A stretch of DNA of 64,000 nucleotides from Povalibacter uvarum (GTDB lineage: Bacteria; Pseudomonadota; Gammaproteobacteria; Steroidobacterales; Steroidobacteraceae), in the NCBI RefSeq assembly GCF_014202975.1, contig NZ_JACHHZ010000002.1:186001-250000 (forward strand), in the 5' to 3' direction. Under the pieces are notes generated by a model that worked only from the letters and a program-made list of their open reading frames with translations, did not search any database and was not told the DNA's origin. Of this stretch, positions 1 through 64,000 are shown piece after piece. A program made the translations under genes and the position numbers. Each line of letters begins with the position of its first letter. Position 1 is the stretch's first letter.

Positions 1-702
1 TGTCACCAGCACCACCGTCGCGCCGGCTTCGCGAGCCGCTTCGGCTACGGCATAACCCATCTTTCCCGAGCTGCGATTGCTGATGAATCGCACCGGATCG
101 ATTGCTTCGCGCGTCGGTCCAGCAGTGATCACGACCTTCAGCCCCGAGAGCACGCCCTCGACTGGGAGCGCTGCGTAGATCTCCTCAGCGATCTGCGTCG
201 GCTCGAGCATTCGACCGACACCGACTTCGCCGCAGGCCTGTTCGCCACTCGCCGGGCCGAGGACTCGAACGCCGCGGTCCTTGAGCAGACGGACATTGGC
301 CTGCGTGGCCGGATTCGCCCACATCTGGCGATTCATCGCGGGGGCGATGGTGATCTTCGCGGTCGTCGCGAGACACACCGTCGTCAAAAGATCTTCCGCA
401 AAGCCATGCGCGAGTTTGGCGATGAAATCCGCAGTCGCGGGGGCAACGACGATCTCATCCGCCCATCGCGCGAGCTCGATGTGGCCCATGGCGGCTTCCG
501 CGGCTTCGTCCCACAGATCCGTGCGCACGGGCCTGCCCGACACGGCTTGGAACGTCAGCGCCGTGACGAACTGCTGCGCGCCGCGCGACATTACGACCTG
601 AACCTCGGCGCCGCGCTCAGCCAGACGCCGCACGAGATCCGGGCTCTTGTAAGCCGCGATGCCGCCAGTGACCCCGAGAAGGATTTTGCGAGCTGCACTC
701 AT
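1..702 (-). CDS. coaBC: Phosphopantothenoylcysteine decarboxylase / phosphopantothenate-cysteine ligase (partial)
   Basis: Bifunctional coenzyme A biosynthesis enzyme (Dfp): the ligase half joins cysteine to 4'-phosphopantothenate and the flavin-dependent decarboxylase half makes 4'-phosphopantetheine. The 234 visible residues start [20 protein letters not shown], which is the FMN-binding flavoprotein fold of CoaC. They include the APAMN motif, the conserved [10 protein letters not shown] segment, and the start of the CoaB half ([20 protein letters not shown]). The gene runs off the left edge, so the C-terminal part of the ligase is missing. It is divergent from radC, as in many gammaproteobacteria. 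The start is the ATG read from 702; no alternative with better support is seen. Confidence 0.97.
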
Positions 703-897
703 GCTCAAGATTATGGGCGCGCACGCCGGACGGCGGCAAACGACCGGGGCGCATACCGGCATGCCGCCTGGGCATGGCTGGAGCAACGTTCCGGCGCGCA
801 TTTCCGGCGAAAACGCCCCGATTCGCGAGCTTCGCGCCGGGATGCGGACGGCAGAATCCCTATCTCGACCCGGACCGGCGGAGGGACCTCAAGGGAA

Positions 898-1572
898 ATG
901 GCGATTCGCGACTGGCCCACCGGAGAACGGCCCCGGGAAAAACTGCTCGACTGGGGACCTCAGGCGCTGACGGAGGCTGAACTGCTGGCCATCTTGATTC
1001 GAACGGGAACCAAGGGCGCCTCAGCCCTCGATATCTCCAGACGGCTGCTGACGCAATTCGGATCGCTGAGATGCCTGCTTACGGCGGAGCAGCACCGCGC
1101 CTGCTCCACCCGCGGGCTCGGGCCCGCGCGATACGCCGCCCTCCAGGCCGCGCTCGAGCTGGCCAGGCGGCACTATCAACAGCTCATGGTTGCCGGCTCC
1201 ACGCTCGCAAACCCCTGCGCCACCAAGGAATTTCTGCGGATGCGACTGCGTGACCTGCCACACGAGGTGTTCTGTTGCGTCTATCTGGACAATCGAAACC
1301 GGGTCATCGGCTTCGATGAGCTGTTTCGGGGCACCATCGACGGCGCGAGCGTGCATCCCCGGGAGGTCGTGAAGGAAGCCCTGTCCCGGAACGCGGCAGC
1401 GGTCATCCTGGCGCACAACCACCCGTCCGGGGTCGCGGAGCCCAGCCAGGCCGACGAGCTGATTACCCGCCGTCTCAAACAGGCTCTGGCGCTGGTCGAT
1501 ATCCGGGTCCTCGATCACCTGATCGTGGGTGACGGGGTCTGCGAATCATTCGCGGAACGAGGCCTGCTTTGA
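898..1572 (+). CDS. radC: RadC family JAB/MPN-domain protein
   Basis: RadC (YicR) family protein of 224 residues. An N-terminal helix-hairpin-helix-like region ([20 protein letters not shown]) is followed by a JAB metalloprotease-like domain. Its zinc-binding signature HNHPSG begins at residue 173 and is followed by an Asp in PSQADE. The role in DNA repair is historical and not firmly established for the family. The open frame continues upstream to 406, but that stretch is antisense to coaBC. The ATG at 898 is preceded by AAGGGAA and gives the family's usual length. It lies upstream of rpmB-rpmG in the conserved coaBC/radC/rpmBG order. Confidence 0.95.
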
Positions 1573-1618
1573 CGGGGGCCCGGGACGGGGGAGCCGGGAG
1601 AAAGAGGGCTTTGGCTCC

Positions 1619-1647
1619 TTGCCGGTCCGCAGTTCGGCTGGTATAAA
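1619..1647 (+). promoter_or_regulatory. Sigma-70-type promoter for rpmB-rpmG
   Basis: TTGCCG (1619-1624), a 17-bp spacer and TATAAA (1642-1647). It sits about 60 bp before the rpmB start and in the radC-rpmB gap. The match is to the general housekeeping consensus and was read by eye. Confidence 0.65.
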
Positions 1648-1709
1648 GCGCGACTCATTTTTCCGGCCGACCAGCCGTTCCCGGCGGGTGGGCCTCTTAA
1701 GGAATCGCC

Positions 1710-1946
1710 ATGTCCAGAGTCTGTCAGATCACCGGCAAGAAGCCGATGACCGGAAACCGCGTTTCGCACGCCAACAACAAGCGTCGTCGCCGCTTCCTGC
1801 CCAACCTGCACGTGCAGCGCTTCTGGCTCGAGAGTGAGCGTCGGTTCGTAAGCCTGCGCATCTCCAGCAATGGCCTGCGCACGATCGAGAAGAAGGGCAT
1901 CGACAAAGTCGTTGCCGAACTGCGCGCCCAGGGCGTCGCGGTCTGA
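1710..1946 (+). CDS. rpmB: 50S ribosomal protein L28
   Basis: Ribosomal protein bL28 of 78 residues, the usual length. It begins [20 protein letters not shown] and carries the basic [14 protein letters not shown] segment typical of the family. It is a component of the large ribosomal subunit. A Shine-Dalgarno-like AAGGA lies about 8 nt before the ATG. It is followed after 20 nt by rpmG, so the two are probably co-transcribed from the promoter at 1619-1647. Confidence 0.98.
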
Positions 1947-1966
1947 AGCGCCTGAGGAGCTAAGCC

Positions 1967-2122
1967 ATGCGCGAAAAAGTGAAACTGCTGTCGACGGCCG
2001 GCACCGGCCACTTCTACACCACCACGAAGAACAAGCGCCTCCATCCGGACAAGATGGAAGTGAAGAAATTCGACCCGAAGGCGCGCAAGCACGTCGCCTA
2101 CAAGGAAGCGAAGATCAAGTAA
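1967..2122 (+). CDS. rpmG: 50S ribosomal protein L33
   Basis: Ribosomal protein bL33 of 51 residues ([20 protein letters not shown]...). It is too short for many ORF callers but has the family's exact size and sequence. GAGGAG precedes the ATG by about 8 nt. The version lacks the paired CxxC zinc motifs, so it is the zinc-free form common in gammaproteobacteria. It ends the rpmBG operon and is followed directly by an intrinsic terminator. Confidence 0.97.
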
Positions 2123-2124
2123 TG

Positions 2125-2150
2125 AAAAGCCCGCCGAATGGCGGGCTTTT
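2125..2150 (+). terminator. Intrinsic terminator of rpmBG
   Basis: AAAAGCCCGCC, loop GAAT, GGCGGGCTTTT: a 7-bp GC stem extended by A/T pairs, 2 nt after the rpmG stop. The A tract before and the T tract after make it usable from both strands. Confidence 0.9.
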
Positions 2151-2191
2151 CATTTGCGCCGGTTCGCCCCGGCCTCATGGGTCTTCCAAAC

Positions 2192-2219
2192 GAAAAACCC
2201 GCCTTCCGGCGGGTTTTTC
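2192..2219. terminator. Second bidirectional terminator between rpmG and the desaturase
   Basis: GAAAAACCCGCC, loop TTCC, GGCGGGTTTTTC. It lies between the convergent rpmG and desaturase genes, so it can end the desaturase transcript on the minus strand and back up the rpmBG terminator on the plus strand. Confidence 0.88.
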
Positions 2220-2262
2220 ATTTCCGGCCGCCGAAAGTCGACGGCCACTGATCAGCGCATCC

Positions 2263-3441
2263 TCACGCAGGCTGCATCGCGTAGCCACGCAGGCTGGCTG
2301 CGAAGTCCTGCAGCACCTTGATGCGGCTCGCTTCGGCCTGTGCGATCCATTCCTTCAGATGCTGCAGCAGTGATTCGTTGCTCATGTTCGAGCCGTTCCA
2401 CAGCACGCGCAGGCGCTCGCGGAACTCGTGAACCGTCTGCAGGGCCTGGTTGTTCGCCAGCACTTCCTTCAGCTTCGACTGCGCAGCCTGATCGAGCAGC
2501 ACCGGCTCGCGAACGAGCAGCTTCTTCACGCGTCGGCTTAGCTGGCCGCCCGCAGTGATCAGCTGTTCGCGGAACACGGGGATCGTCACGTTGCGCGAGT
2601 ACTCGCGCAGCACGTGCATGCGATTCACGATCACGGCACGAACGGTTTCGAGATCGATGTGATTACGCGGAGCGACGTGCGCCGGCTCCGGAGCAACGCG
2701 CAGGACCTTCGCAAGACCGAACGTCTGGAAAATGCGGATGTAGAGCCAGCCGATATCGAATTCCCACCGATGGATCGAGAACTTCGCCGAGCTCGGGAAC
2801 GCGTGGTGATTGTTGTGCAGCTCTTCGCCGGCAACGAGGAAGCCCCAGGGCATCACGTTGCGCGCGGCATCCGGGCACTCGAAATTGCGATAGCCGTAGT
2901 AGTGACCGATGCCGTTGATGACGCCGGCCGCCATCAGCGGATTCGCCAGCATCTGCACGGCCAGAATGATGATGCCCGGCACGCCGAACAGCACGAGATC
3001 GACGACCACCATGAGCGCGATGCCGAAGTTGCGATACTTCAGATAGACGTTGTGCTCCATCCAGTCGTCGGGTGTGCCGCGACCGAACTTCTCAGTCGTC
3101 TCGGGATTGCGCGCCTGCGCCTGGTACAGCTCCGCGCCTTCGAGCAGCACTTTCTTCAGACCGAAAATCACCGGGCTGTGCGGATCGTCCTTCGTTTCGC
3201 ACTTCGCGTGATGCTTGCGGTGCACGGCCACCCATTCCTTGGTGACGATGCCCGAGCTCATCCACAGCCAGAAGCGGAAGATGTGCCGCAGTACCGGATG
3301 CAGATCGAGGCTGCGATGCGTCGCGTCGCGATGGAGATAGAGCGTGACGCCCATGAACGTGAACTGGACCATCAGGAAGGTCACGAGCACGTAGCCCCAG
3401 AAGCTAAGATTCAGAATTCCGTAGAGAAAGTCTAGGTTCAC
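2263..3441 (-). CDS. Membrane fatty-acid (acyl-CoA) desaturase
   Basis: Integral membrane di-iron desaturase of the acyl-CoA/acyl-lipid delta-9 type, which introduces a double bond into fatty acyl chains. The three histidine clusters are present: HRDATH at 37-42, HRKHH at 74-78 and HNNHH at 209-213. Hydrophobic helices surround the first and follow the second cluster. After the catalytic region there is a soluble C-terminal tail of about 130 residues (REPVLLDQAAQSKLKEVLAN...) rich in helix-forming residues. The frame opens further upstream, but the family homology starts at the GTG read from 3441 (V-NLDFLYG), giving 392 residues. The gene interrupts the otherwise conserved rpmG-mutM order. 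Confidence 0.92.
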   Translation of the reverse strand: MNLDFLYGILNLSFWGYVLVTFLMVQFTFMGVTLYLHRDATHRSLDLHPVLRHIFRFWLWMSSGIVTKEWVAVHRKHHAKCETKDDPHSPVIFGLKKVLLEGAELYQAQARNPETTEKFGRGTPDDWMEHNVYLKYRNFGIALMVVVDLVLFGVPGIIILAVQMLANPLMAAGVINGIGHYYGYRNFECPDAARNVMPWGFLVAGEELHNNHHAFPSSAKFSIHRWEFDIGWLYIRIFQTFGLAKVLRVAPEPAHVAPRNHIDLETVRAVIVNRMHVLREYSRNVTIPVFREQLITAGGQLSRRVKKLLVREPVLLDQAAQSKLKEVLANNQALQTVHEFRERLRVLWNGSNMSNESLLQHLKEWIAQAEASRIKVLQDFAASLRGYAMQPA

Positions 3442-3501
3442 TGGTGGACCTGCGCGGAGTGCGAACGAAGGAGGGGGATTACGGAAAATCGAAGTGCGCG
3501 G

Positions 3502-3530
3502 ACTATAACGGACACCCCCCGACCCCACAA
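3502..3530 (-). promoter_or_regulatory. Promoter of the desaturase gene
   Basis: On the minus strand: TTGTGG (3530-3525), 17 bp, TATAGT (3507-3502), about 60 bp before the GTG start at 3441. Its position after the alternative upstream start also argues that the shorter protein is the real one. Confidence 0.55.
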
Positions 3531-3638
3531 ATGAGCGAATCCCTGCACCGGGACCGAGGATTCGAGAATCGCCCTGCACCAATCCTCATACTGTGAAGGC
3601 GATCCCAGTTCGTTCAACCCCGCGCGCCCTAAAGATCC

Positions 3639-4454
3639 ATGCCTGAACTTCCAGAAGTCGAAACGACGCGCCGCGGCATCGAACCGGCCGTCACCTCACG
3701 AGTCATCGAACGCGTCGTCGTAAGAGAACCGCGGCTGCGGTGGCGTGTGCCTGACGAACTGGTGGCGCTGGCGTCGGGGCAACGCGTACAGCAACTGCGC
3801 CGGCGGGCGAAATACCTGGTGTTCGATCTCGAGCGCGGTTCGATGATCCTGCACCTGGGAATGTCGGGCAGTCTGCGCGTGATGCCAGCAACAGCAGTGC
3901 CGTTATCACACGATCACGTCGACATCGTTCTCGACAGCGGTCAGTGCCTGCGCTTCAACGACCCACGACGTTTCGGCAGTCTCTTGTGGACAGTCGATGA
4001 TCCTTTGAAGCATCCGCTGCTCATCCGGCTCGCACCGGAGCCGTTGTCCGAAGAATTTGACGCTGCGTACCTTGCTCGCGTGGCGAAAGGCCGCCGCGTT
4101 GCGATCAAGCAGCTGCTGATGAACAGCGCACTCGTCGTCGGCGTCGGCAATATCTACGCAAGCGAGGCACTCTTTCATGCGGGCATTCGTCCGCAGCGCA
4201 GCGCCGCGAAGATCCGGCAAGACGAATTCCCCGCGCTCGCTCGCTCGATCCGGAAGGTGCTGCGCGCAGCGATTCGCCAAGGGGGCACGACACTGCGCGA
4301 CTACGTGAACGCCGACGGACAACCCGGCTACTTCCGGCAGAAGCTCTTCGTATATGAGCGCGAGGGCGAGCCCTGCCGGGTGTGCAAGACACCGATCAAA
4401 CGAATGGTTCAGGGGCAGCGGGCGACGTACTACTGCCCGAAGTGTCAGAAGTGA
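3639..4454 (+). CDS. mutM: Formamidopyrimidine-DNA glycosylase (Fpg/MutM)
   Basis: Base-excision repair glycosylase/AP lyase that removes 8-oxoguanine and ring-opened purines. Starts MPELPEVETTRRGIEP, with the catalytic N-terminal Pro2 and Glu3. The helix-two-turn-helix region (QLLMNSALVVGVGNIYASEA) is present. The C-terminal zinc finger is complete, with Cys246, Cys249, Cys266 and Cys269. The 271-residue length is normal. The product follows the radC-rpmBG cluster as in E. coli and is convergent with coaD. Confidence 0.98.
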   Translation: MPELPEVETTRRGIEPAVTSRVIERVVVREPRLRWRVPDELVALASGQRVQQLRRRAKYLVFDLERGSMILHLGMSGSLRVMPATAVPLSHDHVDIVLDSGQCLRFNDPRRFGSLLWTVDDPLKHPLLIRLAPEPLSEEFDAAYLARVAKGRRVAIKQLLMNSALVVGVGNIYASEALFHAGIRPQRSAAKIRQDEFPALARSIRKVLRAAIRQGGTTLRDYVNADGQPGYFRQKLFVYEREGEPCRVCKTPIKRMVQGQRATYYCPKCQK

Positions 4455-4468
4455 CGGCGCGGATGACG

Positions 4469-4966
4469 CTACGACTTCTGCGCTTTGCGTTTTTCCCAGG
4501 CCTGCTTGAGCGCCGCTTCCACGCTCGGATGCACGAACTTGCGGACGTTGCCGCCCAGGCTTGCGATCTCTCGCACGAGCGTCGATGAAATGAAGTTGAA
4601 CTGTTCCGTCGGGGTCAGAAAGACGTAGTCGACTTTATCGGTGAGATGCCGGCTCATGGTGGCGAGCTGGAACTCGAACTCGAAGTCGGACACCGCGCGC
4701 AACCCGCGAACGACCACGCGCAATCCATGCTGGCGCGCGAAGTCCACGGTCAGTCCCGCGTAGCCGGTGACTTCGACGTTTGAAATATCCGCGAGCACTT
4801 CCTTCGCCAGGGCCACGCGATCTTCAAGCGGGAAAAGCGGCGCCTTGCCCGGATTCGCTGCGATCGCCACGACGACACGCTCGAAAATGTCGGCCGCCCG
4901 CCTCACGAGGTCGTAGTGACCGTTGGTAATCGGGTCGAACGTGCCGGGATACATCGCGCCGGTCAT
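4469..4966 (-). CDS. coaD: Phosphopantetheine adenylyltransferase
   Basis: Penultimate enzyme of coenzyme A synthesis: 4'-phosphopantetheine plus ATP gives dephospho-CoA. The 165 residues carry the nucleotidyltransferase signature [10 protein letters not shown] (residues 8-17, T/HxGH motif) and the C-terminal [10 protein letters not shown] motif. The gene lies 3 bp after rsmD on the same strand and is probably translated from the same mRNA. Together with coaBC at the left edge it gives two CoA-pathway genes within 5 kb. Confidence 0.98.
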
Positions 4967-4969
4967 GGC

Positions 4970-5587
4970 TCACCTCAAGTCCAGAGAAGAATTCACGCGC
5001 AGCAGATGATAGCCGACTTGCCCCGCGCGCTTGCTTCTGTGCATGGACCACCCCGTCGGCAGTGTCGGCAAAGGTTTGTCAGCCGGGCATTCGAGATAGA
5101 CGAACGCGCCGTCCGCCAACCACCCGGCCGTGAGCTTGCCGCAGGCCTTCTCCAGCAACTGCGATGCGAATGGCGGATCGAGGAACACGACATCGAAGGG
5201 CCGCGGTTTGCCATCGAGGAATCGCATCGCGTCCGTAACGTGGACTTCACCGCCCGATGCCTTGAGGTGCGCCAGGGTCTGCTGCAAATGCCGCCCTACT
5301 ACGGCCTCTGAGTCCACGAAATGAACTTCGGCCGCGCCCCGTGACAGCGCTTCGAGTCCAAGCGCGCCGCTGCCGGCGAATAGATCGAGACAGCGCGCGT
5401 CGATGATCGAGTGCTGCAACCAGTTGAACAGCGTCTCGCGTACCCGATCGGGAGATGGCCGTAAAGCGGCTACCGGCGGGAACGTGATGGGCACGCTGCG
5501 CCAGCGGCCGCCGATGATTCTCAGGCGGTTGGACAGGGCTTTGCCTGCGCAAGCGGGCGACGTTCGTGGTTTCGTGGACCGGCTCAT
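4970..5587 (-). CDS. rsmD: 16S rRNA (guanine966-N2)-methyltransferase
   Basis: SAM-dependent methyltransferase that modifies G966 of 16S rRNA. Visible are the substrate-recognition motif RPSPDRVRETLFNWL, SAM-binding motif I (DLFAGSGALGLEALSRGA) and the catalytic DPPF motif (VVFLDPPFAS). The 205-residue length is close to E. coli RsmD. The ATG at 5587 was chosen because the region upstream on the same frame is antisense to ftsY and does not resemble the family. It is divergent from ftsY, as in E. coli, and leads the rsmD-coaD pair. Confidence 0.95.
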   Translation of the reverse strand: MSRSTKPRTSPACAGKALSNRLRIIGGRWRSVPITFPPVAALRPSPDRVRETLFNWLQHSIIDARCLDLFAGSGALGLEALSRGAAEVHFVDSEAVVGRHLQQTLAHLKASGGEVHVTDAMRFLDGKPRPFDVVFLDPPFASQLLEKACGKLTAGWLADGAFVYLECPADKPLPTLPTGWSMHRSKRAGQVGYHLLRVNSSLDLR

Positions 5588-5701
5588 GGTCGATGGGTGT
5601 GAGAATTGGCCGCAAGCATAGCGCCTCGCGCGACACGCGTCGGACTCCACCGTTCGTGCTGCTAGAATTACCGCCCGCCCCCGATGTGACGTCCCCGCAG
5701 A

Positions 5702-6673
5702 ATGTTCGGCTTCAAATCGAAGGCCGCCGACTCCGGCGCCGACAAACCAGGTTTGCTTCAGCGGCTGCGCGCCAAGCTCAACCGCGGCGATTCGTGGCTG
5801 ACGTATGACCTCGCGAATCTCATTCCCGGCGGCAAGATCGACGAGAACGTTCTCGATGAGCTCGAGACGCGGCTGATCACGGCGGATGTCGGAGTCGAGA
5901 CGACCGAACGCATCCTCTCGGGTCTGCGCAAACAGGTGGCCCGCAAGGAACTGGGCAATCTCGATGCCCTGCTGCAAGCGCTGCGCACCTCCTTGCTCTC
6001 GGTTCTGAAACCAGCCTCCGTCACGCTGACGATCGACCGGTCGATCACGCCGTTCGCGATCCTCGTCGTGGGCGTCAACGGAGCAGGCAAGACGACAACG
6101 ATCGGCAAGCTGGCCCGACGCATGAAAGACCATGGACTCAAAGTCATGCTGTCGGCCGGGGACACGTTTCGTGCCGCCGCCGTGGAGCAGCTGCAGGTCT
6201 GGGGCGACCGCAATGGCGTTCCGGTCATCGCCCAGAGCGCGGGCACCGATCCCGCCGCAGTAGCGTTCGATGCCATGCAGGCGGCCAAAGCCCGCGGCAT
6301 CGATGTATTGCTGGCCGATACCGCCGGCCGACTGCACACGCAGTCGAACCTCATGGAAGAACTGAAGAAGGTGAAGCGGGTGATGGGCCGGGTCGACGGA
6401 CTGGCGCCCCACGAAGTGCTGCTCGTACTCGACGCGAGCCAGGGGCAAAATGCGCTCCAGCAAGCGCGCCTCTTCAACGAAGCCCTCGGTGTCACCGGCG
6501 TCGTGCTGACGAAGCTCGACGGCACCGCGAAAGGCGGTATCGTGTTCGCGCTTGCGAGCGAACTGAAACTGCCGATCCGCTTCATCGGCACCGGCGAGAG
6601 CGCCGAGGATTTCGATGAATTCGAACCGGAAGCCTTCGTCGATGCGCTGTTGAAACGCAAAGAGCAAGAATGA
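5702..6673 (+). CDS. ftsY: Signal recognition particle receptor FtsY
   Basis: SRP receptor GTPase that delivers ribosome-nascent chain complexes to the Sec translocon. The protein has only the NG domains (323 residues) and lacks the long acidic N-terminal A domain of E. coli FtsY. G1 (GVNGAGKTTTIGKLA, about residues 123-137), DTFRAAAVEQL, DTAGR and TKLDGTAKGG are all present. A likely -10 box TAGAAT lies at 5663-5668. Its stop overlaps the ftsE start by 4 bp (ATGA), which indicates translational coupling. Confidence 0.98.
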   Translation: MFGFKSKAADSGADKPGLLQRLRAKLNRGDSWLTYDLANLIPGGKIDENVLDELETRLITADVGVETTERILSGLRKQVARKELGNLDALLQALRTSLLSVLKPASVTLTIDRSITPFAILVVGVNGAGKTTTIGKLARRMKDHGLKVMLSAGDTFRAAAVEQLQVWGDRNGVPVIAQSAGTDPAAVAFDAMQAAKARGIDVLLADTAGRLHTQSNLMEELKKVKRVMGRVDGLAPHEVLLVLDASQGQNALQQARLFNEALGVTGVVLTKLDGTAKGGIVFALASELKLPIRFIGTGESAEDFDEFEPEAFVDALLKRKEQE

Positions 6674-7383
6674 TTCGTTTCGACCACGTCTTCAAACGCT
6701 ATCCCAACGGCCGCGAAGCATTGAGCGATCTGTCGCTCGAGCTCGCGAGCGGCGAGATTGCGTTTCTCACGGGGCACTCGGGCGCGGGCAAGTCGAGCCT
6801 GCTCAAGTTGATTGCCCTGATCGAACGTCCCTCGCGCGGGCAGGTCATCGTCAACGGACAGAACGTAGGCTCCGTGCCGCGCTCGAAGATCCCCGCGTAC
6901 CGGCGCCAGATCGGCGTCGTGTTCCAGGATCACAAGCTCCTGCACGATCGCACGATCTTCGACAACATCGCGTTGCCGCTGATCATCGCCGGCATCGGCA
7001 CGAAGGAGATCGGCAAGCGTGTCCGTGCAGCGCTCGATCAGGTAGGCCTGCTGGGCCGCGAACAGAGCCGGCCACTCGAGCTCTCGACCGGCGAACAGCA
7101 GCGCGTCGGTATCGCACGCGCAGTGGTGAGCAAGCCGCCGATCCTGATCGCCGATGAGCCCACCGGCAATCTCGATCCCGATCTGTCGCTCGAAGTGATG
7201 AACATCTTTCGCCGCTTCAACGAAGTGGGCGTCACGGTGCTGATCGCGAGCCACGATCTCTACCTGCTCGAGCAGTTTCCAGTCCGCCGCATCCGGCTGG
7301 AAGGCGGAAAGATCGTCGACAGCGACGAAGCGCCGCAGAAGCTGCTCGATCCCGCCAGACTCATGGAGAACCGCAAGCCATGA
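6670..7383 (+). CDS. ftsE: Cell-division ABC transporter ATPase FtsE
   Basis: ATPase of the FtsEX complex, which governs peptidoglycan hydrolase activation at the septum. Walker A GHSGAGKSS, the Q-loop VFQDHKL, and Walker B LIADEPTGNLD are present. The signature motif reads LSTGEQQRV instead of LSGGQQQR; the Ser is kept but the first Gly is Thr. Length 237 residues is normal to slightly long. It overlaps ftsY and ftsX by 4 bp on each side, so ftsYEX is one tightly coupled operon. Confidence 0.97.
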   Translation: MIRFDHVFKRYPNGREALSDLSLELASGEIAFLTGHSGAGKSSLLKLIALIERPSRGQVIVNGQNVGSVPRSKIPAYRRQIGVVFQDHKLLHDRTIFDNIALPLIIAGIGTKEIGKRVRAALDQVGLLGREQSRPLELSTGEQQRVGIARAVVSKPPILIADEPTGNLDPDLSLEVMNIFRRFNEVGVTVLIASHDLYLLEQFPVRRIRLEGGKIVDSDEAPQKLLDPARLMENRKP

Positions 7384-8294
7384 GCGCCTGGATCACCCGC
7401 CATCTGCAAACGCTCATCGGCGCACTGGGTCGCCTTTCCGAGCAGAAGCTGGCGACGCTGCTGACGACCCTCGTCATCGGCATCGCGCTGGCACTGCCTG
7501 CGTGCCTGCATCTGCTGATCGCGAATGCACAGACAGCGACGGGAAACTGGAATCGCGCCGTCGACCTGTCGGTGTACATGAAGATCCCGACGTCGATCGA
7601 CGAAGTTCGCCGGATCGCTGAACGCCTGCGACAGCGGCGTGACGTCAACGATGTGGAAGTCCTGACTGCTGACGAGGCGCTCAAGGAGTTCCGCCGCGAT
7701 TCCGGCTTCGGAAGCGCTGTCGATGCGCTCACGGGAAACCCGCTGCCGCATTCGCTGATCGTGCACCCCAAATCGGAGTACGCGACCGCGGCGCATCTCG
7801 AAGAACTCGCGGGCGATATCCGGGCACTCCCGTCGGTCGACCTGGTGCAGCTCGACACGGCCTGGGTCAATCGCCTTCAGGCGATTCTGGAAGCCGTGCG
7901 CCGAGCCGTCTTTCTGACCGCGGCGTTCCTCGCGGTGGGCGTGATGGCCATCGTCGGTAATACGATCCGGCTGGATATCCAGAACCGGCGGGCCGAAATC
8001 GAGGTCACCAAGCTGGTCGGCGGCAGCGACGCGTTCGTCCGACGGCCGTTCCTCTACAGCGGATTCTGGTACGGGGTCGGAGGCGCGGTCATTGCCTGGC
8101 TTCTTACAACCATCGTGGTGGGTGTCCTGCGTGAGCCCGTCAGCCGCATTGCGGGGCTGTATGGCAGCGGCTTCACCGTGAGCGGGCTCGGCCTCCAGCC
8201 GACCCTGATCCTGCTCGGCAGCGGCGTATTCCTCGGCTGGCTGGGGTCTTACATCGCAGCGAGCCGGCACTTGAGGGAGATCGAGCCCAGCTAG
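7380..8294 (+). CDS. ftsX: Cell-division protein FtsX
   Basis: Membrane partner of FtsE, 304 residues. An N-terminal transmembrane helix (LVIGIALALPACLHLLI) is followed by the extracytoplasmic loop that recruits hydrolase activators. Three C-terminal helices follow (TAAFLAVGVMAIVG; GAVIAWLLTTIVVGVL; LLGSGVFLGWLGSYIA), the normal topology. The start overlaps ftsE by 4 bp. A weak hairpin (GGGGC 8296-8300 with GCCCC 8314-8318) follows the stop and may attenuate read-through to rpoH. Confidence 0.96.
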   Translation: MSAWITRHLQTLIGALGRLSEQKLATLLTTLVIGIALALPACLHLLIANAQTATGNWNRAVDLSVYMKIPTSIDEVRRIAERLRQRRDVNDVEVLTADEALKEFRRDSGFGSAVDALTGNPLPHSLIVHPKSEYATAAHLEELAGDIRALPSVDLVQLDTAWVNRLQAILEAVRRAVFLTAAFLAVGVMAIVGNTIRLDIQNRRAEIEVTKLVGGSDAFVRRPFLYSGFWYGVGGAVIAWLLTTIVVGVLREPVSRIAGLYGSGFTVSGLGLQPTLILLGSGVFLGWLGSYIAASRHLREIEPS

Positions 8295-8377
8295 AGGGGC
8301 TCACGAGGCTTGTGCCCCAGCTTCATCAATGACTTACGAAGCTGGAAACCTTTCTGCAATCAAGGCGTTAAGTCAGT

Positions 8378-8406
8378 CTTGAACGGCGCGTCGCCGACCC
8401 CACGAT
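8378..8406 (+). promoter_or_regulatory. Heat-shock (sigma-32-type) promoter before rpoH
   Basis: CTTGAAC (8378-8384), 13 bp, CCCCACGAT (8398-8406). This is close to the sigma-32 consensus CTTGAAA / CCCCATNT at accepted spacing. It would start transcription near 8413, leaving a leader of about 90 nt before the rpoH ATG. Enterobacterial rpoH is not normally driven by its own sigma factor, so this suggests autoregulation. Confidence 0.5.
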
Positions 8407-8424
8407 TAAGAACCTTTTAGGGCC

Positions 8425-8452
8425 TTAGCACTCCAACTTCGGGACTGCTAAA
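8425..8452 (+). promoter_or_regulatory. Hairpin in the rpoH leader
   Basis: TTAGCA (8425-8430) pairs with TGCTAA (8446-8451 region), with a C-C mismatch and a further TCC/GGA step. A loop with AACTTCG closes it. It lies in the 5' leader, about 55 nt before the ATG, and does not sequester the Shine-Dalgarno GGAGGGG (8489-8495). A regulatory role is unproven. Confidence 0.35.
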
Positions 8453-8505
8453 TTCGTCGCCAAGGTTTCATTCTCTGGGCTGATTGCTGGAGGGGAATTT
8501 TCAAT

Positions 8506-9384
<879 letters not shown>

Positions 9385-9404
9385 GGCCTGACAGTTTCTG
9401 CATC

Positions 9405-9446
9405 AAAGAAAAAGGGCCGGCTCTTGCGAGCCGGCCCTTTTCTTTT
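9405..9446. terminator. Bidirectional terminator between rpoH and the OmpA-type lipoprotein
   Basis: AAAGGGCCGGCTC, loop TTGC, GAGCCGGCCCTTT: a 10-bp GC stem flanked by A-rich and T-rich tracts on both sides. It sits between convergent genes, ending rpoH on the plus strand and the lipoprotein gene on the minus strand. Confidence 0.93.
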
Positions 9447-9456
9447 GCGGGTCCGA

Positions 9457-10152
9457 TCAGCCCTTCGTCGTCACGGGCACGATCGTGAGCTCGACACGCC
9501 GGTTCGCAGAGCGACCCTGTTCGGTGTCGTTCGAAGCAACCGGATGACCTTCGCCCGCTCCGACCGTCATGAGTCGCTTGCCGTCGACGCCGTGGCTGCC
9601 GAGATAGCTGGCGACTGACTGTGCGCGACGCTGCGACAGAGCCTGGTTGTACTGGTCGGTGCCGGTGCTGTCGGTATGTCCGGCCACTTCGACGACAGTC
9701 TTGTTGTACTCCTTGAGCACCATCGAGACGCCGTCGAGCGCGTTGTAGAACTGCGCATTCAGATCCGAGCTGTTGGTCGCAAAGGTGATGCTGCTCGGCA
9801 TGTTGAGCGTGATGTTGTCGCCCATGCGCGTGACGCTCACGCCCGTGCCCTCGAGCTTCTGGCGCAGTTTCGCTTCCTGCACGTCCATGTAGTAGCCCAC
9901 GCCACCGCCCGTGATCGCACCCACACCCGCGCCGATCAGCGCGTTCTCGAGCTTGTCGCCCTTGGTCAGCAAGCCAACAACCGCACCTGCCGCGGCACCG
10001 ATACCGGCGCCCTTCGCAGCTTTGCTCGTCTGCTCTTCACGCGTGTACGGATTCACCGTCGTACAGCCACTGACGAACGCGATGAGTACGCCGGCCGCGG
10101 CCAGCGAACGCGCGGAAATGAAACCCCGGGATTGCAGCAATCGTTTTTCCAT
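9457..10152 (-). CDS. OmpA-family outer-membrane lipoprotein
   Basis: Lipoprotein of 231 residues with a signal peptide ending in the lipobox VSGC (Cys30). A Gly/Ala-rich segment follows (AAKGAGIGAAAGAVVG..., YMD/glycine-zipper-like, about residues 45-95). The C-terminal OmpA peptidoglycan-binding domain (FATNSSDLNAQF, VAGHTDSTGTDQYN, LSQRRAQSVASYL, GRSANRRVELTI) resembles E. coli YiaD. It should tether the outer membrane to peptidoglycan. The frame begins earlier with GTG, but GAGGAG sits just before the ATG at 10152, so MEKRLL is the likely start. Confidence 0.93.
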   Translation of the reverse strand: MEKRLLQSRGFISARSLAAAGVLIAFVSGCTTVNPYTREEQTSKAAKGAGIGAAAGAVVGLLTKGDKLENALIGAGVGAITGGGVGYYMDVQEAKLRQKLEGTGVSVTRMGDNITLNMPSSITFATNSSDLNAQFYNALDGVSMVLKEYNKTVVEVAGHTDSTGTDQYNQALSQRRAQSVASYLGSHGVDGKRLMTVGAGEGHPVASNDTEQGRSANRRVELTIVPVTTKG

Positions 10153-10256
10153 AAAGTCACTCCTCAACACACCGACACCGTGTCAGCCTCGTCAATGGCG
10201 ACTGAACACCCACTGAACTCAACAAGAGCGCGCTGGTTCCTCTTCCCGCCCGTCGC

Positions 10257-10724
10257 TCAGTAGCGAATCCCGAGCTGCCGGTAGACGAAGCTCAGCAGCC
10301 AAAGCGGACCGATCATCAGGAACTGCAGATCCTTGAAGAACGACGGCCGCTTGCCTTCGTAGTGATGACCTATGAACTGGCCGATCCAGGCAACGACGAA
10401 CAGCCCGATGCAGATCGCCAGCAGCGAACCGGGAAGGCTCTCGAGTCCGACGACGGAAAGCACCACGAAGGCTGCAAATAGCACCATGCCGAGTGCGAGC
10501 GACCACGACATCGCGAAGTAATATAAAACCCCGGCGCCCAGCAGCAGGGTGGTCCAGTTGAGCCACGGGGAAATCTCGCGGAACGCGGCCGGCACGGGCA
10601 CGGTCCAGAGCATCCCGGCAAGACTGATCACGATGACGGGCACGCAGATCCAGTGCAGCAGTTTGTTCGTATGGTTCTGGTGACTTTCGCCGTACTCACC
10701 GAGCCATTGATCGACTGTTTTCAT
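10257..10724 (-). CDS. Mpo1-like (DUF962) membrane protein
   Basis: Small membrane protein of the DUF962/Mpo1 family; the yeast member is a 2-hydroxy fatty acid dioxygenase. It has the conserved N-terminal YGESHQNHTNKLLHWICVP motif and a second His pair in GQFIGHHYEGKRPSF, the presumed iron ligands, between about four hydrophobic helices. Length 155 residues is normal. The ATG at 10724 was preferred over an in-frame GTG 15 nt upstream because the family homology starts at MKTVDQWL. The bacterial substrate is not known. Confidence 0.85.
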   Translation of the reverse strand: MKTVDQWLGEYGESHQNHTNKLLHWICVPVIVISLAGMLWTVPVPAAFREISPWLNWTTLLLGAGVLYYFAMSWSLALGMVLFAAFVVLSVVGLESLPGSLLAICIGLFVVAWIGQFIGHHYEGKRPSFFKDLQFLMIGPLWLLSFVYRQLGIRY

Positions 10725-10881
10725 TGTTGTGCTTCCCACGCGGATTGAGCTGCGCGAACGCTACCACGCGAGCGCCACGACCAGCAGCGAATTCGCTATG
10801 CAGCATTGACACAAGCTTGCAATGGCTCATCCTGCACTGCGTTATGCCGGGTTATCATGCGGCGGCAGGAGAGAGAAACAC

Positions 10882-12081
10882 ATGTCAGCAATCCTTCAGA
10901 ATTCATCGAAAACATCCGTCGCCGAACTCGATCCGGTCGATCTCTACAACGTCCGCGCCATGCTCAGCGAGGAAGAACGCCTCGTGCAGGAGTCGGTCGC
11001 GAAATACGTCGACGATCAGGTCATCCCGATCATCGGCGAGTGCTTCGAGACTGAGCGTTTCCCCAAGGAACTCATTCCGGGAATCGCCGACCTCGGACTG
11101 CTCGGCAGCTCGATTCACGGTTACGGATGCGCGGGACTCAACGGCGTGTCCTACGGCCTCATCTGCCAGGAGCTTGAACGCGGCGATTCCGGTTTGCGCA
11201 GCTTCGTCTCCGTGCAGTCGAGCCTGTGCATGTATCCCATCTATGCATTCGGCAGTGAAGAGCAGAAGCAGCGCTGGCTCCCGGGCATGGCCAAGGGCGA
11301 AATCATCGGCTGCTTCGGGCTCACCGAACCGCATGGCGGCTCTGATCCCTCGAACATGAAGACTCACGCGCGCAAGCAGGGCAAGGATTGGGTGCTCAAT
11401 GGCGCGAAGATGTGGATCACCAACGGCGCCATCGCGGACATCGCCGTCGTGTGGGCGATGACGGATGCCGGCATTCGCGGCTTCCTGGTCGAGAAGAACT
11501 TCAAGGGCTTCTCCGCCAGCGTGATCAAACACAAGATGAGCCTGCGCGCTTCGATCACGTCCGGCCTCTTCTTCGACAACGTCGTCGTTCCCGAAGAGAA
11601 CGTGCTTCCCGGTGTCGTCGGCCTGAAGGGTCCGCTGTCGTGCCTCACGCAGGCCCGCTACGGCATCAGCTGGGGTGTCACTGGCGCAGCGCAGGCTTGC
11701 CTCACGCAGGTCATCGACTACTCCAAGTCGCGCATGCTGTTCGGCAAGTCCATCGCCTCGACGCAGGCCGTGCAGATTCGCCTCGCCGAGATGGCACGCA
11801 AGATCACCACCTCGCAGATGCTCTCGCTTCAGCTCGGTCGCCTGAAGGACCAGGGACTGATGGCGCCGACGCAGGTGTCGATGGCGAAGTGGCACAACAC
11901 GCGTGCTGCAATCGAAGTGGCACGCGACGCACGCGACATCCTCGGCGGCGCCGGTATCAGCGTCGAGTACGTGCCGATCCGTCACGCACTCAACCTCGAG
12001 AGCGTGATCACGTACGAAGGCACCGAAACCGTCCATCAGCTCACCGTCGGCCGTGCGCTGACCGGGATCAACGCGTTCTGA
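10882..12081 (+). CDS. gcdH: Glutaryl-CoA dehydrogenase
   Basis: FAD-dependent acyl-CoA dehydrogenase of 399 residues that oxidatively decarboxylates glutaryl-CoA to crotonyl-CoA, in lysine, tryptophan and aromatic degradation. FAD/substrate motifs GCFGLTEPHGGSDP and WITNG are present. The C-terminal signature TYEGTETVHQLTVGRALTGI holds the catalytic-base Glu and is typical of the glutaryl-CoA branch. The ATG at 10882 follows GGAGAGA; an in-frame start at 10822 would add an unrelated 20-residue tail. A family III CoA-transferase at 50.5-51.8 kb could supply glutaryl-CoA, but the two are far apart. Confidence 0.92.
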   Translation: MSAILQNSSKTSVAELDPVDLYNVRAMLSEEERLVQESVAKYVDDQVIPIIGECFETERFPKELIPGIADLGLLGSSIHGYGCAGLNGVSYGLICQELERGDSGLRSFVSVQSSLCMYPIYAFGSEEQKQRWLPGMAKGEIIGCFGLTEPHGGSDPSNMKTHARKQGKDWVLNGAKMWITNGAIADIAVVWAMTDAGIRGFLVEKNFKGFSASVIKHKMSLRASITSGLFFDNVVVPEENVLPGVVGLKGPLSCLTQARYGISWGVTGAAQACLTQVIDYSKSRMLFGKSIASTQAVQIRLAEMARKITTSQMLSLQLGRLKDQGLMAPTQVSMAKWHNTRAAIEVARDARDILGGAGISVEYVPIRHALNLESVITYEGTETVHQLTVGRALTGINAF

Positions 12082-12087
12082 TCGCGC

Positions 12088-12115
12088 GAAGGCTCCGGGT
12101 GTGCCCGGAGCCTTC
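12088..12115. terminator. Hairpin terminator after gcdH
   Basis: GAAGGCTCCGGG, loop TGTG, CCCGGAGCCTTC: a perfect 12-bp stem between convergent gcdH and the small membrane protein gene. It lacks a long T tract but its position supports termination on both strands. Confidence 0.7.
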
Positions 12116-12120
12116 AGTTC

Positions 12121-12354
12121 TCACGGCGCGACCCACTCCGCCCGCTGCGGCTCCATCTCTTCCATCACCTGGGCAACGCGCATGCGTGGCAGCGGCACGC
12201 GCTCATCGAGACGCAGCGCTGCATCCCAGCTGACAATCAACGCCAGGAACGAAGCAATCGCCCAATAGATCTCGAGTCGCCGGCGTGCTGCCAGCGATTC
12301 ACGCTGGCTCGACGAGGCCGGACGGGCAATGACTCGAGGCATCTGACTATTCAC
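12121..12354 (-). CDS. Small single-pass membrane protein, unknown
   Basis: A 77-residue protein I do not recognise. A basic N-terminus (RVIARPASSSQRESLAARRR) precedes one hydrophobic helix (IYWAIASFLALIVSW, about residues 29-44) and a charged C-terminal tail of about 30 residues. This gives a probable N-in inner-membrane anchor. Start could be at MNSQ or at the Met five residues later. It sits between convergent gcdH and the divergent two-component operon, so it may share a control region with the latter. Confidence 0.55.
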   Translation of the reverse strand: MNSQMPRVIARPASSSQRESLAARRRLEIYWAIASFLALIVSWDAALRLDERVPLPRMRVAQVMEEMEPQRAEWVAP

Positions 12355-12439
12355 TATCCGCTCCCAAAGACTGAACCCGGGAGCTATTTCAGCCAGCGAG
12401 TGCGGCAGGCTTGCGCCGCTCGGTGCCGGGCTACGGGCG

Positions 12440-12453
12440 GATTGTGATCAATC
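12440..12453. promoter_or_regulatory. GATTG-N4-CAATC palindrome before the response-regulator gene
   Basis: GATTGTGATCAATC has perfect 5-bp arms and lies about 95 bp before the regulator ATG, in the 194-bp gap shared with the small membrane-protein gene. It is a candidate operator; the binding protein is unknown. Confidence 0.3.
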
Positions 12454-12548
12454 GTGGCAGCCGGTTTCCTTGCTGCGCCGGGCGCTACACTCCGCACAAC
12501 GCCCACGCCCTGGGCTGGAAGTGCCAGTCAGCCGGATTTCATCGCCTC

Positions 12549-13238
12549 ATGAAGAAGCTCATTGCCATCGTCGAAGACGAGCCCGCCATCCGCGACAACT
12601 ACGCCGCTGCTTTTCAGCGCAACGGCTACAGCGTCCGGACATACGGCACACGCAAAGAAGCCATCGAAGCTTTTCGCGGCCGGCTGCCCGATCTGGCCGT
12701 CATCGACGTCGGCCTCCACGATGAACCCGAGGGCGGCTTCGAGCTTTGCCGGGAGCTGCGCTCGATGTCCGCCGAGTTGCCGATCATCTTCCTCACGGCC
12801 CGCGACAGTGAGCTCGACGCCGTGTCGGGACTGCGCCTGGGCGCGGATGACTACCTCACGAAGGACCTGAGCCTGACGCATCTCATCGCGCGCGTCGTAG
12901 CGCTGTTCCGCCGCATCGATGCACTGACGCAGCCTTCGAATCGCGATCAGATCGTGACGCGCGGCCCGCTCGTCATCGATACGGCACGGTTGCATGCAAC
13001 CTGGGAGGACAAGCCTCTCGGGCTGACCCTGACCGAGTTCTGGATCGTGCATGCACTCGCGAAGAATCCGGGGCACGTCAAGAACCGCCAGCAACTGATG
13101 GATGCGGCGAACGTCGTGCTCGACGACAATACGATCACATCGCACATCAAGCGGATCCGCCGGAAATTCCAGGCCATCGACGAATCGTTCGACAGCGTGG
13201 AGACGATGTACGGCATGGGTTATCGATGGAAGGAGTAG
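12549..13238 (+). CDS. pdsR: Response regulator, 'dedicated sortase system' type (PdsR-like)
   Basis: OmpR-like regulator of 229 residues. The receiver domain starts MKKLIAIVEDEPAIRDNY, with the acidic pocket ED, phospho-acceptor Asp in LAVIDVGL, and a switch Thr and Lys at LTARD / YLTKDL. The winged-helix DNA-binding domain covers about 135-229 (LTLTEFWIVHALAKNPGHV ... YGMGYRWKE). Sequence and its partner kinase resemble the pair annotated as proteobacterial dedicated sortase regulators (TIGR03787/TIGR03785), recognised from memory. No sortase or sortase substrate is in this window. The ATG at 12549 fits the family; upstream in-frame starts only add non-homologous sequence. Confidence 0.82.
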   Translation: MKKLIAIVEDEPAIRDNYAAAFQRNGYSVRTYGTRKEAIEAFRGRLPDLAVIDVGLHDEPEGGFELCRELRSMSAELPIIFLTARDSELDAVSGLRLGADDYLTKDLSLTHLIARVVALFRRIDALTQPSNRDQIVTRGPLVIDTARLHATWEDKPLGLTLTEFWIVHALAKNPGHVKNRQQLMDAANVVLDDNTITSHIKRIRRKFQAIDESFDSVETMYGMGYRWKE

Positions 13239-13328
13239 ATCGTTTGCGCAAAGCGTTCGCGGGCTCAGCTCTGCCCCCCGCCCCTGCTGGCTAGTTGCTG
13301 GAAGCTAGCGGGCTAGCCGGCTACTCCT

Positions 13329-15371
13329 ATGTCCCTGCGCATCAAGCTGCTGTTCCTAAGCCTGATGACTCTCATCCTGCCCTGGGCGGGATGGCAGTAC
13401 GCGCAGCGTATGGAAACGACGCTGCGACACGGGCAGGAAGAATCGCTGATTACGACCGCGGACGTTCTGAGCAGGGTCGTCGCTTCCCAGCCGGAGCTGC
13501 TGTACCGATTCCCGGACGAGTTACGCGAGGGATTCGATCCTGCGCGCGGTGACCTGTTCGCGCCCTTGCTGTCGACGACACCGCTGCTCGATGGATTCGC
13601 GGACGAATGGCCCATTCCGTCACGTCCGGTGGCTGGCTTCGATGCCACCGCCGGCGTCCGGCTCGGCGTTTTCGGGCGCTACATGTATGCGTACTTTGAA
13701 ACGCGCGATGCAGACGTTCGCTACGAAAACCCGACGGCTGAGTTCCCTGCCAGCGAGGGCACCACACGCGTCGTCTTCCTGACGCGGGATGAATTCGACC
13801 GCGAGCGCGCGTGGTCAATCACTGCGGTCGCTCCCGGCCCCGCGATCGCGCGCACCAGCGAAGTCGGGTCACCGTGGCGCACTTCGCCTGACGAGCTTCA
13901 ACACATCACAGGTGTGTGGCGCGCCACAGCGGGCGGTTATGCAGTCGAGCTCAGAGTGCCGATTTCCATGTTTGGCGAGCAGCTGGCCGTGTTCGCGTTG
14001 AATCACGATGGGCTCGCGAGTCAGACACCCACTCTCGGCAAACTGCACACCGCGTCCGATGCATTGCGCGAGCGACTGGATCAGTACACGCCTCGCGGAT
14101 TGCGCGTGTCGGTCGTCGATCAACGCGGATGGCTGCTTGCCCGCGCGGGTTCTGTCGAGATCGGCGGCTCGGCGGAATACGCAGCGTTGCGCCAGGATGA
14201 AGATGGCTTCGCACGCTCGATCTATCGCCGACTGTTCGGTGGACGCGATGCGGTCGTCGTTCCCTATGGATTGCCGTACGGCATGTGGGGCTCGCCGGTT
14301 GACGCCGCACGCCAGGGCGAGAACGCCGCGATCTGGTTCGAGCCCGCGGGCGGGGAGCCTTCATTGGTTCGAGCGGCGGTGCCAGTGCACTTCGGAGAAC
14401 AGGTTCTCGCGGCCCTCGTTGTGGAGCAGCCTGCCGAACAACTGGCGGTTGTGCGCGAGGATGCGTTGACGAGATTGCTTAATCTCACACTGCTCGCAAC
14501 GTTGTTCTCGGTAGTCATCACGCTCGCCTTTGCAGCGCGACTCTCTCAGCGCATTCGGCGGCTGAGCCGCGCCGTGGCGTCTGCACTCACGCCGGAAGGC
14601 CGGCTCGAGCCGCGAATCCCGGACACAAAGGCGCGTGATGAACTCGGCACACTCGCACGCAGCTACAGCACGCTATTGTCGCGCTTGAAGGAACACACGA
14701 GCTACCTGCAGACACTGGGCACGAAGCTCTCGCACGAACTGCGAACGCCGCTGACGATCGTCAGTTCGTCGCTCGACAATCTCGCCTCGGATGAGTCGCT
14801 GCCGCCGTCGTCGCAGAACTATCTGAATCGCGCACGCACGGGGACAGGCAGGCTGCACGCAATTCTGACAGCGATGACGGAAGCCAACCGCGTCGAACAG
14901 ATCATCGATCACACCGAGCGGGTCGAATTCGATCTGGGCGAACTCGTACGCAATGTTGGCCAGGCATATTCGGCCACTTTCCCTCAGGTCCAGCTGGAAG
15001 CTCGCATCGCGGAGGGCCCGAATCCGTTCGCGGGTTCGCCCGATCTGATCGCGCAGATGCTCGACAAGCTGATGGATAACGCCGCCGACTTCTGCCCGCC
15101 CGGCGGCAAAGTCTCTCTCTCGCTCGACAGGTTGCCGGGGGAATACGTGCTGAGCTTGTCCAACGAGGGGCCTGCGCTGCCGCCGCATCTCGATGGCCGA
15201 CTCTTTGAATCCCTGGTGAGCGCCCGGACCCAGCCGGACACCAAACCCCATCTCGGCCTGGGCTTGTACATCGTGCGGCTGATTGCCGAATCGCACCGTG
15301 GGTCCGTGTCCGCGGAAAACCTCCCCGATGGCAGCGGAGTCTGCGTATCCGTGCGACTGCCGGGCATTTAG
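13329..15371 (+). CDS. pdsS: Sensor histidine kinase, 'dedicated sortase system' type (PdsS-like)
   Basis: Membrane histidine kinase of 680 residues. A first helix (LFLSLMTLILPWAGWQYA) is followed by a large extracytoplasmic sensor (about 30-380). The sensor contains a DGFADEWPIPSRP segment that looks like a carbohydrate-binding (CBM9/DOMON-like) fold. A second helix (LTLLATLFSVVITLAFAA) is followed by HAMP, then the H-box SHELRTPLTI near residue 468. The N-box LDKLMDNAADF and the glycine-rich HLGLGLYIVRL complete the ATPase domain. It lies 90 bp after pdsR and is probably co-transcribed. The ligand is unknown; a sugar or envelope glycan is a guess from the sensor fold. Confidence 0.82.
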   Translation: MSLRIKLLFLSLMTLILPWAGWQYAQRMETTLRHGQEESLITTADVLSRVVASQPELLYRFPDELREGFDPARGDLFAPLLSTTPLLDGFADEWPIPSRPVAGFDATAGVRLGVFGRYMYAYFETRDADVRYENPTAEFPASEGTTRVVFLTRDEFDRERAWSITAVAPGPAIARTSEVGSPWRTSPDELQHITGVWRATAGGYAVELRVPISMFGEQLAVFALNHDGLASQTPTLGKLHTASDALRERLDQYTPRGLRVSVVDQRGWLLARAGSVEIGGSAEYAALRQDEDGFARSIYRRLFGGRDAVVVPYGLPYGMWGSPVDAARQGENAAIWFEPAGGEPSLVRAAVPVHFGEQVLAALVVEQPAEQLAVVREDALTRLLNLTLLATLFSVVITLAFAARLSQRIRRLSRAVASALTPEGRLEPRIPDTKARDELGTLARSYSTLLSRLKEHTSYLQTLGTKLSHELRTPLTIVSSSLDNLASDESLPPSSQNYLNRARTGTGRLHAILTAMTEANRVEQIIDHTERVEFDLGELVRNVGQAYSATFPQVQLEARIAEGPNPFAGSPDLIAQMLDKLMDNAADFCPPGGKVSLSLDRLPGEYVLSLSNEGPALPPHLDGRLFESLVSARTQPDTKPHLGLGLYIVRLIAESHRGSVSAENLPDGSGVCVSVRLPGI

Positions 15372-15448
15372 GCACCGGGGGAATGTGACCCGCGTCGGGA
15401 TTGTTTACACAACAGTCGCGAAAGCGTGTTGTGGAATCGCTACGGTAC

Positions 15449-15478
15449 TTGTTAAGCCCCTGTTTCGAGGAGCATACT
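15449..15478 (+). promoter_or_regulatory. Candidate promoter for the structured RNA after pdsS
   Basis: TTGTTA (15449-15454), 18 bp, CATACT (15473-15478), each 4/6 to the sigma-70 consensus. It sits 78 bp after the pdsS stop and ahead of a run of hairpins ending in a strong terminator. Confidence 0.4.
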
Positions 15479-15484
15479 CCTGCA

Positions 15485-15742
15485 ACTGGCACACCACGTG
15501 CTGTGGATAAGGCAACTGTAAGCGCGATTGGCGCAACAGTTCGGCAGAGAAGCGGGGATGGCACCGCAAGGGGAGTTGAGGACCAATAGCGAATAAGCGT
15601 CAGGACGACGCCCGCCGGGCAACCGGCAGCAGATTGCGATTGAAGCGACAGCAACGTTTCTAGATTTAGCCGGCGCAGGCGAACAACAAGAAGAGACGCC
15701 GGCCCAGGAAACGAAAGCCCCGCAGATGCGGGGCTTTTTTTT
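15485..15742 (+). ncRNA. Candidate structured small RNA
   Basis: A 393-bp stretch without a convincing gene follows pdsS and ends in a strong intrinsic terminator. Between them are several clear stem-loops. CCAC 15494-15497 pairs with GTGG 15503-15506. AACTGT 15514-15519 pairs with ACAGTT 15536-15541, with an inner GCGC/GCGC. GCCGG/CCGGC closes a GCAA loop near 15615-15632. GCCGGCG 15669-15675 pairs with CGCCGGC 15697-15703 and exposes a purine-rich loop. Six GGA trinucleotides, two as CAGGA, occur mostly outside stems. This could be a CsrA/RsmA-sponging RNA, another sRNA, or a long pdsS 3' UTR. It does not match 6S, tmRNA, SRP or RNase P RNA. Confidence 0.45.
15714..15742. terminator. Strong intrinsic terminator
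   Basis: AAAGCCCCGC, loop AGAT, GCGGGGCTTT followed by T8 on the plus strand. On the minus strand it also ends in a T-rich tract and lies 23 bp after the ydbL-like stop, so it probably serves both directions. Confidence 0.93.
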
Positions 15743-15764
15743 GGACCTGCGACTACGCCGCGGG

Positions 15765-16370
15765 CTACTTCTGCTTCCAGGCGCCGTCCTTGTCCTGGTA
15801 GTACCAGCCCGCCGATGCCTTGCTGCTCCAGCGTTCGGCGAATGTGGAGCGGATGTCGCTTTCCCATTCCGGATGACCGTTGGCGGTCGCGATCTCGCGG
15901 TAGAGATTTGCCCGATCGGCGTTCTCGTCGGAGACCAGCTTTCGCGCACCGTTGCGTTCTGGCAGCGGGATCAGATTCTGATCGCGCACTTCGACGAGGC
16001 CGTCGCGCGTCAGGCCGATCGCGCCCGAGTCGTAGTATTTCTTCAGCTGCGCGAAGCGCGCTTCCATCGACTGCGTGAGCTGGCGGACGGCGGGTGTCGC
16101 GATGTTCAGATCCGCCTGGGCATTCGCAGTGGGAATGATCAGATTGAGAACGGCCCCGGTCGCGGCGAGCAGCGTTTCGGCGGCGCCGTCGTACGCGTTC
16201 GTGCGCTTGTCACTCTTGCCCGAGCTCGTCTGGCTCTCGCCCCACACGTCCTCGATGATCTTGTCCGCAGCCTTCTCAGCGGCGGCAGCGGGGAAATACA
16301 CGTTGATGGTGACGCACGCTGACAGCGCCAGGGTCAGCGCAGCGAGCTTGAGCGGCAGGTATCGCGACAT
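15765..16370 (-). CDS. ydbL: YdbL-family (DUF1318) lipoprotein
   Basis: A 201-residue protein whose C-terminal 75 residues (KLVSDENADRANLYREIA ... GWYYQDKDGAWKQK) match E. coli YdbL/DUF1318. Unlike E. coli YdbL it begins with a lipoprotein signal (lipobox LSAC, Cys19). Next comes a TINVYFPAAAAEKAADKIIE segment resembling the conserved part of the small lipoprotein YnbE. The E. coli YdbH-YnbE-YdbL set links inner and outer membrane for phospholipid transport. The gene follows the YdbH-like gene after 102 bp on the same strand with no room for a separate ynbE, so this may be a YnbE-YdbL fusion. Confidence 0.83.
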   Translation of the reverse strand: MSRYLPLKLAALTLALSACVTINVYFPAAAAEKAADKIIEDVWGESQTSSGKSDKRTNAYDGAAETLLAATGAVLNLIIPTANAQADLNIATPAVRQLTQSMEARFAQLKKYYDSGAIGLTRDGLVEVRDQNLIPLPERNGARKLVSDENADRANLYREIATANGHPEWESDIRSTFAERWSSKASAGWYYQDKDGAWKQK

Positions 16371-16472
16371 GATCTCTTCCTCGTGTGATCGGTGGTACTC
16401 AGTGTGATTTGGCGCACTGAATGCCGAATGAATCGTACGCTCTGACTGTTCCGCGGTGCCAGCCCGACGTCG

Positions 16473-18611
16473 CTACTGCACGACGGGCCCTTCGGATTCG
16501 GTGATGGCGATCAACTGCCGGACGAGCCTTGGCCAGTCGACGCGCCGGGAACTGCCTATGACATCGATGCGCGGCAGGCCTTTGCCTTTGACGAGATAGT
16601 AACCACCGTTCGGCGCCGGAGCGACGCCGTCCATGTGGCACACGTCCTGCTCCAGGCGACACGACACGCCGAGCCGGTCGTAGTTGAACTCATCGAAGAA
16701 TCGCATCACGCCGCTGGAAAGCGCGGCGGTAACCCCTGCTCCGCCACCGCCGATACTGCCGATGTTCTCTACCGCTCGCTGGCTGATTCGATGCCTCGAG
16801 CGATCGCCGGGCGGAGTGAAGAGGCGCGCGTCGAAGGCCACCGGAGTCCAGTTGAAGAGCTCGAGCCCCGAAATGGCGCCGGACAGACGCCCCGTCATGC
16901 CGCCAAAGGAGAAGGCGCCCGTTACGAGATTGAGATCCAGATTCTCGAGCGCGATGTTGGATCGGAAGCGCGGCCACTGACTGAAGGGCTGCTCGAGACG
17001 CAGATCGCTGATCCGCACTTCGCCGTCGAAGACCTGCGCGGTCAGTGTCGTGCCGAGCGTCACGATCCGATCTCGCATGCGCAGCTTGGAAATGTTGCCG
17101 CTGATCTTGCCGCCGAATTCAGGCCAGCCGAATGCCTGGCAGAGTTGCCGCACGCTGATCGGCTGGATGCTCGCATCGACCATGAAGGCAACCGTCGGCA
17201 GGCCGGCGTTGCGAATCCTGAAGCTCTCGACGGCGATCGCTCCGTCGAGCACGGGAATGTGCGCCGGTTGCAGCAGCCGAATCTGTCGACCCTGCGTATT
17301 GAAGTGCAGCTCGGTCGCGCCGAGGTCGAGGTTCAACAGGGTGCCCGAGGCCCAGCTGAGCGTCGAATTGGGGCTGCGCTGCGGAGGGGAATCCTCATCA
17401 TCGTCGGATGAGGCGGAAGGTGCGTCGAGCCAGTGCCATTCACCGCTCAGTTCGTGCAGGACGAAGTTGCGGGCGCCATCGTCGAGACTGACTTTGTCGA
17501 AGCGCAGGCTCGCCTGCCGCGGCGTCCCGTCTTCGATCGACAACGCGGCACTCAGCGCACCCGATGTCTGCAGAGACTTGAAGCCCGTGTCCAGCAGAAG
17601 CGGCTGGAAGTAGCTCGTATACGCACCAGGGAATTGCAGCGATTGAAGATCGAAGCGCAATGCCCGCAGCGGTTGCTCCGCATCCAGGTCGATAGTGCCC
17701 TTCCCCGAACCCCTGGCTACCTCGCGATGATCGATCGCGAAGTGATCCACAACCAGTAAACCGGCATTCGTCCAGAGTCCGCGCGCGCTGGCTTCCAGCG
17801 GATGAACGCCCAGATCGAGGAAAATCGGCTGCGCATACGCCTGACCGGCGGCGGACTTGATCGTTGCTTCGTAGCGCCAGTCTGCTCCGGCACGCCCGAG
17901 TTTCGCGCGCAGCTCGAACGAGAGGCGATCGGCCGCAAGACTGCCCGATTCGTTGTTGCCAGTGAGCTCGCTCACCGTCGCTGTCACATCAGCAGCGCGC
18001 AACGCGGTGTCAGTACCTGATGCATTGATCGACGCAGTCACGAGGCCCGTCGCGGTCAATTCCGGAGCGGGCAACTGCCACTGCTTGGCGAGCTTCAGAG
18101 TCTCATCGAGTGGCAGTCGGGAAATGTCGGCGGTCGCGCGCCAGCCTGAATCGTTCAAAGCAGCAGCGAGGTTGATCTGCCCCTGGCCGACACGCAGTCC
18201 GCGCAGGTTCAGATCGAGCGCACCGGTCGTTCGCGCGTAGCGCACGTCGCCAGGCACCGTCTGAGAACCAAGAGAAGGGAGCGAAGCCACGATGCGCGCC
18301 TTCGCGCAGCGAATGACGTCGGCGGAAACTTCGAGCGCGGGACATTCGATCCGGACGTTCCGGAGTTCATCCTTGATCGAGCTCAACCGTAGCCGCGACA
18401 CGGTAGCCGATACACCCGACGATCCTTCCGGCAGATCGGCCCGCACTACAACGCCTTGCGCACTCCAGCCGGCGCCTTCGATCTGCTCGACCTCGAGTTC
18501 GATCTCGTCGACTGCGCCGACCAGCGTCGCCATCGCCATCGCGAATAACGCAAGCGCAGTCAGCACTCCCCTTCGGCGGCAGCCAGTCGTGTCAGCGACG
18601 ATTCGATTCAT
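16473..18611 (-). CDS. ydbH: YdbH-like intermembrane AsmA-family protein
   Basis: A protein of 712 residues with one N-terminal helix (GVLTALALFAMAMATLVGA) and a long beta-rich periplasmic body. The C-terminal half carries the YdbH signature (FDGEVRISDLRLEQPFSQWP, SGAISGLELFNWTPVAFDAR, SSGVMRFFDEFNYDRLGVSC). AsmA-like proteins of this kind form hydrophobic grooves spanning the periplasm and move phospholipids to the outer membrane. It leads the operon with the ydbL-like gene. The start is uncertain: the ATG at 18611 was chosen, but a TTG 36 nt upstream is possible and neither has a clear ribosome site. Confidence 0.85.
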   Translation of the reverse strand: MNRIVADTTGCRRRGVLTALALFAMAMATLVGAVDEIELEVEQIEGAGWSAQGVVVRADLPEGSSGVSATVSRLRLSSIKDELRNVRIECPALEVSADVIRCAKARIVASLPSLGSQTVPGDVRYARTTGALDLNLRGLRVGQGQINLAAALNDSGWRATADISRLPLDETLKLAKQWQLPAPELTATGLVTASINASGTDTALRAADVTATVSELTGNNESGSLAADRLSFELRAKLGRAGADWRYEATIKSAAGQAYAQPIFLDLGVHPLEASARGLWTNAGLLVVDHFAIDHREVARGSGKGTIDLDAEQPLRALRFDLQSLQFPGAYTSYFQPLLLDTGFKSLQTSGALSAALSIEDGTPRQASLRFDKVSLDDGARNFVLHELSGEWHWLDAPSASSDDDEDSPPQRSPNSTLSWASGTLLNLDLGATELHFNTQGRQIRLLQPAHIPVLDGAIAVESFRIRNAGLPTVAFMVDASIQPISVRQLCQAFGWPEFGGKISGNISKLRMRDRIVTLGTTLTAQVFDGEVRISDLRLEQPFSQWPRFRSNIALENLDLNLVTGAFSFGGMTGRLSGAISGLELFNWTPVAFDARLFTPPGDRSRHRISQRAVENIGSIGGGGAGVTAALSSGVMRFFDEFNYDRLGVSCRLEQDVCHMDGVAPAPNGGYYLVKGKGLPRIDVIGSSRRVDWPRLVRQLIAITESEGPVVQ

Positions 18612-18726
18612 CGAATGGATGATGACGGGCGCACGCAACAGCGCCAAGTCGAGGAATACAGCCGTGTACGCCGGTTGTATGACTTCGAACCAACGAATAC
18701 CGGTCCGAATTCGTCATTCGGGCAAA

Positions 18727-18742
18727 TTGACAACGCTGTCAA
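18727..18742. promoter_or_regulatory. LacI-type operator overlapping the GH3 promoter
   Basis: TTGACAACGCTGTCAA has perfect 6-bp arms around a CG centre, the form of many LacI-family sites. Its left arm is also a perfect -35 hexamer (TTGACA), with a weak -10 GATTCT at 18751-18756. It lies 71 bp before the GH3 ATG, whose gene is followed by a LacI-family regulator. Confidence 0.6.
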
Positions 18743-18813
18743 ATCCATGGGATTCTGACCCTGCGGGCCTTCCGGCTCAGCCAGATCAACATATTTCATC
18801 GGGGGATCGGACG

Positions 18814-21396
18814 ATGGTGAACCTTGGGCTTCAGCGTGCCCGGCACGGCGCCGCGCTGGGCACAGCCGTGGCTATCGCATGCGCGCTCGCAGGGTGCGAT
18901 CGGGAAACGAACGCGATGCCGACTCACGGCGCGACTCCGTCGGCGCAAGAAACCGCCGTCATCCATCCGGAACAGTGGCCGAAGCTCTCGCCACCGGTGC
19001 AGGACAGCCCCGCGCTGAATGCTCGTCTCGAAGCACTGCTCGCGTCTTTGTCGATCGAGGAGAAAGTCGGCCAGATCATCCAGGCAGACATCGGCAGCGT
19101 CACCCCCGACGACGTTCGCAAGTATCGGCTCGGCTCCGTGCTCAATGGCGGCAACTCCGGTCCTCACGGCGACGATCTCGCACCGGCGAAGAAATGGCTC
19201 GAACTCGCTGACGCATTCTACGAAGCGTCCATGGACACGAGCGGCAGTCACAAGGCGATCCCCATCATCTGGGGTTCGGACGCCATTCACGGCAACAACA
19301 ACATCGTTGGCGCAACGATTTTCCCGCACAACATCGGACTCGGCGCGACGCGCAATCCCGAACTGATCAAGCGCATCGGCGAAGTCACTGCAATCGAGAC
19401 GAGAATCAGCGGCCAGGAATGGACGTTCGCACCGACGCTCGCCGTCGTGCAGGACGTTCGCTGGGGACGCTCCTATGAGTCGTACTCCGAGCAGCCCGAA
19501 ATCGTGCACGAATACGCGAGCGCAATGGTCCAGGGGCTCCAGGGCGAACCGGGATCACCTGAATTTCTGAAGGGCAAGCACGTCATCACGACAGCAAAGC
19601 ATTTCGTCGGCGACGGCGGCACCTTCGAAGGACGCGATCAGGGCGACAATCGCGCGAGCGAAAAAGTTCTGCGTGACATCCACACCGCCGGCTACACCGC
19701 CGCGATCAACGCGGGCGCGCAATCTGTAATGGCTTCCTTCTCGAGCTGGCAGGGCGCCAAGGTGCACGGTCACAAGGGACTGCTCACCGATGTGCTCAAG
19801 GACCGCTTCGGCTTCGACGGCATCCTCGTCGGCGACTGGAATGCGCACGGCCAGGTCGATGGCTGCTCCACGACGAACTGCGCAGCAACGATCAATGCCG
19901 GACTCGACATGTTCATGGCACCCGATGGCTGGAGGGCGCTGTACGACAACACGCTCGCGCAGGCACGCTCGGGTGAGATTCCGATGGCACGCCTCGACGA
20001 CGCCGTTCGGCGCATCCTGCGAGTGAAGCTGCGAGCCGGCCTTTTCGAAGCGGGTAAACCTTCGTCGCGCCCGCTGGCCGGTCAGTTCAACCTGCTCGGT
20101 GCTCCCGAGCATCGGTCTGTCGCTCGTCAGGCTGTGCGCGAATCGCTGGTGCTGCTCAAGAACGCAAAGCATGTGCTGCCGCTCAAACCGTCGATGAACG
20201 TTCTGGTCGTCGGCGACGGCGCGGACAACATCGCGAAGCAAAGCGGCGGCTGGTCGCTGACGTGGCAAGGCACGGGCGTGACCAACGCGAATTTCCCGAA
20301 CGGCGAATCGATCTATTCCGGCATTCGCTCGGCCGTCAGGGCGGGCGGCGGTAAGGTCACGCTGAGCGCCAACGGTGATGTCAAAGGCAAACCCGATGTC
20401 GCCATCGTCGTGTTCGGCGAAGACCCTTACGCCGAATTCCAGGGCGACGTCGACACGCTCGAGTACAAGCCCGGCAACAAGGCGGATCTCGCGCTGCTCA
20501 GGAAGCTTCGTGAAGCGAACGTGCCCGTCGTCTCCGTATTCCTCTCGGGTCGGCCAATGTGGGTCAATCCGGAGCTGAATGCATCGGACGCATTCGTTGC
20601 CGCGTGGCTGCCAGGCACCGAGGGTGGTGGCGTCGCAGACGTGCTCTTCGCGAAGAACGACGGCACCGCCAACCATGACTTCAAGGGCAGGCTCTCCTTC
20701 GCATGGCCGCGCACGCCGGAACAGGTCACTGAAACGCGTGGAACGGAAGCGCCGCTCTTCGCATACGGCTTCGGACTTACGTATCGCGATACAGGCGAGC
20801 TCGACGCGCTGCCTGAAACCGTCGCACAACGTCGCGACGTCGCCTCGACACGCGAGTACTTCTCCGCAGGTCGCGCGGCGAATGGCTGGACGATCGCGCT
20901 CGCAGACGGTCAGAGCCGCCAACCGCTGCCGACAGGAATTGGCGCAACAGCGGACGGCGCGCTGAAGATCACAGCAATCGACCGGGGCGCGCAGGAAGAC
21001 GCACGTCTGCTCAACTGGTCGGGCACGGGCTCCGCCAGCTTCATCATCGAGCGCAACGATCCGATCGACCTGCAACGCGAAGCCAACGGACAGCTGTCGC
21101 TCGTGTTCGACTATCGCGTCGACACGGCGCCTGCTGGCGGTGTGTCGCTCGGCGTCGAATGCCACGGCGGTGCCAACAAGTGCGCGAGCAGCATCCAGAT
21201 CGAAGATCAGCTCCAGCGCGCTCCCAAGAAGGAATGGCAGCAGGCGCGCATTCTGCTGAGCTGCTTCCAGCAAGGCGGGGCCGATATGCGTGCGATCACG
21301 GCACCGATCGTGCTGTCGACGGCGGGTCCGTTGCAGCTGGGCATTGCGAACGTGCGGCTCGACACGGGACTTCAGGGCGCCGTGACCTGCCAGTAA
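18814..21396 (+). CDS. Glycoside hydrolase family 3 exo-beta-glucosidase (lipoprotein)
   Basis: Secreted or lipid-anchored GH3 enzyme of 860 residues that removes glucosyl units from beta-glucans. The signal ends in ALAGC (Cys28). The N-terminal barrel carries GKHVITTAKHFVGDGGTFEG and the nucleophile Asp341 in GFDGILVGDW. The C-terminal alpha/beta sandwich has LVVGDGADNIAKQSGGW. The last about 150 residues (FSAGRAANGWTIALADGQ...) look like the galactose-binding ExoP-type C-terminal domain. The frame opens back to 18292, but the lipoprotein signal fixes the ATG at 18814. A LacI-type operator precedes it and the lacI gene follows by 9 bp, so glucan oligosaccharides are the likely inducers. Confidence 0.95.
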   Translation: MVNLGLQRARHGAALGTAVAIACALAGCDRETNAMPTHGATPSAQETAVIHPEQWPKLSPPVQDSPALNARLEALLASLSIEEKVGQIIQADIGSVTPDDVRKYRLGSVLNGGNSGPHGDDLAPAKKWLELADAFYEASMDTSGSHKAIPIIWGSDAIHGNNNIVGATIFPHNIGLGATRNPELIKRIGEVTAIETRISGQEWTFAPTLAVVQDVRWGRSYESYSEQPEIVHEYASAMVQGLQGEPGSPEFLKGKHVITTAKHFVGDGGTFEGRDQGDNRASEKVLRDIHTAGYTAAINAGAQSVMASFSSWQGAKVHGHKGLLTDVLKDRFGFDGILVGDWNAHGQVDGCSTTNCAATINAGLDMFMAPDGWRALYDNTLAQARSGEIPMARLDDAVRRILRVKLRAGLFEAGKPSSRPLAGQFNLLGAPEHRSVARQAVRESLVLLKNAKHVLPLKPSMNVLVVGDGADNIAKQSGGWSLTWQGTGVTNANFPNGESIYSGIRSAVRAGGGKVTLSANGDVKGKPDVAIVVFGEDPYAEFQGDVDTLEYKPGNKADLALLRKLREANVPVVSVFLSGRPMWVNPELNASDAFVAAWLPGTEGGGVADVLFAKNDGTANHDFKGRLSFAWPRTPEQVTETRGTEAPLFAYGFGLTYRDTGELDALPETVAQRRDVASTREYFSAGRAANGWTIALADGQSRQPLPTGIGATADGALKITAIDRGAQEDARLLNWSGTGSASFIIERNDPIDLQREANGQLSLVFDYRVDTAPAGGVSLGVECHGGANKCASSIQIEDQLQRAPKKEWQQARILLSCFQQGGADMRAITAPIVLSTAGPLQLGIANVRLDTGLQGAVTCQ

Positions 21397-21405
21397 AGCC
21401 CAGCA

Positions 21406-22479
21406 GTGAAGCCTGCCCTTGCTCGGACGCGTCGAGTGCCGAAGGAATCGAATGGCCGGACCCGGATCCATGATGTGGCCCGGGCCGCCGGCGTCGCGAT
21501 CAAGACCGTATCGCGTGCACTGAACAACGAACCCAACGTTCGTCAGGACACGCGCGAGCGCATCCTGGAAACCGTCAAGCGGCTCAACTATCACCCGAGC
21601 TTGTCGGCCCGCGGGCTTGCCGGCCGCCGCTCGTATCTCATCGGCTTGATCTACGAAAATCCCAGCGCCAATTACCTGGTGGATGTGCAACACGGTGCGA
21701 TGGCGCGCTGCCGCGAGGGACGCTTCCAGCTGCTGATGCACCAGGTCAGCGGCCGCGGCGAGGAGCTGGAACGCGACGTCATCGGACTCATCGATCAAAC
21801 AGGAGTCGATGGCCTCATCGTGACAGCGCCGCTGTGTCAGTCGAACGAGCTGATCCGTACGCTCGATCGTCGCGAGATACCGTTCGTGCGCATGGCGCCG
21901 AACAAGATGCGTCACCGCACACCGTACGCGGACATGGATGATGAAGGTGCCGCGTATGAGATGACGGCCTACCTCATCGGCCTCGGGCATCGCCGCATCG
22001 GGTTCATCTCGGGCCACCCCGAACACTTCGCGAGCGGCCAGCGTCTCAACGGCTATCGCAAGGCGTTGAAGGCGCATCGCATCGCGTATCGAGCCAGCTA
22101 CGTCCGGCAGGGCTTCTTCATCTTCGAGTCGGGCCTCGATGCCGCTCGCCAGCTGCTTGCGATGCCAGAGCCGCCCACGGCGATCTTCGCCAGCAACGAC
22201 GACATGGCGGCGGGCGTTCTGATGGCGGCGCACGAGATGGGCATCGCCGTTCCGGATCAGCTCTCAGTGGCCGGTTTCGATGACACGTACATCGCGCGAA
22301 CCGTGTGGCCGCGTCTCACGACCGTCCATCAGCCGAGCTACGACCTGGCCTACACGGCCGCCGATCTTCTCCTGCGCGTCCTGAGCAGCCAGCCGGCACC
22401 GAAGCCGGTGCGGCTGCCCTATCGCCTCGTATGCCGCGCTTCGACCGGGCTCACGGATGACAGCGATAGCCATTCCTGA
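21406..22479 (+). CDS. LacI-family transcriptional regulator
   Basis: Regulator of 357 residues. The N-terminal helix-turn-helix and hinge (RIHDVARAAGVAIKTVSRAL ... HPSLSARGLAGRRS) lie at about residues 20-75, after a short basic extension. The periplasmic-binding-protein-like sugar domain follows (YLIGLIYENPSANYLVDVQ, RIGFISGHPEHFASGQRLNG, AIFASNDDMAAGVL, VAGFDDTYIARTVWPRLTTV). It starts 9 bp after the GH3 stop and is almost certainly its local repressor, acting at the palindrome at 18727-18742. Auto-repression would follow if both are on one transcript. Confidence 0.94.
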   Translation: MKPALARTRRVPKESNGRTRIHDVARAAGVAIKTVSRALNNEPNVRQDTRERILETVKRLNYHPSLSARGLAGRRSYLIGLIYENPSANYLVDVQHGAMARCREGRFQLLMHQVSGRGEELERDVIGLIDQTGVDGLIVTAPLCQSNELIRTLDRREIPFVRMAPNKMRHRTPYADMDDEGAAYEMTAYLIGLGHRRIGFISGHPEHFASGQRLNGYRKALKAHRIAYRASYVRQGFFIFESGLDAARQLLAMPEPPTAIFASNDDMAAGVLMAAHEMGIAVPDQLSVAGFDDTYIARTVWPRLTTVHQPSYDLAYTAADLLLRVLSSQPAPKPVRLPYRLVCRASTGLTDDSDSHS

Positions 22480-22586
22480 GGGTCCAGCATCGCTCCGATG
22501 CGCGCTCCGCTTGCAACGCGGGTGACCCGGCACCGTCGCTGTACCTCCCCCCGCAGCCGGTCCGGGCCACTCGCGTTCTTTCCGGA

Positions 22587-22615
22587 TTGATGTCCGTGAA
22601 CCCGGACCCGTAAAT
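22587..22615 (+). promoter_or_regulatory. Candidate promoter of the DUF6279 operon, with overlapping hairpin
   Basis: TTGATG (22587-22592), 17 bp, GTAAAT (22610-22615), about 75 bp before the next ATG. A perfect 7-bp hairpin, GGACCCG/CGGGTCC (22604-22622), overlaps the -10 box. It could instead end the lacI transcript. Confidence 0.4.
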
Positions 22616-22691
22616 CGGGTCCATGCGTTCGGAGTCAGGCAATTCCGCGGCGGACCTTGCGCCGGGCAGCGTTTGAGCAGGACAGTACCGC

Positions 22692-23558
22692 ATGGGCGAC
22701 CGAACCTTGACGTCATCGCGAGCGAAGCGGATCCGCGTCGCCGGCGTGTGCACGCTGCTGCTCACGCTGGCGGCCTGCACCGGAAGCTTCTTTTACAACC
22801 GGCTCGACACGCTCGCCGGGTGGTACCTGGGCTCGCTGGTCTCGCTGACCGACGGCCAGCGCATCCAGCTGCAGCACTGGCTATCGCAAACCCTCGCCTG
22901 GCATCGCCAGTCCGAGCTCAACCGTTATTCGCGCTTCCTGCGTGATCTTTCTGACCAGGTGATGCAGCCGGGCACGCCAGTGCGCTACGAAGAGACTCAA
23001 AAGCGCTTCCAGGGCTTCTGGGACGACCTCATCGAGAAGGCCACGCCTGATGCGACGACGCTCCTGCTGAGCCTGTCGCCCGAACAGGTGGACGAACTGG
23101 TCCGCAACATGGAAGAGAAAGCGCGCGAGCGCAGCGACGACGAAGGCAAACCAGAGAACTGGCACCGCGAACAGGCGAAGTCGCTCACTCGCTTCGTCAA
23201 GCGCTGGGCAGGCAGCGTCACGGACGAACAGAAGGCGCTCATTACCGCCGCGGCCGCGCAGGTCGAGCCGACACGCGATGAATGGCTGGCCAGCCAACAG
23301 GCCTGGCAACGCTCCCTGCGCGAGGCATTGCAGAAGCCGGCGGACGATCGCGCCGGTGCCGTCCAGCGCCTCCTGGAGAAGCCCGACAACCAGTGGACGC
23401 AGGAATATCACGACAAGTCGCAACGCAATCGCCAGCGTTATCTCGAGCTAGTAACCTCGCTGGATGCCACTTTCACGGATCGGCAACGCCAGCATCTGCG
23501 CGCGGAGCTGCTGAAACTGGCCCAGCAACTGGACACCATCGCCCGGGGGAAAACATGA
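22692..23558 (+). CDS. DUF6279-family lipoprotein
   Basis: Lipoprotein of 288 residues with lipobox LAAC (Cys29) and the family start FFYNRLDTLAGWYLGSLVSL. The remainder is almost wholly alpha-helical and charged, suggesting an extended helical periplasmic protein. Its function is unknown. The stop overlaps the next gene by 4 bp (ATGA), so the two envelope proteins are made together. Confidence 0.8.
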   Translation: MGDRTLTSSRAKRIRVAGVCTLLLTLAACTGSFFYNRLDTLAGWYLGSLVSLTDGQRIQLQHWLSQTLAWHRQSELNRYSRFLRDLSDQVMQPGTPVRYEETQKRFQGFWDDLIEKATPDATTLLLSLSPEQVDELVRNMEEKARERSDDEGKPENWHREQAKSLTRFVKRWAGSVTDEQKALITAAAAQVEPTRDEWLASQQAWQRSLREALQKPADDRAGAVQRLLEKPDNQWTQEYHDKSQRNRQRYLELVTSLDATFTDRQRQHLRAELLKLAQQLDTIARGKT

Positions 23559-24373
23559 ACGCTCGTCTCGCCTGCGCTCTTGCGATCACGCTCGCACTCA
23601 CTGCCTGTAGCCGCTCGGAGCCGCCTCCGCCGGCTGCGGAAACACCTCCCGCCGCTCATGCGGCTGCTCCCAGCGAAAGCACTGGCGAAAGCGCTGCGAT
23701 CCAGGCCGCCCTGTCGAATTCTTCGCGCTTCGCCGGAGACGCTGGTGAAGACGCCTGGCGCAAGTCCGCGGATGTCCTTGCGTTCATGAATGTGCAGCCG
23801 GGCATGCACGTCGTCGACTATCTCGCCGGCGGCGGCTACTACACCGAGTTGCTTTCGACGCTCGTCGGACCCGAGGGTCGGGTCTACACATACAACAATG
23901 CCGAGTACACGAAGTACTCGGGCGATACGCCGGCGAAGCGCTACGCCAACAACCGTCTCGGCAACGTAGTAACAGTGACAGGTGCTCCGGAATCGCTCGC
24001 GATCGAACCGGGTTCGCTGGACGCGGCGCTGTTCGTCCAGTCGTATCACGACCTGCACTGGAAATCGAAAGATTGGTCGCCGACCGATCCGGCGAAGTCG
24101 CTCGCCGCTCTCGTAACGGCGCTGAAGCCGGGCGCGATCGTCGTGGTGGTGGACCATGTCGCCGTTGCCGGCAGCGATCCCGCGGTCGTCGTCGACTCGC
24201 TCCATCGCATCGATCCGGCGCTCGTGAGAAAGGACTTCGAAGCAGCGGGACTCGTCTTCGATGCGGAGAGCTCGATCCTGGCGAACTCCGCGGACGATCA
24301 CACCAAGTCCGTGTTCGACGAGTCGATCCGCCACAAGACGGACCAGTTCGTCTACCGGTTCCGCAAGCCCTGA
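23555..24373 (+). CDS. Exported methyltransferase-like lipoprotein
   Basis: A 272-residue protein with a lipoprotein signal (LALTAC, Cys18), a Pro/Ala-rich linker and a class I methyltransferase fold. Motif I reads MHVVDYLAGGGYYTELLSTL, and the later GSLDAALFVQSYHDLHW and ALKPGAIVVVVDHVA match the fold. A SAM-dependent enzyme outside the cytoplasm would lack its cofactor, so the domain is probably repurposed; such exported versions occur across Proteobacteria with unknown role. The ATG overlaps the DUF6279 stop; the longer frame upstream lacks the signal. Confidence 0.82.
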   Translation: MNARLACALAITLALTACSRSEPPPPAAETPPAAHAAAPSESTGESAAIQAALSNSSRFAGDAGEDAWRKSADVLAFMNVQPGMHVVDYLAGGGYYTELLSTLVGPEGRVYTYNNAEYTKYSGDTPAKRYANNRLGNVVTVTGAPESLAIEPGSLDAALFVQSYHDLHWKSKDWSPTDPAKSLAALVTALKPGAIVVVVDHVAVAGSDPAVVVDSLHRIDPALVRKDFEAAGLVFDAESSILANSADDHTKSVFDESIRHKTDQFVYRFRKP

Positions 24374-24386
24374 CCTCGCCCGAGTC

Positions 24387-24418
24387 CGTCCGCTCCCTTC
24401 GCAAGAAGGGAGCGGACG
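24387..24418. terminator. Hairpin between convergent genes
   Basis: CGTCCGCTCCCTTC, loop GCAA, GAAGGGAGCGGACG: a perfect 14-bp stem with a stable GCAA loop. There is no T tract on the plus strand. It lies between convergent genes and probably marks the 3' ends of both. Confidence 0.65.
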
Positions 24419-24422
24419 CTCG

Positions 24423-26477
24423 CTATTCTTCGTCCACGGTCTTGTAAGCCTTCGCCAGCTCCTGCTGCTTGCGCGCCGGCACCGGATCGTAGTGACTCAG
24501 GTCCATCGTGAAGCTGCCCTCGCCGCCGGTGAGCGACTTGAGTCTCGACTGGTAATCGTTGATCTCCGCAAGCGGCACGAGCGCACTGATCCTCGTCTGC
24601 TGACCGCCTAACGCGCTGTTCCCGCTGATTCGTCCCCGGCGCGTCGCAAGATCCGCCGTGATGTCGCCCGTGCTCGCACTCGGCACCGTGATCTCGAGCC
24701 GCACGACAGGCTCGAGAATGATCGGACTGGCATCGCGAAACGCGTTCTGGAATGCGCGGCGACCGGCGGCGACAAAGGCCACCTCTTTCGAATCGACCGA
24801 GTGGTGCTTGCCGTCATAGACGATCACTCGCAGATCCTGCAATGGAAAGCCCGCGACGACGCCATCGTTCAGCGCCTGTCGAACACCCTTCTCGACCGCT
24901 GGAATGTATTGCCCCGGAATCGAACCTCCGACCACCTCATCGACGAACTCGAATCCCTGCCCTCGATCGAGCGGCTCGACACGCAAGAAGACTTCCCCGA
25001 ACTGGCCGGCGCCGCCCGTCTGCTTCTTGTGTCGATGATGCCCTTCGGCGGGACGGGTGATGGTCTCGCGATAGGGGATGCTCGGCGTATGAGTCTTGCA
25101 CTGCACGCCGTAGCGATCCTTCATGCGATCGAGCATCACGCGCAGATGCAGATCGCCCATGCCGTAGAGAACAGTTTCGTTCAGGCTCGCGTGATGCTCC
25201 ACGCGCACGCACGGATCTTCCGCGACGAGTCGATGCAGCGCGTCTGAAAGCTTCTGTTCTTCGCCGCGCCGTTCGGGCTCGATGGCCACGCCCGCCATCG
25301 CCGGCGGAAAGCTGATCGACTTGAGATGGAAATTGTCCTCGTCGTGCGAGTCGTGCAGCACCGCATCGAAATGCAGCTCGTCGATCTTCGACACGGCGCC
25401 GATATCGCCCGGCGTCATCTGCGGCACTTCGACATGATCCTTGCCCTGCAGGCGATACAGATGCGCGACTTTGAACGGCTTGCGCGAATCGCCGATGTAG
25501 AGCTGCGACCCGTTGCGGATCGTGCCCTGGTGCACGCGGAAGACTCCCATGCGACCGACGAAGGGATCGATGCAGACCTTGAACACGTGTGCGATCACAT
25601 GCTTCGCCGCATCGGGAGTGACCTGGACGCGTTCCGCTTCATCGCCGTCTCCCTTCAGGAAGGGCGGCGGATTCGCTTCGAACGGATTGGGCATCAGGCG
25701 CCCCACGATCTCGAGCAGTTCGGGAATGCCCGCGCCCGTCTCGGCGGACACGAAACACACCGGGATCAGATGGCCCTCGCGCAGGGCGCGCTCAAAAGGG
25801 TCGTGTAGCTGCTCCGGGGTGAGCTCCTCACCCTGCTCGAGATACAGCGCCATCAGCGCTTCGTCGACTTCGACGACCTGGTCGATGATCTGCGTATGCG
25901 CGGTCTCGACCGAAGAGAAATCCGCTTTGGCGGCGCCGGGCTTGAAGAAACAATCGACGACGCCGCGACCGTTGTCGCACGGCAGGTTGAGAGGCAGGCA
26001 TTCGCGACCGAACGTTTCGCGCAGATCGGCCAGCACGCGTTCCGACTGCGCGTCGCGGCTGTCGATCTTGTTGATGATGATGAGCCTGCACAGGTCGCGA
26101 TCGCGGGCGAAGTCCATCATCCGCTGCGTCATCGGCTCGATGCCGTTGACGGCGCTGACGACGATCGCCGCCGTTTCGACTGCTTCGAGGACGGTGAGCG
26201 CTCGACCGGCGAAGTCGGGATAGCCAGGGGTGTCGATCAGGTGAACGCGACGGCCGACGGCTTCGAAATTGACGATCGCCGCATCGAGCGAATGACCGAT
26301 CTGTCGTTCCTGCGGATCGAAATCGCAGACGAGGGAGCCGCGCTCCTGACTGCCGCGACCGCGGATGGCGCCGGACTGCGCAAGCAGACTCTCCGCGAGG
26401 AGGGTCTTGCCCGCCCCGGCCTGCCCGACCAGGGCAATGTTGCGAATGTCCGCGGTGGAGTACGCCATCGTTGCCAT
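24423..26477 (-). CDS. Elongation factor G-like GTPase (EF-G2 type)
   Basis: Translational GTPase of 684 residues related to EF-G. G1 AGAGKT (VGQAGAGKTLLAESLL), G3 DTPGYPDF and G4 NKID are present. Domain II follows, then the domain III-V region with HHRHKKQTGGAGQFGEV and GDLHLRVMLDRM. The G2 region and shorter length set it apart from canonical FusA, as in the EF-G-like proteins found as a second copy in many bacteria. These are not thought to replace EF-G in elongation; the exact role is unsettled. It is monocistronic here, with two possible Met starts near 26477. Confidence 0.9.
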   Translation of the reverse strand: MATMAYSTADIRNIALVGQAGAGKTLLAESLLAQSGAIRGRGSQERGSLVCDFDPQERQIGHSLDAAIVNFEAVGRRVHLIDTPGYPDFAGRALTVLEAVETAAIVVSAVNGIEPMTQRMMDFARDRDLCRLIIINKIDSRDAQSERVLADLRETFGRECLPLNLPCDNGRGVVDCFFKPGAAKADFSSVETAHTQIIDQVVEVDEALMALYLEQGEELTPEQLHDPFERALREGHLIPVCFVSAETGAGIPELLEIVGRLMPNPFEANPPPFLKGDGDEAERVQVTPDAAKHVIAHVFKVCIDPFVGRMGVFRVHQGTIRNGSQLYIGDSRKPFKVAHLYRLQGKDHVEVPQMTPGDIGAVSKIDELHFDAVLHDSHDEDNFHLKSISFPPAMAGVAIEPERRGEEQKLSDALHRLVAEDPCVRVEHHASLNETVLYGMGDLHLRVMLDRMKDRYGVQCKTHTPSIPYRETITRPAEGHHRHKKQTGGAGQFGEVFLRVEPLDRGQGFEFVDEVVGGSIPGQYIPAVEKGVRQALNDGVVAGFPLQDLRVIVYDGKHHSVDSKEVAFVAAGRRAFQNAFRDASPIILEPVVRLEITVPSASTGDITADLATRRGRISGNSALGGQQTRISALVPLAEINDYQSRLKSLTGGEGSFTMDLSHYDPVPARKQQELAKAYKTVDEE

Positions 26478-26535
26478 CCTCCCGTCATTCTCGCGTCATC
26501 CTCACGCCTGGGCAGGATACGCCTGCGGAAGTAGA

Positions 26536-26639
26536 TGGCGGATAGCGGATAGTGACTAGGCGCGACGCGCTCCAACCGCCGCCTCCATTGAGCCCGATCA
26601 CTACACCGCTTACCCTATCGGCCATCCGCTATCCGCCAT
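26536..26639. repeat. Inverted repeat of 7-bp GCGGATA units
   Basis: ATGGCGGATAGCGGAT at 26536-26551 is repeated as its exact reverse complement at 26624-26639, 72 bp apart. Each arm holds GCGGATA-type 7-bp units in tandem. It lies between the divergent EF-G-like and receiver genes and ends about 15 bp before the latter's ATG. Confidence 0.7.
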
Positions 26640-26654
26640 CCGCTTTCCGAGAAA

Positions 26655-28073
26655 ATGACAACCAAGCGCGCCCTGATCGTGGACGACTCCCGCTCCGCCC
26701 GCGTCATCCTGAGCCGGATGCTGGAAGCCTACGATCTGCAGGTCGATGCAGCCGAGTCGGCCGAGCAGGCCCTCGAATACCTGCGGCAGAACCGGCCCGA
26801 CGTGGTCTTCATGGACCACTTGATGCCCGGCATGGACGGCTTCCAGGCGATTCAGGCCATCAAGAGCAATCCCGACACGGCGACGATCCCGGTCATGATG
26901 TACACGTCCCAGGAGGGCGAGTTGTACGTGAGCCAGGCACGGGCGCTCGGAGCGGTGGGCGTGTTGCCCAAGACGGTCAAGCCCGGGGATGTGTCGCGAG
27001 TGCTGTATCAGCTCCATCTGCTGCCGGAGCGCCGCGAAGGTCGCAGCAATCTTTTCGAGTCCGAAGACAACGACGCCCCTCGCGCACCAGCACCTACGCC
27101 AGCGCCACAGCCGATGCCGGCACGAACACCCGCTGCCGCGCTCCGAACCGGGTCGCAGCCGGCCGTGCAGGTCGAGCGCGAGACGCGGACCCAGGTGGGC
27201 GAAGTCGAGACAGCCCTTCGCAATGCGATGGCACCGGCGCTGCGCGAGTACAACGCAGAACTGCGACGCTATATCGCGGCCAGCATGGAAGTCCTGACGC
27301 GAAAGATCGCGTCGGACAAACCTGCCGCGACGGATTCGGCAACGCCGGTTGCAGCACCAGAACGCGCACCGGAACCCGCTCCCGCACCGTCGCGCTGGCC
27401 CCTGCTGGCGGCCGTTGCAGCGGTAGCGCTGATTCCTACGATCGTTCTGTCAGTGCTTTACCTGGAAACGCTGCGCTCGACACGAGCGCTTACACAGTCC
27501 TACACGCGCCTCGCCGCGATCGCCGAAGAGCAGCAGGCGCAACTCACTGCACTCGCCGCAGCTCGCCCGACGACCGCGGAATTCGCGCAGGCTGTGACGA
27601 CCGCGATCACGAACGCAGCGGATCGCGAACTGGTGCCGTACGGCGAAACGCCGCTCGCAGGTGCCCGGCTCGAGCATCTGCGCACGCTGATCGAGAAGCT
27701 GCGCACCGATGGATTCAAAGGCAAGGTCGTTGCCTCGTCGTTTGCCGGCGAGTATTGCCTGACCGGCAATGGCATCGAAGGCTACTCGATCGCGGCCGAT
27801 GACCTGCCCGTCAAGCGTTGCGACCTGATCGGCAATCCGTTCGACGACAGCCTCACCTCCGCTCAGCGCCAGTCGCTGCCATTTGCGAACCTCGTGACGA
27901 GCATTCCGCAACAGACGGGCAACGCGCTCAGCGTGGAAGTCACGCATGGCGGCCGCACGCCAGCAGTTCCGTATCCCGAAGGCGACACACTGACGAAGAC
28001 CACGGCGGGCGAGTGGAACAGGATCGCCGCCCAGAACAATCGCGTGGAGTTCGTGGCGAGCGCCGCGCAGTAA
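26655..28073 (+). CDS. Receiver-domain protein with C-terminal membrane and sensor-like region
   Basis: A 472-residue protein. A CheY-like receiver (residues 4-122; DD at VDDSRSA, phospho-acceptor Asp in VVFMDHLMPGMDG, Lys in LPKTV) is followed by a Pro/Ala-rich linker and a helical segment. One transmembrane helix (LLAAVAAVALIPTIVLSVLYL, about 248-270) leads to an extracytoplasmic part. There a short coiled coil (TRLAAIAEEQQAQLTALAA) precedes an unrecognised domain with GEYCLTGNGIEGYSIA and two cysteines. Receiver domains are rarely N-terminal to a membrane span, so this may carry a phosphorylation signal outward or localise the receiver. No kinase is adjacent. Confidence 0.8.
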   Translation: MTTKRALIVDDSRSARVILSRMLEAYDLQVDAAESAEQALEYLRQNRPDVVFMDHLMPGMDGFQAIQAIKSNPDTATIPVMMYTSQEGELYVSQARALGAVGVLPKTVKPGDVSRVLYQLHLLPERREGRSNLFESEDNDAPRAPAPTPAPQPMPARTPAAALRTGSQPAVQVERETRTQVGEVETALRNAMAPALREYNAELRRYIAASMEVLTRKIASDKPAATDSATPVAAPERAPEPAPAPSRWPLLAAVAAVALIPTIVLSVLYLETLRSTRALTQSYTRLAAIAEEQQAQLTALAAARPTTAEFAQAVTTAITNAADRELVPYGETPLAGARLEHLRTLIEKLRTDGFKGKVVASSFAGEYCLTGNGIEGYSIAADDLPVKRCDLIGNPFDDSLTSAQRQSLPFANLVTSIPQQTGNALSVEVTHGGRTPAVPYPEGDTLTKTTAGEWNRIAAQNNRVEFVASAAQ

Positions 28074-28082
28074 CGCAACCTC

Positions 28083-29138
28083 ATGCCACCCTGGCTGCTC
28101 TACGGCGCAAACGGCTACACCGGCGAACTGATCGCACGTGAAGCGGTGCGGCGCGGCATGAAGCCGCTGCTCGCCGGCCGGTCGAAACAGAAAATCGAGA
28201 AGCTGGCCGCCGAACTCGGCTGCCCGAGTGCCGTCTTCGACCTCGAGGATCACACAGCGCTCGTCGGTGCACTGTCGAATGTCGCTGCGGTGCTGCACTG
28301 CGCGGGACCCTTCTCCGCCACCGCGCGCTCGATGATGCAGGGCTGCCTCGCCACGCATGTTCACTACTTCGATATCACCGGCGAGATCCCCGTGTTCGAG
28401 CTCGCCCACAGCGTGCACGAAAAAGCGCGGCGCTCGGGAATCCTCATGTGTCCAGGTGTCGGCTTCGACGTAGTGCCCACCGACTGCCTGGCTCTGGCAC
28501 TCAAGCAGGCGCTTCCCGACGCGACGCATCTTGCGCTCGGCTTCGACAGCAGATCCGGGCTGAGCAAGGGCACCGCGAAGACGACGGTCGAAATGGCTAC
28601 CGACGGAGCGAAGGTCCGTCGCGACGGCACCATCGTCAGCGTTCCCCTGGCCTCGCAGACGCGGCGTATCGATTTCGGGAACGGCGAAAGACTCGCGGTC
28701 GGAATTCCCTGGGGTGATGTGAGCACGGCGTATTACACGACCGGCATTCCGAACATCGAAGTCTTCACCGCATCGACGCCGAAGGCGATCGCCCAGATGC
28801 GCCGCACCAATCTGTTCCGGGGCGTGTTGCGCACAAGATTCGTGCAATGGCTCGCGAAGTACAGCATCGACCGACGCCTGCAGCCGCCCAATCAGGCGCA
28901 GCGCGACAGCAATCCGAGCTTCGTGTGGGGCGAGGCGCGCAATGCGGCGGGCAAGACGGTGGCCGCGCGCGTAGTGACCGCGAACGGCTACGCACTGACT
29001 ATTGCATCTTCGCTGGGTATCATCAGCCGGGTCCTGGAAACACAGCCCGCTCCTGGATTCATCACGCCCGGCCTGCTCATGGGCGCCGATTTCGTCACCT
29101 CGCTGCCGGGCTCATCGCAGATCCGACTCGACGCATGA
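28083..29138 (+). CDS. Saccharopine dehydrogenase-like NAD(P)-binding protein
   Basis: Protein of 351 residues with an N-terminal Rossmann motif (LLYGANGYTGELIAREAVRR), the saccharopine-dehydrogenase-family nucleotide-binding domain, and the conserved CPGVGFDVVPTDCLA segment. Members of this branch act as membrane-associated enoyl reductases or are uncharacterised; the substrate cannot be read from the sequence. The stop overlaps the start of the following hydrolase gene by 4 bp, which suggests linked roles, possibly in lipid metabolism. Confidence 0.82.
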   Translation: MPPWLLYGANGYTGELIAREAVRRGMKPLLAGRSKQKIEKLAAELGCPSAVFDLEDHTALVGALSNVAAVLHCAGPFSATARSMMQGCLATHVHYFDITGEIPVFELAHSVHEKARRSGILMCPGVGFDVVPTDCLALALKQALPDATHLALGFDSRSGLSKGTAKTTVEMATDGAKVRRDGTIVSVPLASQTRRIDFGNGERLAVGIPWGDVSTAYYTTGIPNIEVFTASTPKAIAQMRRTNLFRGVLRTRFVQWLAKYSIDRRLQPPNQAQRDSNPSFVWGEARNAAGKTVAARVVTANGYALTIASSLGIISRVLETQPAPGFITPGLLMGADFVTSLPGSSQIRLDA

Positions 29139-30166
29139 CCGATAGTCTCAGCGCTCCCCTGCCTACACCGACGACGCTCGACGATACACACGGCTTCAGC
29201 CCCCCGGCCTGGCTCGCGAACGCGCACCTGCAGTCGATTCTGCCGAGCCTGAAGCTCCGCCGTCCGCTGCTCGCGCGTCGCGCACGACATCTGCTCGCGT
29301 GCTCGAAGGATCAGATCCTCGATTGCGGCGACGGTGTGCGCCTCATGGGTCACTATTCGAGCCGTGCAGCGGCAGGTCACGCGCCGGCGAAGGATCTGGT
29401 GGTGCTTCTGCACGGATGGGAAGGCAGTGCCGATTCGCTGTACGTGCTTTCGCTCGGCAGCTACCTGTTCGATCGCGGCTGCGACATCTTCCGCCTGAAC
29501 TTCCGCGACCACGGTCCTACGCATCATCTCAACGAAGACATCTTTCATTCGTGCCGCCTGGACGAAGTCGTCGGCGCGATTCGTTCGCTGCAGCAGGAAC
29601 ACTCCGATCAGCGACTGTCGGTTGCCGGCTTTTCTCTGGGCGGGAACTTCGCGCTGCGCACTGCGACCCGTGCGCCGAAAGCGGGACTCAAACTGGAACG
29701 CGCCATCGGCATCTGCCCGGTGCTTCGGCCGCACAGCACGATGGAGATCCTCGAGAACGGCCCGTTCATCTATCAGCAGTACTTCATCGGCAAGTGGAAG
29801 CGCTCGCTGAAGCTCAAGCAGAAGCTCTTCCCGAAGCGCTTCGATTTCCGTTCCATCCTGTCGCAGTCGAACATCCGCACGATGACCGAGGTGATGGTGG
29901 AGCGTTACAGCGAGTTCGGGAGTCTCGATGCGTATCTGAACGGTTACGCGATCACCGGCGATGTGATGGCCTCGCTCGAGGTCCCGAGCCACATCCTGTT
30001 TGCGATGAACGACCCGATCATTCCCGCACGCGATCTCAAGGACCTGGCGCGAACGAAGCACCTGCACGTTCACGAGATCCCCGGTGGCGGTCATTGCGGA
30101 TTCATGGACCGATTGAATGCGGAGAGCTGGGCGGACCGGCAGGTGGCCAAGCTGATATGCGGGTGA
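29135..30166 (+). CDS. YheT-like alpha/beta hydrolase
   Basis: Hydrolase of 343 residues resembling E. coli YheT. N-terminal NAHLQSILPSL is the family hallmark. The oxyanion region LVVLLHGWEGS, the nucleophile elbow GFSLGGN, the acid in AMNDPIIPA and the catalytic His in GGGHCGFMD are present. YheT is an esterase of unknown physiological substrate. The ATG at 29135 gives the family length and overlaps the preceding stop; the longer open frame antisense to nothing upstream lacks homology. Confidence 0.9.
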   Translation: MTDSLSAPLPTPTTLDDTHGFSPPAWLANAHLQSILPSLKLRRPLLARRARHLLACSKDQILDCGDGVRLMGHYSSRAAAGHAPAKDLVVLLHGWEGSADSLYVLSLGSYLFDRGCDIFRLNFRDHGPTHHLNEDIFHSCRLDEVVGAIRSLQQEHSDQRLSVAGFSLGGNFALRTATRAPKAGLKLERAIGICPVLRPHSTMEILENGPFIYQQYFIGKWKRSLKLKQKLFPKRFDFRSILSQSNIRTMTEVMVERYSEFGSLDAYLNGYAITGDVMASLEVPSHILFAMNDPIIPARDLKDLARTKHLHVHEIPGGGHCGFMDRLNAESWADRQVAKLICG

Positions 30167-30187
30167 CGGGCAAACCGTCAGCTCACT

Positions 30188-30964
30188 TCATTCCCCCGCG
30201 GCCGGTCGCGTCTGCAAGCCCCGGAACTCCCGCAGCATCCGCCGCACTTCCATCGTCTGCACGAGTCGTGCGCCGCGCGAGGCGAGCTCCAGCGCCTGAC
30301 GATATGAATTCACATCGTAGATCGCCCATCGCCAGGGACCGCGCCACAAGCGGGCATTGTTCTGCGTCAGCAACTGGTGATCGCAGAACACGTAGTCCGG
30401 CGCCAGCGACTCGCATTTGAGCGCGGACAGCGTGCTGTAGTCGGGAAGGATCCAGCCGACGCGGTACGACGATACCTGCCGCAGGTGATGAACCGTTGCA
30501 AGGTCCGCGGAAATGAGCACGCACTGACGCACGACGGGTTTCAGTACCTCGGACACGCGGCGCACGACCGCTTCGTGTCCGAAGGCCCTCAGGCTGGCCC
30601 GCTTGAGCTGTACGAATGCTGTGGCGGCCGGATGCGATTCGAGCAAGCTGACTGCTTGCGCGAGCGTCGGAATCCCCACGTCAGTGAAGCGCTTCTGAAA
30701 GCGCGATTCCTCGTTGACCGAAACCTCGCCGAGTTCGTCGAGGCTCATCTCGAGCGCGTGACGATCGATGCCCGCCGTGCGCTTGAGATCGGAGTCATGC
30801 AGCAGGATCGGCTGACGATCCGCCGAGAGCTGCACGTCGAATGCTATATGTCGAATGCCCAGATCGAGCGCAGAACGCAACGCCGGCAGCGTGTTCTCGG
30901 GGTACTCCGCTGCGTTGCCGCGATGAGCGATCAGATCGGGAATACGTTGGAGGAGTGTCGACAT
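30188..30964 (-). CDS. Glycerophosphodiester phosphodiesterase-like protein with altered active site
   Basis: GDPD-family TIM-barrel protein of 258 residues. Catalytic His14-Arg15 (LIAHRGNAAEYPENTLPAL) and the second His (ILLHDSDLKRTAG) are kept. The metal-ligand pattern ExD before DVQLS reads AFD here, with Ala for Glu. The later ligand usually seen as ELK/EIK reads VQLKRAS, with Gln for Glu. Loss of two metal-binding Glu residues suggests a changed or lost diesterase activity. It is convergent with the hydrolase gene and stands alone. Confidence 0.82.
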   Translation of the reverse strand: MSTLLQRIPDLIAHRGNAAEYPENTLPALRSALDLGIRHIAFDVQLSADRQPILLHDSDLKRTAGIDRHALEMSLDELGEVSVNEESRFQKRFTDVGIPTLAQAVSLLESHPAATAFVQLKRASLRAFGHEAVVRRVSEVLKPVVRQCVLISADLATVHHLRQVSSYRVGWILPDYSTLSALKCESLAPDYVFCDHQLLTQNNARLWRGPWRWAIYDVNSYRQALELASRGARLVQTMEVRRMLREFRGLQTRPAAGE

Positions 30965-31125
30965 CCATGCCCACGGTCAACGGGACTTCGTCGCATCTTA
31001 ACCTTGAGCAGCAGTCCGTGGCGCGGACCCGAAGGGCGTGCGTATGCGTTCACCGACAGCTACGCATTTGCCGCAGCGTCTGGTATGTCCCGACCCGGGC
31101 TCACGTATAAGAACCACATACCCCT

Positions 31126-33645
31126 ATGAACATCGTGCATCTCGATCGCTCGGTCCGATGGTTGGTCGGCGTGATTCTCGTGGGGGTCCTGCAGGGATGT
31201 GGAGGAGGCGGCGGTTCTGATTCCGATCCGCCACCCCCGCCGCCGCCAGACACGGCAGCACCCAGTGTTCCCGGGAATGTGAGCGCGACGGCAGCGAGCA
31301 ACTCGCGTATCGATCTGAGCTGGACCGCATCGACCGACACCGGCGGCTCCGGCCTCAGCGGCTATCGAATCTATCGCGATAACTCGGCAACCGCGCTGGC
31401 GACAGTCACCGCGCCCGCGACGACTTATGCGAACACGGGACTGACGGCGAGTACTCAGTACAGTTACACCGTGCGAGCTTTCGACGTGGCGGGCAACGAA
31501 TCGGCGGCATCGACCGCAGCAAACGCAACGACGCAAGCCGATCCAGCGCCGGGCACGCCGGGGCTCGATACGCGGCCATCGAACACCACTTGCCGCGCAT
31601 GGGATCGCCCCGCTTCGGGCTCGATCCAGCTGCAATCGTTCAGCTCGCTGACCTTCAGCTCATCGATCGCCATGCTGCAGGCACCGAACGACAACACGAA
31701 CTGGTACGTCGTGGAGCAAGGCGGCACGATCAAGCGACTCAACACGTCGAACCTGAACAACTTCTCGACGTACGGAATGATCCCGGTGACTTCCGGCGGC
31801 GAGATGGGCCTGCTCGGCATGGCGTTCCATCCGGACTTCCCGACGGACAATCGAGTGTTCCTGTCGTACACGCTGCGAGTTGGAGGACAGCTCCTCTCCC
31901 GCATCTCTTCGTTCCCAAGCACGGCAACGGCGCTGGGCGCGACCGAAACGGTACTGCTGACGGTCAATCAGCCCGAGGACAATCACAACGGCGGCGACAT
32001 TCATTTCGGACCGGACGGCTATCTCTACATCGGCCTCGGTGATGGTGGTGGCGGCGGCGATCAGCACGGCTCGATCGGCAACGGCCAGCGGCTCACGACG
32101 ATGCTGGGCAAGATGCTGCGCATTGATGTCGACGGCAGCTCCCCTTACGCAATCCCCAGCGATAATCCTTTCGCGTCCGGCAGTCGCTGCCCGCCCGAAG
32201 GCCGCTCGAGCGGCAACTGTCCAGAGATCTACGCGTGGGGCTTCCGCAATCCATGGCGATGGAGCTTCGATCGCGGCAGCGGCGAACTGTGGGTCGCCGA
32301 TGTGGGACAGGGCCAATGGGAAGAAGTGAACACGGTGGGCCGCGGCGGGAACTACGGGTGGCGCTGTCGCGAAGGCGCCCATGACTACTCCGCCGGAACC
32401 ACGGGCTGTGATTCAGCGGCGCTGATCGATCCGGTGACTGAATACGATCACTCGCTCGGCACCGCCATCACGGGCGGCTACGTGTATCGCGGGCCGCAGA
32501 ACACGACGCTGAAGGGCCGCTATCTTTTCGGGGATTCGGGCTCGGGTCGCATCTGGGCGTGGCTGCCTGAACGCGCAACGCCGCAGGCACCGCGCGCGCC
32601 GACGCAACTCGCTGACACCAGTCTGAGCATCGTGTCGTTCGGCGAAGGTAACGACGGCGAGTTGTACGTGGTCAACTACAACTCGCTCCATCGCATCGTC
32701 TTCCAGGCACCCGCTGGCGGCGGCACGGTACCAACATCGTTGAGCGCGACAGGCTGCGTGAGCGCGTCCGATGCGAAACAGCCCGCAGCCGGGCTCATTC
32801 CCTACGCCATCAACGCGCCTTTCTGGTCCGACGGCGCGACCAAGAATCGCTGGATCGGTCTGCCGGACGGACAGAACATCACCGTTCAATCGAGCAATGA
32901 CTGGGACTTTCCGAACGGCACGGTCCTGATGAAGAATTTCACGGTGGGCACGCGCCTCATCGAGACGCGGCTCTTCATGCGCCATCCGAACGACAGCAGT
33001 TGGGGTGGTTACACGTACGCCTGGAACGACGCACAGACTGACGCGACACTCGTTACCGGCGGCACGACTCGCGACATCGGCAACGGCCAGCGCTGGATCT
33101 ATCCGAGCGAGGGCCAGTGCGTTCAATGCCACACGAATGCGGCGGGCGGCTCACTTGGCCTCGAGACCGCGCAACTCAATCGTGACTTCCTCTATCCGCA
33201 AACCGGACGCACCGCGAATGAGTTGTTCACGCTGAACCACATTCAGACGCTGACGCCCGCGATCACCGATCCGGGTGCCCAGCCGCGCATGCCGGATCCG
33301 GCCGATACGAGCGCGTCGTTGAACGATCGTGCACGAGCCTATCTGCATACGAACTGCTCGCAGTGTCATCGTCAGGGCGGACCGACGCCGAGCACGATGG
33401 ATCTTCGCTACACGACTCCACTCGCGCAGACGAATGCATGCAATGCGCCGCCTCAGGCCGGCGACATGGGCCTCGGCGCCTCCGCCCGGCTGATCGCCCC
33501 AGGGAATGCGACGAATTCGATCGTCGTGAATCGCGTCAACCGCCGCCGCGACGCGAACGCAATGCCGCCGGTGGGATCGGATCAGATCGACACAGCGGGA
33601 GTGGCGCTGCTGACGCAATGGATCAACGGAATGACGGGCTGTTGA
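31126..33645 (+). CDS. FN3 / glucose-sorbosone dehydrogenase / di-heme lipoprotein
   Basis: Large multidomain lipoprotein of 839 residues. The lipobox LQGC (Cys25) is followed by a Gly run and a Pro run, then a fibronectin type III domain (about 43-138). Next is a six-bladed glucose/sorbosone dehydrogenase propeller (about 165-530; LGMAFHPDF, NHNGGDIHFGPDGYLYIGLG, YAWGFRNPWRWSFD). The C-terminal 280 residues contain two c-type heme motifs, CVQCH at 665-669 and CSQCH at 744-748. A PQQ-type sugar oxidation passing electrons to its own hemes is plausible. The substrate is unknown. It stands alone, with TATAAG at 31108-31113 as a possible -10 box. Confidence 0.88.
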   Translation: MNIVHLDRSVRWLVGVILVGVLQGCGGGGGSDSDPPPPPPPDTAAPSVPGNVSATAASNSRIDLSWTASTDTGGSGLSGYRIYRDNSATALATVTAPATTYANTGLTASTQYSYTVRAFDVAGNESAASTAANATTQADPAPGTPGLDTRPSNTTCRAWDRPASGSIQLQSFSSLTFSSSIAMLQAPNDNTNWYVVEQGGTIKRLNTSNLNNFSTYGMIPVTSGGEMGLLGMAFHPDFPTDNRVFLSYTLRVGGQLLSRISSFPSTATALGATETVLLTVNQPEDNHNGGDIHFGPDGYLYIGLGDGGGGGDQHGSIGNGQRLTTMLGKMLRIDVDGSSPYAIPSDNPFASGSRCPPEGRSSGNCPEIYAWGFRNPWRWSFDRGSGELWVADVGQGQWEEVNTVGRGGNYGWRCREGAHDYSAGTTGCDSAALIDPVTEYDHSLGTAITGGYVYRGPQNTTLKGRYLFGDSGSGRIWAWLPERATPQAPRAPTQLADTSLSIVSFGEGNDGELYVVNYNSLHRIVFQAPAGGGTVPTSLSATGCVSASDAKQPAAGLIPYAINAPFWSDGATKNRWIGLPDGQNITVQSSNDWDFPNGTVLMKNFTVGTRLIETRLFMRHPNDSSWGGYTYAWNDAQTDATLVTGGTTRDIGNGQRWIYPSEGQCVQCHTNAAGGSLGLETAQLNRDFLYPQTGRTANELFTLNHIQTLTPAITDPGAQPRMPDPADTSASLNDRARAYLHTNCSQCHRQGGPTPSTMDLRYTTPLAQTNACNAPPQAGDMGLGASARLIAPGNATNSIVVNRVNRRRDANAMPPVGSDQIDTAGVALLTQWINGMTGC

Positions 33646-33665
33646 CAGTCGGTGGCACGACGACT

Positions 33666-33734
33666 GTCATCCCCGCGAAGGCGGGGATCCATCTGGTCCA
33701 ACGGCATGGATTCCCGCTTTCGCGGGAATGACGA
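33666..33734. repeat. Paired REP-like palindromes, copy 1
   Basis: Two adjacent hairpins in inverted orientation: GTCATCCCCGCGAAGGCGGG followed, after about 20 bp, by TTCCCGCTTTCGCGGGAATG. The whole is itself an inverted repeat bounded by GTCAT/ATGAC. Two related copies occur at 46406 and 50424. It sits in the gap between convergent genes. Confidence 0.85.
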
Positions 33735-33761
33735 CTGCGGTTCGCGGGGCCGACGAGTCGA

Positions 33762-34160
33762 TCAGTCCTCTTTCCGCTTCTCATCGTAGTGAATGACGGG
33801 CTGTCCGCTCGTGACAGCCATTTCACCTTCGATCACCGCGCCCTGGGCGATTGCGATGCTGCGCGCTGTGACAGCGCCGTGGATGCGCGCGGTTTTGCGG
33901 ATCTCCAGTTTCTCGCTGGCGATGATCTCGCCGTGCCATTCCCCTGCGACGACGACATTGGCCGCCTGCAGTCGTCCTTCCCACCGTCCGCCATCGGACA
34001 GCGTGACAGCGCCGCGCACCTTGCTGTCGCCGATGACGATGCCGCCGACGATCAGGTCGCCTTCGCAGTTCAGGTTGCCGGTCAGTGTCGTTCCGGCACC
34101 GATGAACGTCGGACTGCTCGCGATCTTGTCGGTCGCGCGGCGACGAAGGTTGTCGGCCAT
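33762..34160 (-). CDS. Bactofilin
   Basis: Bactofilin (DUF583) of 132 residues, a polymer-forming cytoskeletal protein that organises cell-shape or envelope factors. The beta-helix repeats are visible (TLTGNLNCEGDLIVGGIVIG, GEWHGEIIASEKLEI, ARIHGAVTARSIAIAQGAVI), flanked by short disordered ends. It has no peptidase neighbour of the LmdC/M23 type often seen beside bactofilins. The upstream region shared with the sigma-54 promoter contains an inverted repeat (34196-34232) close to its start. Confidence 0.93.
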   Translation of the reverse strand: MADNLRRRATDKIASSPTFIGAGTTLTGNLNCEGDLIVGGIVIGDSKVRGAVTLSDGGRWEGRLQAANVVVAGEWHGEIIASEKLEIRKTARIHGAVTARSIAIAQGAVIEGEMAVTSGQPVIHYDEKRKED

Positions 34161-34195
34161 GAAGACTCTCCTGCTGCAAAAAGCAATTATTCACT

Positions 34196-34232
34196 CTGGC
34201 GATGTTTTGTTGTGTACCAGAAACGTCGCCAG
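34196..34232. promoter_or_regulatory. Inverted repeat upstream of bactofilin and the sigma-54 promoter
   Basis: CTGGCGA (34196-34202) and TCGCCAG (34226-34232) are perfect 7-bp arms 23 bp apart. The site is 36 bp before the bactofilin start and about 140-177 bp before the predicted sigma-54 start, a usual distance for an enhancer-binding protein. Confidence 0.4.
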
Positions 34233-34274
34233 TCGGCGTCATTCCCTGCCCCCGCTTCACCATCGTGTCCGAAC

Positions 34275-34291
34275 GTGACAATCCTCGTCAC
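34275..34291. promoter_or_regulatory. GTGAC-N7-GTCAC palindrome upstream of the sigma-54 promoter
   Basis: GTGAC (34275-34279) and GTCAC (34287-34291) lie about 82-98 bp before the predicted sigma-54 transcription start, where activator sites are usually found. Confidence 0.35.
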
Positions 34292-34346
34292 CGCGGCCCA
34301 AGGGCTCCGCGTGGGTAAATCACTGATTGGCTTGGCCCTGAACCCA

Positions 34347-34362
34347 TGGCACATGCCTTGCA
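34347..34362 (+). promoter_or_regulatory. Near-consensus sigma-54 (RpoN) promoter
   Basis: TGGCACATGCCTTGCA fits the -24/-12 consensus TGGCAC-N5-TTGCA, with GG and GC separated by exactly 10 bp. The predicted start is near 34373. It is the only such site I found in the window. Confidence 0.75.
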
Positions 34363-34372
34363 ATCATCGAGG

Positions 34373-34461
34373 CGTGCGCTGAACCGCCTTGCTCTTCCAA
34401 TGAAGGCAACAGGTTCGCATTCAACGCCGCCAGCGTCTTCCCCGCGGGCGGCGTTTTTTTT
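34373..34461 (+). ncRNA. Candidate sigma-54-dependent small RNA
   Basis: From the predicted sigma-54 start to the T8 run of the terminator is about 89 nt, with no convincing coding frame in it. The region upstream of the terminator is largely unpaired (CUUGCUCUUCCAAUGAAGG-like), available for base-pairing. Alternatively this is the leader of the M16 peptidase operon, which starts 52 bp after the terminator, and the terminator is an attenuator. Nothing in the sequence decides between them. Confidence 0.5.
34423..34461 (+). terminator. Intrinsic terminator upstream of the M16 peptidase genes
   Basis: AACGCCGCC (34423-34431) pairs perfectly with GGCGGCGTT (34447-34455) around a 15-nt loop, running into eight T residues. 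It lies between the sigma-54 promoter and the peptidase ATG on the same strand. Confidence 0.88.
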
Positions 34462-34513
34462 GCCCGCCACTGACGCAGCTATGATGCAGCCTTCATCGTT
34501 ACCGGGGCTTCCC

Positions 34514-35836
34514 ATGCGTCGTCTGTCGCTCCTGTTGCTATTGCTGACATCGGTCGCGCACGCCCAGATCCCGGGGGCCGAGCGGATAGAGACGGTCACG
34601 CTCGGCAACGGCATGACGATCATCGTCTGGCCCGATCCCGACATTCCCAATGTGGCCCTGTACAACTGGGTGAAGGTCGGCAGCCGCAACGAAGTGCCCG
34701 GAATCACGGGTCTGGCGCACTTCTTCGAACACATGATGTTCAACGGCACCAGCACGCGCCCGCCCGGCAGTTTCGACAAGGAGCTCGAAGCGAACGGCGC
34801 GAACAACAACGCGTCCACGTCGAACGATGTGACGATCTACAAGGACTGGTTTCCGCGTGATGCCCTCGAGCTCGTGTTCGAGCTCGAGGCCGACCGGCTG
34901 CGCAACCTCGCCTTCGATCCGAAGGTCATCGAAAGCGAACGAGGTGTCGTCTACTCGGAGCGGCGACTGGGAGTGGACGACAGCAATGCCGGCCGTCTCA
35001 TGGAACAGGTGCAGGCGACGGCGTACGTCGCGCATCCATACTCGATTCCCACTATCGGCTGGCCCTCGGATATCGAAGGCTGGACGGTCGACGATCTGAA
35101 GAAATTCTTCGCCACGCACTACGCGCCGAACAACTGCACGATGATCCTCGTCGGCGACGTCGATCCGAAAAAGGTGATCGCGCTGGCCCGCAAATACTTC
35201 GAACCGATTCCGCGCCAGGCGCCGCCCGAGCCGATTCGCACGAAGGAGCCCGAACAGCAAGGCGAGCGACGCGTGCTGGTCGAGGCTGACGCACAGACGC
35301 CGCTGCTGCAATTCGCGTATCACAGCATCGCGGGTTCCGATCCGCGCCTGCCCGCACTCGAACTGCTCCTGCGCATTCTCGTTGACGGCGATGCATCGCG
35401 TCTGCACCGCGCGCTCGTGGAAGAGCAGAAGGTCGCCATTTCGGCCGACGGCTATCTGGAAGCGGGTTTCGATCCCGGCCTGACGTGGCTGTTCCTGTCA
35501 CTGCCCTCCAATGGCGATGTCGCCCAGGCGGAGAAGGCGCTCGACGCGGAGATCGATCGCATTCGCAAGGACGGTGTCACTGCTGCGGAGCTGAATCGCG
35601 CCCGCAGCCAAGTCATCGCCGATTTCTGGCGCGCGCTCGCGACTATCGATGGCAAGGCTGACCAGCTCGGTACTTATGCCGTGATGCGCGGCGGCTATCA
35701 GAAGCTGTTCGAAGCCCCTCGTGCGTACGAACAAGTCAGTCTCGAGGATGTGAAGAAGCTGGCCGCGGAGATTCTGCGACCAAGCAATCGAACAGTCGGC
35801 TTGCTGCGCGCAGCGACGAACGAGGAGAACAAGTGA
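34514..35836 (+). CDS. M16 family zinc metallopeptidase (active subunit)
   Basis: Periplasmic M16 peptidase of 440 residues with a signal peptide (RRLSLLLLLLTSVAHAQ). The inverted zinc motif HFFEH is at 69-73, and the distal Glu lies in the ELVFELEADRLRN segment. This is the catalytic member of the two-gene M16 pair common in Proteobacteria (PqqF/L-like, processing-peptidase fold). The frame opens at 34346, but the signal peptide fixes the ATG at 34514. The stop overlaps the next gene by one base (TGATG), so the two subunits are made in equal amounts. Confidence 0.93.
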   Translation: MRRLSLLLLLLTSVAHAQIPGAERIETVTLGNGMTIIVWPDPDIPNVALYNWVKVGSRNEVPGITGLAHFFEHMMFNGTSTRPPGSFDKELEANGANNNASTSNDVTIYKDWFPRDALELVFELEADRLRNLAFDPKVIESERGVVYSERRLGVDDSNAGRLMEQVQATAYVAHPYSIPTIGWPSDIEGWTVDDLKKFFATHYAPNNCTMILVGDVDPKKVIALARKYFEPIPRQAPPEPIRTKEPEQQGERRVLVEADAQTPLLQFAYHSIAGSDPRLPALELLLRILVDGDASRLHRALVEEQKVAISADGYLEAGFDPGLTWLFLSLPSNGDVAQAEKALDAEIDRIRKDGVTAAELNRARSQVIADFWRALATIDGKADQLGTYAVMRGGYQKLFEAPRAYEQVSLEDVKKLAAEILRPSNRTVGLLRAATNEENK

Positions 35837-37263
35837 TGCGTGCCCCGCGATTCGTGAAATTGCTCGCATCGCTCGTAGCCGGAGTAACCGCGCTCATCAG
35901 CATGACGGCAGCCGCACAGTCGGCTGGCGTAAAGCTGCCGCCGTACGAACGCGTCGAATTGCGTAACGGAGCCGTCCTGCTCCTGATGGAACGCCACGAC
36001 GTACCGCTGATCGCCGTCAACGCCGTGGTTCGCGGCGGCAGCGCAGTCGATCCTCAGGACCAGGCGGGGCTGTCGGGGCTGCTCGCGAACCTGCTGGAAA
36101 AGGGCGCGGGCAAACGCGACGCGGCGACTTTCGCGGACACGCTGGCCTCCGTCGGCGGTTTGCTTTCGGCTTCGGCCGGCACGGAAGGCATCGTGATCAC
36201 CGGATCATTCCTGTCGCGCGATCAGAAGCTGATGGTCGAATTGCTCTCGGACGTTCTGCAGCGGCCGCAATTGACTGCCGCGCAGTTCGACTCGGTGCGC
36301 AACCGGCAGATCGAATTCATCCGTGCCGCGAAGGATTCCGAACTGGAGTCGCTCACTCCGCTCTACGGCAAGGCCGCGCTGTTCCCTGGTCATCCCTACG
36401 GCAAACCCGCGATCGGCAGTGAAGCCGGGCTCGCCGCGGCCACGCACGACGCACTCATGCGCCACTATCGCGATCAGTTCGGCGCCGACCGATTGATCCT
36501 TGCCGTGGTCGGCGACTTCAAAACGGGCGCGATGAAGCAGAGCCTCACGAGCGCGCTGAACGGCTGGCGGAAGGCAGGAGCAGAGCTACCCGTCATCACA
36601 GCCCCGTCGAAGGTCACCGGTCGTCGCGTGCTTCTCATCGACGCGCCCGAATCAGTGCAGTCGTATTTCTGGGCCGGCAATGTCGGCGTCGCGAGGAGCT
36701 ACCGCGATCGCGCTGCGCTCGATGTCGTGAATACGCTCTTCGGTGGGCGGTTCACGTCGATGCTGAACAGCGAGCTGCGCATTCGCACCGGCCTCACTTA
36801 CGGTGCCCGCTCGCGGTTCGACCGGTTTACTCAGCCCGGCCCCTGGCAGATGAGCTCGTACACGCAGACGAAGACCACCTTCGAGGCGATCGATCTTGCG
36901 TTCAGCGTTCTCGACCGGCTGCACAACGAGCGGATCGAACCGGCCCTGCTCGCCTCGGGCAAGACCTATGTTCAGGGTCAGTTCCCGCTCGCGCTGGAAA
37001 CGACCAACGAGTGGGCCAGCGCACTGACCGACCTCGAGTTCTACAAGCTCGACCGCGGCTACATCGACGGCTATGCAGCATCGCTGGGGGCTGTCACGTC
37101 GGATGATGCTCAGCGGATGATCCGCGAGAACTTCCCCAGCTCCGACAACGTCATGCTGGTCGTCGTCGGCCAGGCCGCGGTCCTGCGCGAAGGCCTGCGG
37201 AAGTACGGGTCTGTGACGGAGATGAAGCTGAGCGATCCGCACTTCGCTGCAGCCCGCCGCTGA
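35836..37263 (+). CDS. M16 family peptidase-like protein (non-catalytic subunit)
   Basis: Partner of the preceding peptidase, 475 residues with a signal peptide (LLASLVAGVTALISMTAAAQS). At the place of the zinc motif it reads QAGLSGLLANLLEKG, so the HxxEH ligands are missing. The C-terminal Arg/Tyr substrate motif (NSELRIRTGLTYGARS) is kept. Such pairs form heterodimers in which one subunit supplies zinc and the other supplies substrate-binding residues. Start ATG at 35836 overlaps the first gene's TGA; an in-frame GTG one codon earlier is possible. Confidence 0.92.
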   Translation: MRAPRFVKLLASLVAGVTALISMTAAAQSAGVKLPPYERVELRNGAVLLLMERHDVPLIAVNAVVRGGSAVDPQDQAGLSGLLANLLEKGAGKRDAATFADTLASVGGLLSASAGTEGIVITGSFLSRDQKLMVELLSDVLQRPQLTAAQFDSVRNRQIEFIRAAKDSELESLTPLYGKAALFPGHPYGKPAIGSEAGLAAATHDALMRHYRDQFGADRLILAVVGDFKTGAMKQSLTSALNGWRKAGAELPVITAPSKVTGRRVLLIDAPESVQSYFWAGNVGVARSYRDRAALDVVNTLFGGRFTSMLNSELRIRTGLTYGARSRFDRFTQPGPWQMSSYTQTKTTFEAIDLAFSVLDRLHNERIEPALLASGKTYVQGQFPLALETTNEWASALTDLEFYKLDRGYIDGYAASLGAVTSDDAQRMIRENFPSSDNVMLVVVGQAAVLREGLRKYGSVTEMKLSDPHFAAARR

Positions 37264-37376
37264 CGGGGCGAGGAAAAACTTTCAGCTGCTGCGCAGGAGG
37301 AGTCGCCGCTCAGGCTCTGCCCGAAGCTGCGCTTGCGCACCTGTCTGATCGTCCGAAAGCGGCCCTCACGTAAATG

Positions 37377-37392
37377 TGTGATCCCCGTCACA
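37377..37392. promoter_or_regulatory. CRP-like binding site
   Basis: TGTGATCCCCGTCACA matches the CRP consensus TGTGA-N6-TCACA at all ten arm positions. It lies about 180 bp before the likely HD-gene transcription start, rather far for a simple class I activator site. Confidence 0.55.
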
Positions 37393-37523
37393 TTGGCGAA
37401 GAATCGCGACGCCCGGCGCGGGCCGCGGGGGCTCGAACCGGCCGCTTCGAGAGCCTCGCTTTTTCGGCATAAATCCGTGTTTTTCCGCTGGATTCGGGGT
37501 GTCGGCTGGCAACTTTTCCGACA

Positions 37524-37551
37524 TGGACAAACGGTTTCGAGCGGCTAGACT
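37524..37551 (+). promoter_or_regulatory. Candidate promoter of the HD-domain gene
   Basis: TGGACA (37524-37529), 16 bp, TAGACT (37546-37551). Transcription would start near 37558, after the TTG at 37555, which supports the ATG at 37609 as the translation start. Confidence 0.45.
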
Positions 37552-37608
37552 CGCTTGATCCGCAACGCGCCTTTTTCCTGTATCCCGCGCGCCGCGGCCA
37601 ACACGAGC

Positions 37609-38604
37609 ATGCAGTACCGTCGCAGCGATTTCGATGTCACGAACACCGTGCAGGTGAGCTCGGCGGAAGCCGTGCGCCGCGCGGTCAGTGATCTTTATCG
37701 CCAGCAATGGCCGCACTATCCGTTCGACCGGATCGAGACCGCCTTTCGCGATTTCGAGCGGCTGTTCAACGGCCAGTTTCCTGGCTACTACGGCTGCGAC
37801 ACGGTCTATCACGATCTGCAACATTCGCTCGATGGCACGCTGGCGGTTGCACGTCTCGTCGTCGGTTACGATCGCAGCCACATCGCGGAAGAGCGGCTCG
37901 GTCCGGAACGCGCCATCCTCGCGGTCGTCATCGCCCTGTTCCATGACGCCGGCTACATCCGCCAGACCGACGATCAGACTCATCGCAACGGCGCCGAATT
38001 CACGCTGAGCCACGTCAGCCGCAGCGCCCAGTTCATCGGCCGCTACCTGCCGACGATCGGCATGGCGCAGTGGGTGCCGGTGGCAACGAAGGTCGTGCAT
38101 TTCACCGGCTACGAAGTGCAGTTCGACCAGATCCGCCTCGACGACAACCGCGACCGCATCGTCGGTCACATCGTCGGTACGGGCGACCTCATCGCGCAGA
38201 TGTCGGATCGCTGCTATCTCGAGAAGTGTCGCGACCGCCTCTATCCCGAATTCGTGCTCGGCGGCATCGCCATGCCGAGCGACCAGGCCGGCAATACTTC
38301 GGTGAAGTACCGCTCGGGGCTCGACGTGCTGCGCCAGACACCGGAGTTCGTCGAAGACGTGCGCCGCACGCGGCTCGATGGCGAGTTCGCGAGCCTCTAC
38401 CAGCATCTCGAAGTGCTGTTCAACGGCCGCAATCCTTACATGGAAGCGATCCAGGCCAACCTGGACTACCTGAGCGAAGTGCTCCGCACCGGCAGCTGGC
38501 CGATGCTGCGCCGTGATCCGCCCTGCTTCACCTGGGAAAAAAATCCGGTCCAGAACATTCGTTCGCTGGTCCTGGGACACATCAAGCAGATGTGGAAGGG
38601 CTGA
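37609..38604 (+). CDS. HD-domain metal-dependent phosphohydrolase
   Basis: Cytoplasmic protein of 331 residues with the HD fold: His residues in CDTVYHDLQHSLDGT, the HD pair in ALFHDAGYIRQTDDQTHRNG, and a later conserved helix (VGHIVGTGDLIAQMSDRCYL). Such domains hydrolyse nucleotides or cyclic dinucleotides; the substrate here is unknown. No output or sensor domain is attached. A TTG at 37555 would add 18 residues, but the candidate promoter overlaps it, so the ATG at 37609 is used. A GGCCGA/TCGGCC hairpin (38657-38675) follows the stop. Confidence 0.85.
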   Translation: MQYRRSDFDVTNTVQVSSAEAVRRAVSDLYRQQWPHYPFDRIETAFRDFERLFNGQFPGYYGCDTVYHDLQHSLDGTLAVARLVVGYDRSHIAEERLGPERAILAVVIALFHDAGYIRQTDDQTHRNGAEFTLSHVSRSAQFIGRYLPTIGMAQWVPVATKVVHFTGYEVQFDQIRLDDNRDRIVGHIVGTGDLIAQMSDRCYLEKCRDRLYPEFVLGGIAMPSDQAGNTSVKYRSGLDVLRQTPEFVEDVRRTRLDGEFASLYQHLEVLFNGRNPYMEAIQANLDYLSEVLRTGSWPMLRRDPPCFTWEKNPVQNIRSLVLGHIKQMWKG

Positions 38605-38690
38605 AGCGCGATCCGCCGGGATCGCCCTCGCTCAAGTTCACCCGCGTCCCCACGCTGGCCGACCGGGCCTCGGCCGGTTAGCCTTCCTTC

Positions 38691-39944
38691 ATGCCTCTCA
38701 TCGATCAGACGTTCATCCGCCTCGCGGTCGCCCTCGGCATCGGTCTGCTGATCGGCATCGAGCGCGAGCGCAAGAACGCTACCGAGGAAACCCGCGCGGC
38801 AGCGGGCGTACGAACGTTCACGCTCACATCGCTGGCGGGCGCCGTAAGCCTGCTGGTCGGCGGCGAAGCGACGTTCATCGCCTTCGGTGTCCTGGTCGGA
38901 TTGCTCATTGCCGTCGGATATCGCCGCACTCGCGAACACGATCCCGGGATGACCAGTGAAATCGCGCAGGTCGCCGTCTTCCTGCTCGGCGGTATGTCGA
39001 TGCGTGAACCACAGATCGCCGCCGCGCTCGCGGTGACGATCGCGATCCTTCTGGCCTCGCGCACAAAGCTGCATCACTTGATTCACAACACGCTCACCGA
39101 TCAGGAGATCCGTGACGGACTGCTGCTGGCGGCGGCCGCCCTGATTGTGCTGCCCCTGACGCCCGAAGAAGCGGTCGACCCCTGGGGAGTGATCAAGCCG
39201 CGCCAGTTGTGGGCTCTCGCCGTGACAGTCATGGCAATCAACGGAGTCGGCTACGTAGCCGTTCGGGTACTCGGCCCGAAGCTGGGCCTCGCGCTGGCCG
39301 GCCTGTTCTCCGGGTTCGTCTCCAGCACCGCGACGATCGGCGCGATGGGAGCTCGCGCGAAAGAACAACCGCAGCTGCGACGAGGCGCGATTGCCGGAGC
39401 CGCCGCATCTTCCGTGGCAACGATCATCCAGCTCGCGATCGTCATCGGGCTGGTGAGCCTGCCGCTGCTGCGGCATCTTGCTCTGCCGCTGATCGCGGGC
39501 GGACTGATGGCGATTCTCTATGCGGCGCTGTTCACGTGGCGAAGCGCGAAGGACTCGGGCGAGCCGCACGGTCCGGCCGGCAGGCCCTTCAATCCCAAGA
39601 CGGCGCTGATCTTCGTCGCGGTGATCGGTGCGGCTCTCGTTGCATCCGCCGTTCTCACGGAATGGCTCGGCCAGCGTGGACTCCTGCTGGCGAGTGCGCT
39701 TGCCGGACTCGGCGATGCCCACGCGTCCGCCATCTCCGCCGCGTCGCTGGCAGCCAATGAGCAAGTGGGGCTCGAGATGGCTGCCATTGCAGTTCTCGTC
39801 GGCGTGACGACGAACGCCGCGAGCAAGACCGTCGTCGCCTTCTCGCTGGGCGACAAGCGATATGGATTCGAGCTTGCGCCAGGGATCGTGCTCACCGTGG
39901 GTGCGGCCTGGGCTGCGTTGTTCGCTCAACGCTTTCTCGCCTGA
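38691..39944 (+). CDS. MgtC/DUF4010 family membrane protein
   Basis: Integral membrane protein of 417 residues with about 12 helices. The N-terminal third is MgtC-like (LAVALGIGLLIGIERERKN, AGVRTFTLTSLAGAVSLLVG) and the rest is DUF4010 (GLFSGFVSSTATIGAMGARA, LGDAHASAISAASLAAN, VTTNAASKTVVAFSLG). A transport role is likely, but the substrate is unknown. It stands between the HD gene and an SDR gene, all on one strand, with gaps of about 75-90 bp. Confidence 0.88.
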   Translation: MPLIDQTFIRLAVALGIGLLIGIERERKNATEETRAAAGVRTFTLTSLAGAVSLLVGGEATFIAFGVLVGLLIAVGYRRTREHDPGMTSEIAQVAVFLLGGMSMREPQIAAALAVTIAILLASRTKLHHLIHNTLTDQEIRDGLLLAAAALIVLPLTPEEAVDPWGVIKPRQLWALAVTVMAINGVGYVAVRVLGPKLGLALAGLFSGFVSSTATIGAMGARAKEQPQLRRGAIAGAAASSVATIIQLAIVIGLVSLPLLRHLALPLIAGGLMAILYAALFTWRSAKDSGEPHGPAGRPFNPKTALIFVAVIGAALVASAVLTEWLGQRGLLLASALAGLGDAHASAISAASLAANEQVGLEMAAIAVLVGVTTNAASKTVVAFSLGDKRYGFELAPGIVLTVGAAWAALFAQRFLA

Positions 39945-40019
39945 TTCCCGACTATCGCAGCAACGGCAACAGCCGCTACTCTTCGCGCCCCGGCATTTCG
40001 AAGACAACTACAAGCCATC

Positions 40020-40853
40020 ATGACGTCGCAGTTTCCCCGCCTGGCCAGCCGCTTTCCCCGCAAACGCGCCTTCATCACGGGCGCCGGCAGCGGCCTCGGC
40101 CTCGCCATGGCCGAAGCGCTGGCCAAAGACGGCTGGTCGCTCGGTCTCTTCGACTTCAATCTTTCGCGACTCGCGACGGTCGAGGAGCAGCTCTCCTCCG
40201 CGGGCGTTTCGGTCGTCGCTTACCCGGGAGACGTCACGCACGCCGATGAACTGACTGTAGCCGTGAACACTTTCGCGACGGGGCGCGACGGGCTCGATCT
40301 GATGATCAACAACGCGGGCGTCGCATGCGCGGGCACACTGATGGAAACGACGCTCGACAACTGGCAGTGGATCATCAGCATCAACATGATGGGTGTCGTC
40401 CACGGTTGTCGCGCGGCGATTCCCCACCTGCAGCGCAATGGCAGCGGCCTGCTCATCAACGTCGCGAGTGCCGCGGCGTTCGCGTCGGCGCCGGGCATGG
40501 TCTCGTACAACGCGACCAAGGCCGCGGTGCTCTCGATCAGCGAATCTCTGTGCAATGAGCTGCGCCCGTCCGGAACCCAGGTGTCCGTCGTGATGCCCAC
40601 TTACTTCAAGAGCGGATTGCTCGATTCGTTCCGCGGCAGCGCCGAGGCACGTTCTCTCGCCGAGCAGGTGATGGATCAGTCGGGCTACACATCCGTCGAT
40701 GTGGCGCGTGATGTACTCACGCTGGCTGGCGCGGGCGAGACTTACATAGTGTTGCCTGCATCCGCCCGTGCCCTGTGGCGATTCAAGCGCTGGATGCCGC
40801 GCACGTTCCTCAAGAGCATCATCGCGATGCGGGAACGCATGCGCAGGCAGTGA
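40020..40853 (+). CDS. Short-chain dehydrogenase/reductase
   Basis: Classical SDR of 277 residues. The cofactor motif GAGSGLG (ITGAGSGLGLAMAEALA), NNAG, catalytic Ser in INVASAAAF and the YxxxK pair in SYNATKAAV are all in place. The Asp after beta-2 (GLFDFNLSRLA) favours NAD(H). The C-terminal basic tail (LWRFKRWMPRTFLKS) may associate with membrane. The substrate cannot be read from the sequence. Confidence 0.9.
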   Translation: MTSQFPRLASRFPRKRAFITGAGSGLGLAMAEALAKDGWSLGLFDFNLSRLATVEEQLSSAGVSVVAYPGDVTHADELTVAVNTFATGRDGLDLMINNAGVACAGTLMETTLDNWQWIISINMMGVVHGCRAAIPHLQRNGSGLLINVASAAAFASAPGMVSYNATKAAVLSISESLCNELRPSGTQVSVVMPTYFKSGLLDSFRGSAEARSLAEQVMDQSGYTSVDVARDVLTLAGAGETYIVLPASARALWRFKRWMPRTFLKSIIAMRERMRRQ

Positions 40854-40877
40854 CCCCGCCCCGCACGCGGTTTTACA

Positions 40878-41555
40878 TCATCTCGGTCCGTCGATTGCCA
40901 GCATGAATCTTGTATAGATTTCCGGCAGTCGCGCCAGGACATGCGGCTTGCCGGCGATGGCGCTCGACTCGATCACCTGCCGCAGCATCGACAGGCTGAA
41001 CGATTCGAGAGCGGACACCGATACCGGGGCATAGCTCAGATGCCAGGGCTCCGGGCTGACGCTGCCGCGATCGGTGCGGTAGGGCCGGAAGAAACCGAAC
41101 CTGAGCATGTTTGCATCCAGCCATCCCGTCAGCCGGCTGAAGATGCCACCCGTGCTGTATTCATCCGGCACGAGCTGAACGGAATATCCCTCCGGCACCG
41201 CCGCGGCATCGATCACGTCCATGTCGCTGCCCCAGTGATGCCGGCTTCCGCCCGGAATTGCGGACCACCAGAGAATCGCGTCCACCACATCGATATCGGC
41301 CAGCGTGCTGCGATCGATGGGCTGGCTGTTGCGGTCGTTCATCGGCCGCTCGCCATTCCACTTGCGGTTCCAGATGGTCAGCTGCGTTTCGAAATCCCGG
41401 AAGCTCGACCGGGCCGCCAGGTCGATGCCGTCATAAGCCGCCGCGTCGCGCATCGCAAGAAACGACGCTGCGACTTCGTAGTGCAGTATGCAGCGCGGGT
41501 GATTCAGTTCGACGACATGCGTACGCGCTCGTCCCGTCAGTTCGAGCTCATTCAT
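40878..41555 (-). CDS. M15B family D-alanyl-D-alanine carboxypeptidase (VanY/LdcB-like)
   Basis: Peptidase of 225 residues with the M15B zinc site: SRHHWGSDMDV (His and Asp ligands) and EPWHLSY (Glu base and His ligand). It trims peptidoglycan stem peptides in related proteins. No signal peptide is seen at the annotated start (MNELELTGRARTHVVELNHP), which is unusual for an envelope enzyme. It is convergent with the SDR and divergent from the GGDEF-EAL gene, across a 326-bp gap. Confidence 0.87.
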   Translation of the reverse strand: MNELELTGRARTHVVELNHPRCILHYEVAASFLAMRDAAAYDGIDLAARSSFRDFETQLTIWNRKWNGERPMNDRNSQPIDRSTLADIDVVDAILWWSAIPGGSRHHWGSDMDVIDAAAVPEGYSVQLVPDEYSTGGIFSRLTGWLDANMLRFGFFRPYRTDRGSVSPEPWHLSYAPVSVSALESFSLSMLRQVIESSAIAGKPHVLARLPEIYTRFMLAIDGPR

Positions 41556-41881
41556 TCCGATCTGTCCTTCTCAGCGTCTTCTAGAAAAATGGATGGGCGC
41601 GAGTATGTCAAAAAATCCGACAACCGTACTTTAGTTCAGTCATGGCCTGATTCGGCCCTTGCGGCGCACTGCGTGCCAAGAAAGCCCGCTATGATGTATG
41701 CGGTTTCAGCCGGCACGGCGGCTGCTACGCAAATCAGCAGTTTTCAGGGTCAAATACGAATTCATCCAGGTCTCGCGGCCATCAATACTAGCGCCGTCGA
41801 AGCCTGGCCACTTCGATGTATTGATGACAGGACGTTTGATGTGTCGCGATGACGCTCGGAAGCAGTAGTTGAGAGCAGCAG
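41556..41881. other. 326-bp gap upstream of the GGDEF-EAL gene
   Basis: No gene is supported. It contains a large nested inverted repeat (41780-41826) and an AGCCG/CGGCT-type hairpin near 41716-41731. No GEMM-type c-di-GMP aptamer signature was recognised. Confidence 0.6.
41780..41826. promoter_or_regulatory. Nested inverted repeat before the GGDEF-EAL gene
   Basis: Outer arms CATCAATAC (41780-41788) and GTATTGATG (41818-41826) are a perfect 9-bp pair. Inner arms TCGAAG (41797-41802) and CTTCGA (41811-41816) are a perfect 6-bp pair around an 8-nt loop. It ends 55 bp before the TTG start, so it is a leader RNA structure or an operator. Confidence 0.55.
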
Positions 41882-44353
41882 TTGAGAACGCACGGCCTCA
41901 GGATCAGATTACTCAGCATCGCCATCGCGGCGGGTCTGTGCATTACAGCCGTCCTGCTGTCGCTCGAGTATCTTGAGTATCGCAAGGCGGTCGCATCCAC
42001 TGGCGTCAACGGCGAACGCTCACTGCTCGCGGCCGAGCGGCTGCGACTCGACAAGGAAGCGCACGACATCCTCGCTGCGAATGCCGCGCAACTCGAAGAC
42101 GCCGTGCGACGCGGCAACGTCGCGAGAATCACGGAAATCGGCGACACGATCCTTGCCGTTCCGATCGTCACTTCGATCGCGGTGCTTCATGCCGATGGCG
42201 GCCGCCAGTACGCAAGCGAGAAGCACGACGCCTGGGTTGCAGGCCTCGCGCCCGAGGAGAAGCTCAGCGCAGAACGCGCCCTGAGTTCCGCCCCGAGTGC
42301 CCCGAGTGCTGCGCAAGGTTCTACACCGCAGGCAATCGCACGCATCGAAGTCGGACGCCAGGGCCTGCTCGAATCCGCGGCGGGTCTGCGCACACAGCTC
42401 GAAGATGTCGAGCGAACGGAATTTGGTCGCTGGGTGTGGATCATCGCGGCCGCGGGCCTCGTGATCACTGCCGTTCTCACGCTGGTTGCATGGCTGCTTG
42501 CCAGGAGACTCGAGCGGCCGATCATCGAACTCATCCGCTCGGCTGAGCGCATCGGCGAAGGCGACTACACGCGACCGCATGCGATCACGAGCAACGACGA
42601 GATGGCGGATCTCGAAATGGCGCTCGATCGCATGCGCCAGAACCTTCGCCAGACAACGATCACCAAGGACTATCTCAACAGCGTTCTCAACAGCATGAAC
42701 GATGCGGTGCTCGTCACCTCGCCCGCGGGCGTGGTCACGCGCGCCAACGACGCCGCCGTCCGACTCTTCGGTTACAAAGAAGAAGAGATGCGCGGCAAGC
42801 CGTTCATCACGCTGATCGCGGAGACGGAGCGCGAGAACTTCTCTCTCGAAAGCTCCGCCGTTGAAACACGCGAGACCGTGATCGCGACCCGCAGCGGCCA
42901 GACGATTCCGGTTTCCCTGTCAGGCGCTCCGATTGCCGCCGACGATCCGCAGTTCGCTGGCACGATCTTCGTCGTTCGCAACATCACCGAGCGCAAGCGC
43001 GCAGAACGCCGTATCCGCTATCTCGCCCGCTACGACGCGCTGACCAAAGTCCCGAATCGCATGCAGTTCCAGCACATGCTGCAGCAGGCGATTGCGCGTG
43101 CACGCAAGGCCGATCGCGGCATCGTTCTGCTGTATCTCGACATGGACCGCTTCAAGGAGATCAACGACACGTTCGGTCACGCGGCGGGCGACCGCACGCT
43201 CGAAGTGCTCACTGAACGTCTGACGCGCATCCTGCCGCGCGAAGCGGTCGTCGGCCGGCTCGCGGGTGATGAGTTCGGCCTCTTCATCGAAGGTTTCAGC
43301 GAAGCCGAACACGAGCGCACCCAGGCGGCGAACCTCGCCCGCATGGTCCTCGCCGAAGTCGGCAAGGCCTACTACGTCGATGAGCAGGAAGTCTTCCTCA
43401 CGGCGAGCGTCGGCATCGCTCTGTGTCCGAAGGACGCGGAGAACGTGATCGACCTGATCCGCAACGCCGATGCCGCGATGTATCACTCGAAGCAGAACGG
43501 CGGCAACAGCTTCGCGTTCTACTCGCCGGAGATGAATGCGGCGGCGGTCGAACGCCTGATGCTGCGAAGCAAGCTGCGCCGCGCCCTCGAACGCGATGAG
43601 CTGGTGATGTTCTATCAGCCGAAGGTCGATCTGCAGGATGGTCGCATCATCGGCGCCGAAGCCCTGCTGCGCTGGCGCCTGCCGGGCCACGGCGACATTC
43701 CGCCTTCCCAGTTCATTCCGCTCGCGGAGGAAACGAACCTCATCCTGGGCATCGGCGAGTGGGTACTCAATCGCGTGTGCGCGGACTATCGCCGGTGGAC
43801 GGAGCGCGTACCGAATCCGGGCCGGGTTTCGATCAACCTGTCGCTGAAGCAGCTGCGCCAGGCAAGCTTCATCACTCGCTGCCGCGCCGTCTTCCGTCGC
43901 CACGAAGTGTCGCCGACCTGCTTCGAGCTCGAGATCACGGAAACGACGTTGATGGCCGATCCGAAGCGCACCATAAAGCTCCTCAACGAGCTCTATGCGA
44001 TGGGACTGCATCTGTCGATCGATGACTTCGGCACCGGCTATTCCTCGCTCAGCGCGCTCCAGCAGTTCCCGATCAACACGCTCAAGATTGACCAGTCCTT
44101 CGTTCGCGATGCCGCCGTCAACCCCGACGACGCAACCATCGTTCGCACGATCATCGACATGGGCAAGGCCCTGGAAGTCGAAGTCGTTGCGGAAGGTGTC
44201 GAGAACGAAGAGCAGTTCAACCTCCTCCGGGCGCGCGGCTGCCACTACGCGCAAGGTCGTCTGTTCGGCGATGCGATGAGTTCCGACGAGTTCCTCGGGC
44301 TCCTGCAGGCACAGGCCAGCGGACGTTCGAAAGTCAGCAAGCTGTTCGCATAA
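41882..44353 (+). CDS. Membrane PAS-GGDEF-EAL c-di-GMP enzyme
   Basis: Protein of 823 residues. Helix 1 (LLSIAIAAGLCITAVLLSL), a periplasmic sensor (about 30-180), helix 2 (WIIAAAGLVITAVLTLVAWLL), HAMP, PAS (about 265-375), GGDEF and EAL. The GGDEF motif reads AGDEF (461-465) with no RxxD inhibitory site before it. The EAL domain is complete: EALLRW at 593, ETTLM, DDFGTGYSSL, KIDQSF and AEGVEN. Net phosphodiesterase activity is likely. An in-frame stop at 41870 leaves the TTG at 41882 as the first possible start. Confidence 0.93.
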   Translation: MRTHGLRIRLLSIAIAAGLCITAVLLSLEYLEYRKAVASTGVNGERSLLAAERLRLDKEAHDILAANAAQLEDAVRRGNVARITEIGDTILAVPIVTSIAVLHADGGRQYASEKHDAWVAGLAPEEKLSAERALSSAPSAPSAAQGSTPQAIARIEVGRQGLLESAAGLRTQLEDVERTEFGRWVWIIAAAGLVITAVLTLVAWLLARRLERPIIELIRSAERIGEGDYTRPHAITSNDEMADLEMALDRMRQNLRQTTITKDYLNSVLNSMNDAVLVTSPAGVVTRANDAAVRLFGYKEEEMRGKPFITLIAETERENFSLESSAVETRETVIATRSGQTIPVSLSGAPIAADDPQFAGTIFVVRNITERKRAERRIRYLARYDALTKVPNRMQFQHMLQQAIARARKADRGIVLLYLDMDRFKEINDTFGHAAGDRTLEVLTERLTRILPREAVVGRLAGDEFGLFIEGFSEAEHERTQAANLARMVLAEVGKAYYVDEQEVFLTASVGIALCPKDAENVIDLIRNADAAMYHSKQNGGNSFAFYSPEMNAAAVERLMLRSKLRRALERDELVMFYQPKVDLQDGRIIGAEALLRWRLPGHGDIPPSQFIPLAEETNLILGIGEWVLNRVCADYRRWTERVPNPGRVSINLSLKQLRQASFITRCRAVFRRHEVSPTCFELEITETTLMADPKRTIKLLNELYAMGLHLSIDDFGTGYSSLSALQQFPINTLKIDQSFVRDAAVNPDDATIVRTIIDMGKALEVEVVAEGVENEEQFNLLRARGCHYAQGRLFGDAMSSDEFLGLLQAQASGRSKVSKLFA

Positions 44354-44489
44354 GCAGCCTTCTGGCCCCCGGCCAGATTCGACGTCCCACTTCGGCGAAT
44401 TCAGGCCTCAGGCGGTAGCCACCCGCCCAGCGGCCGGCTTATCCTCCGTCCCCTTTTTCTGGCCCGGTGTCAGTCGCCAGCCTCGCGTC

Positions 44490-46406
44490 ATGCTTACTTT
44501 CAGTTCCCTTTCACTCCGCCGCGGTACCCGCCTCCTGATCAAGGACGCCTCGTTCACGATCTACCGTGGCGAGAAAGTGGGCATCGTCGGCAAGAATGGG
44601 ACAGGCAAGTCGAGCCTGCTTGCCCTGATGCTGGGTGAGCTTCAGCCCGATGCGGGGAGCTTCGACCGTCCGTCCCAGCTCATCCTTGCCCACGTCGCCC
44701 AGGAACTCGACGCGACCGATCAGACCGCGATCGATTTCGTGATGGACGGCGATGCAGAACTGCGGACGACCGAGGAAGCAATCGCGCGAGCCGAGCAAAC
44801 CAACGACGGCAACAAGCTCGGCGAACTGCATGCGCGATACGCGGCGATCGGCGGATACGACGCGCGCAGTCGTGCCGGCAAGCTTCTGCACGGCCTGGGC
44901 TTTGGACCCGAGGACGAGAACCGGGCGATCCGGGAGTTCTCCGGCGGCTGGCGTGTTCGCCTGAACGTTGCGCAGGCGCTGATGTGCCGTTCGGATCTGC
45001 TGCTGCTCGACGAACCCACCAACCACCTCGATCTCGATGCGGTCATCTGGCTCGAGGAATGGTTGCGCACTTATCCGGGCACGCTGCTCATGATCGCGCA
45101 CGATCGCGAGTTCCTCGATCGAAGCGTGAACCGCATCGTGCACCTCGAGCAGGGCGCGGCGCGCATCTACACGGGCAACTATTCGAAGTTCGAAGAACAG
45201 CGCGCGGAGCAGCTCGCGCAACAGCAATCGATGTACGAGCGGCAGCAGCGCGAGATCAAGCACATGATGAGCTTCGTCGAACGCTTCAAAGCGAAGGCGA
45301 GCAAGGCCCGTCAGGCGCAGAGCCGCATCAAGGCGCTCGAGCGAATGGAGCGGATTGCACCCGCGCATGTCGATTCGGAGTTCGAGTTCTCGTTCCTGCC
45401 GCCCGACAAGCTGCCGCAACCGCTGCTGACGCTCGACGATCAGTCGGCAGGTTACGCCGATCGGATTGTTCTGAGCTCGATCGGCATGACGATAGCGCCC
45501 GGCAGCCGAATCGCGCTGCTGGGCCGCAACGGCGCTGGCAAATCCACGATGATGAAGCTGCTTGCCGGGGAACTGGCCTCCACGTCGGGCAAGCGAACTG
45601 AGGCACGCGACTTGCGCATCGGCTATTTCGCACAGCATCAGCTCGAGCAACTGTCGGTCGACGAATCGCCGCTTGCACATCTCAAGCGCCTTGGCGGCTC
45701 TGCCGCGGCTCGCGCCACCGAGCAGGAGTTGCGCAGCTTCCTCGGCAAGTTCGGATTCAGCGGCGATCGTGTATTCGAGCCCGTTGGTCCGTTCTCAGGC
45801 GGTGAGAAGGCCCGGCTGGTGCTCGCCTTGGTGAGCTACATCCGCCCCAATCTGTTGCTGCTGGATGAGCCGACGAACCATCTCGATCTCGAAATGCGCC
45901 AGGCGCTCGCGATCGCTCTGCAGGATTTCGACGCGGCTGTCGTGCTCGTCTCGCACGACCGGCATCTGCTGCGTGCAGTTGCCGACGAGCTCATCCTCGT
46001 CGACCAGGGAAAGGCTCGTGTCTTCGACGGCGACCTGGATGACTACGCGCGCTGGTTCACGACCCGCGAGCAACAGGAAGAGCAGGAGATCGAAGCAAAG
46101 AGCGGAGCGAACAGCGCGGAGCAGAAGAAACAGCGCAAACGCGAAGAAGCGGAGCAACGCAACCGACTCAGCGGTTTCAGGAGCCAGATCGCGAGGCTCG
46201 AGAAGGAGATGGCGAAACACCAGGGCGAGCTTGCGGAGCTCGAGTCTGCGCTCGCCTCACCCGAGATCTACCAGGAACAGAACAAGTCGCGCCTGCTGCA
46301 GCTGCTCGATTCACAGCGAACGCTGAAGCAGAAGCTGGAGACCGCCGAAACGGCTTGGCTCGAGGAGTCGGAGAAGCTCGAGAAGGCGGCGGCGGAGTTT
46401 TCCTAG
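44490..46406 (+). CDS. ABC-F family ATPase (YheS-like)
   Basis: Soluble duplicated ABC ATPase of 638 residues without membrane domains; ABC-F proteins act on the ribosome. The two Walker A motifs are GKNGTGKSS and GRNGAGKST. Signatures are FSGGWRVR and FSGGEKAR, each followed by LDEPTNHLDL. The linker between them (P-site tRNA interaction motif region) is basic and helical (QREIKHMMSFVERFKAKASK). A C-terminal coiled coil (QIARLEKEMAKHQGELAELE) fits YheS/Uup-type proteins. Confidence 0.92.
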   Translation: MLTFSSLSLRRGTRLLIKDASFTIYRGEKVGIVGKNGTGKSSLLALMLGELQPDAGSFDRPSQLILAHVAQELDATDQTAIDFVMDGDAELRTTEEAIARAEQTNDGNKLGELHARYAAIGGYDARSRAGKLLHGLGFGPEDENRAIREFSGGWRVRLNVAQALMCRSDLLLLDEPTNHLDLDAVIWLEEWLRTYPGTLLMIAHDREFLDRSVNRIVHLEQGAARIYTGNYSKFEEQRAEQLAQQQSMYERQQREIKHMMSFVERFKAKASKARQAQSRIKALERMERIAPAHVDSEFEFSFLPPDKLPQPLLTLDDQSAGYADRIVLSSIGMTIAPGSRIALLGRNGAGKSTMMKLLAGELASTSGKRTEARDLRIGYFAQHQLEQLSVDESPLAHLKRLGGSAAARATEQELRSFLGKFGFSGDRVFEPVGPFSGGEKARLVLALVSYIRPNLLLLDEPTNHLDLEMRQALAIALQDFDAAVVLVSHDRHLLRAVADELILVDQGKARVFDGDLDDYARWFTTREQQEEQEIEAKSGANSAEQKKQRKREEAEQRNRLSGFRSQIARLEKEMAKHQGELAELESALASPEIYQEQNKSRLLQLLDSQRTLKQKLETAETAWLEESEKLEKAAAEFS

Positions 46407-46476
46407 TCGTCACTCCCGCGCAGGCGGGAGTCCATCTGAAGTCCGGATGGATTCCCGCTTGCGCGGGAATGACGAC
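46406..46476. repeat. Paired REP-like palindromes, copy 2
   Basis: GTCGTCACTCCCGCGCAGGC ... then GATTCCCGCTTGCGCGGGAA ending GACGAC. It has the same two-hairpin inverted layout as copies at 33666 and 50424 and begins at the ABC-F stop codon, between convergent genes. Confidence 0.85.
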
Positions 46477-46518
46477 GAAGCTCACGCGCACGCGGAAGTG
46501 ACGGCAGAAGGCCCCAGC

Positions 46519-46914
46519 TCAACGGCCGTCTTGTTCGACTGCCGGCGTCGCCTCGAACCACAGCTCGATCTGATAGCCATCCGGATCGCTGACGTACGCA
46601 AACGGACACCCCGGCGCGAATTCGCCGCGACGTATCAGTTTCCCGCCAGCTCGCACGACCTCGTTCACAGCCGCATCAATATCGTCCGGGCGCACCAGCC
46701 TGAATCCGAAGTGATCGATGCCGGCACGTTCCCCCGCGCGCAGCGGATCGAGCTCGAAAGCGATGACATCGTGCGCGCCCGGGCCGAGCACCTGCACTGA
46801 ATCTGCATCGCGGTAGTACTCGCGAACGCCGAAAGCCTGCGAATAGAAGGCCAGCGAGCGGTCCAGATCGCCGACGGCCAGGCTCAGGTGCGTCAGGCCC
46901 AATGTCTTGATCAC
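46519..46914 (-). CDS. Glyoxalase/VOC-superfamily protein
   Basis: Vicinal-oxygen-chelate protein of 131 residues: THLSLAVGDLDRSLAFYSQAF, HFGFRLVRPDDIDAA, DPDGYQIELWFEAT. The His and Glu metal ligands (THLSL; IDHFGF; IELW) are present, so a metal-dependent lyase or dioxygenase is likely, with substrate unknown. The start is GTG at 46914, since GGAGG lies 5-9 nt before it, and the longer frame upstream is antisense to the transporter leader. Confidence 0.85.
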   Translation of the reverse strand: MIKTLGLTHLSLAVGDLDRSLAFYSQAFGVREYYRDADSVQVLGPGAHDVIAFELDPLRAGERAGIDHFGFRLVRPDDIDAAVNEVVRAGGKLIRRGEFAPGCPFAYVSDPDGYQIELWFEATPAVEQDGR

Positions 46915-47023
46915 GACCCCCTCCTGCATCATGTGTTTGTGGAGATCCGTCAGCGTTGCCCCTGCAACGAGGACTTTGTGCTCTACTCGGCTCGAGTTTA
47001 CGCGCCGCGCCTCGGGGGAGGTA

Positions 47024-47037
47024 CGCACGATCGTGCG
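47024..47037. promoter_or_regulatory. Perfect 14-bp palindrome before the MHS transporter
   Basis: CGCACGATCGTGCG is self-complementary at all 14 positions and ends 39 bp before the transporter ATG, in the gap shared with the divergent glyoxalase gene. It is a candidate operator. Confidence 0.4.
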
Positions 47038-47076
47038 GCGGCCATCCGCCAAGAAGACAGACGACGAACTGTTCCG

Positions 47077-48717
47077 ATGACCCAACAGAAAACCGGCATC
47101 GATCGCGCGCATCGCAAGGTCATTCTCGCCTCCTCGCTCGGCACGATGTTCGAGTGGTACGACTTCTACCTCTACGGCTCGCTCGCCGTCATCATCAGCA
47201 AGCAGTTCTTCACGGGCGTCAACGAGACCACGGCGTTCATTTTCGCGCTGCTCGCATTCGCTGCGGGCTTTGCCGTCCGCCCCTTCGGCGCGATCGTCTT
47301 CGGTCGACTCGGCGATCTCGCGGGACGCAAGCACACATTCCTCATCACCATCGTGATCATGGGCGTGGCGACGGCGCTCGTCGGCGTTCTGCCAACGTAC
47401 TCTCAGATCGGCGTAGCGGCGCCGGTCATCCTCATCACGCTGCGCCTCGCTCAGGGCCTCGCGGTCGGCGGCGAGTACGGTGGAGCGGCGACATACATCG
47501 CGGAGCATGCGCCACCGGATCAACGCGGCTACTACACGAGCTGGATTCAGATTACGGCGGCGGCGGGAATGGTGCTGTCGTTGCTCGTCATTCTCGGCTG
47601 CCGCTGGATCATCGGCGATGAGTTCGAGACCTGGGGCTGGCGCGTGCCCTTCCTGCTTTCGATCATCCTGCTGTGCATCTCCGTATACATCCGGATGCAG
47701 CTGGAAGAATCGCCGGTGTTCCAGGAGATGCGTGCGGAAGGAAAGCTGTCGCGCTCGCCGCTCAGGGAGTCCGTTGCGCGCTGGAGCAACCTGAAGCTCG
47801 TGATCCTGTCGCTGTTCGGCGCGATGGCAGGACAGGCGGTCATCGGCTACGTGTCGCTCGTTTACATGAATTTGTTCCTCACCCAGACATTGAAAGTCGA
47901 TGCATCGACTTCGAATCTGCTGGTCGCCGCGGGGCTAGGCGTCGCGGCACCGTTCTACATTCTCAGCGGCAAGATCTCCGACCGCATCGGCCGCAAGCCG
48001 CTCGTCGTGATCGGATGCGTGCTGGCGGCGCTGACGCTTTTCCCCATCTTCAAGGGACTCACGCACTATGCGAACCCGGCGATCGCCCAGGCACAGAACG
48101 ACCATCCGGTAGTCGTCGTCGCCGATCCGGCTCGCTGCAGCTTCCAGTTCGATCCCGTCGGCGGTGCGAAATTCACGAGCGACTGCGACATCGCCAAGAG
48201 TGCGTTGGCCAGCATGCGCGTGCCCTACTCGAACCAGCCGATCGCGCAGGGAGAAGCGACGCACGTAAAGGTGGGCACAGCGATCATCGAATCGTTCGAC
48301 GGCACGACGCTCGCGCCTGATGAGTTCAAGGCGCAGAGCATCCGATTCCGACACCAACTGACCGCAGCACTCGACGAAGCAGGCTATCCGTCGCATGCGG
48401 ATCCCGCGCACATCAACTACGTGATGGTGTTCCTCCTGCTGTTCGTGATTTCGATCTACGGCGTCATGACCTACGGACCGATCGCCGCCTGGCTCGTCGA
48501 ACTGTTCCCCGCGCAGATTCGCTACACATCGATGTCGCTGCCTTATCACATCGGCAACGGCTGGTTCGGCGGCTTCCTGCCCAGCATCGCGTTCGCGGTC
48601 ATCGCCTACACCGGAGATATCTATTCGGGACTCTGGTATCCGGTGGTGATGTGCGTGGTGACGGCGGTGGTGGGGACGTTCTTGTTGAGGGATACGAAGG
48701 GGAGAGAGGCGAACTAG
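47077..48717 (+). CDS. MHS-family (metabolite:H+ symporter) MFS transporter
   Basis: Major facilitator protein of 546 residues. The family start SSLGTMFEWYDFYLYG, the GRLGDLAGRKHTFLIT loop and ARL-type QGLAVGGEYGGAATYIAEHA identify the MHS branch, which includes ShiA, ProP and KgtP. It is about 110 residues longer than those, because a soluble insert (about 335-445: ARCSFQFDPVGGAKFTSDCD...) sits between helices in the C-terminal half. The insert has two cysteines. The substrate is unknown. The ATG at 47077 is chosen on family alignment. The gene ends at a repeat-flanked terminator. Confidence 0.9.
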   Translation: MTQQKTGIDRAHRKVILASSLGTMFEWYDFYLYGSLAVIISKQFFTGVNETTAFIFALLAFAAGFAVRPFGAIVFGRLGDLAGRKHTFLITIVIMGVATALVGVLPTYSQIGVAAPVILITLRLAQGLAVGGEYGGAATYIAEHAPPDQRGYYTSWIQITAAAGMVLSLLVILGCRWIIGDEFETWGWRVPFLLSIILLCISVYIRMQLEESPVFQEMRAEGKLSRSPLRESVARWSNLKLVILSLFGAMAGQAVIGYVSLVYMNLFLTQTLKVDASTSNLLVAAGLGVAAPFYILSGKISDRIGRKPLVVIGCVLAALTLFPIFKGLTHYANPAIAQAQNDHPVVVVADPARCSFQFDPVGGAKFTSDCDIAKSALASMRVPYSNQPIAQGEATHVKVGTAIIESFDGTTLAPDEFKAQSIRFRHQLTAALDEAGYPSHADPAHINYVMVFLLLFVISIYGVMTYGPIAAWLVELFPAQIRYTSMSLPYHIGNGWFGGFLPSIAFAVIAYTGDIYSGLWYPVVMCVVTAVVGTFLLRDTKGREAN

Positions 48718-48721
48718 CGGT

Positions 48722-48749
48722 GAGCGATGAGCGATGAGCGATGAGCGAT
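48722..48749. repeat. Four tandem GAGCGAT units
   Basis: Four perfect copies of GAGCGAT, beginning 5 bp after the transporter stop. They form the left flank of the hairpin at 48767-48797. Confidence 0.85.
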
Positions 48750-48766
48750 GAGCCAGAGTCAGAAAC

Positions 48767-48797
48767 AAAAAGGCCTGCAAATGCAGGCCTCTTCGTT
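48767..48797. terminator. Bidirectional terminator between transporter and tetR
   Basis: AGGCCTGCA, loop AA, TGCAGGCCT: a perfect 9-bp stem with A-rich and T-rich flanks, between convergent genes. It is flanked by the 7-bp repeat arrays. Confidence 0.85.
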
Positions 48798-48805
48798 TGG
48801 CTCAC

Positions 48806-48840
48806 AGCTCGTAGCTCGTAGCTCGTAGCTCGTAGCTCGT
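48806..48840. repeat. Five tandem AGCTCGT units
   Basis: Five perfect copies of AGCTCGT followed by AGCTCAC. This is the right flank of the hairpin at 48767-48797. The unit differs from the left-flank unit but shares its 7-bp length and the GAGC/GCTC core. Confidence 0.9.
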
Positions 48841-48862
48841 AGCTCACCGCTCGCAACCTCTT

Positions 48863-49465
48863 CTATCTCTTCTGCGCCTCTATCAACGCATCTCCCGCCG
48901 ACAGCAGATACTTCTGCGGCCCGTCCGGCCCGAGGCATTGCGCCGCGGAGAACGCGCCATCGATCAGCAGCACCAGCTGATCGGTGAGCTCTTCGCGATC
49001 GCGAATATCTTCCATGCGATCCACGAGTCCGCGCACTCGACGGCGCAGCTCGACGGTCACGCCCGTCGCAATCTTGCGGGCCGGATGCTCGGGGTCCGGA
49101 AACTCCGCGGTGACGTTCATGAACGGGCAGCCACGATATTTGGGGCTGCTCACGAAACGCGCGATGCCAGCAAGTTCGGCGCGCAATTGCTCCCGCGGTG
49201 CCGGATCGCTGCGCTCGATCGTGCGGTCCCAGCCATGCCAGCGATCCTGCGCTTCCTGTTCCAGGACTGCGGCGATGAGCGCGTCCTTCGAGGGGAACCA
49301 GCGATAGAGGCTGGTCTTCGCGACGCCCGACTGCGCGACGACCGTATCGACGCCCACCGCTCGCGCGCCTTCTCGATAAAACAGCTCACGGGCGGTGTTC
49401 AGAAGCCGGTCCCGGACGCTTTCCGGAGTCCCCTCTTCACCTGGTTTGGCAGCCGCTCTTGGCAT
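48863..49465 (-). CDS. TetR-family transcriptional regulator
   Basis: Regulator of 200 residues. The N-terminal helix-turn-helix is typical (RLLNTARELFYREGARAVGV ... GVAKTSLYRWFPSKDALIAA). The ligand-binding region includes SPKYRGCPFMNVTAEFPDPE, with one Cys that could act in sensing. It is divergent from the TonB-domain gene, and the region between carries paired palindromes over a strong promoter, so it probably represses that promoter and itself. Confidence 0.92.
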   Translation of the reverse strand: MPRAAAKPGEEGTPESVRDRLLNTARELFYREGARAVGVDTVVAQSGVAKTSLYRWFPSKDALIAAVLEQEAQDRWHGWDRTIERSDPAPREQLRAELAGIARFVSSPKYRGCPFMNVTAEFPDPEHPARKIATGVTVELRRRVRGLVDRMEDIRDREELTDQLVLLIDGAFSAAQCLGPDGPQKYLLSAGDALIEAQKR

Positions 49466-49493
49466 TGTTCACCTCGCATTTCCTACAGAGTGC

Positions 49494-49542
49494 TTGACAC
49501 GCTACAGACCTGTACGTACTCTGACAACAGACAGGTCTGTAG
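49494..49542 (+). promoter_or_regulatory. Promoter with two TetR-type operators
   Basis: TTGACA (49494-49499), 17 bp, TACTCT (49517-49522) on the plus strand. The palindrome TACAGACCTGTA (49503-49514) fills the spacer. A near-identical inverted copy (ACAGGTCTGTA, 49531-49541) covers the start region. The pair makes a 12-bp perfect inverted repeat (49502-49513 / 49531-49542). Binding would block RNA polymerase directly. Confidence 0.7.
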
Positions 49543-49615
49543 CGTTCCTCAATTTAGCTTCTGAACCCGGCCAATTCAAGGCTAAGTCATTGTCGCAGCG
49601 CAACAGTCCGTCGAA

Positions 49616-49668
49616 CCGTCGCGGGGCTCACGTGCAGTCTAGACCCCCGTACTGGGTCCCCGCGACGG
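49616..49668 (+). promoter_or_regulatory. Long leader hairpin before the TonB-domain gene
   Basis: CCGTCGCGGGG (49616-49626) pairs perfectly over 11 bp with CCCCGCGACGG (49658-49668), with an inner ACCC/GGGT stem. It lies 29 nt before the ATG, in a leader of about 165 nt. It is followed by CCTTTTGATT, so it could be an attenuator or a weak terminator. Confidence 0.5.
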
Positions 49669-49697
49669 ATCCTTTTGATTCACCCGAGGGACTGACC

Positions 49698-50066
49698 ATG
49701 ACTTCCGCAAGCACTTGGGCCCGCGTGGGCACGCTGGCCACCATTTCCGCCTCCCTGCTGCTCCCCGCCTTCGCCAACGCCGAAGCCGTCTGCAAGCCTC
49801 ACGTCGTCGAAAGCCAGACGAAGTTTCCGGTCCGCGCCCAGCTTCGCGGTCAGGAAGGCGTCGTCTACATCAACGTAAGAGTCGATGAGAACGGCCGGGC
49901 CGCCAGCACTGAACTCCATCAATCGAGCGGCTACCGCCTGCTGGATCGCGCTGCGAAACAGAGCGTCCAGGAAAACTGGGTCTTCGACGTCTCCGATTGC
50001 GTACGCAAGGACCTGCCCGCCAATCACCTGGTCGCGGTGGACTACCGTAACCAGGAATACCGATAA
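49698..50066 (+). CDS. Exported TonB C-terminal-domain protein
   Basis: A 122-residue protein: signal peptide (ATISASLLLPAFANA) followed directly by a TonB-like C-terminal domain (PVRAQLRGQEGVVYINVRVD, GYRLLDRAAKQSVQENWVF). It has no transmembrane anchor or Pro-rich spacer, so it is not a full TonB. Two cysteines (C32 and C101 region) may form a disulfide. Solitary domains of this kind are frequent, with unknown role. Transcription probably comes from the TetR-controlled promoter 200 bp upstream. Confidence 0.82.
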   Translation: MTSASTWARVGTLATISASLLLPAFANAEAVCKPHVVESQTKFPVRAQLRGQEGVVYINVRVDENGRAASTELHQSSGYRLLDRAAKQSVQENWVFDVSDCVRKDLPANHLVAVDYRNQEYR

Positions 50067-50169
50067 GTTACCCCCGGGTGACGACGCGACGTTTGATCGC
50101 GCTCGTCACCCGCGCTTTCCAAAGGACTAGGATAGCGACGCCAATCTCTGGCACTCACGGAGAAGCGTC

Positions 50170-50415
50170 ATGAGCCTGCGTAGAACGATTGTCGCCGCGC
50201 TGCTGATCGCCACCAGTTCAGTGGCCATCGCAGGGCACTGCCCGATGGACATGAAACAGATCGACGATGCGCTCGCCGCCCACCCCGCGCTGAGCGCGGA
50301 GCAGCTCGCCGAAGTGAAGAAGTACCGCGCCGAAGGCGAGGCGCTTCACAAGGCCGGCAAGCATCAGGAATCGGTGGACACCCTGGCGAAAGCGAAGGCG
50401 ATTCTGAAAATCTGA
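50170..50415 (+). CDS. Small exported helical protein
   Basis: An 81-residue protein with a signal peptide (TIVAALLIATSSVAIAG) and a mature part of about 58 residues starting HCPMDMKQIDDAL, then two amphipathic helices (LSAEQLAEVKKYRAEGEALH and HQESVDTLAKAKAIL). The His/Cys/Met at the mature N-terminus could bind a metal. I do not recognise a family with a known function. GGAGAAG precedes the ATG by 5 nt. Confidence 0.7.
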   Translation: MSLRRTIVAALLIATSSVAIAGHCPMDMKQIDDALAAHPALSAEQLAEVKKYRAEGEALHKAGKHQESVDTLAKAKAILKI

Positions 50416-50423
50416 GACCGTGC

Positions 50424-50492
50424 CGTCATCCCCGCGAAAGCGGGCATCCATTCTCCGCGCGAAGATGGATCCCCGCTTGCGCGGGGATGACG
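50424..50492. repeat. Paired REP-like palindromes, copy 3
   Basis: CGTCATCCCCGCGAAAGCGG ... then GATCCCCGCTTGCGCGGGGA ending TGACG. The layout matches the copies at 33666 and 46406 and it again lies between convergent genes. Confidence 0.85.
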
Positions 50493-50511
50493 CGGAGCGG
50501 CGATCGTCGTC

Positions 50512-51771
50512 TCACTGAATCACACCTTTCGCCCGCAGCGACGCCATCTCCTCATCCGATACATCCAGCCGCTCCCTCAGTACCGACTGCGTGTGTTGTC
50601 CCAGCGTCGGCGGAGCTGAGTGATACCGCGGCGGCGTGACCGACATCTTGATCGGGCTCGCGACCTGCGGCACCGAGCCCGACAGCGGATGCGGCAGATC
50701 GATGCGCATGTTGCGGCTTCGAACCTGCGGATGATCGAAAACCTGCGCGAGGTTGTTGATCGGACCTACCGGCACGCCCAGCGGCTCCAGCAGCGAAACC
50801 CATTCGTTCACGGTCCGCTGCAACAGTACTTTTTCGAGCAGGGGCACCAGCACTTCTCGATTGCGCACGCGATCGGCGTTCTTGCGGAAGCGATCGTCCT
50901 GCGCAAACGCGCATCCGGCGACCTCGCAGAACTTGGCGAACTGGCTGTCGTTGCCCACCGCGAGCACCAATTCGCCATCGGCTGCCTTGAATACCTGATA
51001 TGGAACGATGTTCGCGTGCGCATTGCCCTGACGACGCGGCACCTTCCCCGCGATCAGATAGTTCATGTTCATGTTCGCGATGGTCGACACCTGCACGTCG
51101 AGCAGAGCCATGTCGATGTACTGCCCTTCACCTGTCTGCTCGCGATGAGCCAATGCGGCGAGCACCGCGATCGTGGAATACAGGCCGGTGGTGATGTCCG
51201 CGACCGCGACACCGACCTTCTGGGGACCGCCGCCCGGCAGATCATCACGCTCGCCCGTGATGCTCATCAGTCCGCCGATGCCCTGGATGATGAAATCGTA
51301 GCCAGCGACCTGGCGCATCGGGCCGGTCTGGCCGAATCCCGTGATCGAGCAGTAGATGAGCCCGGGATTGATCGCTTTCAGGTCTTCATAGGAAAGGCCG
51401 TACCGGGCGAGATCGCCGGCCTTGTAGTTCTCGAGGAGCACGTCGGACTGCGCCGCGAGCTGACGCAACAGCGCCTGCCCCTCGGGGCGTGAGATATCGA
51501 GCGCAACCGATTTCTTGCCGCGATTGGCCGCGAGGAAATAGGCCGCTTCGTGCGTATCCGCACCCGCTGAATCTTTCAGATAAGGAGGCCCCCAGCCGCG
51601 CGTATCGTCGCCGCTGCCGGGGCGCTCGATCTTGATGACATCCGCACCGAGGTCCGCAAAGATCTGGCCGGCCCAGGGCCCGGCCAGCACGCGGCTCATG
51701 TCCAGAACGCGAATATGTGAAAGCGCGCCACGGCGCGTGGCGGGGACGGGGGTCGTATTTTCCGAAGTCAT
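50512..51771 (-). CDS. Family III (CaiB/BaiF) CoA-transferase
   Basis: CoA-transferase of 419 residues. Conserved are VLDMSRVLAGPWAGQIFADL, GADVIKIERPGSGDDTRGWG, the catalytic Asp159 in VAGYDFIIQG, and GGLMSITGE. The closest functional fit I can name is succinyl-CoA:glutarate/dicarboxylate CoA-transferase, which would feed glutaryl-CoA dehydrogenase (10.9-12.1 kb). Substrate assignment within this family from sequence alone is unsafe. The ATG at 51771 is the family start; the longer frame adds a non-homologous tail. Confidence 0.88.
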   Translation of the reverse strand: MTSENTTPVPATRRGALSHIRVLDMSRVLAGPWAGQIFADLGADVIKIERPGSGDDTRGWGPPYLKDSAGADTHEAAYFLAANRGKKSVALDISRPEGQALLRQLAAQSDVLLENYKAGDLARYGLSYEDLKAINPGLIYCSITGFGQTGPMRQVAGYDFIIQGIGGLMSITGERDDLPGGGPQKVGVAVADITTGLYSTIAVLAALAHREQTGEGQYIDMALLDVQVSTIANMNMNYLIAGKVPRRQGNAHANIVPYQVFKAADGELVLAVGNDSQFAKFCEVAGCAFAQDDRFRKNADRVRNREVLVPLLEKVLLQRTVNEWVSLLEPLGVPVGPINNLAQVFDHPQVRSRNMRIDLPHPLSGSVPQVASPIKMSVTPPRYHSAPPTLGQHTQSVLRERLDVSDEEMASLRAKGVIQ

Positions 51772-51864
51772 ACGCCGCAGTGTAATAAGCGCACGGAACG
51801 AATTCACGGCCGGATGTTCTGAAAGTCTCGGCAGCAAAGAAGGCCAGAAAAAAGGAGAGGTCCC

Positions 51865-52305
51865 ATGCACCCGTCTGTCGCGATGGCTGACATGCCCAGG
51901 GTTACGATCCGCGCTGCTGCACTACTGATGATTTCGACCGCCGGCTACGCAGCGGAATCGCCCACCCCTCAGCCAATCGCGGTATCGACCCAGCGCACGC
52001 TCGACCTGCGGGCTCCCGACATCACCAGGATCTTCTCGCGGGAAGAAATCGATCGGGTGCTGCGCGCGACGCGCGATCCGGACACGATCGAGGAAGTCGA
52101 AGTCGCCCGCGAGCGAGCCAAGGACTTGCCGTCGGCCACACCCAATATCCCGGCCGGCATCATCGCGCCCTTCTGGGCACTCGCGAACCCAACGCAGGCC
52201 TGGCGTATTTTTCTGCCCCTGCCGCCCGACCAGGCCCGCGGGCTCGACGCGATGAAGGCGGACGCGACCGATTCGTATCGCCCGCCGGTCCTGCCGCCGC
52301 AGTAA
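51865..52305 (+). CDS. Exported protein of unknown function
   Basis: A 146-residue protein with a signal peptide (ITIRAAALLMISTAGYAA-like, residues about 13-32). The mature part is charged then Pro/Ala-rich (RAPDITRIFSREEIDRVLRA, SATPNIPAGIIAPFWALANP, RPPVLPPQ). No family is recognised. GGAGAGG precedes the ATG by about 6 nt. It is convergent with the porin gene; gap 12 bp. Confidence 0.65.
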   Translation: MHPSVAMADMPRVTIRAAALLMISTAGYAAESPTPQPIAVSTQRTLDLRAPDITRIFSREEIDRVLRATRDPDTIEEVEVARERAKDLPSATPNIPAGIIAPFWALANPTQAWRIFLPLPPDQARGLDAMKADATDSYRPPVLPPQ

Positions 52306-52317
52306 GTTCCTTCGCGA

Positions 52318-53412
52318 TCAGAAGAACGCGTTCATCTGCAGGAACGCGAGCTTGCGGTTCTGCAGATCGTTCTGGGGAATCCCGTCGTAGATGCGGACCC
52401 CGAGTCGCAACTGCAGGAACTGGATCGGCGTGTACTCCCACACCGCGCTGTAGCGATCCTGTTCGTCCTCGTCGACATCGTCGTCCGGCTCGAAGAATTC
52501 CGCAGTGATCTTCAGATTGTTGCCCTGGCTGATCAGCCAATTGGCTTCGAGCAGTCCGACCCATTGATTGCGCTCGCCCGCCGCGAAACCTTCGTCCTTC
52601 ACATAGTCCGCTTCGGCGAGCCACGCGATCGGTCCTGTACGCATTCCCGCGAAAAGCCCGGCGAGCTGCCGCTCGCCGACGTCGGCATCGTTGAAGTTGT
52701 AGCTCGCGCCCAATCGCCAGACCGATTGCACAAACTCGACTCGGGCGCTGAACTGCTTGCCCTCATCGTCTTCCGGCCCGGCCGCCGTTCCGTTGGTGGC
52801 CGCGAACTGGGCGCTCCAGTGCGCGGTTTCGAGGCCGACTTCGACGCCGCGATCGGGCGTGTCGAAGTTGATCCCCGGCACCTGGCGAATGAACGCCGAG
52901 TCGTCCTCGAGCCGCAATCCGTACGGCAGGTACATCTGGCCCGCCTTCACGTACCACTGGCGATTGGCGAACCAGTACCGTCCGTACGCTTCGAGATTGC
53001 TGCTGCCGCCGGGCGCGACGCGCTGATCCAGATAGATCGCCAGCCGATCGGGGATCGCCGTGAGCTCCAGATACAGCCGCGCCTCATCGACGTCGAACGC
53101 GGACTGCGAATCCTGATTGGGCGTATCGACGTAAGTGCCGCTCGCCCTCAAGTTCGCGCCAACGGCGACAAAGCGATTGAGATTGCCGGTCCACTCCTCG
53201 CCCACGCCCAGATCGATCGCACGCGCCGGCAGCGACGTGCGTGCCCACGTGTTGCCGAACGCATTGCGCATCCCACCGCCTGAAGGATTCACATGGCAGG
53301 CCGCGCACTTGAGACCCTGCTGAACCGCGAAGTACGGCTCGCCCAGCGCGAGACCGCTGACCAGCGGGCACAACAGGCACAGGAAGCAAAGCAGGGCGAC
53401 GCGTCCGTTCAT
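52318..53412 (-). CDS. Heme-binding outer-membrane porin-like protein
   Basis: Protein of 364 residues with a signal peptide (LLCFLCLLCPLVSGLALG). A single c-type heme motif CAACH at 36-40 lies right at the mature N-terminus. The remaining about 300 residues are alternating beta strands ending in aromatic Phe, as in an outer-membrane barrel (phosphate-selective porin-like). A heme at the periplasmic mouth of a barrel recalls porin-cytochrome electron conduits, though only one heme is present. The start overlaps the stop of the upstream cytochrome lipoprotein by one base, so they are coupled. Confidence 0.82.
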   Translation of the reverse strand: MNGRVALLCFLCLLCPLVSGLALGEPYFAVQQGLKCAACHVNPSGGGMRNAFGNTWARTSLPARAIDLGVGEEWTGNLNRFVAVGANLRASGTYVDTPNQDSQSAFDVDEARLYLELTAIPDRLAIYLDQRVAPGGSSNLEAYGRYWFANRQWYVKAGQMYLPYGLRLEDDSAFIRQVPGINFDTPDRGVEVGLETAHWSAQFAATNGTAAGPEDDEGKQFSARVEFVQSVWRLGASYNFNDADVGERQLAGLFAGMRTGPIAWLAEADYVKDEGFAAGERNQWVGLLEANWLISQGNNLKITAEFFEPDDDVDEDEQDRYSAVWEYTPIQFLQLRLGVRIYDGIPQNDLQNRKLAFLQMNAFF

Positions 53413-54257
53413 CACAGCGTTCCTCCGATCTCGAAGTGAGCGACGAAATCGCCGCCGGCGGTGCCGTCGCCATCGCCGTCGATGACCTGCCCTGCCAGAT
53501 CCATCGCGGGCACCGCGCCCGATCCGGCGATGACGAGGCGATAGCTGTCCGCGACCCACTGGTCCGGCATCTCGACAGCGATCACTGTCGGATCGAGAGA
53601 GCGGATTTCGATCCGTGCGCCGTCGACGACGACTTCGTTGCCCTCGTCGAAGCTGCCATCGCGGCCGCTGCGCATCAGCATCACGGTGTTTGCATCGACT
53701 CGCGACGTATCCAGTTCCATCGTCGCCTCGATGAGCAGCTCGTGCGGTGGCCTCGACACGATCGCGTTGTCGTCCGGAGAGATCGCCTGCAACGTCGCTG
53801 GCGAACCCTCACCTGCCGCGGCTGGTCGCTGTGCACCCTCGACGATCCACTGGCGAATCACTGCGATCGTCGCTTGGGGTAGCGGAGGCCCATTGAGCGG
53901 CATCCGGCCACCGATCGCCGCCGTGCCCTCGAGCTTCTGGATCAGGTAGCTCGCATCCGGATCACCCGGGCGAACGCGACGTAGCGCAGGCACTTCCACG
54001 CTCGGCGCATTGACGAGCATTGCGTAGGACGATGCGGCATCCAGGCGCAGACCGACCGGCGCCTGCGCACCCGCATGGCACTGAGTACAGATCGGAGTGA
54101 AAACGTTCTGCTGGATCGAATCGAATGTCGCCTCGAGCGGTGGCGGTCCCGCGTCGACGGGCCGCCCGTTCTCATCGAGTCCCTCGCCGTTGCCTGCGCA
54201 GCCGCCGAGCGCGAAAGAACATGCAACCGCGAGTGACGCCCATGCCCTGTCGTGCAT
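53412..54257 (-). CDS. Heme-motif lipoprotein with Ig-like domain
   Basis: Lipoprotein of 281 residues (lipobox LGGC, Cys20). A c-type heme motif CTQCH at 57-61 lies in a cytochrome-like domain (FDSIQQNVFTPICTQCHAGA ... GGRMPLNGPPLPQATIAVIR, with a Met that may be the sixth ligand). A beta-sandwich (about 165-281; Big_5/Ig-like, LLIEATMELDTSRVDANTV) follows. It is the first gene of a two-gene unit with the porin-like protein; its TGA overlaps that ATG. An electron or ligand relay at the outer membrane is inferred. Confidence 0.82.
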   Translation of the reverse strand: MHDRAWASLAVACSFALGGCAGNGEGLDENGRPVDAGPPPLEATFDSIQQNVFTPICTQCHAGAQAPVGLRLDAASSYAMLVNAPSVEVPALRRVRPGDPDASYLIQKLEGTAAIGGRMPLNGPPLPQATIAVIRQWIVEGAQRPAAAGEGSPATLQAISPDDNAIVSRPPHELLIEATMELDTSRVDANTVMLMRSGRDGSFDEGNEVVVDGARIEIRSLDPTVIAVEMPDQWVADSYRLVIAGSGAVPAMDLAGQVIDGDGDGTAGGDFVAHFEIGGTL

Positions 54258-54421
54258 CGCGCTCTCCTTGTGAATCGCATTCCCGAATCGGTGTCGCTAC
54301 GTTGAGTGGCGAACCGAGCGCGGCCGGTTCAAGCGGCGACTCTTTTTTTCCGTGAGCTTTTGCAACCTCTCGCGCGCGCAGGCACCATTGCTGCCATTCT
54401 TCCTACAAGACTCGCCTTCCC

Positions 54422-54889
54422 GTGCAATTCGACGATGACCTGGTCGCCTTCCTGACGGGAGGCATTTCGATCGCACTCGCTTCACGCAACGCGTCGCTGG
54501 TGCCTTCGATCACCCGTGCGAAGGGATGTCGCGTCCTGCGTGGATCAACGGCGAAGCTGCGACTCTTCGTCTCAGCCGCGCAGGCTGGCGATTTTCTCGA
54601 CGACATCCGCTCGACGAATACCGTGTCGGCCACGTTCACCCGGCCCGAGACCCATCGGACGCTGCAGTTCAAAGGCACTGATGCGCGCATCGACGTACTC
54701 GACTCAACGGATCGCGCGGCGCTTGCCGACGCAGTTGTCGCATTCGGATCAGTGATCTCACCGCTCGGATTTCCGCCGGACTTCATTCGCGCCTTCCTCG
54801 AAACCGACGGAGATGAAGTCGTCATCGAGTTCACGCCTACCGACGCGTTCCAGCAGACGCCGGGGCCGGCTGCGGGTGAGCGCCTGTGA
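54422..54889 (+). CDS. FMN-binding split-barrel protein
   Basis: A 155-residue protein of the pyridoxamine-phosphate-oxidase-like split-barrel fold (GISIALASRNASLVPSITRA, TARIDVLDSTDR). It starts with GTG. Its GTGA overlap with the next gene marks a two-gene operon in which both products carry the fold. Flavin or heme binding is likely, but no catalytic role can be assigned. It is divergent from the cytochrome lipoprotein gene (164-bp gap). Confidence 0.75.
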   Translation: MQFDDDLVAFLTGGISIALASRNASLVPSITRAKGCRVLRGSTAKLRLFVSAAQAGDFLDDIRSTNTVSATFTRPETHRTLQFKGTDARIDVLDSTDRAALADAVVAFGSVISPLGFPPDFIRAFLETDGDEVVIEFTPTDAFQQTPGPAAGERL

Positions 54890-56226
54890 CCGTTACGCTC
54901 GCCGCCATCCGCGATTGCCTCGACGGACAGATACCCGCAGTCATCGCGACCTGTGACCTGCAGGGCATCCCGAACGGCAGCTATGTCTCGCAGGTCCACT
55001 TCGTCGATGCCGATCACATCGCGTTGTCGTTCCAGTTCTTCAACAAGACGCGACAGAACATCCTCGCGAATCCCGTAGCGACGGTAATGGTCGTGCATCC
55101 GCTCACGGCCGCGCGCTATCGACTGCATGTGCGTTACCTGCGAACCGAGAAGGAAGGACCGCTCTTCGAGAACATGAAGGCGAAGCTGGCGGGCATCGCG
55201 TCGCACACAGGCATGAGCGGCGTGTTCAAGCTGCAGGGCGCGGATGTCTATCGCGTGACTGCAGTCACTGCCGTGCTCGGACAGACCGTGCTGCCGACAC
55301 CACCCCGCAAGAGTCTGCTCGCTGCGGTCCGTGTGTTCGCCGAAGCAACTCAGCGCTGGAATGAACTGAGCGACTTGCTCGACGGCGTGCTCGCCGAGAT
55401 CCAGGCGCAACTCGGCGTCGGGCACTCGATGATTCTCTGGCTCGACGAAAGCGGCGAGCGGCTCTATCTCGTCGCGAGTCGCGGCTACGCACAATCCGGC
55501 GTGGGCTCGGAAATTCAGCTCGGCCAGGGCGTGATCGGTGTTGCCGCAAGCGCCCGCACGTCGATTCGCGTAACGCACGCGACCTCGGAGTACACGTACA
55601 GCCGTGCAGCGCGCGACAGCATCCGTCAGAGCCAGCTTGCCGATCGTCTCGAAGCGGAGATCCCATTGCCGGGACTACCGGCGGCGGGAAGTCAGCTGGC
55701 CGTGCCGATCACGGCTCGCGGTCAGTTGCTCGGTGTGCTGTATCTCGAGCACCCTGCCGATTCACAGTTCGGCTATGACGAAGAGGATGCCGTCGTCACG
55801 ATGGCGCAACATCTCGGCCTCGCCGCATACATGCTCGGCCAGAGCGCAACCGCAAGCACCGAGCGTCCACGGGCGAAGCGCCGCGATCCGGTTCCCGAAG
55901 GCGCGGCTGTCGCGATCCGGCACTACGAAGCCGACGACACCATCTTCGTCGACGAGAATTACCTCATCAAAGGCGTCGCTGGCGCGATTCTCTGGAAGCT
56001 CCTGCGCGAGTACACCGAGCACTCGCGCCAGGAATTCACGAACCGCGAGTTGCGGATGGATCCGTCTCTGCCGCTGCCGGATCTCTCGAGCAATCTGGAG
56101 GCACGACTGATCCTGCTGCAGCGACGGCTCGCGGAGCGATGTCCGTGCCTGGGAATCGAGAAGACCGGCCGTGGTCGCTTTCGACTGATCGTCGCGCGGC
56201 CATTGAAACTGCTAGAGGCACGCTGA
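54886..56226 (+). CDS. Split-barrel / GAF / winged-helix-like protein
   Basis: Protein of 446 residues with three parts. A PNPOx-like flavin split barrel covers about 1-140 (IPAVIATCDLQGIPNGSYVS, LSFQFFNKTRQNILANPVAT). A GAF domain covers about 155-320 (LLDGVLAEIQAQLGVGHSMI, VPITARGQLLGVLYLEHPAD). A C-terminal domain of about 100 residues (VDENYLIKGVAGAILWKLLR ... CLGIEKTGRGRFRLIVARPL) looks like a winged helix. This reads as a redox- or ligand-sensing regulator. The start is GTG, overlapping the previous stop. A hemerythrin gene is convergent with it. Confidence 0.8.
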   Translation: MTVTLAAIRDCLDGQIPAVIATCDLQGIPNGSYVSQVHFVDADHIALSFQFFNKTRQNILANPVATVMVVHPLTAARYRLHVRYLRTEKEGPLFENMKAKLAGIASHTGMSGVFKLQGADVYRVTAVTAVLGQTVLPTPPRKSLLAAVRVFAEATQRWNELSDLLDGVLAEIQAQLGVGHSMILWLDESGERLYLVASRGYAQSGVGSEIQLGQGVIGVAASARTSIRVTHATSEYTYSRAARDSIRQSQLADRLEAEIPLPGLPAAGSQLAVPITARGQLLGVLYLEHPADSQFGYDEEDAVVTMAQHLGLAAYMLGQSATASTERPRAKRRDPVPEGAAVAIRHYEADDTIFVDENYLIKGVAGAILWKLLREYTEHSRQEFTNRELRMDPSLPLPDLSSNLEARLILLQRRLAERCPCLGIEKTGRGRFRLIVARPLKLLEAR

Positions 56227-56260
56227 GCGTTGCGAGAGCGACGAACATGATCGCAATCCT

Positions 56261-56968
56261 TCAGGCAAGCGCCCGTTCCAGTTTGTAGAAGTCGCGCTGC
56301 GTCAGTACTTCCCGCGCAAGGCCCATCACCCGCTCGAACACTTCCGCAGGCGCACCCGCCTTCATTCCACCGAGCATGTGCGCGCGCTCATCAGCGTTGA
56401 CGTGCGGAAGCATCCAGCGAAGACCCGCGAGCGATTGCTCTGGCGTCATCGATGCAACGATCCGATGCTCGATGTCGCGCATTTCCTCATCGCTGTAGTT
56501 GCGCGCCAGCGCCGCATGATTGTGAGTCTCCTCCACGGCCATGTGCTCGAAGTTCTCGGCGACGAACGTACTGAGATCGAGATAGATCTCGGCCGCCAGG
56601 ATCACGCGCTTGGCACCGTTTGCCGCTTCGAACTGCGCGATCTGCTGCTGCAGCGTGCGAATCGCAACGATGTGGCCGACGTGATCCGCGGCAGTCTCGT
56701 CCGCGCCACCCGAAACGACCGCATCGATCGCCGGATGCACATACTCGTTCTCGTGCACGAGATGCCCTTCGCACATGGCGAGCAGGCCGCGCACCTGTTC
56801 GATGGCCTGGTTGCGTTCGCATTCGTCGTTCACGTCCATCCGTCCGACGCGCAACAGCGTGTCCGTCATGAACCCGCGCAGGCCCTTGTGGATCGCACGA
56901 TAGATGTTGTAGCGGGAAGCCGTTTCGTCGCGCCACGCAGCAGCGCCGAGGTTGATGACAGCAGCCAT
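56261..56968 (-). CDS. Hemerythrin-domain protein
   Basis: A 235-residue four-helix protein with histidines and acidic residues spaced as in hemerythrin-like domains (YRAIHKGLRGFMTDTL, EGHLVHENEYVHPAIDAV, ADHVGHIVAIRTLQQQ, FEHMAVEETHNHAALA). The non-heme di-iron site could bind oxygen or nitric oxide. A site resembling the FNR/DNR box lies 42 bp before the start, fitting control by low oxygen or NO. Confidence 0.85.
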   Translation of the reverse strand: MAAVINLGAAAWRDETASRYNIYRAIHKGLRGFMTDTLLRVGRMDVNDECERNQAIEQVRGLLAMCEGHLVHENEYVHPAIDAVVSGGADETAADHVGHIVAIRTLQQQIAQFEAANGAKRVILAAEIYLDLSTFVAENFEHMAVEETHNHAALARNYSDEEMRDIEHRIVASMTPEQSLAGLRWMLPHVNADERAHMLGGMKAGAPAEVFERVMGLAREVLTQRDFYKLERALA

Positions 56969-57010
56969 GATTCGAATACTCCGTCAGAGATGATCGCCGC
57001 GACGCGGCCC

Positions 57011-57024
57011 TTGATATGGATCGT
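57011..57024. promoter_or_regulatory. FNR/DNR-like box before the hemerythrin gene
   Basis: TTGATATGGATCGT matches TTGAT-N4-ATCAA at 8 of 10 positions and is centred about 49 bp before the hemerythrin start. Confidence 0.4.
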
Positions 57025-57127
57025 AGGCAGTCCCGCGCATCGGCATTACTAAAAGCGCCCTAAGGGAATACTAAGAAAATGCTAAGACGCCGGCCGGCGG
57101 GGTGGCGGCGTATGCGAGAATGCATCC

Positions 57128-57946
57128 ATGAATGCATCGACCCGCGCACTCGACTCCGTTCCTTCCCGGATCCTTGCCCTTCAGGGCGGGTGCAATTTCC
57201 GCGATATCGGCGGCTACCACGGGGCCGAAGGCCGCGAGGTTCGCTGGGGCCGCGTCTACCGAACCGGCGTCCTGAGCTACTTCACCGAAATGGATCGCGA
57301 TGTGCTGAAGCCGCTCGGCGTCCGTGCGATCTGCGATCTGCGTCGCGTCGAAGAGCGCGAGCGGGAACCCACGCGCTGGCCGGATGAAGCCGTTCACTTG
57401 ATGCATTGGGAAGACGGCGACGCCCCGATGATCCGCACCTTCGCGGCAAACCGTCCCAAGACACCTGCCGGCATGCACGATTCCATGCTGGATCTCTATC
57501 ACGCGCTGCCCGCATGGATGGCGCCGCGCATCCGGGGCTTCCTCGAATGCATCGCCTCAGGAAAGTCACCCGTCGTCGTTCATTGCGCGGCCGGCAAGGA
57601 CCGCACGGGTGTCGCCGTTGCAGTGTTGTTGCACGCGCTGGGCGTCTCGCGCGACGTGATCATGCAGGACTACCTGCTCACGAACGACGCCGGCGATTTC
57701 GAACAGTTCATCACGTCCCAGCACGACAGCCAGCTCGGACTCGCCGTGAATCATCAGCCGCTGCTGGCAATGCCGGAGGAGATCCGCCGCATCCTGTTCG
57801 CAGCTCACGCCGACTATCTCGATGCTGCGTTCGAGCGGATCGATCGCGACTACGGTGGCATCGATGGCTACCTTAGTACCTCGGTACAGATCCACGACGA
57901 CGCGCTGGCGCGGATTCGAGAGCACTTGCTCACAGAATCCGCATGA
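57128..57946 (+). CDS. Tyrosine-protein phosphatase (Y_phosphatase3 family)
   Basis: Protein of 272 residues with the N-terminal NFRDIGGY motif and the Cx5R catalytic loop VHCAAGKDRTG (Cys153, Arg159). This family includes protein-tyrosine and lipid phosphatases of MptpB type. No signal peptide is visible, so it acts in the cytoplasm. It is monocistronic between the divergent hemerythrin and a GGDEF gene. Confidence 0.92.
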   Translation: MNASTRALDSVPSRILALQGGCNFRDIGGYHGAEGREVRWGRVYRTGVLSYFTEMDRDVLKPLGVRAICDLRRVEEREREPTRWPDEAVHLMHWEDGDAPMIRTFAANRPKTPAGMHDSMLDLYHALPAWMAPRIRGFLECIASGKSPVVVHCAAGKDRTGVAVAVLLHALGVSRDVIMQDYLLTNDAGDFEQFITSQHDSQLGLAVNHQPLLAMPEEIRRILFAAHADYLDAAFERIDRDYGGIDGYLSTSVQIHDDALARIREHLLTESA

Positions 57947-58046
57947 ATACCCCCTAAGTGCCCCGCCGTAGCCTTGCCGGCCGTGCATACAACACCGCAC
58001 AATCCTCACCGACACTCCTGGCGCGACTGGACCGGATAAGGCATCC

Positions 58047-59228
58047 ATGCCGGCGGATGACCCACAGAACGAAGAATCGCTCGTCTCGCGAGTCCTGAGA
58101 CAGGGCTACGGACGTTTGCGCTTTCCGGAACCGCTGGAAAGCGAGTTCCGCGCCGACCACCGCCTGAACACGTGGCGCTGGGTGCGCATGAGCGTCTACG
58201 TGGTGATCGGCACCAGCATCGGTTTTGCGATCATGGATCACTGGGTCATTCACTCCCAGAATTCCATTCCCGATTTCGTCCGCTTCGGCCTGCAGTTTCC
58301 GGTGCTGGCGATCGTCCTGATGGCGACGTTCAAACCGTTCTATCTGCGGTGGTTCGAACAGGCCATGCAGATCGGCGGTCCGCTCTTCGGCATTGGCAGC
58401 GTGCTGCTCGCGAGCTACGCGCAGCCGGAGCACACGGCACTCGTGGGTGCCCGGATACTGCTCGTCGCATTCTTCTACTACTTCATGTCGGGTCTGCGCG
58501 TAGCGCAGGCCCTCCGCTGCAACATCATCGTTCTGCTCGCCTTGATGACAGCCGGCGCCACCGGGCTGATGCGGTCGGAAGCGTGCATCTACTTGTCGTT
58601 CGCACTGGTCTGCGCCGCGATCATCGGCATGGCAGGCGCTTATGCGCTCGAGTACGCGAACCGGACCTCCTTCCTCGAGCGCAAGCTGCTCGTCGAAATC
58701 GCCGAGCTCGATGGACTCACGCGCCTGCTCAATCGACAGACATTCGAATCGCGCGTGCGCGACACCTGGCGGCGGGCGGTCGCAGAGCAGCGTGCGGTCA
58801 CGGTATTCATGATCGACGTCGATCACTTCAAGCTCTACAACGATCACTACGGCCATCAGGCTGGTGACGACTGTCTGCGTCGTGTTGCAACCGCAGTGCG
58901 CACCGCCGTCGGCACCCGGGCGGGCGACTTCGTCGCGCGTTACGGCGGCGAAGAAATCATTGCCGTAGTGTTCGATCGAACGAACGCCGAAGCGGATGAG
59001 ATCGCACGGCGCATCGTCGGTGACGTCGGCGCGCTGGCCATTCCTCACGCAAAGTCGATCGAGTGCACACGCGTCAGCGTCAGCGTCGGTGCTGCCACTC
59101 AGGTTCCGACGGTGGCCTCTTCCTACGACGGGATCGTGCGGCTCGCCGACGGAGCGCTCTATACCGCCAAACGGCAGGGGCGTGATCGCAGCATCGTAGT
59201 AGAAGCCAGAACCGTGGCCGTCGCCTGA
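58047..59228 (+). CDS. Membrane diguanylate cyclase (GGDEF)
   Basis: Protein of 393 residues: a cytoplasmic N-terminus of about 45 residues, six predicted helices (about 48-210) and a C-terminal GGDEF domain. The active-site motif is GGEEI (300-304), with the product-inhibition site RAGD five residues before it, so an active, feedback-controlled cyclase is expected. It has no EAL domain. It complements the likely phosphodiesterase at 41.9-44.4 kb. Confidence 0.93.
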   Translation: MPADDPQNEESLVSRVLRQGYGRLRFPEPLESEFRADHRLNTWRWVRMSVYVVIGTSIGFAIMDHWVIHSQNSIPDFVRFGLQFPVLAIVLMATFKPFYLRWFEQAMQIGGPLFGIGSVLLASYAQPEHTALVGARILLVAFFYYFMSGLRVAQALRCNIIVLLALMTAGATGLMRSEACIYLSFALVCAAIIGMAGAYALEYANRTSFLERKLLVEIAELDGLTRLLNRQTFESRVRDTWRRAVAEQRAVTVFMIDVDHFKLYNDHYGHQAGDDCLRRVATAVRTAVGTRAGDFVARYGGEEIIAVVFDRTNAEADEIARRIVGDVGALAIPHAKSIECTRVSVSVGAATQVPTVASSYDGIVRLADGALYTAKRQGRDRSIVVEARTVAVA

Positions 59229-59246
59229 TCTGGCTTCCGACTGTGG

Positions 59247-59264
59247 GTCCGGCTTCAGCCGGAC
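59247..59264. terminator. Hairpin after the GGDEF gene
   Basis: GTCCGGC, loop TTCA, GCCGGAC: a perfect 7-bp stem 18 bp after the stop, between convergent genes. No strong T tract. Confidence 0.5.
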
Positions 59265-59351
59265 GTTATCGCCGGACGGCGATGCTTCGCATGACGTTCG
59301 ACCAAAGTCGAATCCACAAGCAGAACCGCGCCGCCTGACTCGATCGGACTT

Positions 59352-60764
59352 TCACGGCCACACCGGTGGCGCGTATCCCAGCGTCAGCCCGAACGCCCAT
59401 AGCAGAAACAACACCACTGGCACGTGCACGATGAACTGCACGACCGTGAACCCCACCACGTCGCGGGCACGCAGACCCAGGATTCCCAGCAGCGGCAGCA
59501 TCCAGAAAGGATTGATGAGGTTGGGCAATGCTTCCGCGGCGTTGTAGACCTGCACCGTCCAACCCAGATTCACTTTGAGATCGATCGCGGCCTGCATCAC
59601 GTAGGGGGCTTCGATGATCCATTTGCCGCCGCCCGACGGAATGAAGAAGCCGAGGACGGCGGAATAGATTCCCATCAGCACTGGGAATGTTTCGCGCGAG
59701 GCGGCCTCCGTGAAGAATGTCGCAAGGTGATGAGCGATGCTCGCGCCGTCGCTGCCCGCGGCGCCGGTGATGATTGCGGCGATGCCGCCATAGAGAGGGA
59801 ACTGGATCAGTACACCGCTCACGCTCGGCACACCGCGATTCACCGTGTCGAGGAATGTCCGCGGCCGCCAGCAAAGCAGGAGCCCCAGCATCAGGAACAG
59901 GAAGTTGTAGGTGTTGAGGCTGGAGATCGCGACCGCTGCTCCCTTGCTCGCGAACTCGTTCACCAGCCACACCGCGCCGAGACCGGCGACGACGATGTTG
60001 AGAAACGGACTGTATTCCAGCCATTCGCCCGGTCGCGTCGGCGGCCGCGTATCGTGACGAACGGCTTCCGTCGTGAACCCCAGGTCGTCCGCTGTTCGTA
60101 CATTCGCCGCGCGCGGAGCCGTCAGCCACGCGATCCAAAGCGTGATCACGATCAGCACCGCTGTCAGAGCGATCGATTGCCACAGAAAAATCGTCTCGGT
60201 GAAAGGAATCACCCCGGTGATCGCCAGCAGTGATGGCGGCATGCTCGCGGGATTGGCCTGCAATTGAGCGGCAGAGGATGACAGTCCCATCGCCCACACC
60301 GATCCCATACCGAGATACGCAGCCGCGCCGGCCGCGCGATAGTCCATCTGCAATCCCTTGCGGCGACCGAGAGCACGCACCAGCAGACTGCCGACGATCG
60401 AGCTCAATCCCCAGTGGATGAGCGACAGCAGCATGCTCACCAACGCGACCCAGCAGACCGCTCCGCGACCGGTAGTCGGCAGACTCGCGAGCCTATCGAT
60501 CAATCGCTGGATCGGCGGCGAGCTCGCCACCACGTAGCCGCCGATGATGATGAAGCTCATCTGCATCGTGAAGGGAATGAGACTCCAGAACCCGTCACCG
60601 AAAGCCGCCGCGGTCGCTCGCGGCGAAGCGCCCAGCAAAAGCGCGGCGACGGCAACGATGGCAACCGCGAGCGCAGCGAAGACATACGCATCCGGAATCC
60701 ATCGCTCGGACCAGGCGCAGCTGCGCAGGGCAAAGCGTTCGAGACGAGTCGTTGCTTCGGTCAT
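59352..60764 (-). CDS. atoE: AtoE-type short-chain fatty acid transporter
   Basis: Membrane carrier of 470 residues with about 12 helices, matching the AtoE family (short-chain fatty acid uptake). Visible are RFALRSCAWSERWIPDAYVF at the start, LIHWGLSSIVGSLLVRALGR, AYLGMGSVWAMGLSSSAAQL, and FFIPSGGGKWIIEAPYVM. The E. coli partner CoA-transferase genes atoDA are not adjacent. Imported short acids would feed the acyl-CoA pathway that also includes gcdH. Confidence 0.93.
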   Translation of the reverse strand: MTEATTRLERFALRSCAWSERWIPDAYVFAALAVAIVAVAALLLGASPRATAAAFGDGFWSLIPFTMQMSFIIIGGYVVASSPPIQRLIDRLASLPTTGRGAVCWVALVSMLLSLIHWGLSSIVGSLLVRALGRRKGLQMDYRAAGAAAYLGMGSVWAMGLSSSAAQLQANPASMPPSLLAITGVIPFTETIFLWQSIALTAVLIVITLWIAWLTAPRAANVRTADDLGFTTEAVRHDTRPPTRPGEWLEYSPFLNIVVAGLGAVWLVNEFASKGAAVAISSLNTYNFLFLMLGLLLCWRPRTFLDTVNRGVPSVSGVLIQFPLYGGIAAIITGAAGSDGASIAHHLATFFTEAASRETFPVLMGIYSAVLGFFIPSGGGKWIIEAPYVMQAAIDLKVNLGWTVQVYNAAEALPNLINPFWMLPLLGILGLRARDVVGFTVVQFIVHVPVVLFLLWAFGLTLGYAPPVWP

Positions 60765-60797
60765 GCGGACATCACTGTTGTTGTTCTGTGTTCCGGG

Positions 60798-61958
60798 CTA
60801 GCGCTCGGGCCATTTCCACGCAGGACGATCCTGCGCGCGCTGACCCGCCACGTGGGTTTCGCCGAACGACTTCTGCAGCAGGACCGCGCTACATCGCTCA
60901 TCCTGTTCGAGTGTGGCGAGCAACCGAGTCGAGTGTGACACCACCCAAACCTGCGTGCGCTTCGATGCACCCGCGATCAGTCGCGCTAGCGCCGGCAACA
61001 GGTCGGGATGGAGGCTCGTTTCCGGTTCATTCAGCACCATGAGCGCCGGCGGCCGCGGAGTCAGCAGTGCCGCGATCCAGAGCAGGTAGCGCAGCGTGCC
61101 GTCGGAAAGCTCCGCCGAAGCCAGCGGACGGAGCAAACCGTGTTGCCGCATCAGTAACTCGAACCGGTCGCCGCCGTGGATTTCCACGCTCGCTCCGGGA
61201 AACGCATCCTCGACGGCCTGATCGAGCGCCGGGACGTCGCCGATCTCGCGAATCGTTTGCAGCGCCGCCGCGAGATCACGCCCATCGTTGCTCAGGACGG
61301 GCGTCCGCGTACCCAGTTGCTGCTGCCGAGCCGGTGCATCCGAGTCAGTGCGGAAGTGATCGTAGAAGCGCCAGCCGCGAATCTGTTCGCGCATTGCCAG
61401 GATCTCGGGCGCCCGCTCGGGATCGGCCACTTCGGTCAGCATGCTGTCGAAGCTCGCAACGCTGGAGCTGACTACGCGCCAATCGCCATCGGCTGTGCGC
61501 GTGCGGACCACGGGCCCGCGACGATCCACCAGCAGCGATGCCGGCCGATACGCAGGTCCCGCCCAGATGCACTCGCGCTTGATCTCAGGATCGCCCGCGA
61601 ACATGGACAACGACGGCACGGGCAGACCGAGATCGATGGCATAGCTGAATGTTTCGCCGGCGAATCCCAGGCGCAGGCTCACGACATCGCGACGCGGCCC
61701 GCCCTGCACCGGATGCTCGCCGCTGCGCATCGCCCGACTGATCGTTTCAGGTCCGGCCCAGAGCGCTGAGCTCAGCCCGCCTTCGCGAGCGAGGGAGCCG
61801 ACCACACCACCGCTTGCCGTTTCCGCGAGCAGGCGCAGTGCCCGGTAGAGATTGGACTTGCCGCAGCCGTTCTCGCCGCTGACCGCATTCAGCGCGCCAA
61901 GCGGCACGACCAGATCGCGCAGCGAACGATAGTTGGCAACTGCCAGCGTGGTCAGCAT
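60798..61958 (-). CDS. AAA-family ATPase (RecF/OLD-like)
   Basis: ATPase of 386 residues with Walker A SGENGCGKS (28-35), an SMC/RecF-like N-terminus (LTTLAVANYRSLRDLVVPLG), the signature-like LSDGTLRYL and Walker B LMVLNEPETSLHPDLLP with a switch His in VVSHSTRLL. It matches the AAA_21-type ATPases seen alone or in defence and repair loci. No nuclease or TOPRIM partner is next to it, so a defence role is not supported here. Confidence 0.85.
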   Translation of the reverse strand: MLTTLAVANYRSLRDLVVPLGALNAVSGENGCGKSNLYRALRLLAETASGGVVGSLAREGGLSSALWAGPETISRAMRSGEHPVQGGPRRDVVSLRLGFAGETFSYAIDLGLPVPSLSMFAGDPEIKRECIWAGPAYRPASLLVDRRGPVVRTRTADGDWRVVSSSVASFDSMLTEVADPERAPEILAMREQIRGWRFYDHFRTDSDAPARQQQLGTRTPVLSNDGRDLAAALQTIREIGDVPALDQAVEDAFPGASVEIHGGDRFELLMRQHGLLRPLASAELSDGTLRYLLWIAALLTPRPPALMVLNEPETSLHPDLLPALARLIAGASKRTQVWVVSHSTRLLATLEQDERCSAVLLQKSFGETHVAGQRAQDRPAWKWPER

Positions 61959-62008
61959 GCGCGAATTGTTGCACGATGGCCGCCGGTGCCAACAGCCGCG
62001 GGGATCTC

Positions 62009-62704
62009 ATGAGCTTTCTGCCTGCACGGACCGCCTTTCGCTTCAGCCTGGCCGCCGGACTGATCGTTCTTGCGCTCAGCGTCTTCTCGATGCTCCAGCC
62101 ACCGCCGCAACCCTGTGGATCGCTGCCAAAAAACTACGCGCCGATCATCGCGTTCGAGCTCGCGCGGACGCAGGCCGATCTCGATGCGATCTTCGGCAGC
62201 ACCGAAGGCCCGTGCCGAACCGCGATGATCGAGAAGATGGATGCGGTCAACTGGGTCGACGCCCTGCTCTTCGTACCGATCTACGGCGCTTTCCTGCTGT
62301 TCTTCTTCACCGGCATGCGCGAAAGGGATCCGCGGCTCGGCAACGCCGGCATCGCGGCGAGCTGGATCGCGATCGTCGGCGACTACTTCGAGAACACCTG
62401 CCTGATGCAACTGACGCCATCGCTCGACGTGACGAGCATCTGGTTCACGTTGCTTCCGTGGGCAACCGGCATCAAGTGGCTCGCCCTGGGCATCGGATGT
62501 GGACTGGCCGCAGCGTTGTTCGCGACTCGATCACCCCGCAACGTCCTGCTCTGCCTGCTCTGCGTTCCCGGATTCCTCGTCTCAGTGGTGACGCTGATCG
62601 ACCCCGCGAAGCTCGGCCCGTATCTCAGTCTCGCGATCGGCCTGGGCTGGCTCGCGTTCCTGATCGCCGCGGTAGTCGGCTCGTTCCGCCGCGTCGCTCA
62701 GTAG
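62009..62704 (+). CDS. Integral membrane protein of unknown function
   Basis: A 231-residue protein with about six helices (FRFSLAAGLIVLALSVFSML; ALLFVPIYGAFLLFFFTGM; GIAASWIAIVGDYFENTCL; WLALGIGCGLAAALFAT; LLCLLCVPGFLVSVVTLI; LGWLAFLIAAVVGSF). I recognise no family with a known role. The ATG at 62009 follows GGGGA; an upstream ATG at 61976 in the same frame is possible. The 3' end overlaps the convergent ICMT-like gene by 7 bp. Confidence 0.72.
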   Translation: MSFLPARTAFRFSLAAGLIVLALSVFSMLQPPPQPCGSLPKNYAPIIAFELARTQADLDAIFGSTEGPCRTAMIEKMDAVNWVDALLFVPIYGAFLLFFFTGMRERDPRLGNAGIAASWIAIVGDYFENTCLMQLTPSLDVTSIWFTLLPWATGIKWLALGIGCGLAAALFATRSPRNVLLCLLCVPGFLVSVVTLIDPAKLGPYLSLAIGLGWLAFLIAAVVGSFRRVAQ

Positions 62705-63267
62705 ACGAACGGAATCAGGCGCCACGTTCTGCGCGTGTAGTCCTCATAGGCTTCGCCGAGCGAAGCCTTGAGCACTTGTTCTTCGATGTCGATACGGCGC
62801 AGGAACACGAACGTCACCGCGCTCATCATCACGATCAGCGACGCAACATTCCCCACGCAGATGCCGAGCCCGAAAAAGGCGACGAGTACACCGGTGTAGG
62901 AAGGATGACGGACGTAGCGATACGGCCCCGTGTCGATGACCTTGTGATCACGCGCCACGGCAACATCGACCGTGAAGTAGCGACCCAGATAGATGATCGA
63001 GAACCAGCGCAGCAACAGACCGAACGCAAAGATCGCCAACCCTGTCACGTAGAGCGCTTGCGTCATCGGGACCTGCGCCTGCGGCAGAAATTTCCACAGC
63101 AGCGTCGCGCCGAGCATGCCGAACAGAATCGTCCGCCAGATCTGGCGCAGCGATCCGCGATCGTCGCGAGTCTGCGTCGCTTCGCGACGCGAGCGCCGCA
63201 GAAAGGACAGCAATCCTTCGGAGACTCCGAATAGCAATCCGATCCACTGTGGTTCAGGAAGGGGCAT
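62698..63267 (-). CDS. ICMT-like isoprenylcysteine carboxyl methyltransferase family protein
   Basis: Membrane protein of 189 residues with about four helices and the diagnostic SAM-binding segment GPYRYVRHPSYTG followed by EEQVLKASLGEAYEDYTRRT. Bacterial members of this family (also called PEMT/ICMT-like) methylate lipids or small molecules; the substrate is not known. It is convergent with the preceding gene, overlapping it by 7 bp. Confidence 0.88.
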   Translation of the reverse strand: MPLPEPQWIGLLFGVSEGLLSFLRRSRREATQTRDDRGSLRQIWRTILFGMLGATLLWKFLPQAQVPMTQALYVTGLAIFAFGLLLRWFSIIYLGRYFTVDVAVARDHKVIDTGPYRYVRHPSYTGVLVAFFGLGICVGNVASLIVMMSAVTFVFLRRIDIEEQVLKASLGEAYEDYTRRTWRLIPFVY

Positions 63268-63342
63268 GAAGGCTCCCTGTAGTTCAAGTGACGATACTCT
63301 ATCGGCATAGCTTGATGCAGCGCGGCGTTCCGGGCGGCGCGC

Positions 63343-63414
63343 GATGAGCTGTGAGCTGTGAGGCAGAAAGAGATGGGCATTCTGGCTCGCCGCTCATCGC
63401 TCGCAGCTCATCGC
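63343..63414. repeat. 7-bp-unit repeat element, degenerate copy
   Basis: The left side has GAGCTGT twice (63346-63359), then GCAGAAAG...TTCTGGC, then a right side of GCTCnnn units (GCTCGCC, GCTCATC, GCTCGCA, GCTCATC; 63385-63412). The plan matches the element at 48722-48840. Confidence 0.65.
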
Positions 63415-63493
63415 CCCTCCGCGTCGAGCGCGCTGTGGAACCGTGCGCTCCTTCATGAGTTCCTTTCGCGAACCCGAAGCATTGGAGACGACC

Positions 63494-63940
63494 ATGAAAG
63501 TCAAAGAAGCGATGACGCGTGACGTGCGCCTCGTCCGTCCCGACCAGACGATCCGGGAAGCGGCGCACCTGATGGCCGAGCTCGACATCGGCTGCCTGCC
63601 CGTCGAAGAGAATGATCGCATGGTCGGCATGATCACCGATCGCGATATCGCGGTCCGCGCCGTCTCCGAAGGCCGCGGCCCCCAGACCTCGGTTCGCGAA
63701 GTCATGTCGCGCGACGTGAAGTACTGCTACGACGACCAGTCAGTAGAAGAAATCACTCGCAACATGGCAGACATCCGTGTTCGCAGACTACCCGTCGTGG
63801 ATCGCAACAAGCGACTCGTGGGTATTCTTTCTCTGGGTGATCTCGCCGTCGACGCAAGCGCACAGGACGAAGCTGGCGAAGCACTGGGCGGCATCTCGCG
63901 CCCGGGCGGACAGCATTCTCAATCGTCGGCCAGACACTGA
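63494..63940 (+). CDS. Tandem CBS-domain protein
   Basis: A 148-residue protein made of two CBS domains (MKVKEAMTRDVRLVRPDQTI ... VGMITDRDIAVRAVSEGRG; VREVMSRDVKYCYDDQSVEE ... LVGILSLGDLAVDASAQDEA). Such pairs bind adenosine nucleotides. No effector domain is attached. The ATG at 63494 follows GGAGACG and starts at the canonical MKVKEAM; an in-frame ATG at 63443 adds 17 non-family residues. Confidence 0.9.
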   Translation: MKVKEAMTRDVRLVRPDQTIREAAHLMAELDIGCLPVEENDRMVGMITDRDIAVRAVSEGRGPQTSVREVMSRDVKYCYDDQSVEEITRNMADIRVRRLPVVDRNKRLVGILSLGDLAVDASAQDEAGEALGGISRPGGQHSQSSARH

Positions 63941-63952
63941 AGCGAGCTGCCA

Positions 63953-63980
63953 GAGCCAGAAGGAGTCATCTTTCTGGCTC
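63953..63980. terminator. Hairpin with 7-bp-unit flanks after the CBS gene
   Basis: GAGCCAGAA (63953-63961) pairs perfectly with TTCTGGCTC (63972-63980). It is followed by GCTCACAGCTCGTGGCT to the window end and preceded by GCGAGCTGC, so it is a third member of the repeat family at 48.7 and 63.3 kb. It probably ends the CBS transcript. Confidence 0.7.
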
Positions 63981-64000
63981 GAAGCTCACAGCTCGTGGCT

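Follow-up and report, generated by a model that had tools for sequence, protein, structure and literature searches.

A probable PilS/PilR-RpoN small RNA gene between divergent bactofilin and M16 peptidase genes in Povalibacter uvarum

The window analysed here is a stretch of 64,000 nucleotides of Povalibacter uvarum (assembly GCF_014202975.1, contig NZ_JACHHZ010000002.1, positions 186,001 to 250,000), and all coordinates are given within it. A bactofilin gene and a pair of M16 peptidase genes are transcribed divergently from a gap of 353 bases, and this gap holds a complete sigma-54 unit (34275–34461). The features of the locus are as follows.

33762–34160, minus strand: bactofilin gene, transcribed divergently and constantly found beside the RNA gene
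34275–34291, plus strand: upstream activator site (−98 to −82), palindrome GTGACAATCCTCGTCAC (GTGAC-N7-GTCAC; TGAC-N7-GTCA), putative PilR site
34316–34328, plus strand: IHF-like element TAAATCACTGATT, a candidate IHF site by its consensus
34347–34361, plus strand: sigma-54 promoter TGGCACATGCCTTGC (TGGCAC-N5-TTGC, GG-N10-GC)
34373–34461, plus strand: predicted small RNA of about 89 nt, its 5' end placed from the promoter
34374–34420, plus strand: 5' hairpin (GUGC..GAACC / GGUUC..GCAU)
34423–34461, plus strand: hairpin 2 and intrinsic terminator with U8 (T8 ending at 34461)
34436–34443, plus strand: loop of hairpin 2 with the C-rich sequence UCUUCCCC, a proposed seed
34514–35836, plus strand: M16 peptidase gene 1, a neighbour often but not always
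35833–37263, plus strand: M16 peptidase gene 2

The sigma-54 promoter with its predicted start near 34373, as well as the terminator stem from 34423 with its T8, are present as a first-pass annotation of this DNA had described them. That annotation also stated that no coding frame lies between the two, which holds for the closed ORFs, since those that start with ATG, GTG or TTG and are closed by a stop within the transcript have only 2 and 4 codons. An ORF on 34346–35836 does cross the RNA in the M16 frame; because the M16 start is at 34514 and the first residue there opens eight of the relatives' alignments, the part that crosses the RNA is most likely an N-terminal overhang of M16. Two upstream palindromes had further been proposed as enhancer sites. 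The one at 34275–34291 is conserved and is shared with pilA promoters (see below), while the other, with 7-bp arms CTGGCGA/TCGCCAG at 34196–34202 and 34226–34232, is probably outside the sigma-54 unit: it sits immediately ahead of the bactofilin start, and in a comparison by eye its arms are not conserved in G002, the closest relative. On the 3' side of the bactofilin gene, at 33660–33735, there is a short inverted repeat (TCATCCCCGCGAAGGCGGGGATCCA..ATTCCCGCTTTCGCGGGAATGACGA) that by eye is of the dispersed-repeat kind.

In the 64 kb of the window the exact −24/−12 motif occurs once, and with at most one mismatch it is found nine times against 4.84 expected. The palindrome of the activator site occurs once against 0.09 expected, and a loose terminator scan of 1.4 kb gave two hits, one of which is the terminator of the RNA itself, against 1.0 expected. 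Taken alone, the window thus offers evidence for the unit that is suggestive only; single elements could have arisen there by chance, and it is therefore conservation that decides. Given the conservation described below, the predicted sigma-54/RNA unit is far from chance.

A DNA search of 98 relatives gave matches in 14 genomes; two matching loci (L012, L014) were dropped as unrelated coding matches by eye. The fetched congeners keep the promoter, the palindrome and the terminator loop with small changes. As an independent anchor, we used the bactofilin orthologue, which was found in 13 of the 14 genomes of the genus that were searched and is missing in one that is 75% complete (G007). The promoter unit is kept in 12 of the 13 bactofilin-bearing congeners, so that the −24/−12 elements, whose conservation the first-pass annotation had named as a check, are indeed retained among close relatives. 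In eleven of the 13, the palindrome, the sigma-54 site and the C-rich terminator occur without any ORF, and in one (G012) the unit is kept together with a small ORF. In the thirteenth (G009; locus L255, in a single contig of 3.5 Mb) the promoter and the RNA are lost and bactofilin and M16 are directly adjacent. Of the 12 units found in the genus, 11 have an IHF-like element of the form YAA-N4-YTGAT between the palindrome and the −24 element, the exception being that of G013. In several congeners (L004, L005, L006, L010) a second palindrome, GTGAC-N5-GTCAC, precedes the main activator site by about 15 bases.

The M16 gene starts 53 nt past the terminator on the same strand in the window, and the RNA might accordingly be the attenuated leader of the M16 peptidase pair, with sigma-54 transcription reading into M16 past the terminator, as the first-pass annotation had proposed as an alternative. 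Within the genus every RNA locus with sequence on the M16 side then has M16, and the genus alone could therefore not discriminate an attenuator from a small RNA. For the neighbour count we used 37 distinct RNAs from 50 locus identifiers (L060 and L073 gave no unit by pattern). M16 lies within 1.5 kb in 19 of these 37 loci overall, and in 15 of the 28 (outside the genus, 8 of 21) whose downstream sequence extends for 1.5 kb or more, leaving 13 loci with room, all outside the genus, in which no M16 gene lies within 1.5 kb. In contrast, the divergent bactofilin gene is found, directly or about 1 kb away, in all 24 loci with at least 1.7 kb of upstream sequence, and in 34 of all 37, the other three having less than 1 kb upstream. 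The RNA thus stays with bactofilin and less with M16, rather than remaining upstream of M16, which makes an M16 attenuator unlikely. G009, moreover, retains M16 although the promoter and the RNA are gone, and the terminator is the best conserved part of the RNA, with changes on both sides of its pairs and its loop kept. An unsystematic look brought to notice no alternative anti-terminator pairing. We therefore consider the leader reading quite improbable, and favor a stand-alone small RNA.

To follow the RNA beyond the genus, a covariance model (R1) was built from 29 RNA cores of other genera (alignment A1), none of them from the genus of the window, and run against 396 genomes of the order, an even sample of a larger group. 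Seventy-two genomes matched, once each, and the single match in the P. uvarum genome is the present locus (34378–34462, E 1.6e-4). Within 430 nt upstream of the 72 matches, a near-consensus sigma-54 site is present in 69 and is accompanied by the palindrome in 60, whereas none of the 72 control stretches on the opposite strand (up to 445 nt) contains the elements of the sigma-54 unit. The training of R1 overlaps with the pattern search described below in 21 of the 72 matches; among the 51 matches outside the training, defined as having no exact 60-base start in common with a training sequence, 48 have the sigma-54 site, 39 also have the palindrome, and the controls have none. Twelve of the 72 matches lack the strict palindrome and three lack the promoter, one of which (G042) had only 235 nt that could be searched. 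The RNA of G013 is present at its locus although R1 missed it. In 59 aligned matches, 97.6% of the pair cells are standard and intact, and the paired cells fall to 30–54% when the pairing partners are slid along the alignment. Changes on both sides are seen in 16 of the 18 pairs, a level reached by none of 500 shuffles, and this covariation leans towards the structure because the alignment was fitted to the model. A C-rich run (at least five pyrimidines with CCC), counted anywhere in the core regardless of loop position, occurs in all 72 cores, and two or more occur in 55. Together with the GG-N10-GC promoter that directly precedes the RNA and is kept in relatives, these data make it very probable that 34373–34461 is a genuine gene encoding a short non-coding RNA, and conservation, covariation and the co-conserved promoter strongly support the view, put forward in the first-pass annotation, that it would be an RpoN-dependent small RNA of about 89 nt.

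The 89-nt RNA has a folding z-score of −4.16 and none of 200 shuffled sequences is equally stable; for three congeners the single folds gave −3.01, −1.25 (21 of 200 shuffles as stable) and −2.86, and for one RNA from another genus −7.03, in stretches that were not cut exactly at the predicted start. A consensus fold of the genus set (A2) was rejected as a misalignment and the single folds were taken instead. In many genera hairpin 1 reads GCGAACAACUUCCCCG(G)UGUUCGC and hairpin 2 has a second loop, CUUCCCC(C). In the genus of the window, the C-rich loop is found mainly in hairpin 2 and hairpin 1 lacks it in most members, and we take the 5' hairpin at 34374–34420 as the counterpart of hairpin 1 without its C-rich loop. 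The RNA ends in an intrinsic terminator and holds no ORF beyond the two short frames mentioned above, as a stand-alone small RNA would. Rfam 15 gave no match at the gathering cut-off in the window and sub-threshold matches only. Among them, ar14 (RF02344; 26.2 bits against a gathering score of 58.8) and ar7 (RF02342; 26.9 against 60) are likewise small RNAs that end in a terminator, but they are far below their gathering scores and come from a different lineage, the alphaproteobacteria, with no evidence of kinship.

To identify the activator, we scanned one genome per species from 84,980 species with a pattern consisting of the palindrome, the IHF-like element and the sigma-54 site, and classed the resulting 79 stretches. 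The pattern is followed in 31 of them by this RNA, in 11 by a small ORF, in 22 by a gene for a type IV pilin at a distance of no more than about 100 nt, and in 15 by something else; of the last, five (L055, L107, L113, L116, L122) adjoin bactofilin and/or M16 and ten are unexplained. The pilA genes preceded by palindrome, IHF-like element and sigma-54 site come from records labelled delta-, beta- and gammaproteobacteria and acidobacteria. A looser pattern applied to the 98 relatives was found at 28 places in 25 genomes, its reversed control at none; two of the places (L017, L021) look coding and were not counted as small RNAs, and a third (L022) was left unclassified. Conversely, 60 genomes were searched for pilA at the protein level and the best 30 loci were fetched, 29 of which were readable. 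A sigma-54 site precedes pilA in 25 of these 29 and is combined with the palindrome in 23, while in shuffled upstream stretches the palindrome occurs in 0.87 of the 29 on average and in 4 at most, showing that the activator site is common to the RNA and the pilA promoters. Upstream of pilA in P. uvarum itself lie a sigma-54 site, TGACA half-sites and a site of the IHF type, and the full palindrome is absent there and before the pilA of G012; single half-sites number 1.69 per pilA upstream stretch versus 0.93 in the downstream control. The genome encodes RpoN. At a distance of about 12 kb from pilA it also encodes a kinase that has the six-helix membrane domain of PilS (PF25323 6TM_PilS, E 1.9e-24) and adjoins a regulator with receiver, sigma-54 and Fis domains. 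For this regulator no NCBIfam model scored above its cut-off, and we call it PilR because of its PilS neighbour.

Since pilA genes have the same palindrome in front of them, PilS/PilR likely acts as the switch, and the RNA is probably a small RNA of PilS/PilR and RpoN. From the site common with pilA we infer that 34275–34291 is a PilR site. It differs from the hallmark given for P. aeruginosa in the available part of PMC6058289, which consists of TGT-N11-AGA and GTCT. According to the same part of that source, the pilA gene is under control of sigma-54 and PilR, as we propose here for a regulon member that is a non-coding RNA. It further reports PilS of P. aeruginosa as a sensor of pilin. A different enhancer-binding protein, such as NtrC, PrsR or an orphan, could drive the same RNA; in the genome the sigma-54 activator domain is matched 14 times, ten times strongly, and a true PrsR is among the matches (TIGR02915, 708.6 bits against a cut-off of 502.6; G000:C1:564772-565272, L136). 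Yet the palindrome and the sigma-54 site precede pilA in this order, and the full pattern does so in other groups as well, which argues against another activator. Control by PrsR was rejected on the promoter, given that motif 1 of the PEP-CTERM promoters ends in TTTACA in the accessible text of PMC1569441 and the palindrome site does not. Nitrogen control was also rejected, as inspection by eye of the ORFs listed for the remaining pattern stretches revealed no nitrogen gene. Overall, a driver other than PilR seems unlikely, and the nitrogen or stress control suggested in the first-pass annotation finds no support, the activator site being that of pilA. If PilR is the driver, a non-coding output would be added to the widespread PilS/PilR pilus switch, and the PilR site would become searchable in several phyla.

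The slot between bactofilin and M16 is not always occupied by an ORF-less RNA. In G012 it contains the palindrome, the IHF-like element, the sigma-54 site, an 82-aa ORF and a terminator with the C-rich loop. The ORF belongs to a family of small proteins of about 70–100 aa with the motif FRxGxPIxDP..GYE, apparently driven by PilR and RpoN, for which we aligned 17 of 18 sequences (alignment A3; L031:1220-1465 on the minus strand and 16 relatives). Three sequences had no Pfam or NCBIfam match, and a structural model (pLDDT 81.7, pTM 0.60) found no Foldseek match better than E 0.33 among solved structures. Full-length ORFs are present in G012, in four further genera of the same family (g6, g16, g17, g24) and in another family (f10). 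Shortened ORFs (MSTRTLTLLMPAL.. and MDRSTVTLILPNG..) lie between the promoter and the RNA hairpins in two genera (g14: L185, L187, L189-L192, L194; g10: L179, L180) and are possibly eroding or truncated relatives of the small protein. P. uvarum itself has a paralogue elsewhere (L033:1225-1464, minus strand) with a promoter of the same type at G000:C2:56543-56629, after which no C-rich terminator was found in 420 bases.

The locus thus occurs in three states, with a full ORF, a shortened ORF or none (the window and many genera), always under the same kind of promoter, and the C-rich hairpin module is present in most loci across the three. Could the window hold merely what a lost small-protein gene left behind, a promoter and a terminator with no RNA function? 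The protein of G012 in the same slot, with the same types of promoter and terminator, the shortened ORFs in other genera and the loss of the unit in G009 would fit such a relic. On the other hand, the hairpins remain paired where both sides have changed, many ORF-less genera retain the loop, and 11 congeners without the ORF retain the palindrome and the promoter, so that a relic appears very unlikely and a functional RNA is preferred. A direction from protein to RNA is the simpler reading of the locus. Tentatively, and with somewhat less than even confidence, we suggest that the pilus-regulon small RNA family originated, perhaps on several occasions, when the ORF eroded in an mRNA for a small protein that was driven by PilR and had 3' hairpins already active as a regulatory RNA. 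If so, the loci would form a natural series from mRNA to small RNA at one place, with the promoter and the terminator hairpin staying, and the birth of small RNAs would become testable by comparison. When PilS senses a shortage of pilin, new pilin would then be made together with a C-rich RNA, and the latter would retune many mRNAs.

The RNA gene is conserved, its structure is retained through covariation and its promoter unit is kept, with an activator site common to pilA; on this basis, we infer transcription, binding by PilR and IHF, and a mode of action. The interval 34373–34461 is likely a small RNA gene of the PilS/PilR-RpoN regulon that is driven by PilR and IHF and pairs with mRNAs through its C-rich loop. 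Active PilR would bind the palindrome at 34275–34291, and a DNA bend at the IHF-like element would carry it to the sigma-54 RNA polymerase at 34347–34361; a short structured RNA would then be made and stop at its own terminator. Pilin transcription would thereby be coupled to post-transcriptional control. RpoN-dependent small RNAs are known from CrcZ, a CA-rich sponge, and GlmY, which acts in the glmS circuit. The present RNA resembles them in that a sigma-54 promoter with an upstream activator site drives a stand-alone small RNA, and differs from them in its activator and its RNA modules.

The C-rich loop UCUUCCCC most likely pairs with G-rich ribosome-binding regions of mRNAs from elsewhere, and in many related genera hairpin 1 would offer a second such loop. 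This step is suggested by the anatomy of the RNA and by sX13 of Xanthomonas, a short structured RNA whose C-rich loops act on mRNAs with G-rich motifs near the start, as reported in the available part of PMC3771888. Against the pilA leaders, the window loop paired no better than against shuffled sequences (mean p 0.61; 0 of 29 with p<0.05), and thus no target among them supports the pairing step. No target was found either among bactofilin (p 0.625), M16 (p 0.110) and the small-ORF paralogue of P. uvarum (p 0.375). The likeness to sX13 consists in a short, strongly structured RNA with a C-rich loop. In the same part of PMC3771888, sX13 is described with three stem-loops (4C/4C/5C loops) beside polA, whereas the RNA here has two hairpins and a promoter of the sigma-54/PilR type and lies beside bactofilin, placing it outside sX13 as so described; the name sX13 is absent among the Rfam matches obtained, including those below threshold. 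Among the papers listed from the open-licence literature on PilS/PilR, RpoN, Steroidobacter small RNAs and C-rich small RNAs, we found no PilR-activated small RNA, which is no proof that none has been described. An antisense RNA of Synechocystis called "PilR" (PMC5924778), judging from the available part of that paper, has the name alone in common with the regulator discussed here.
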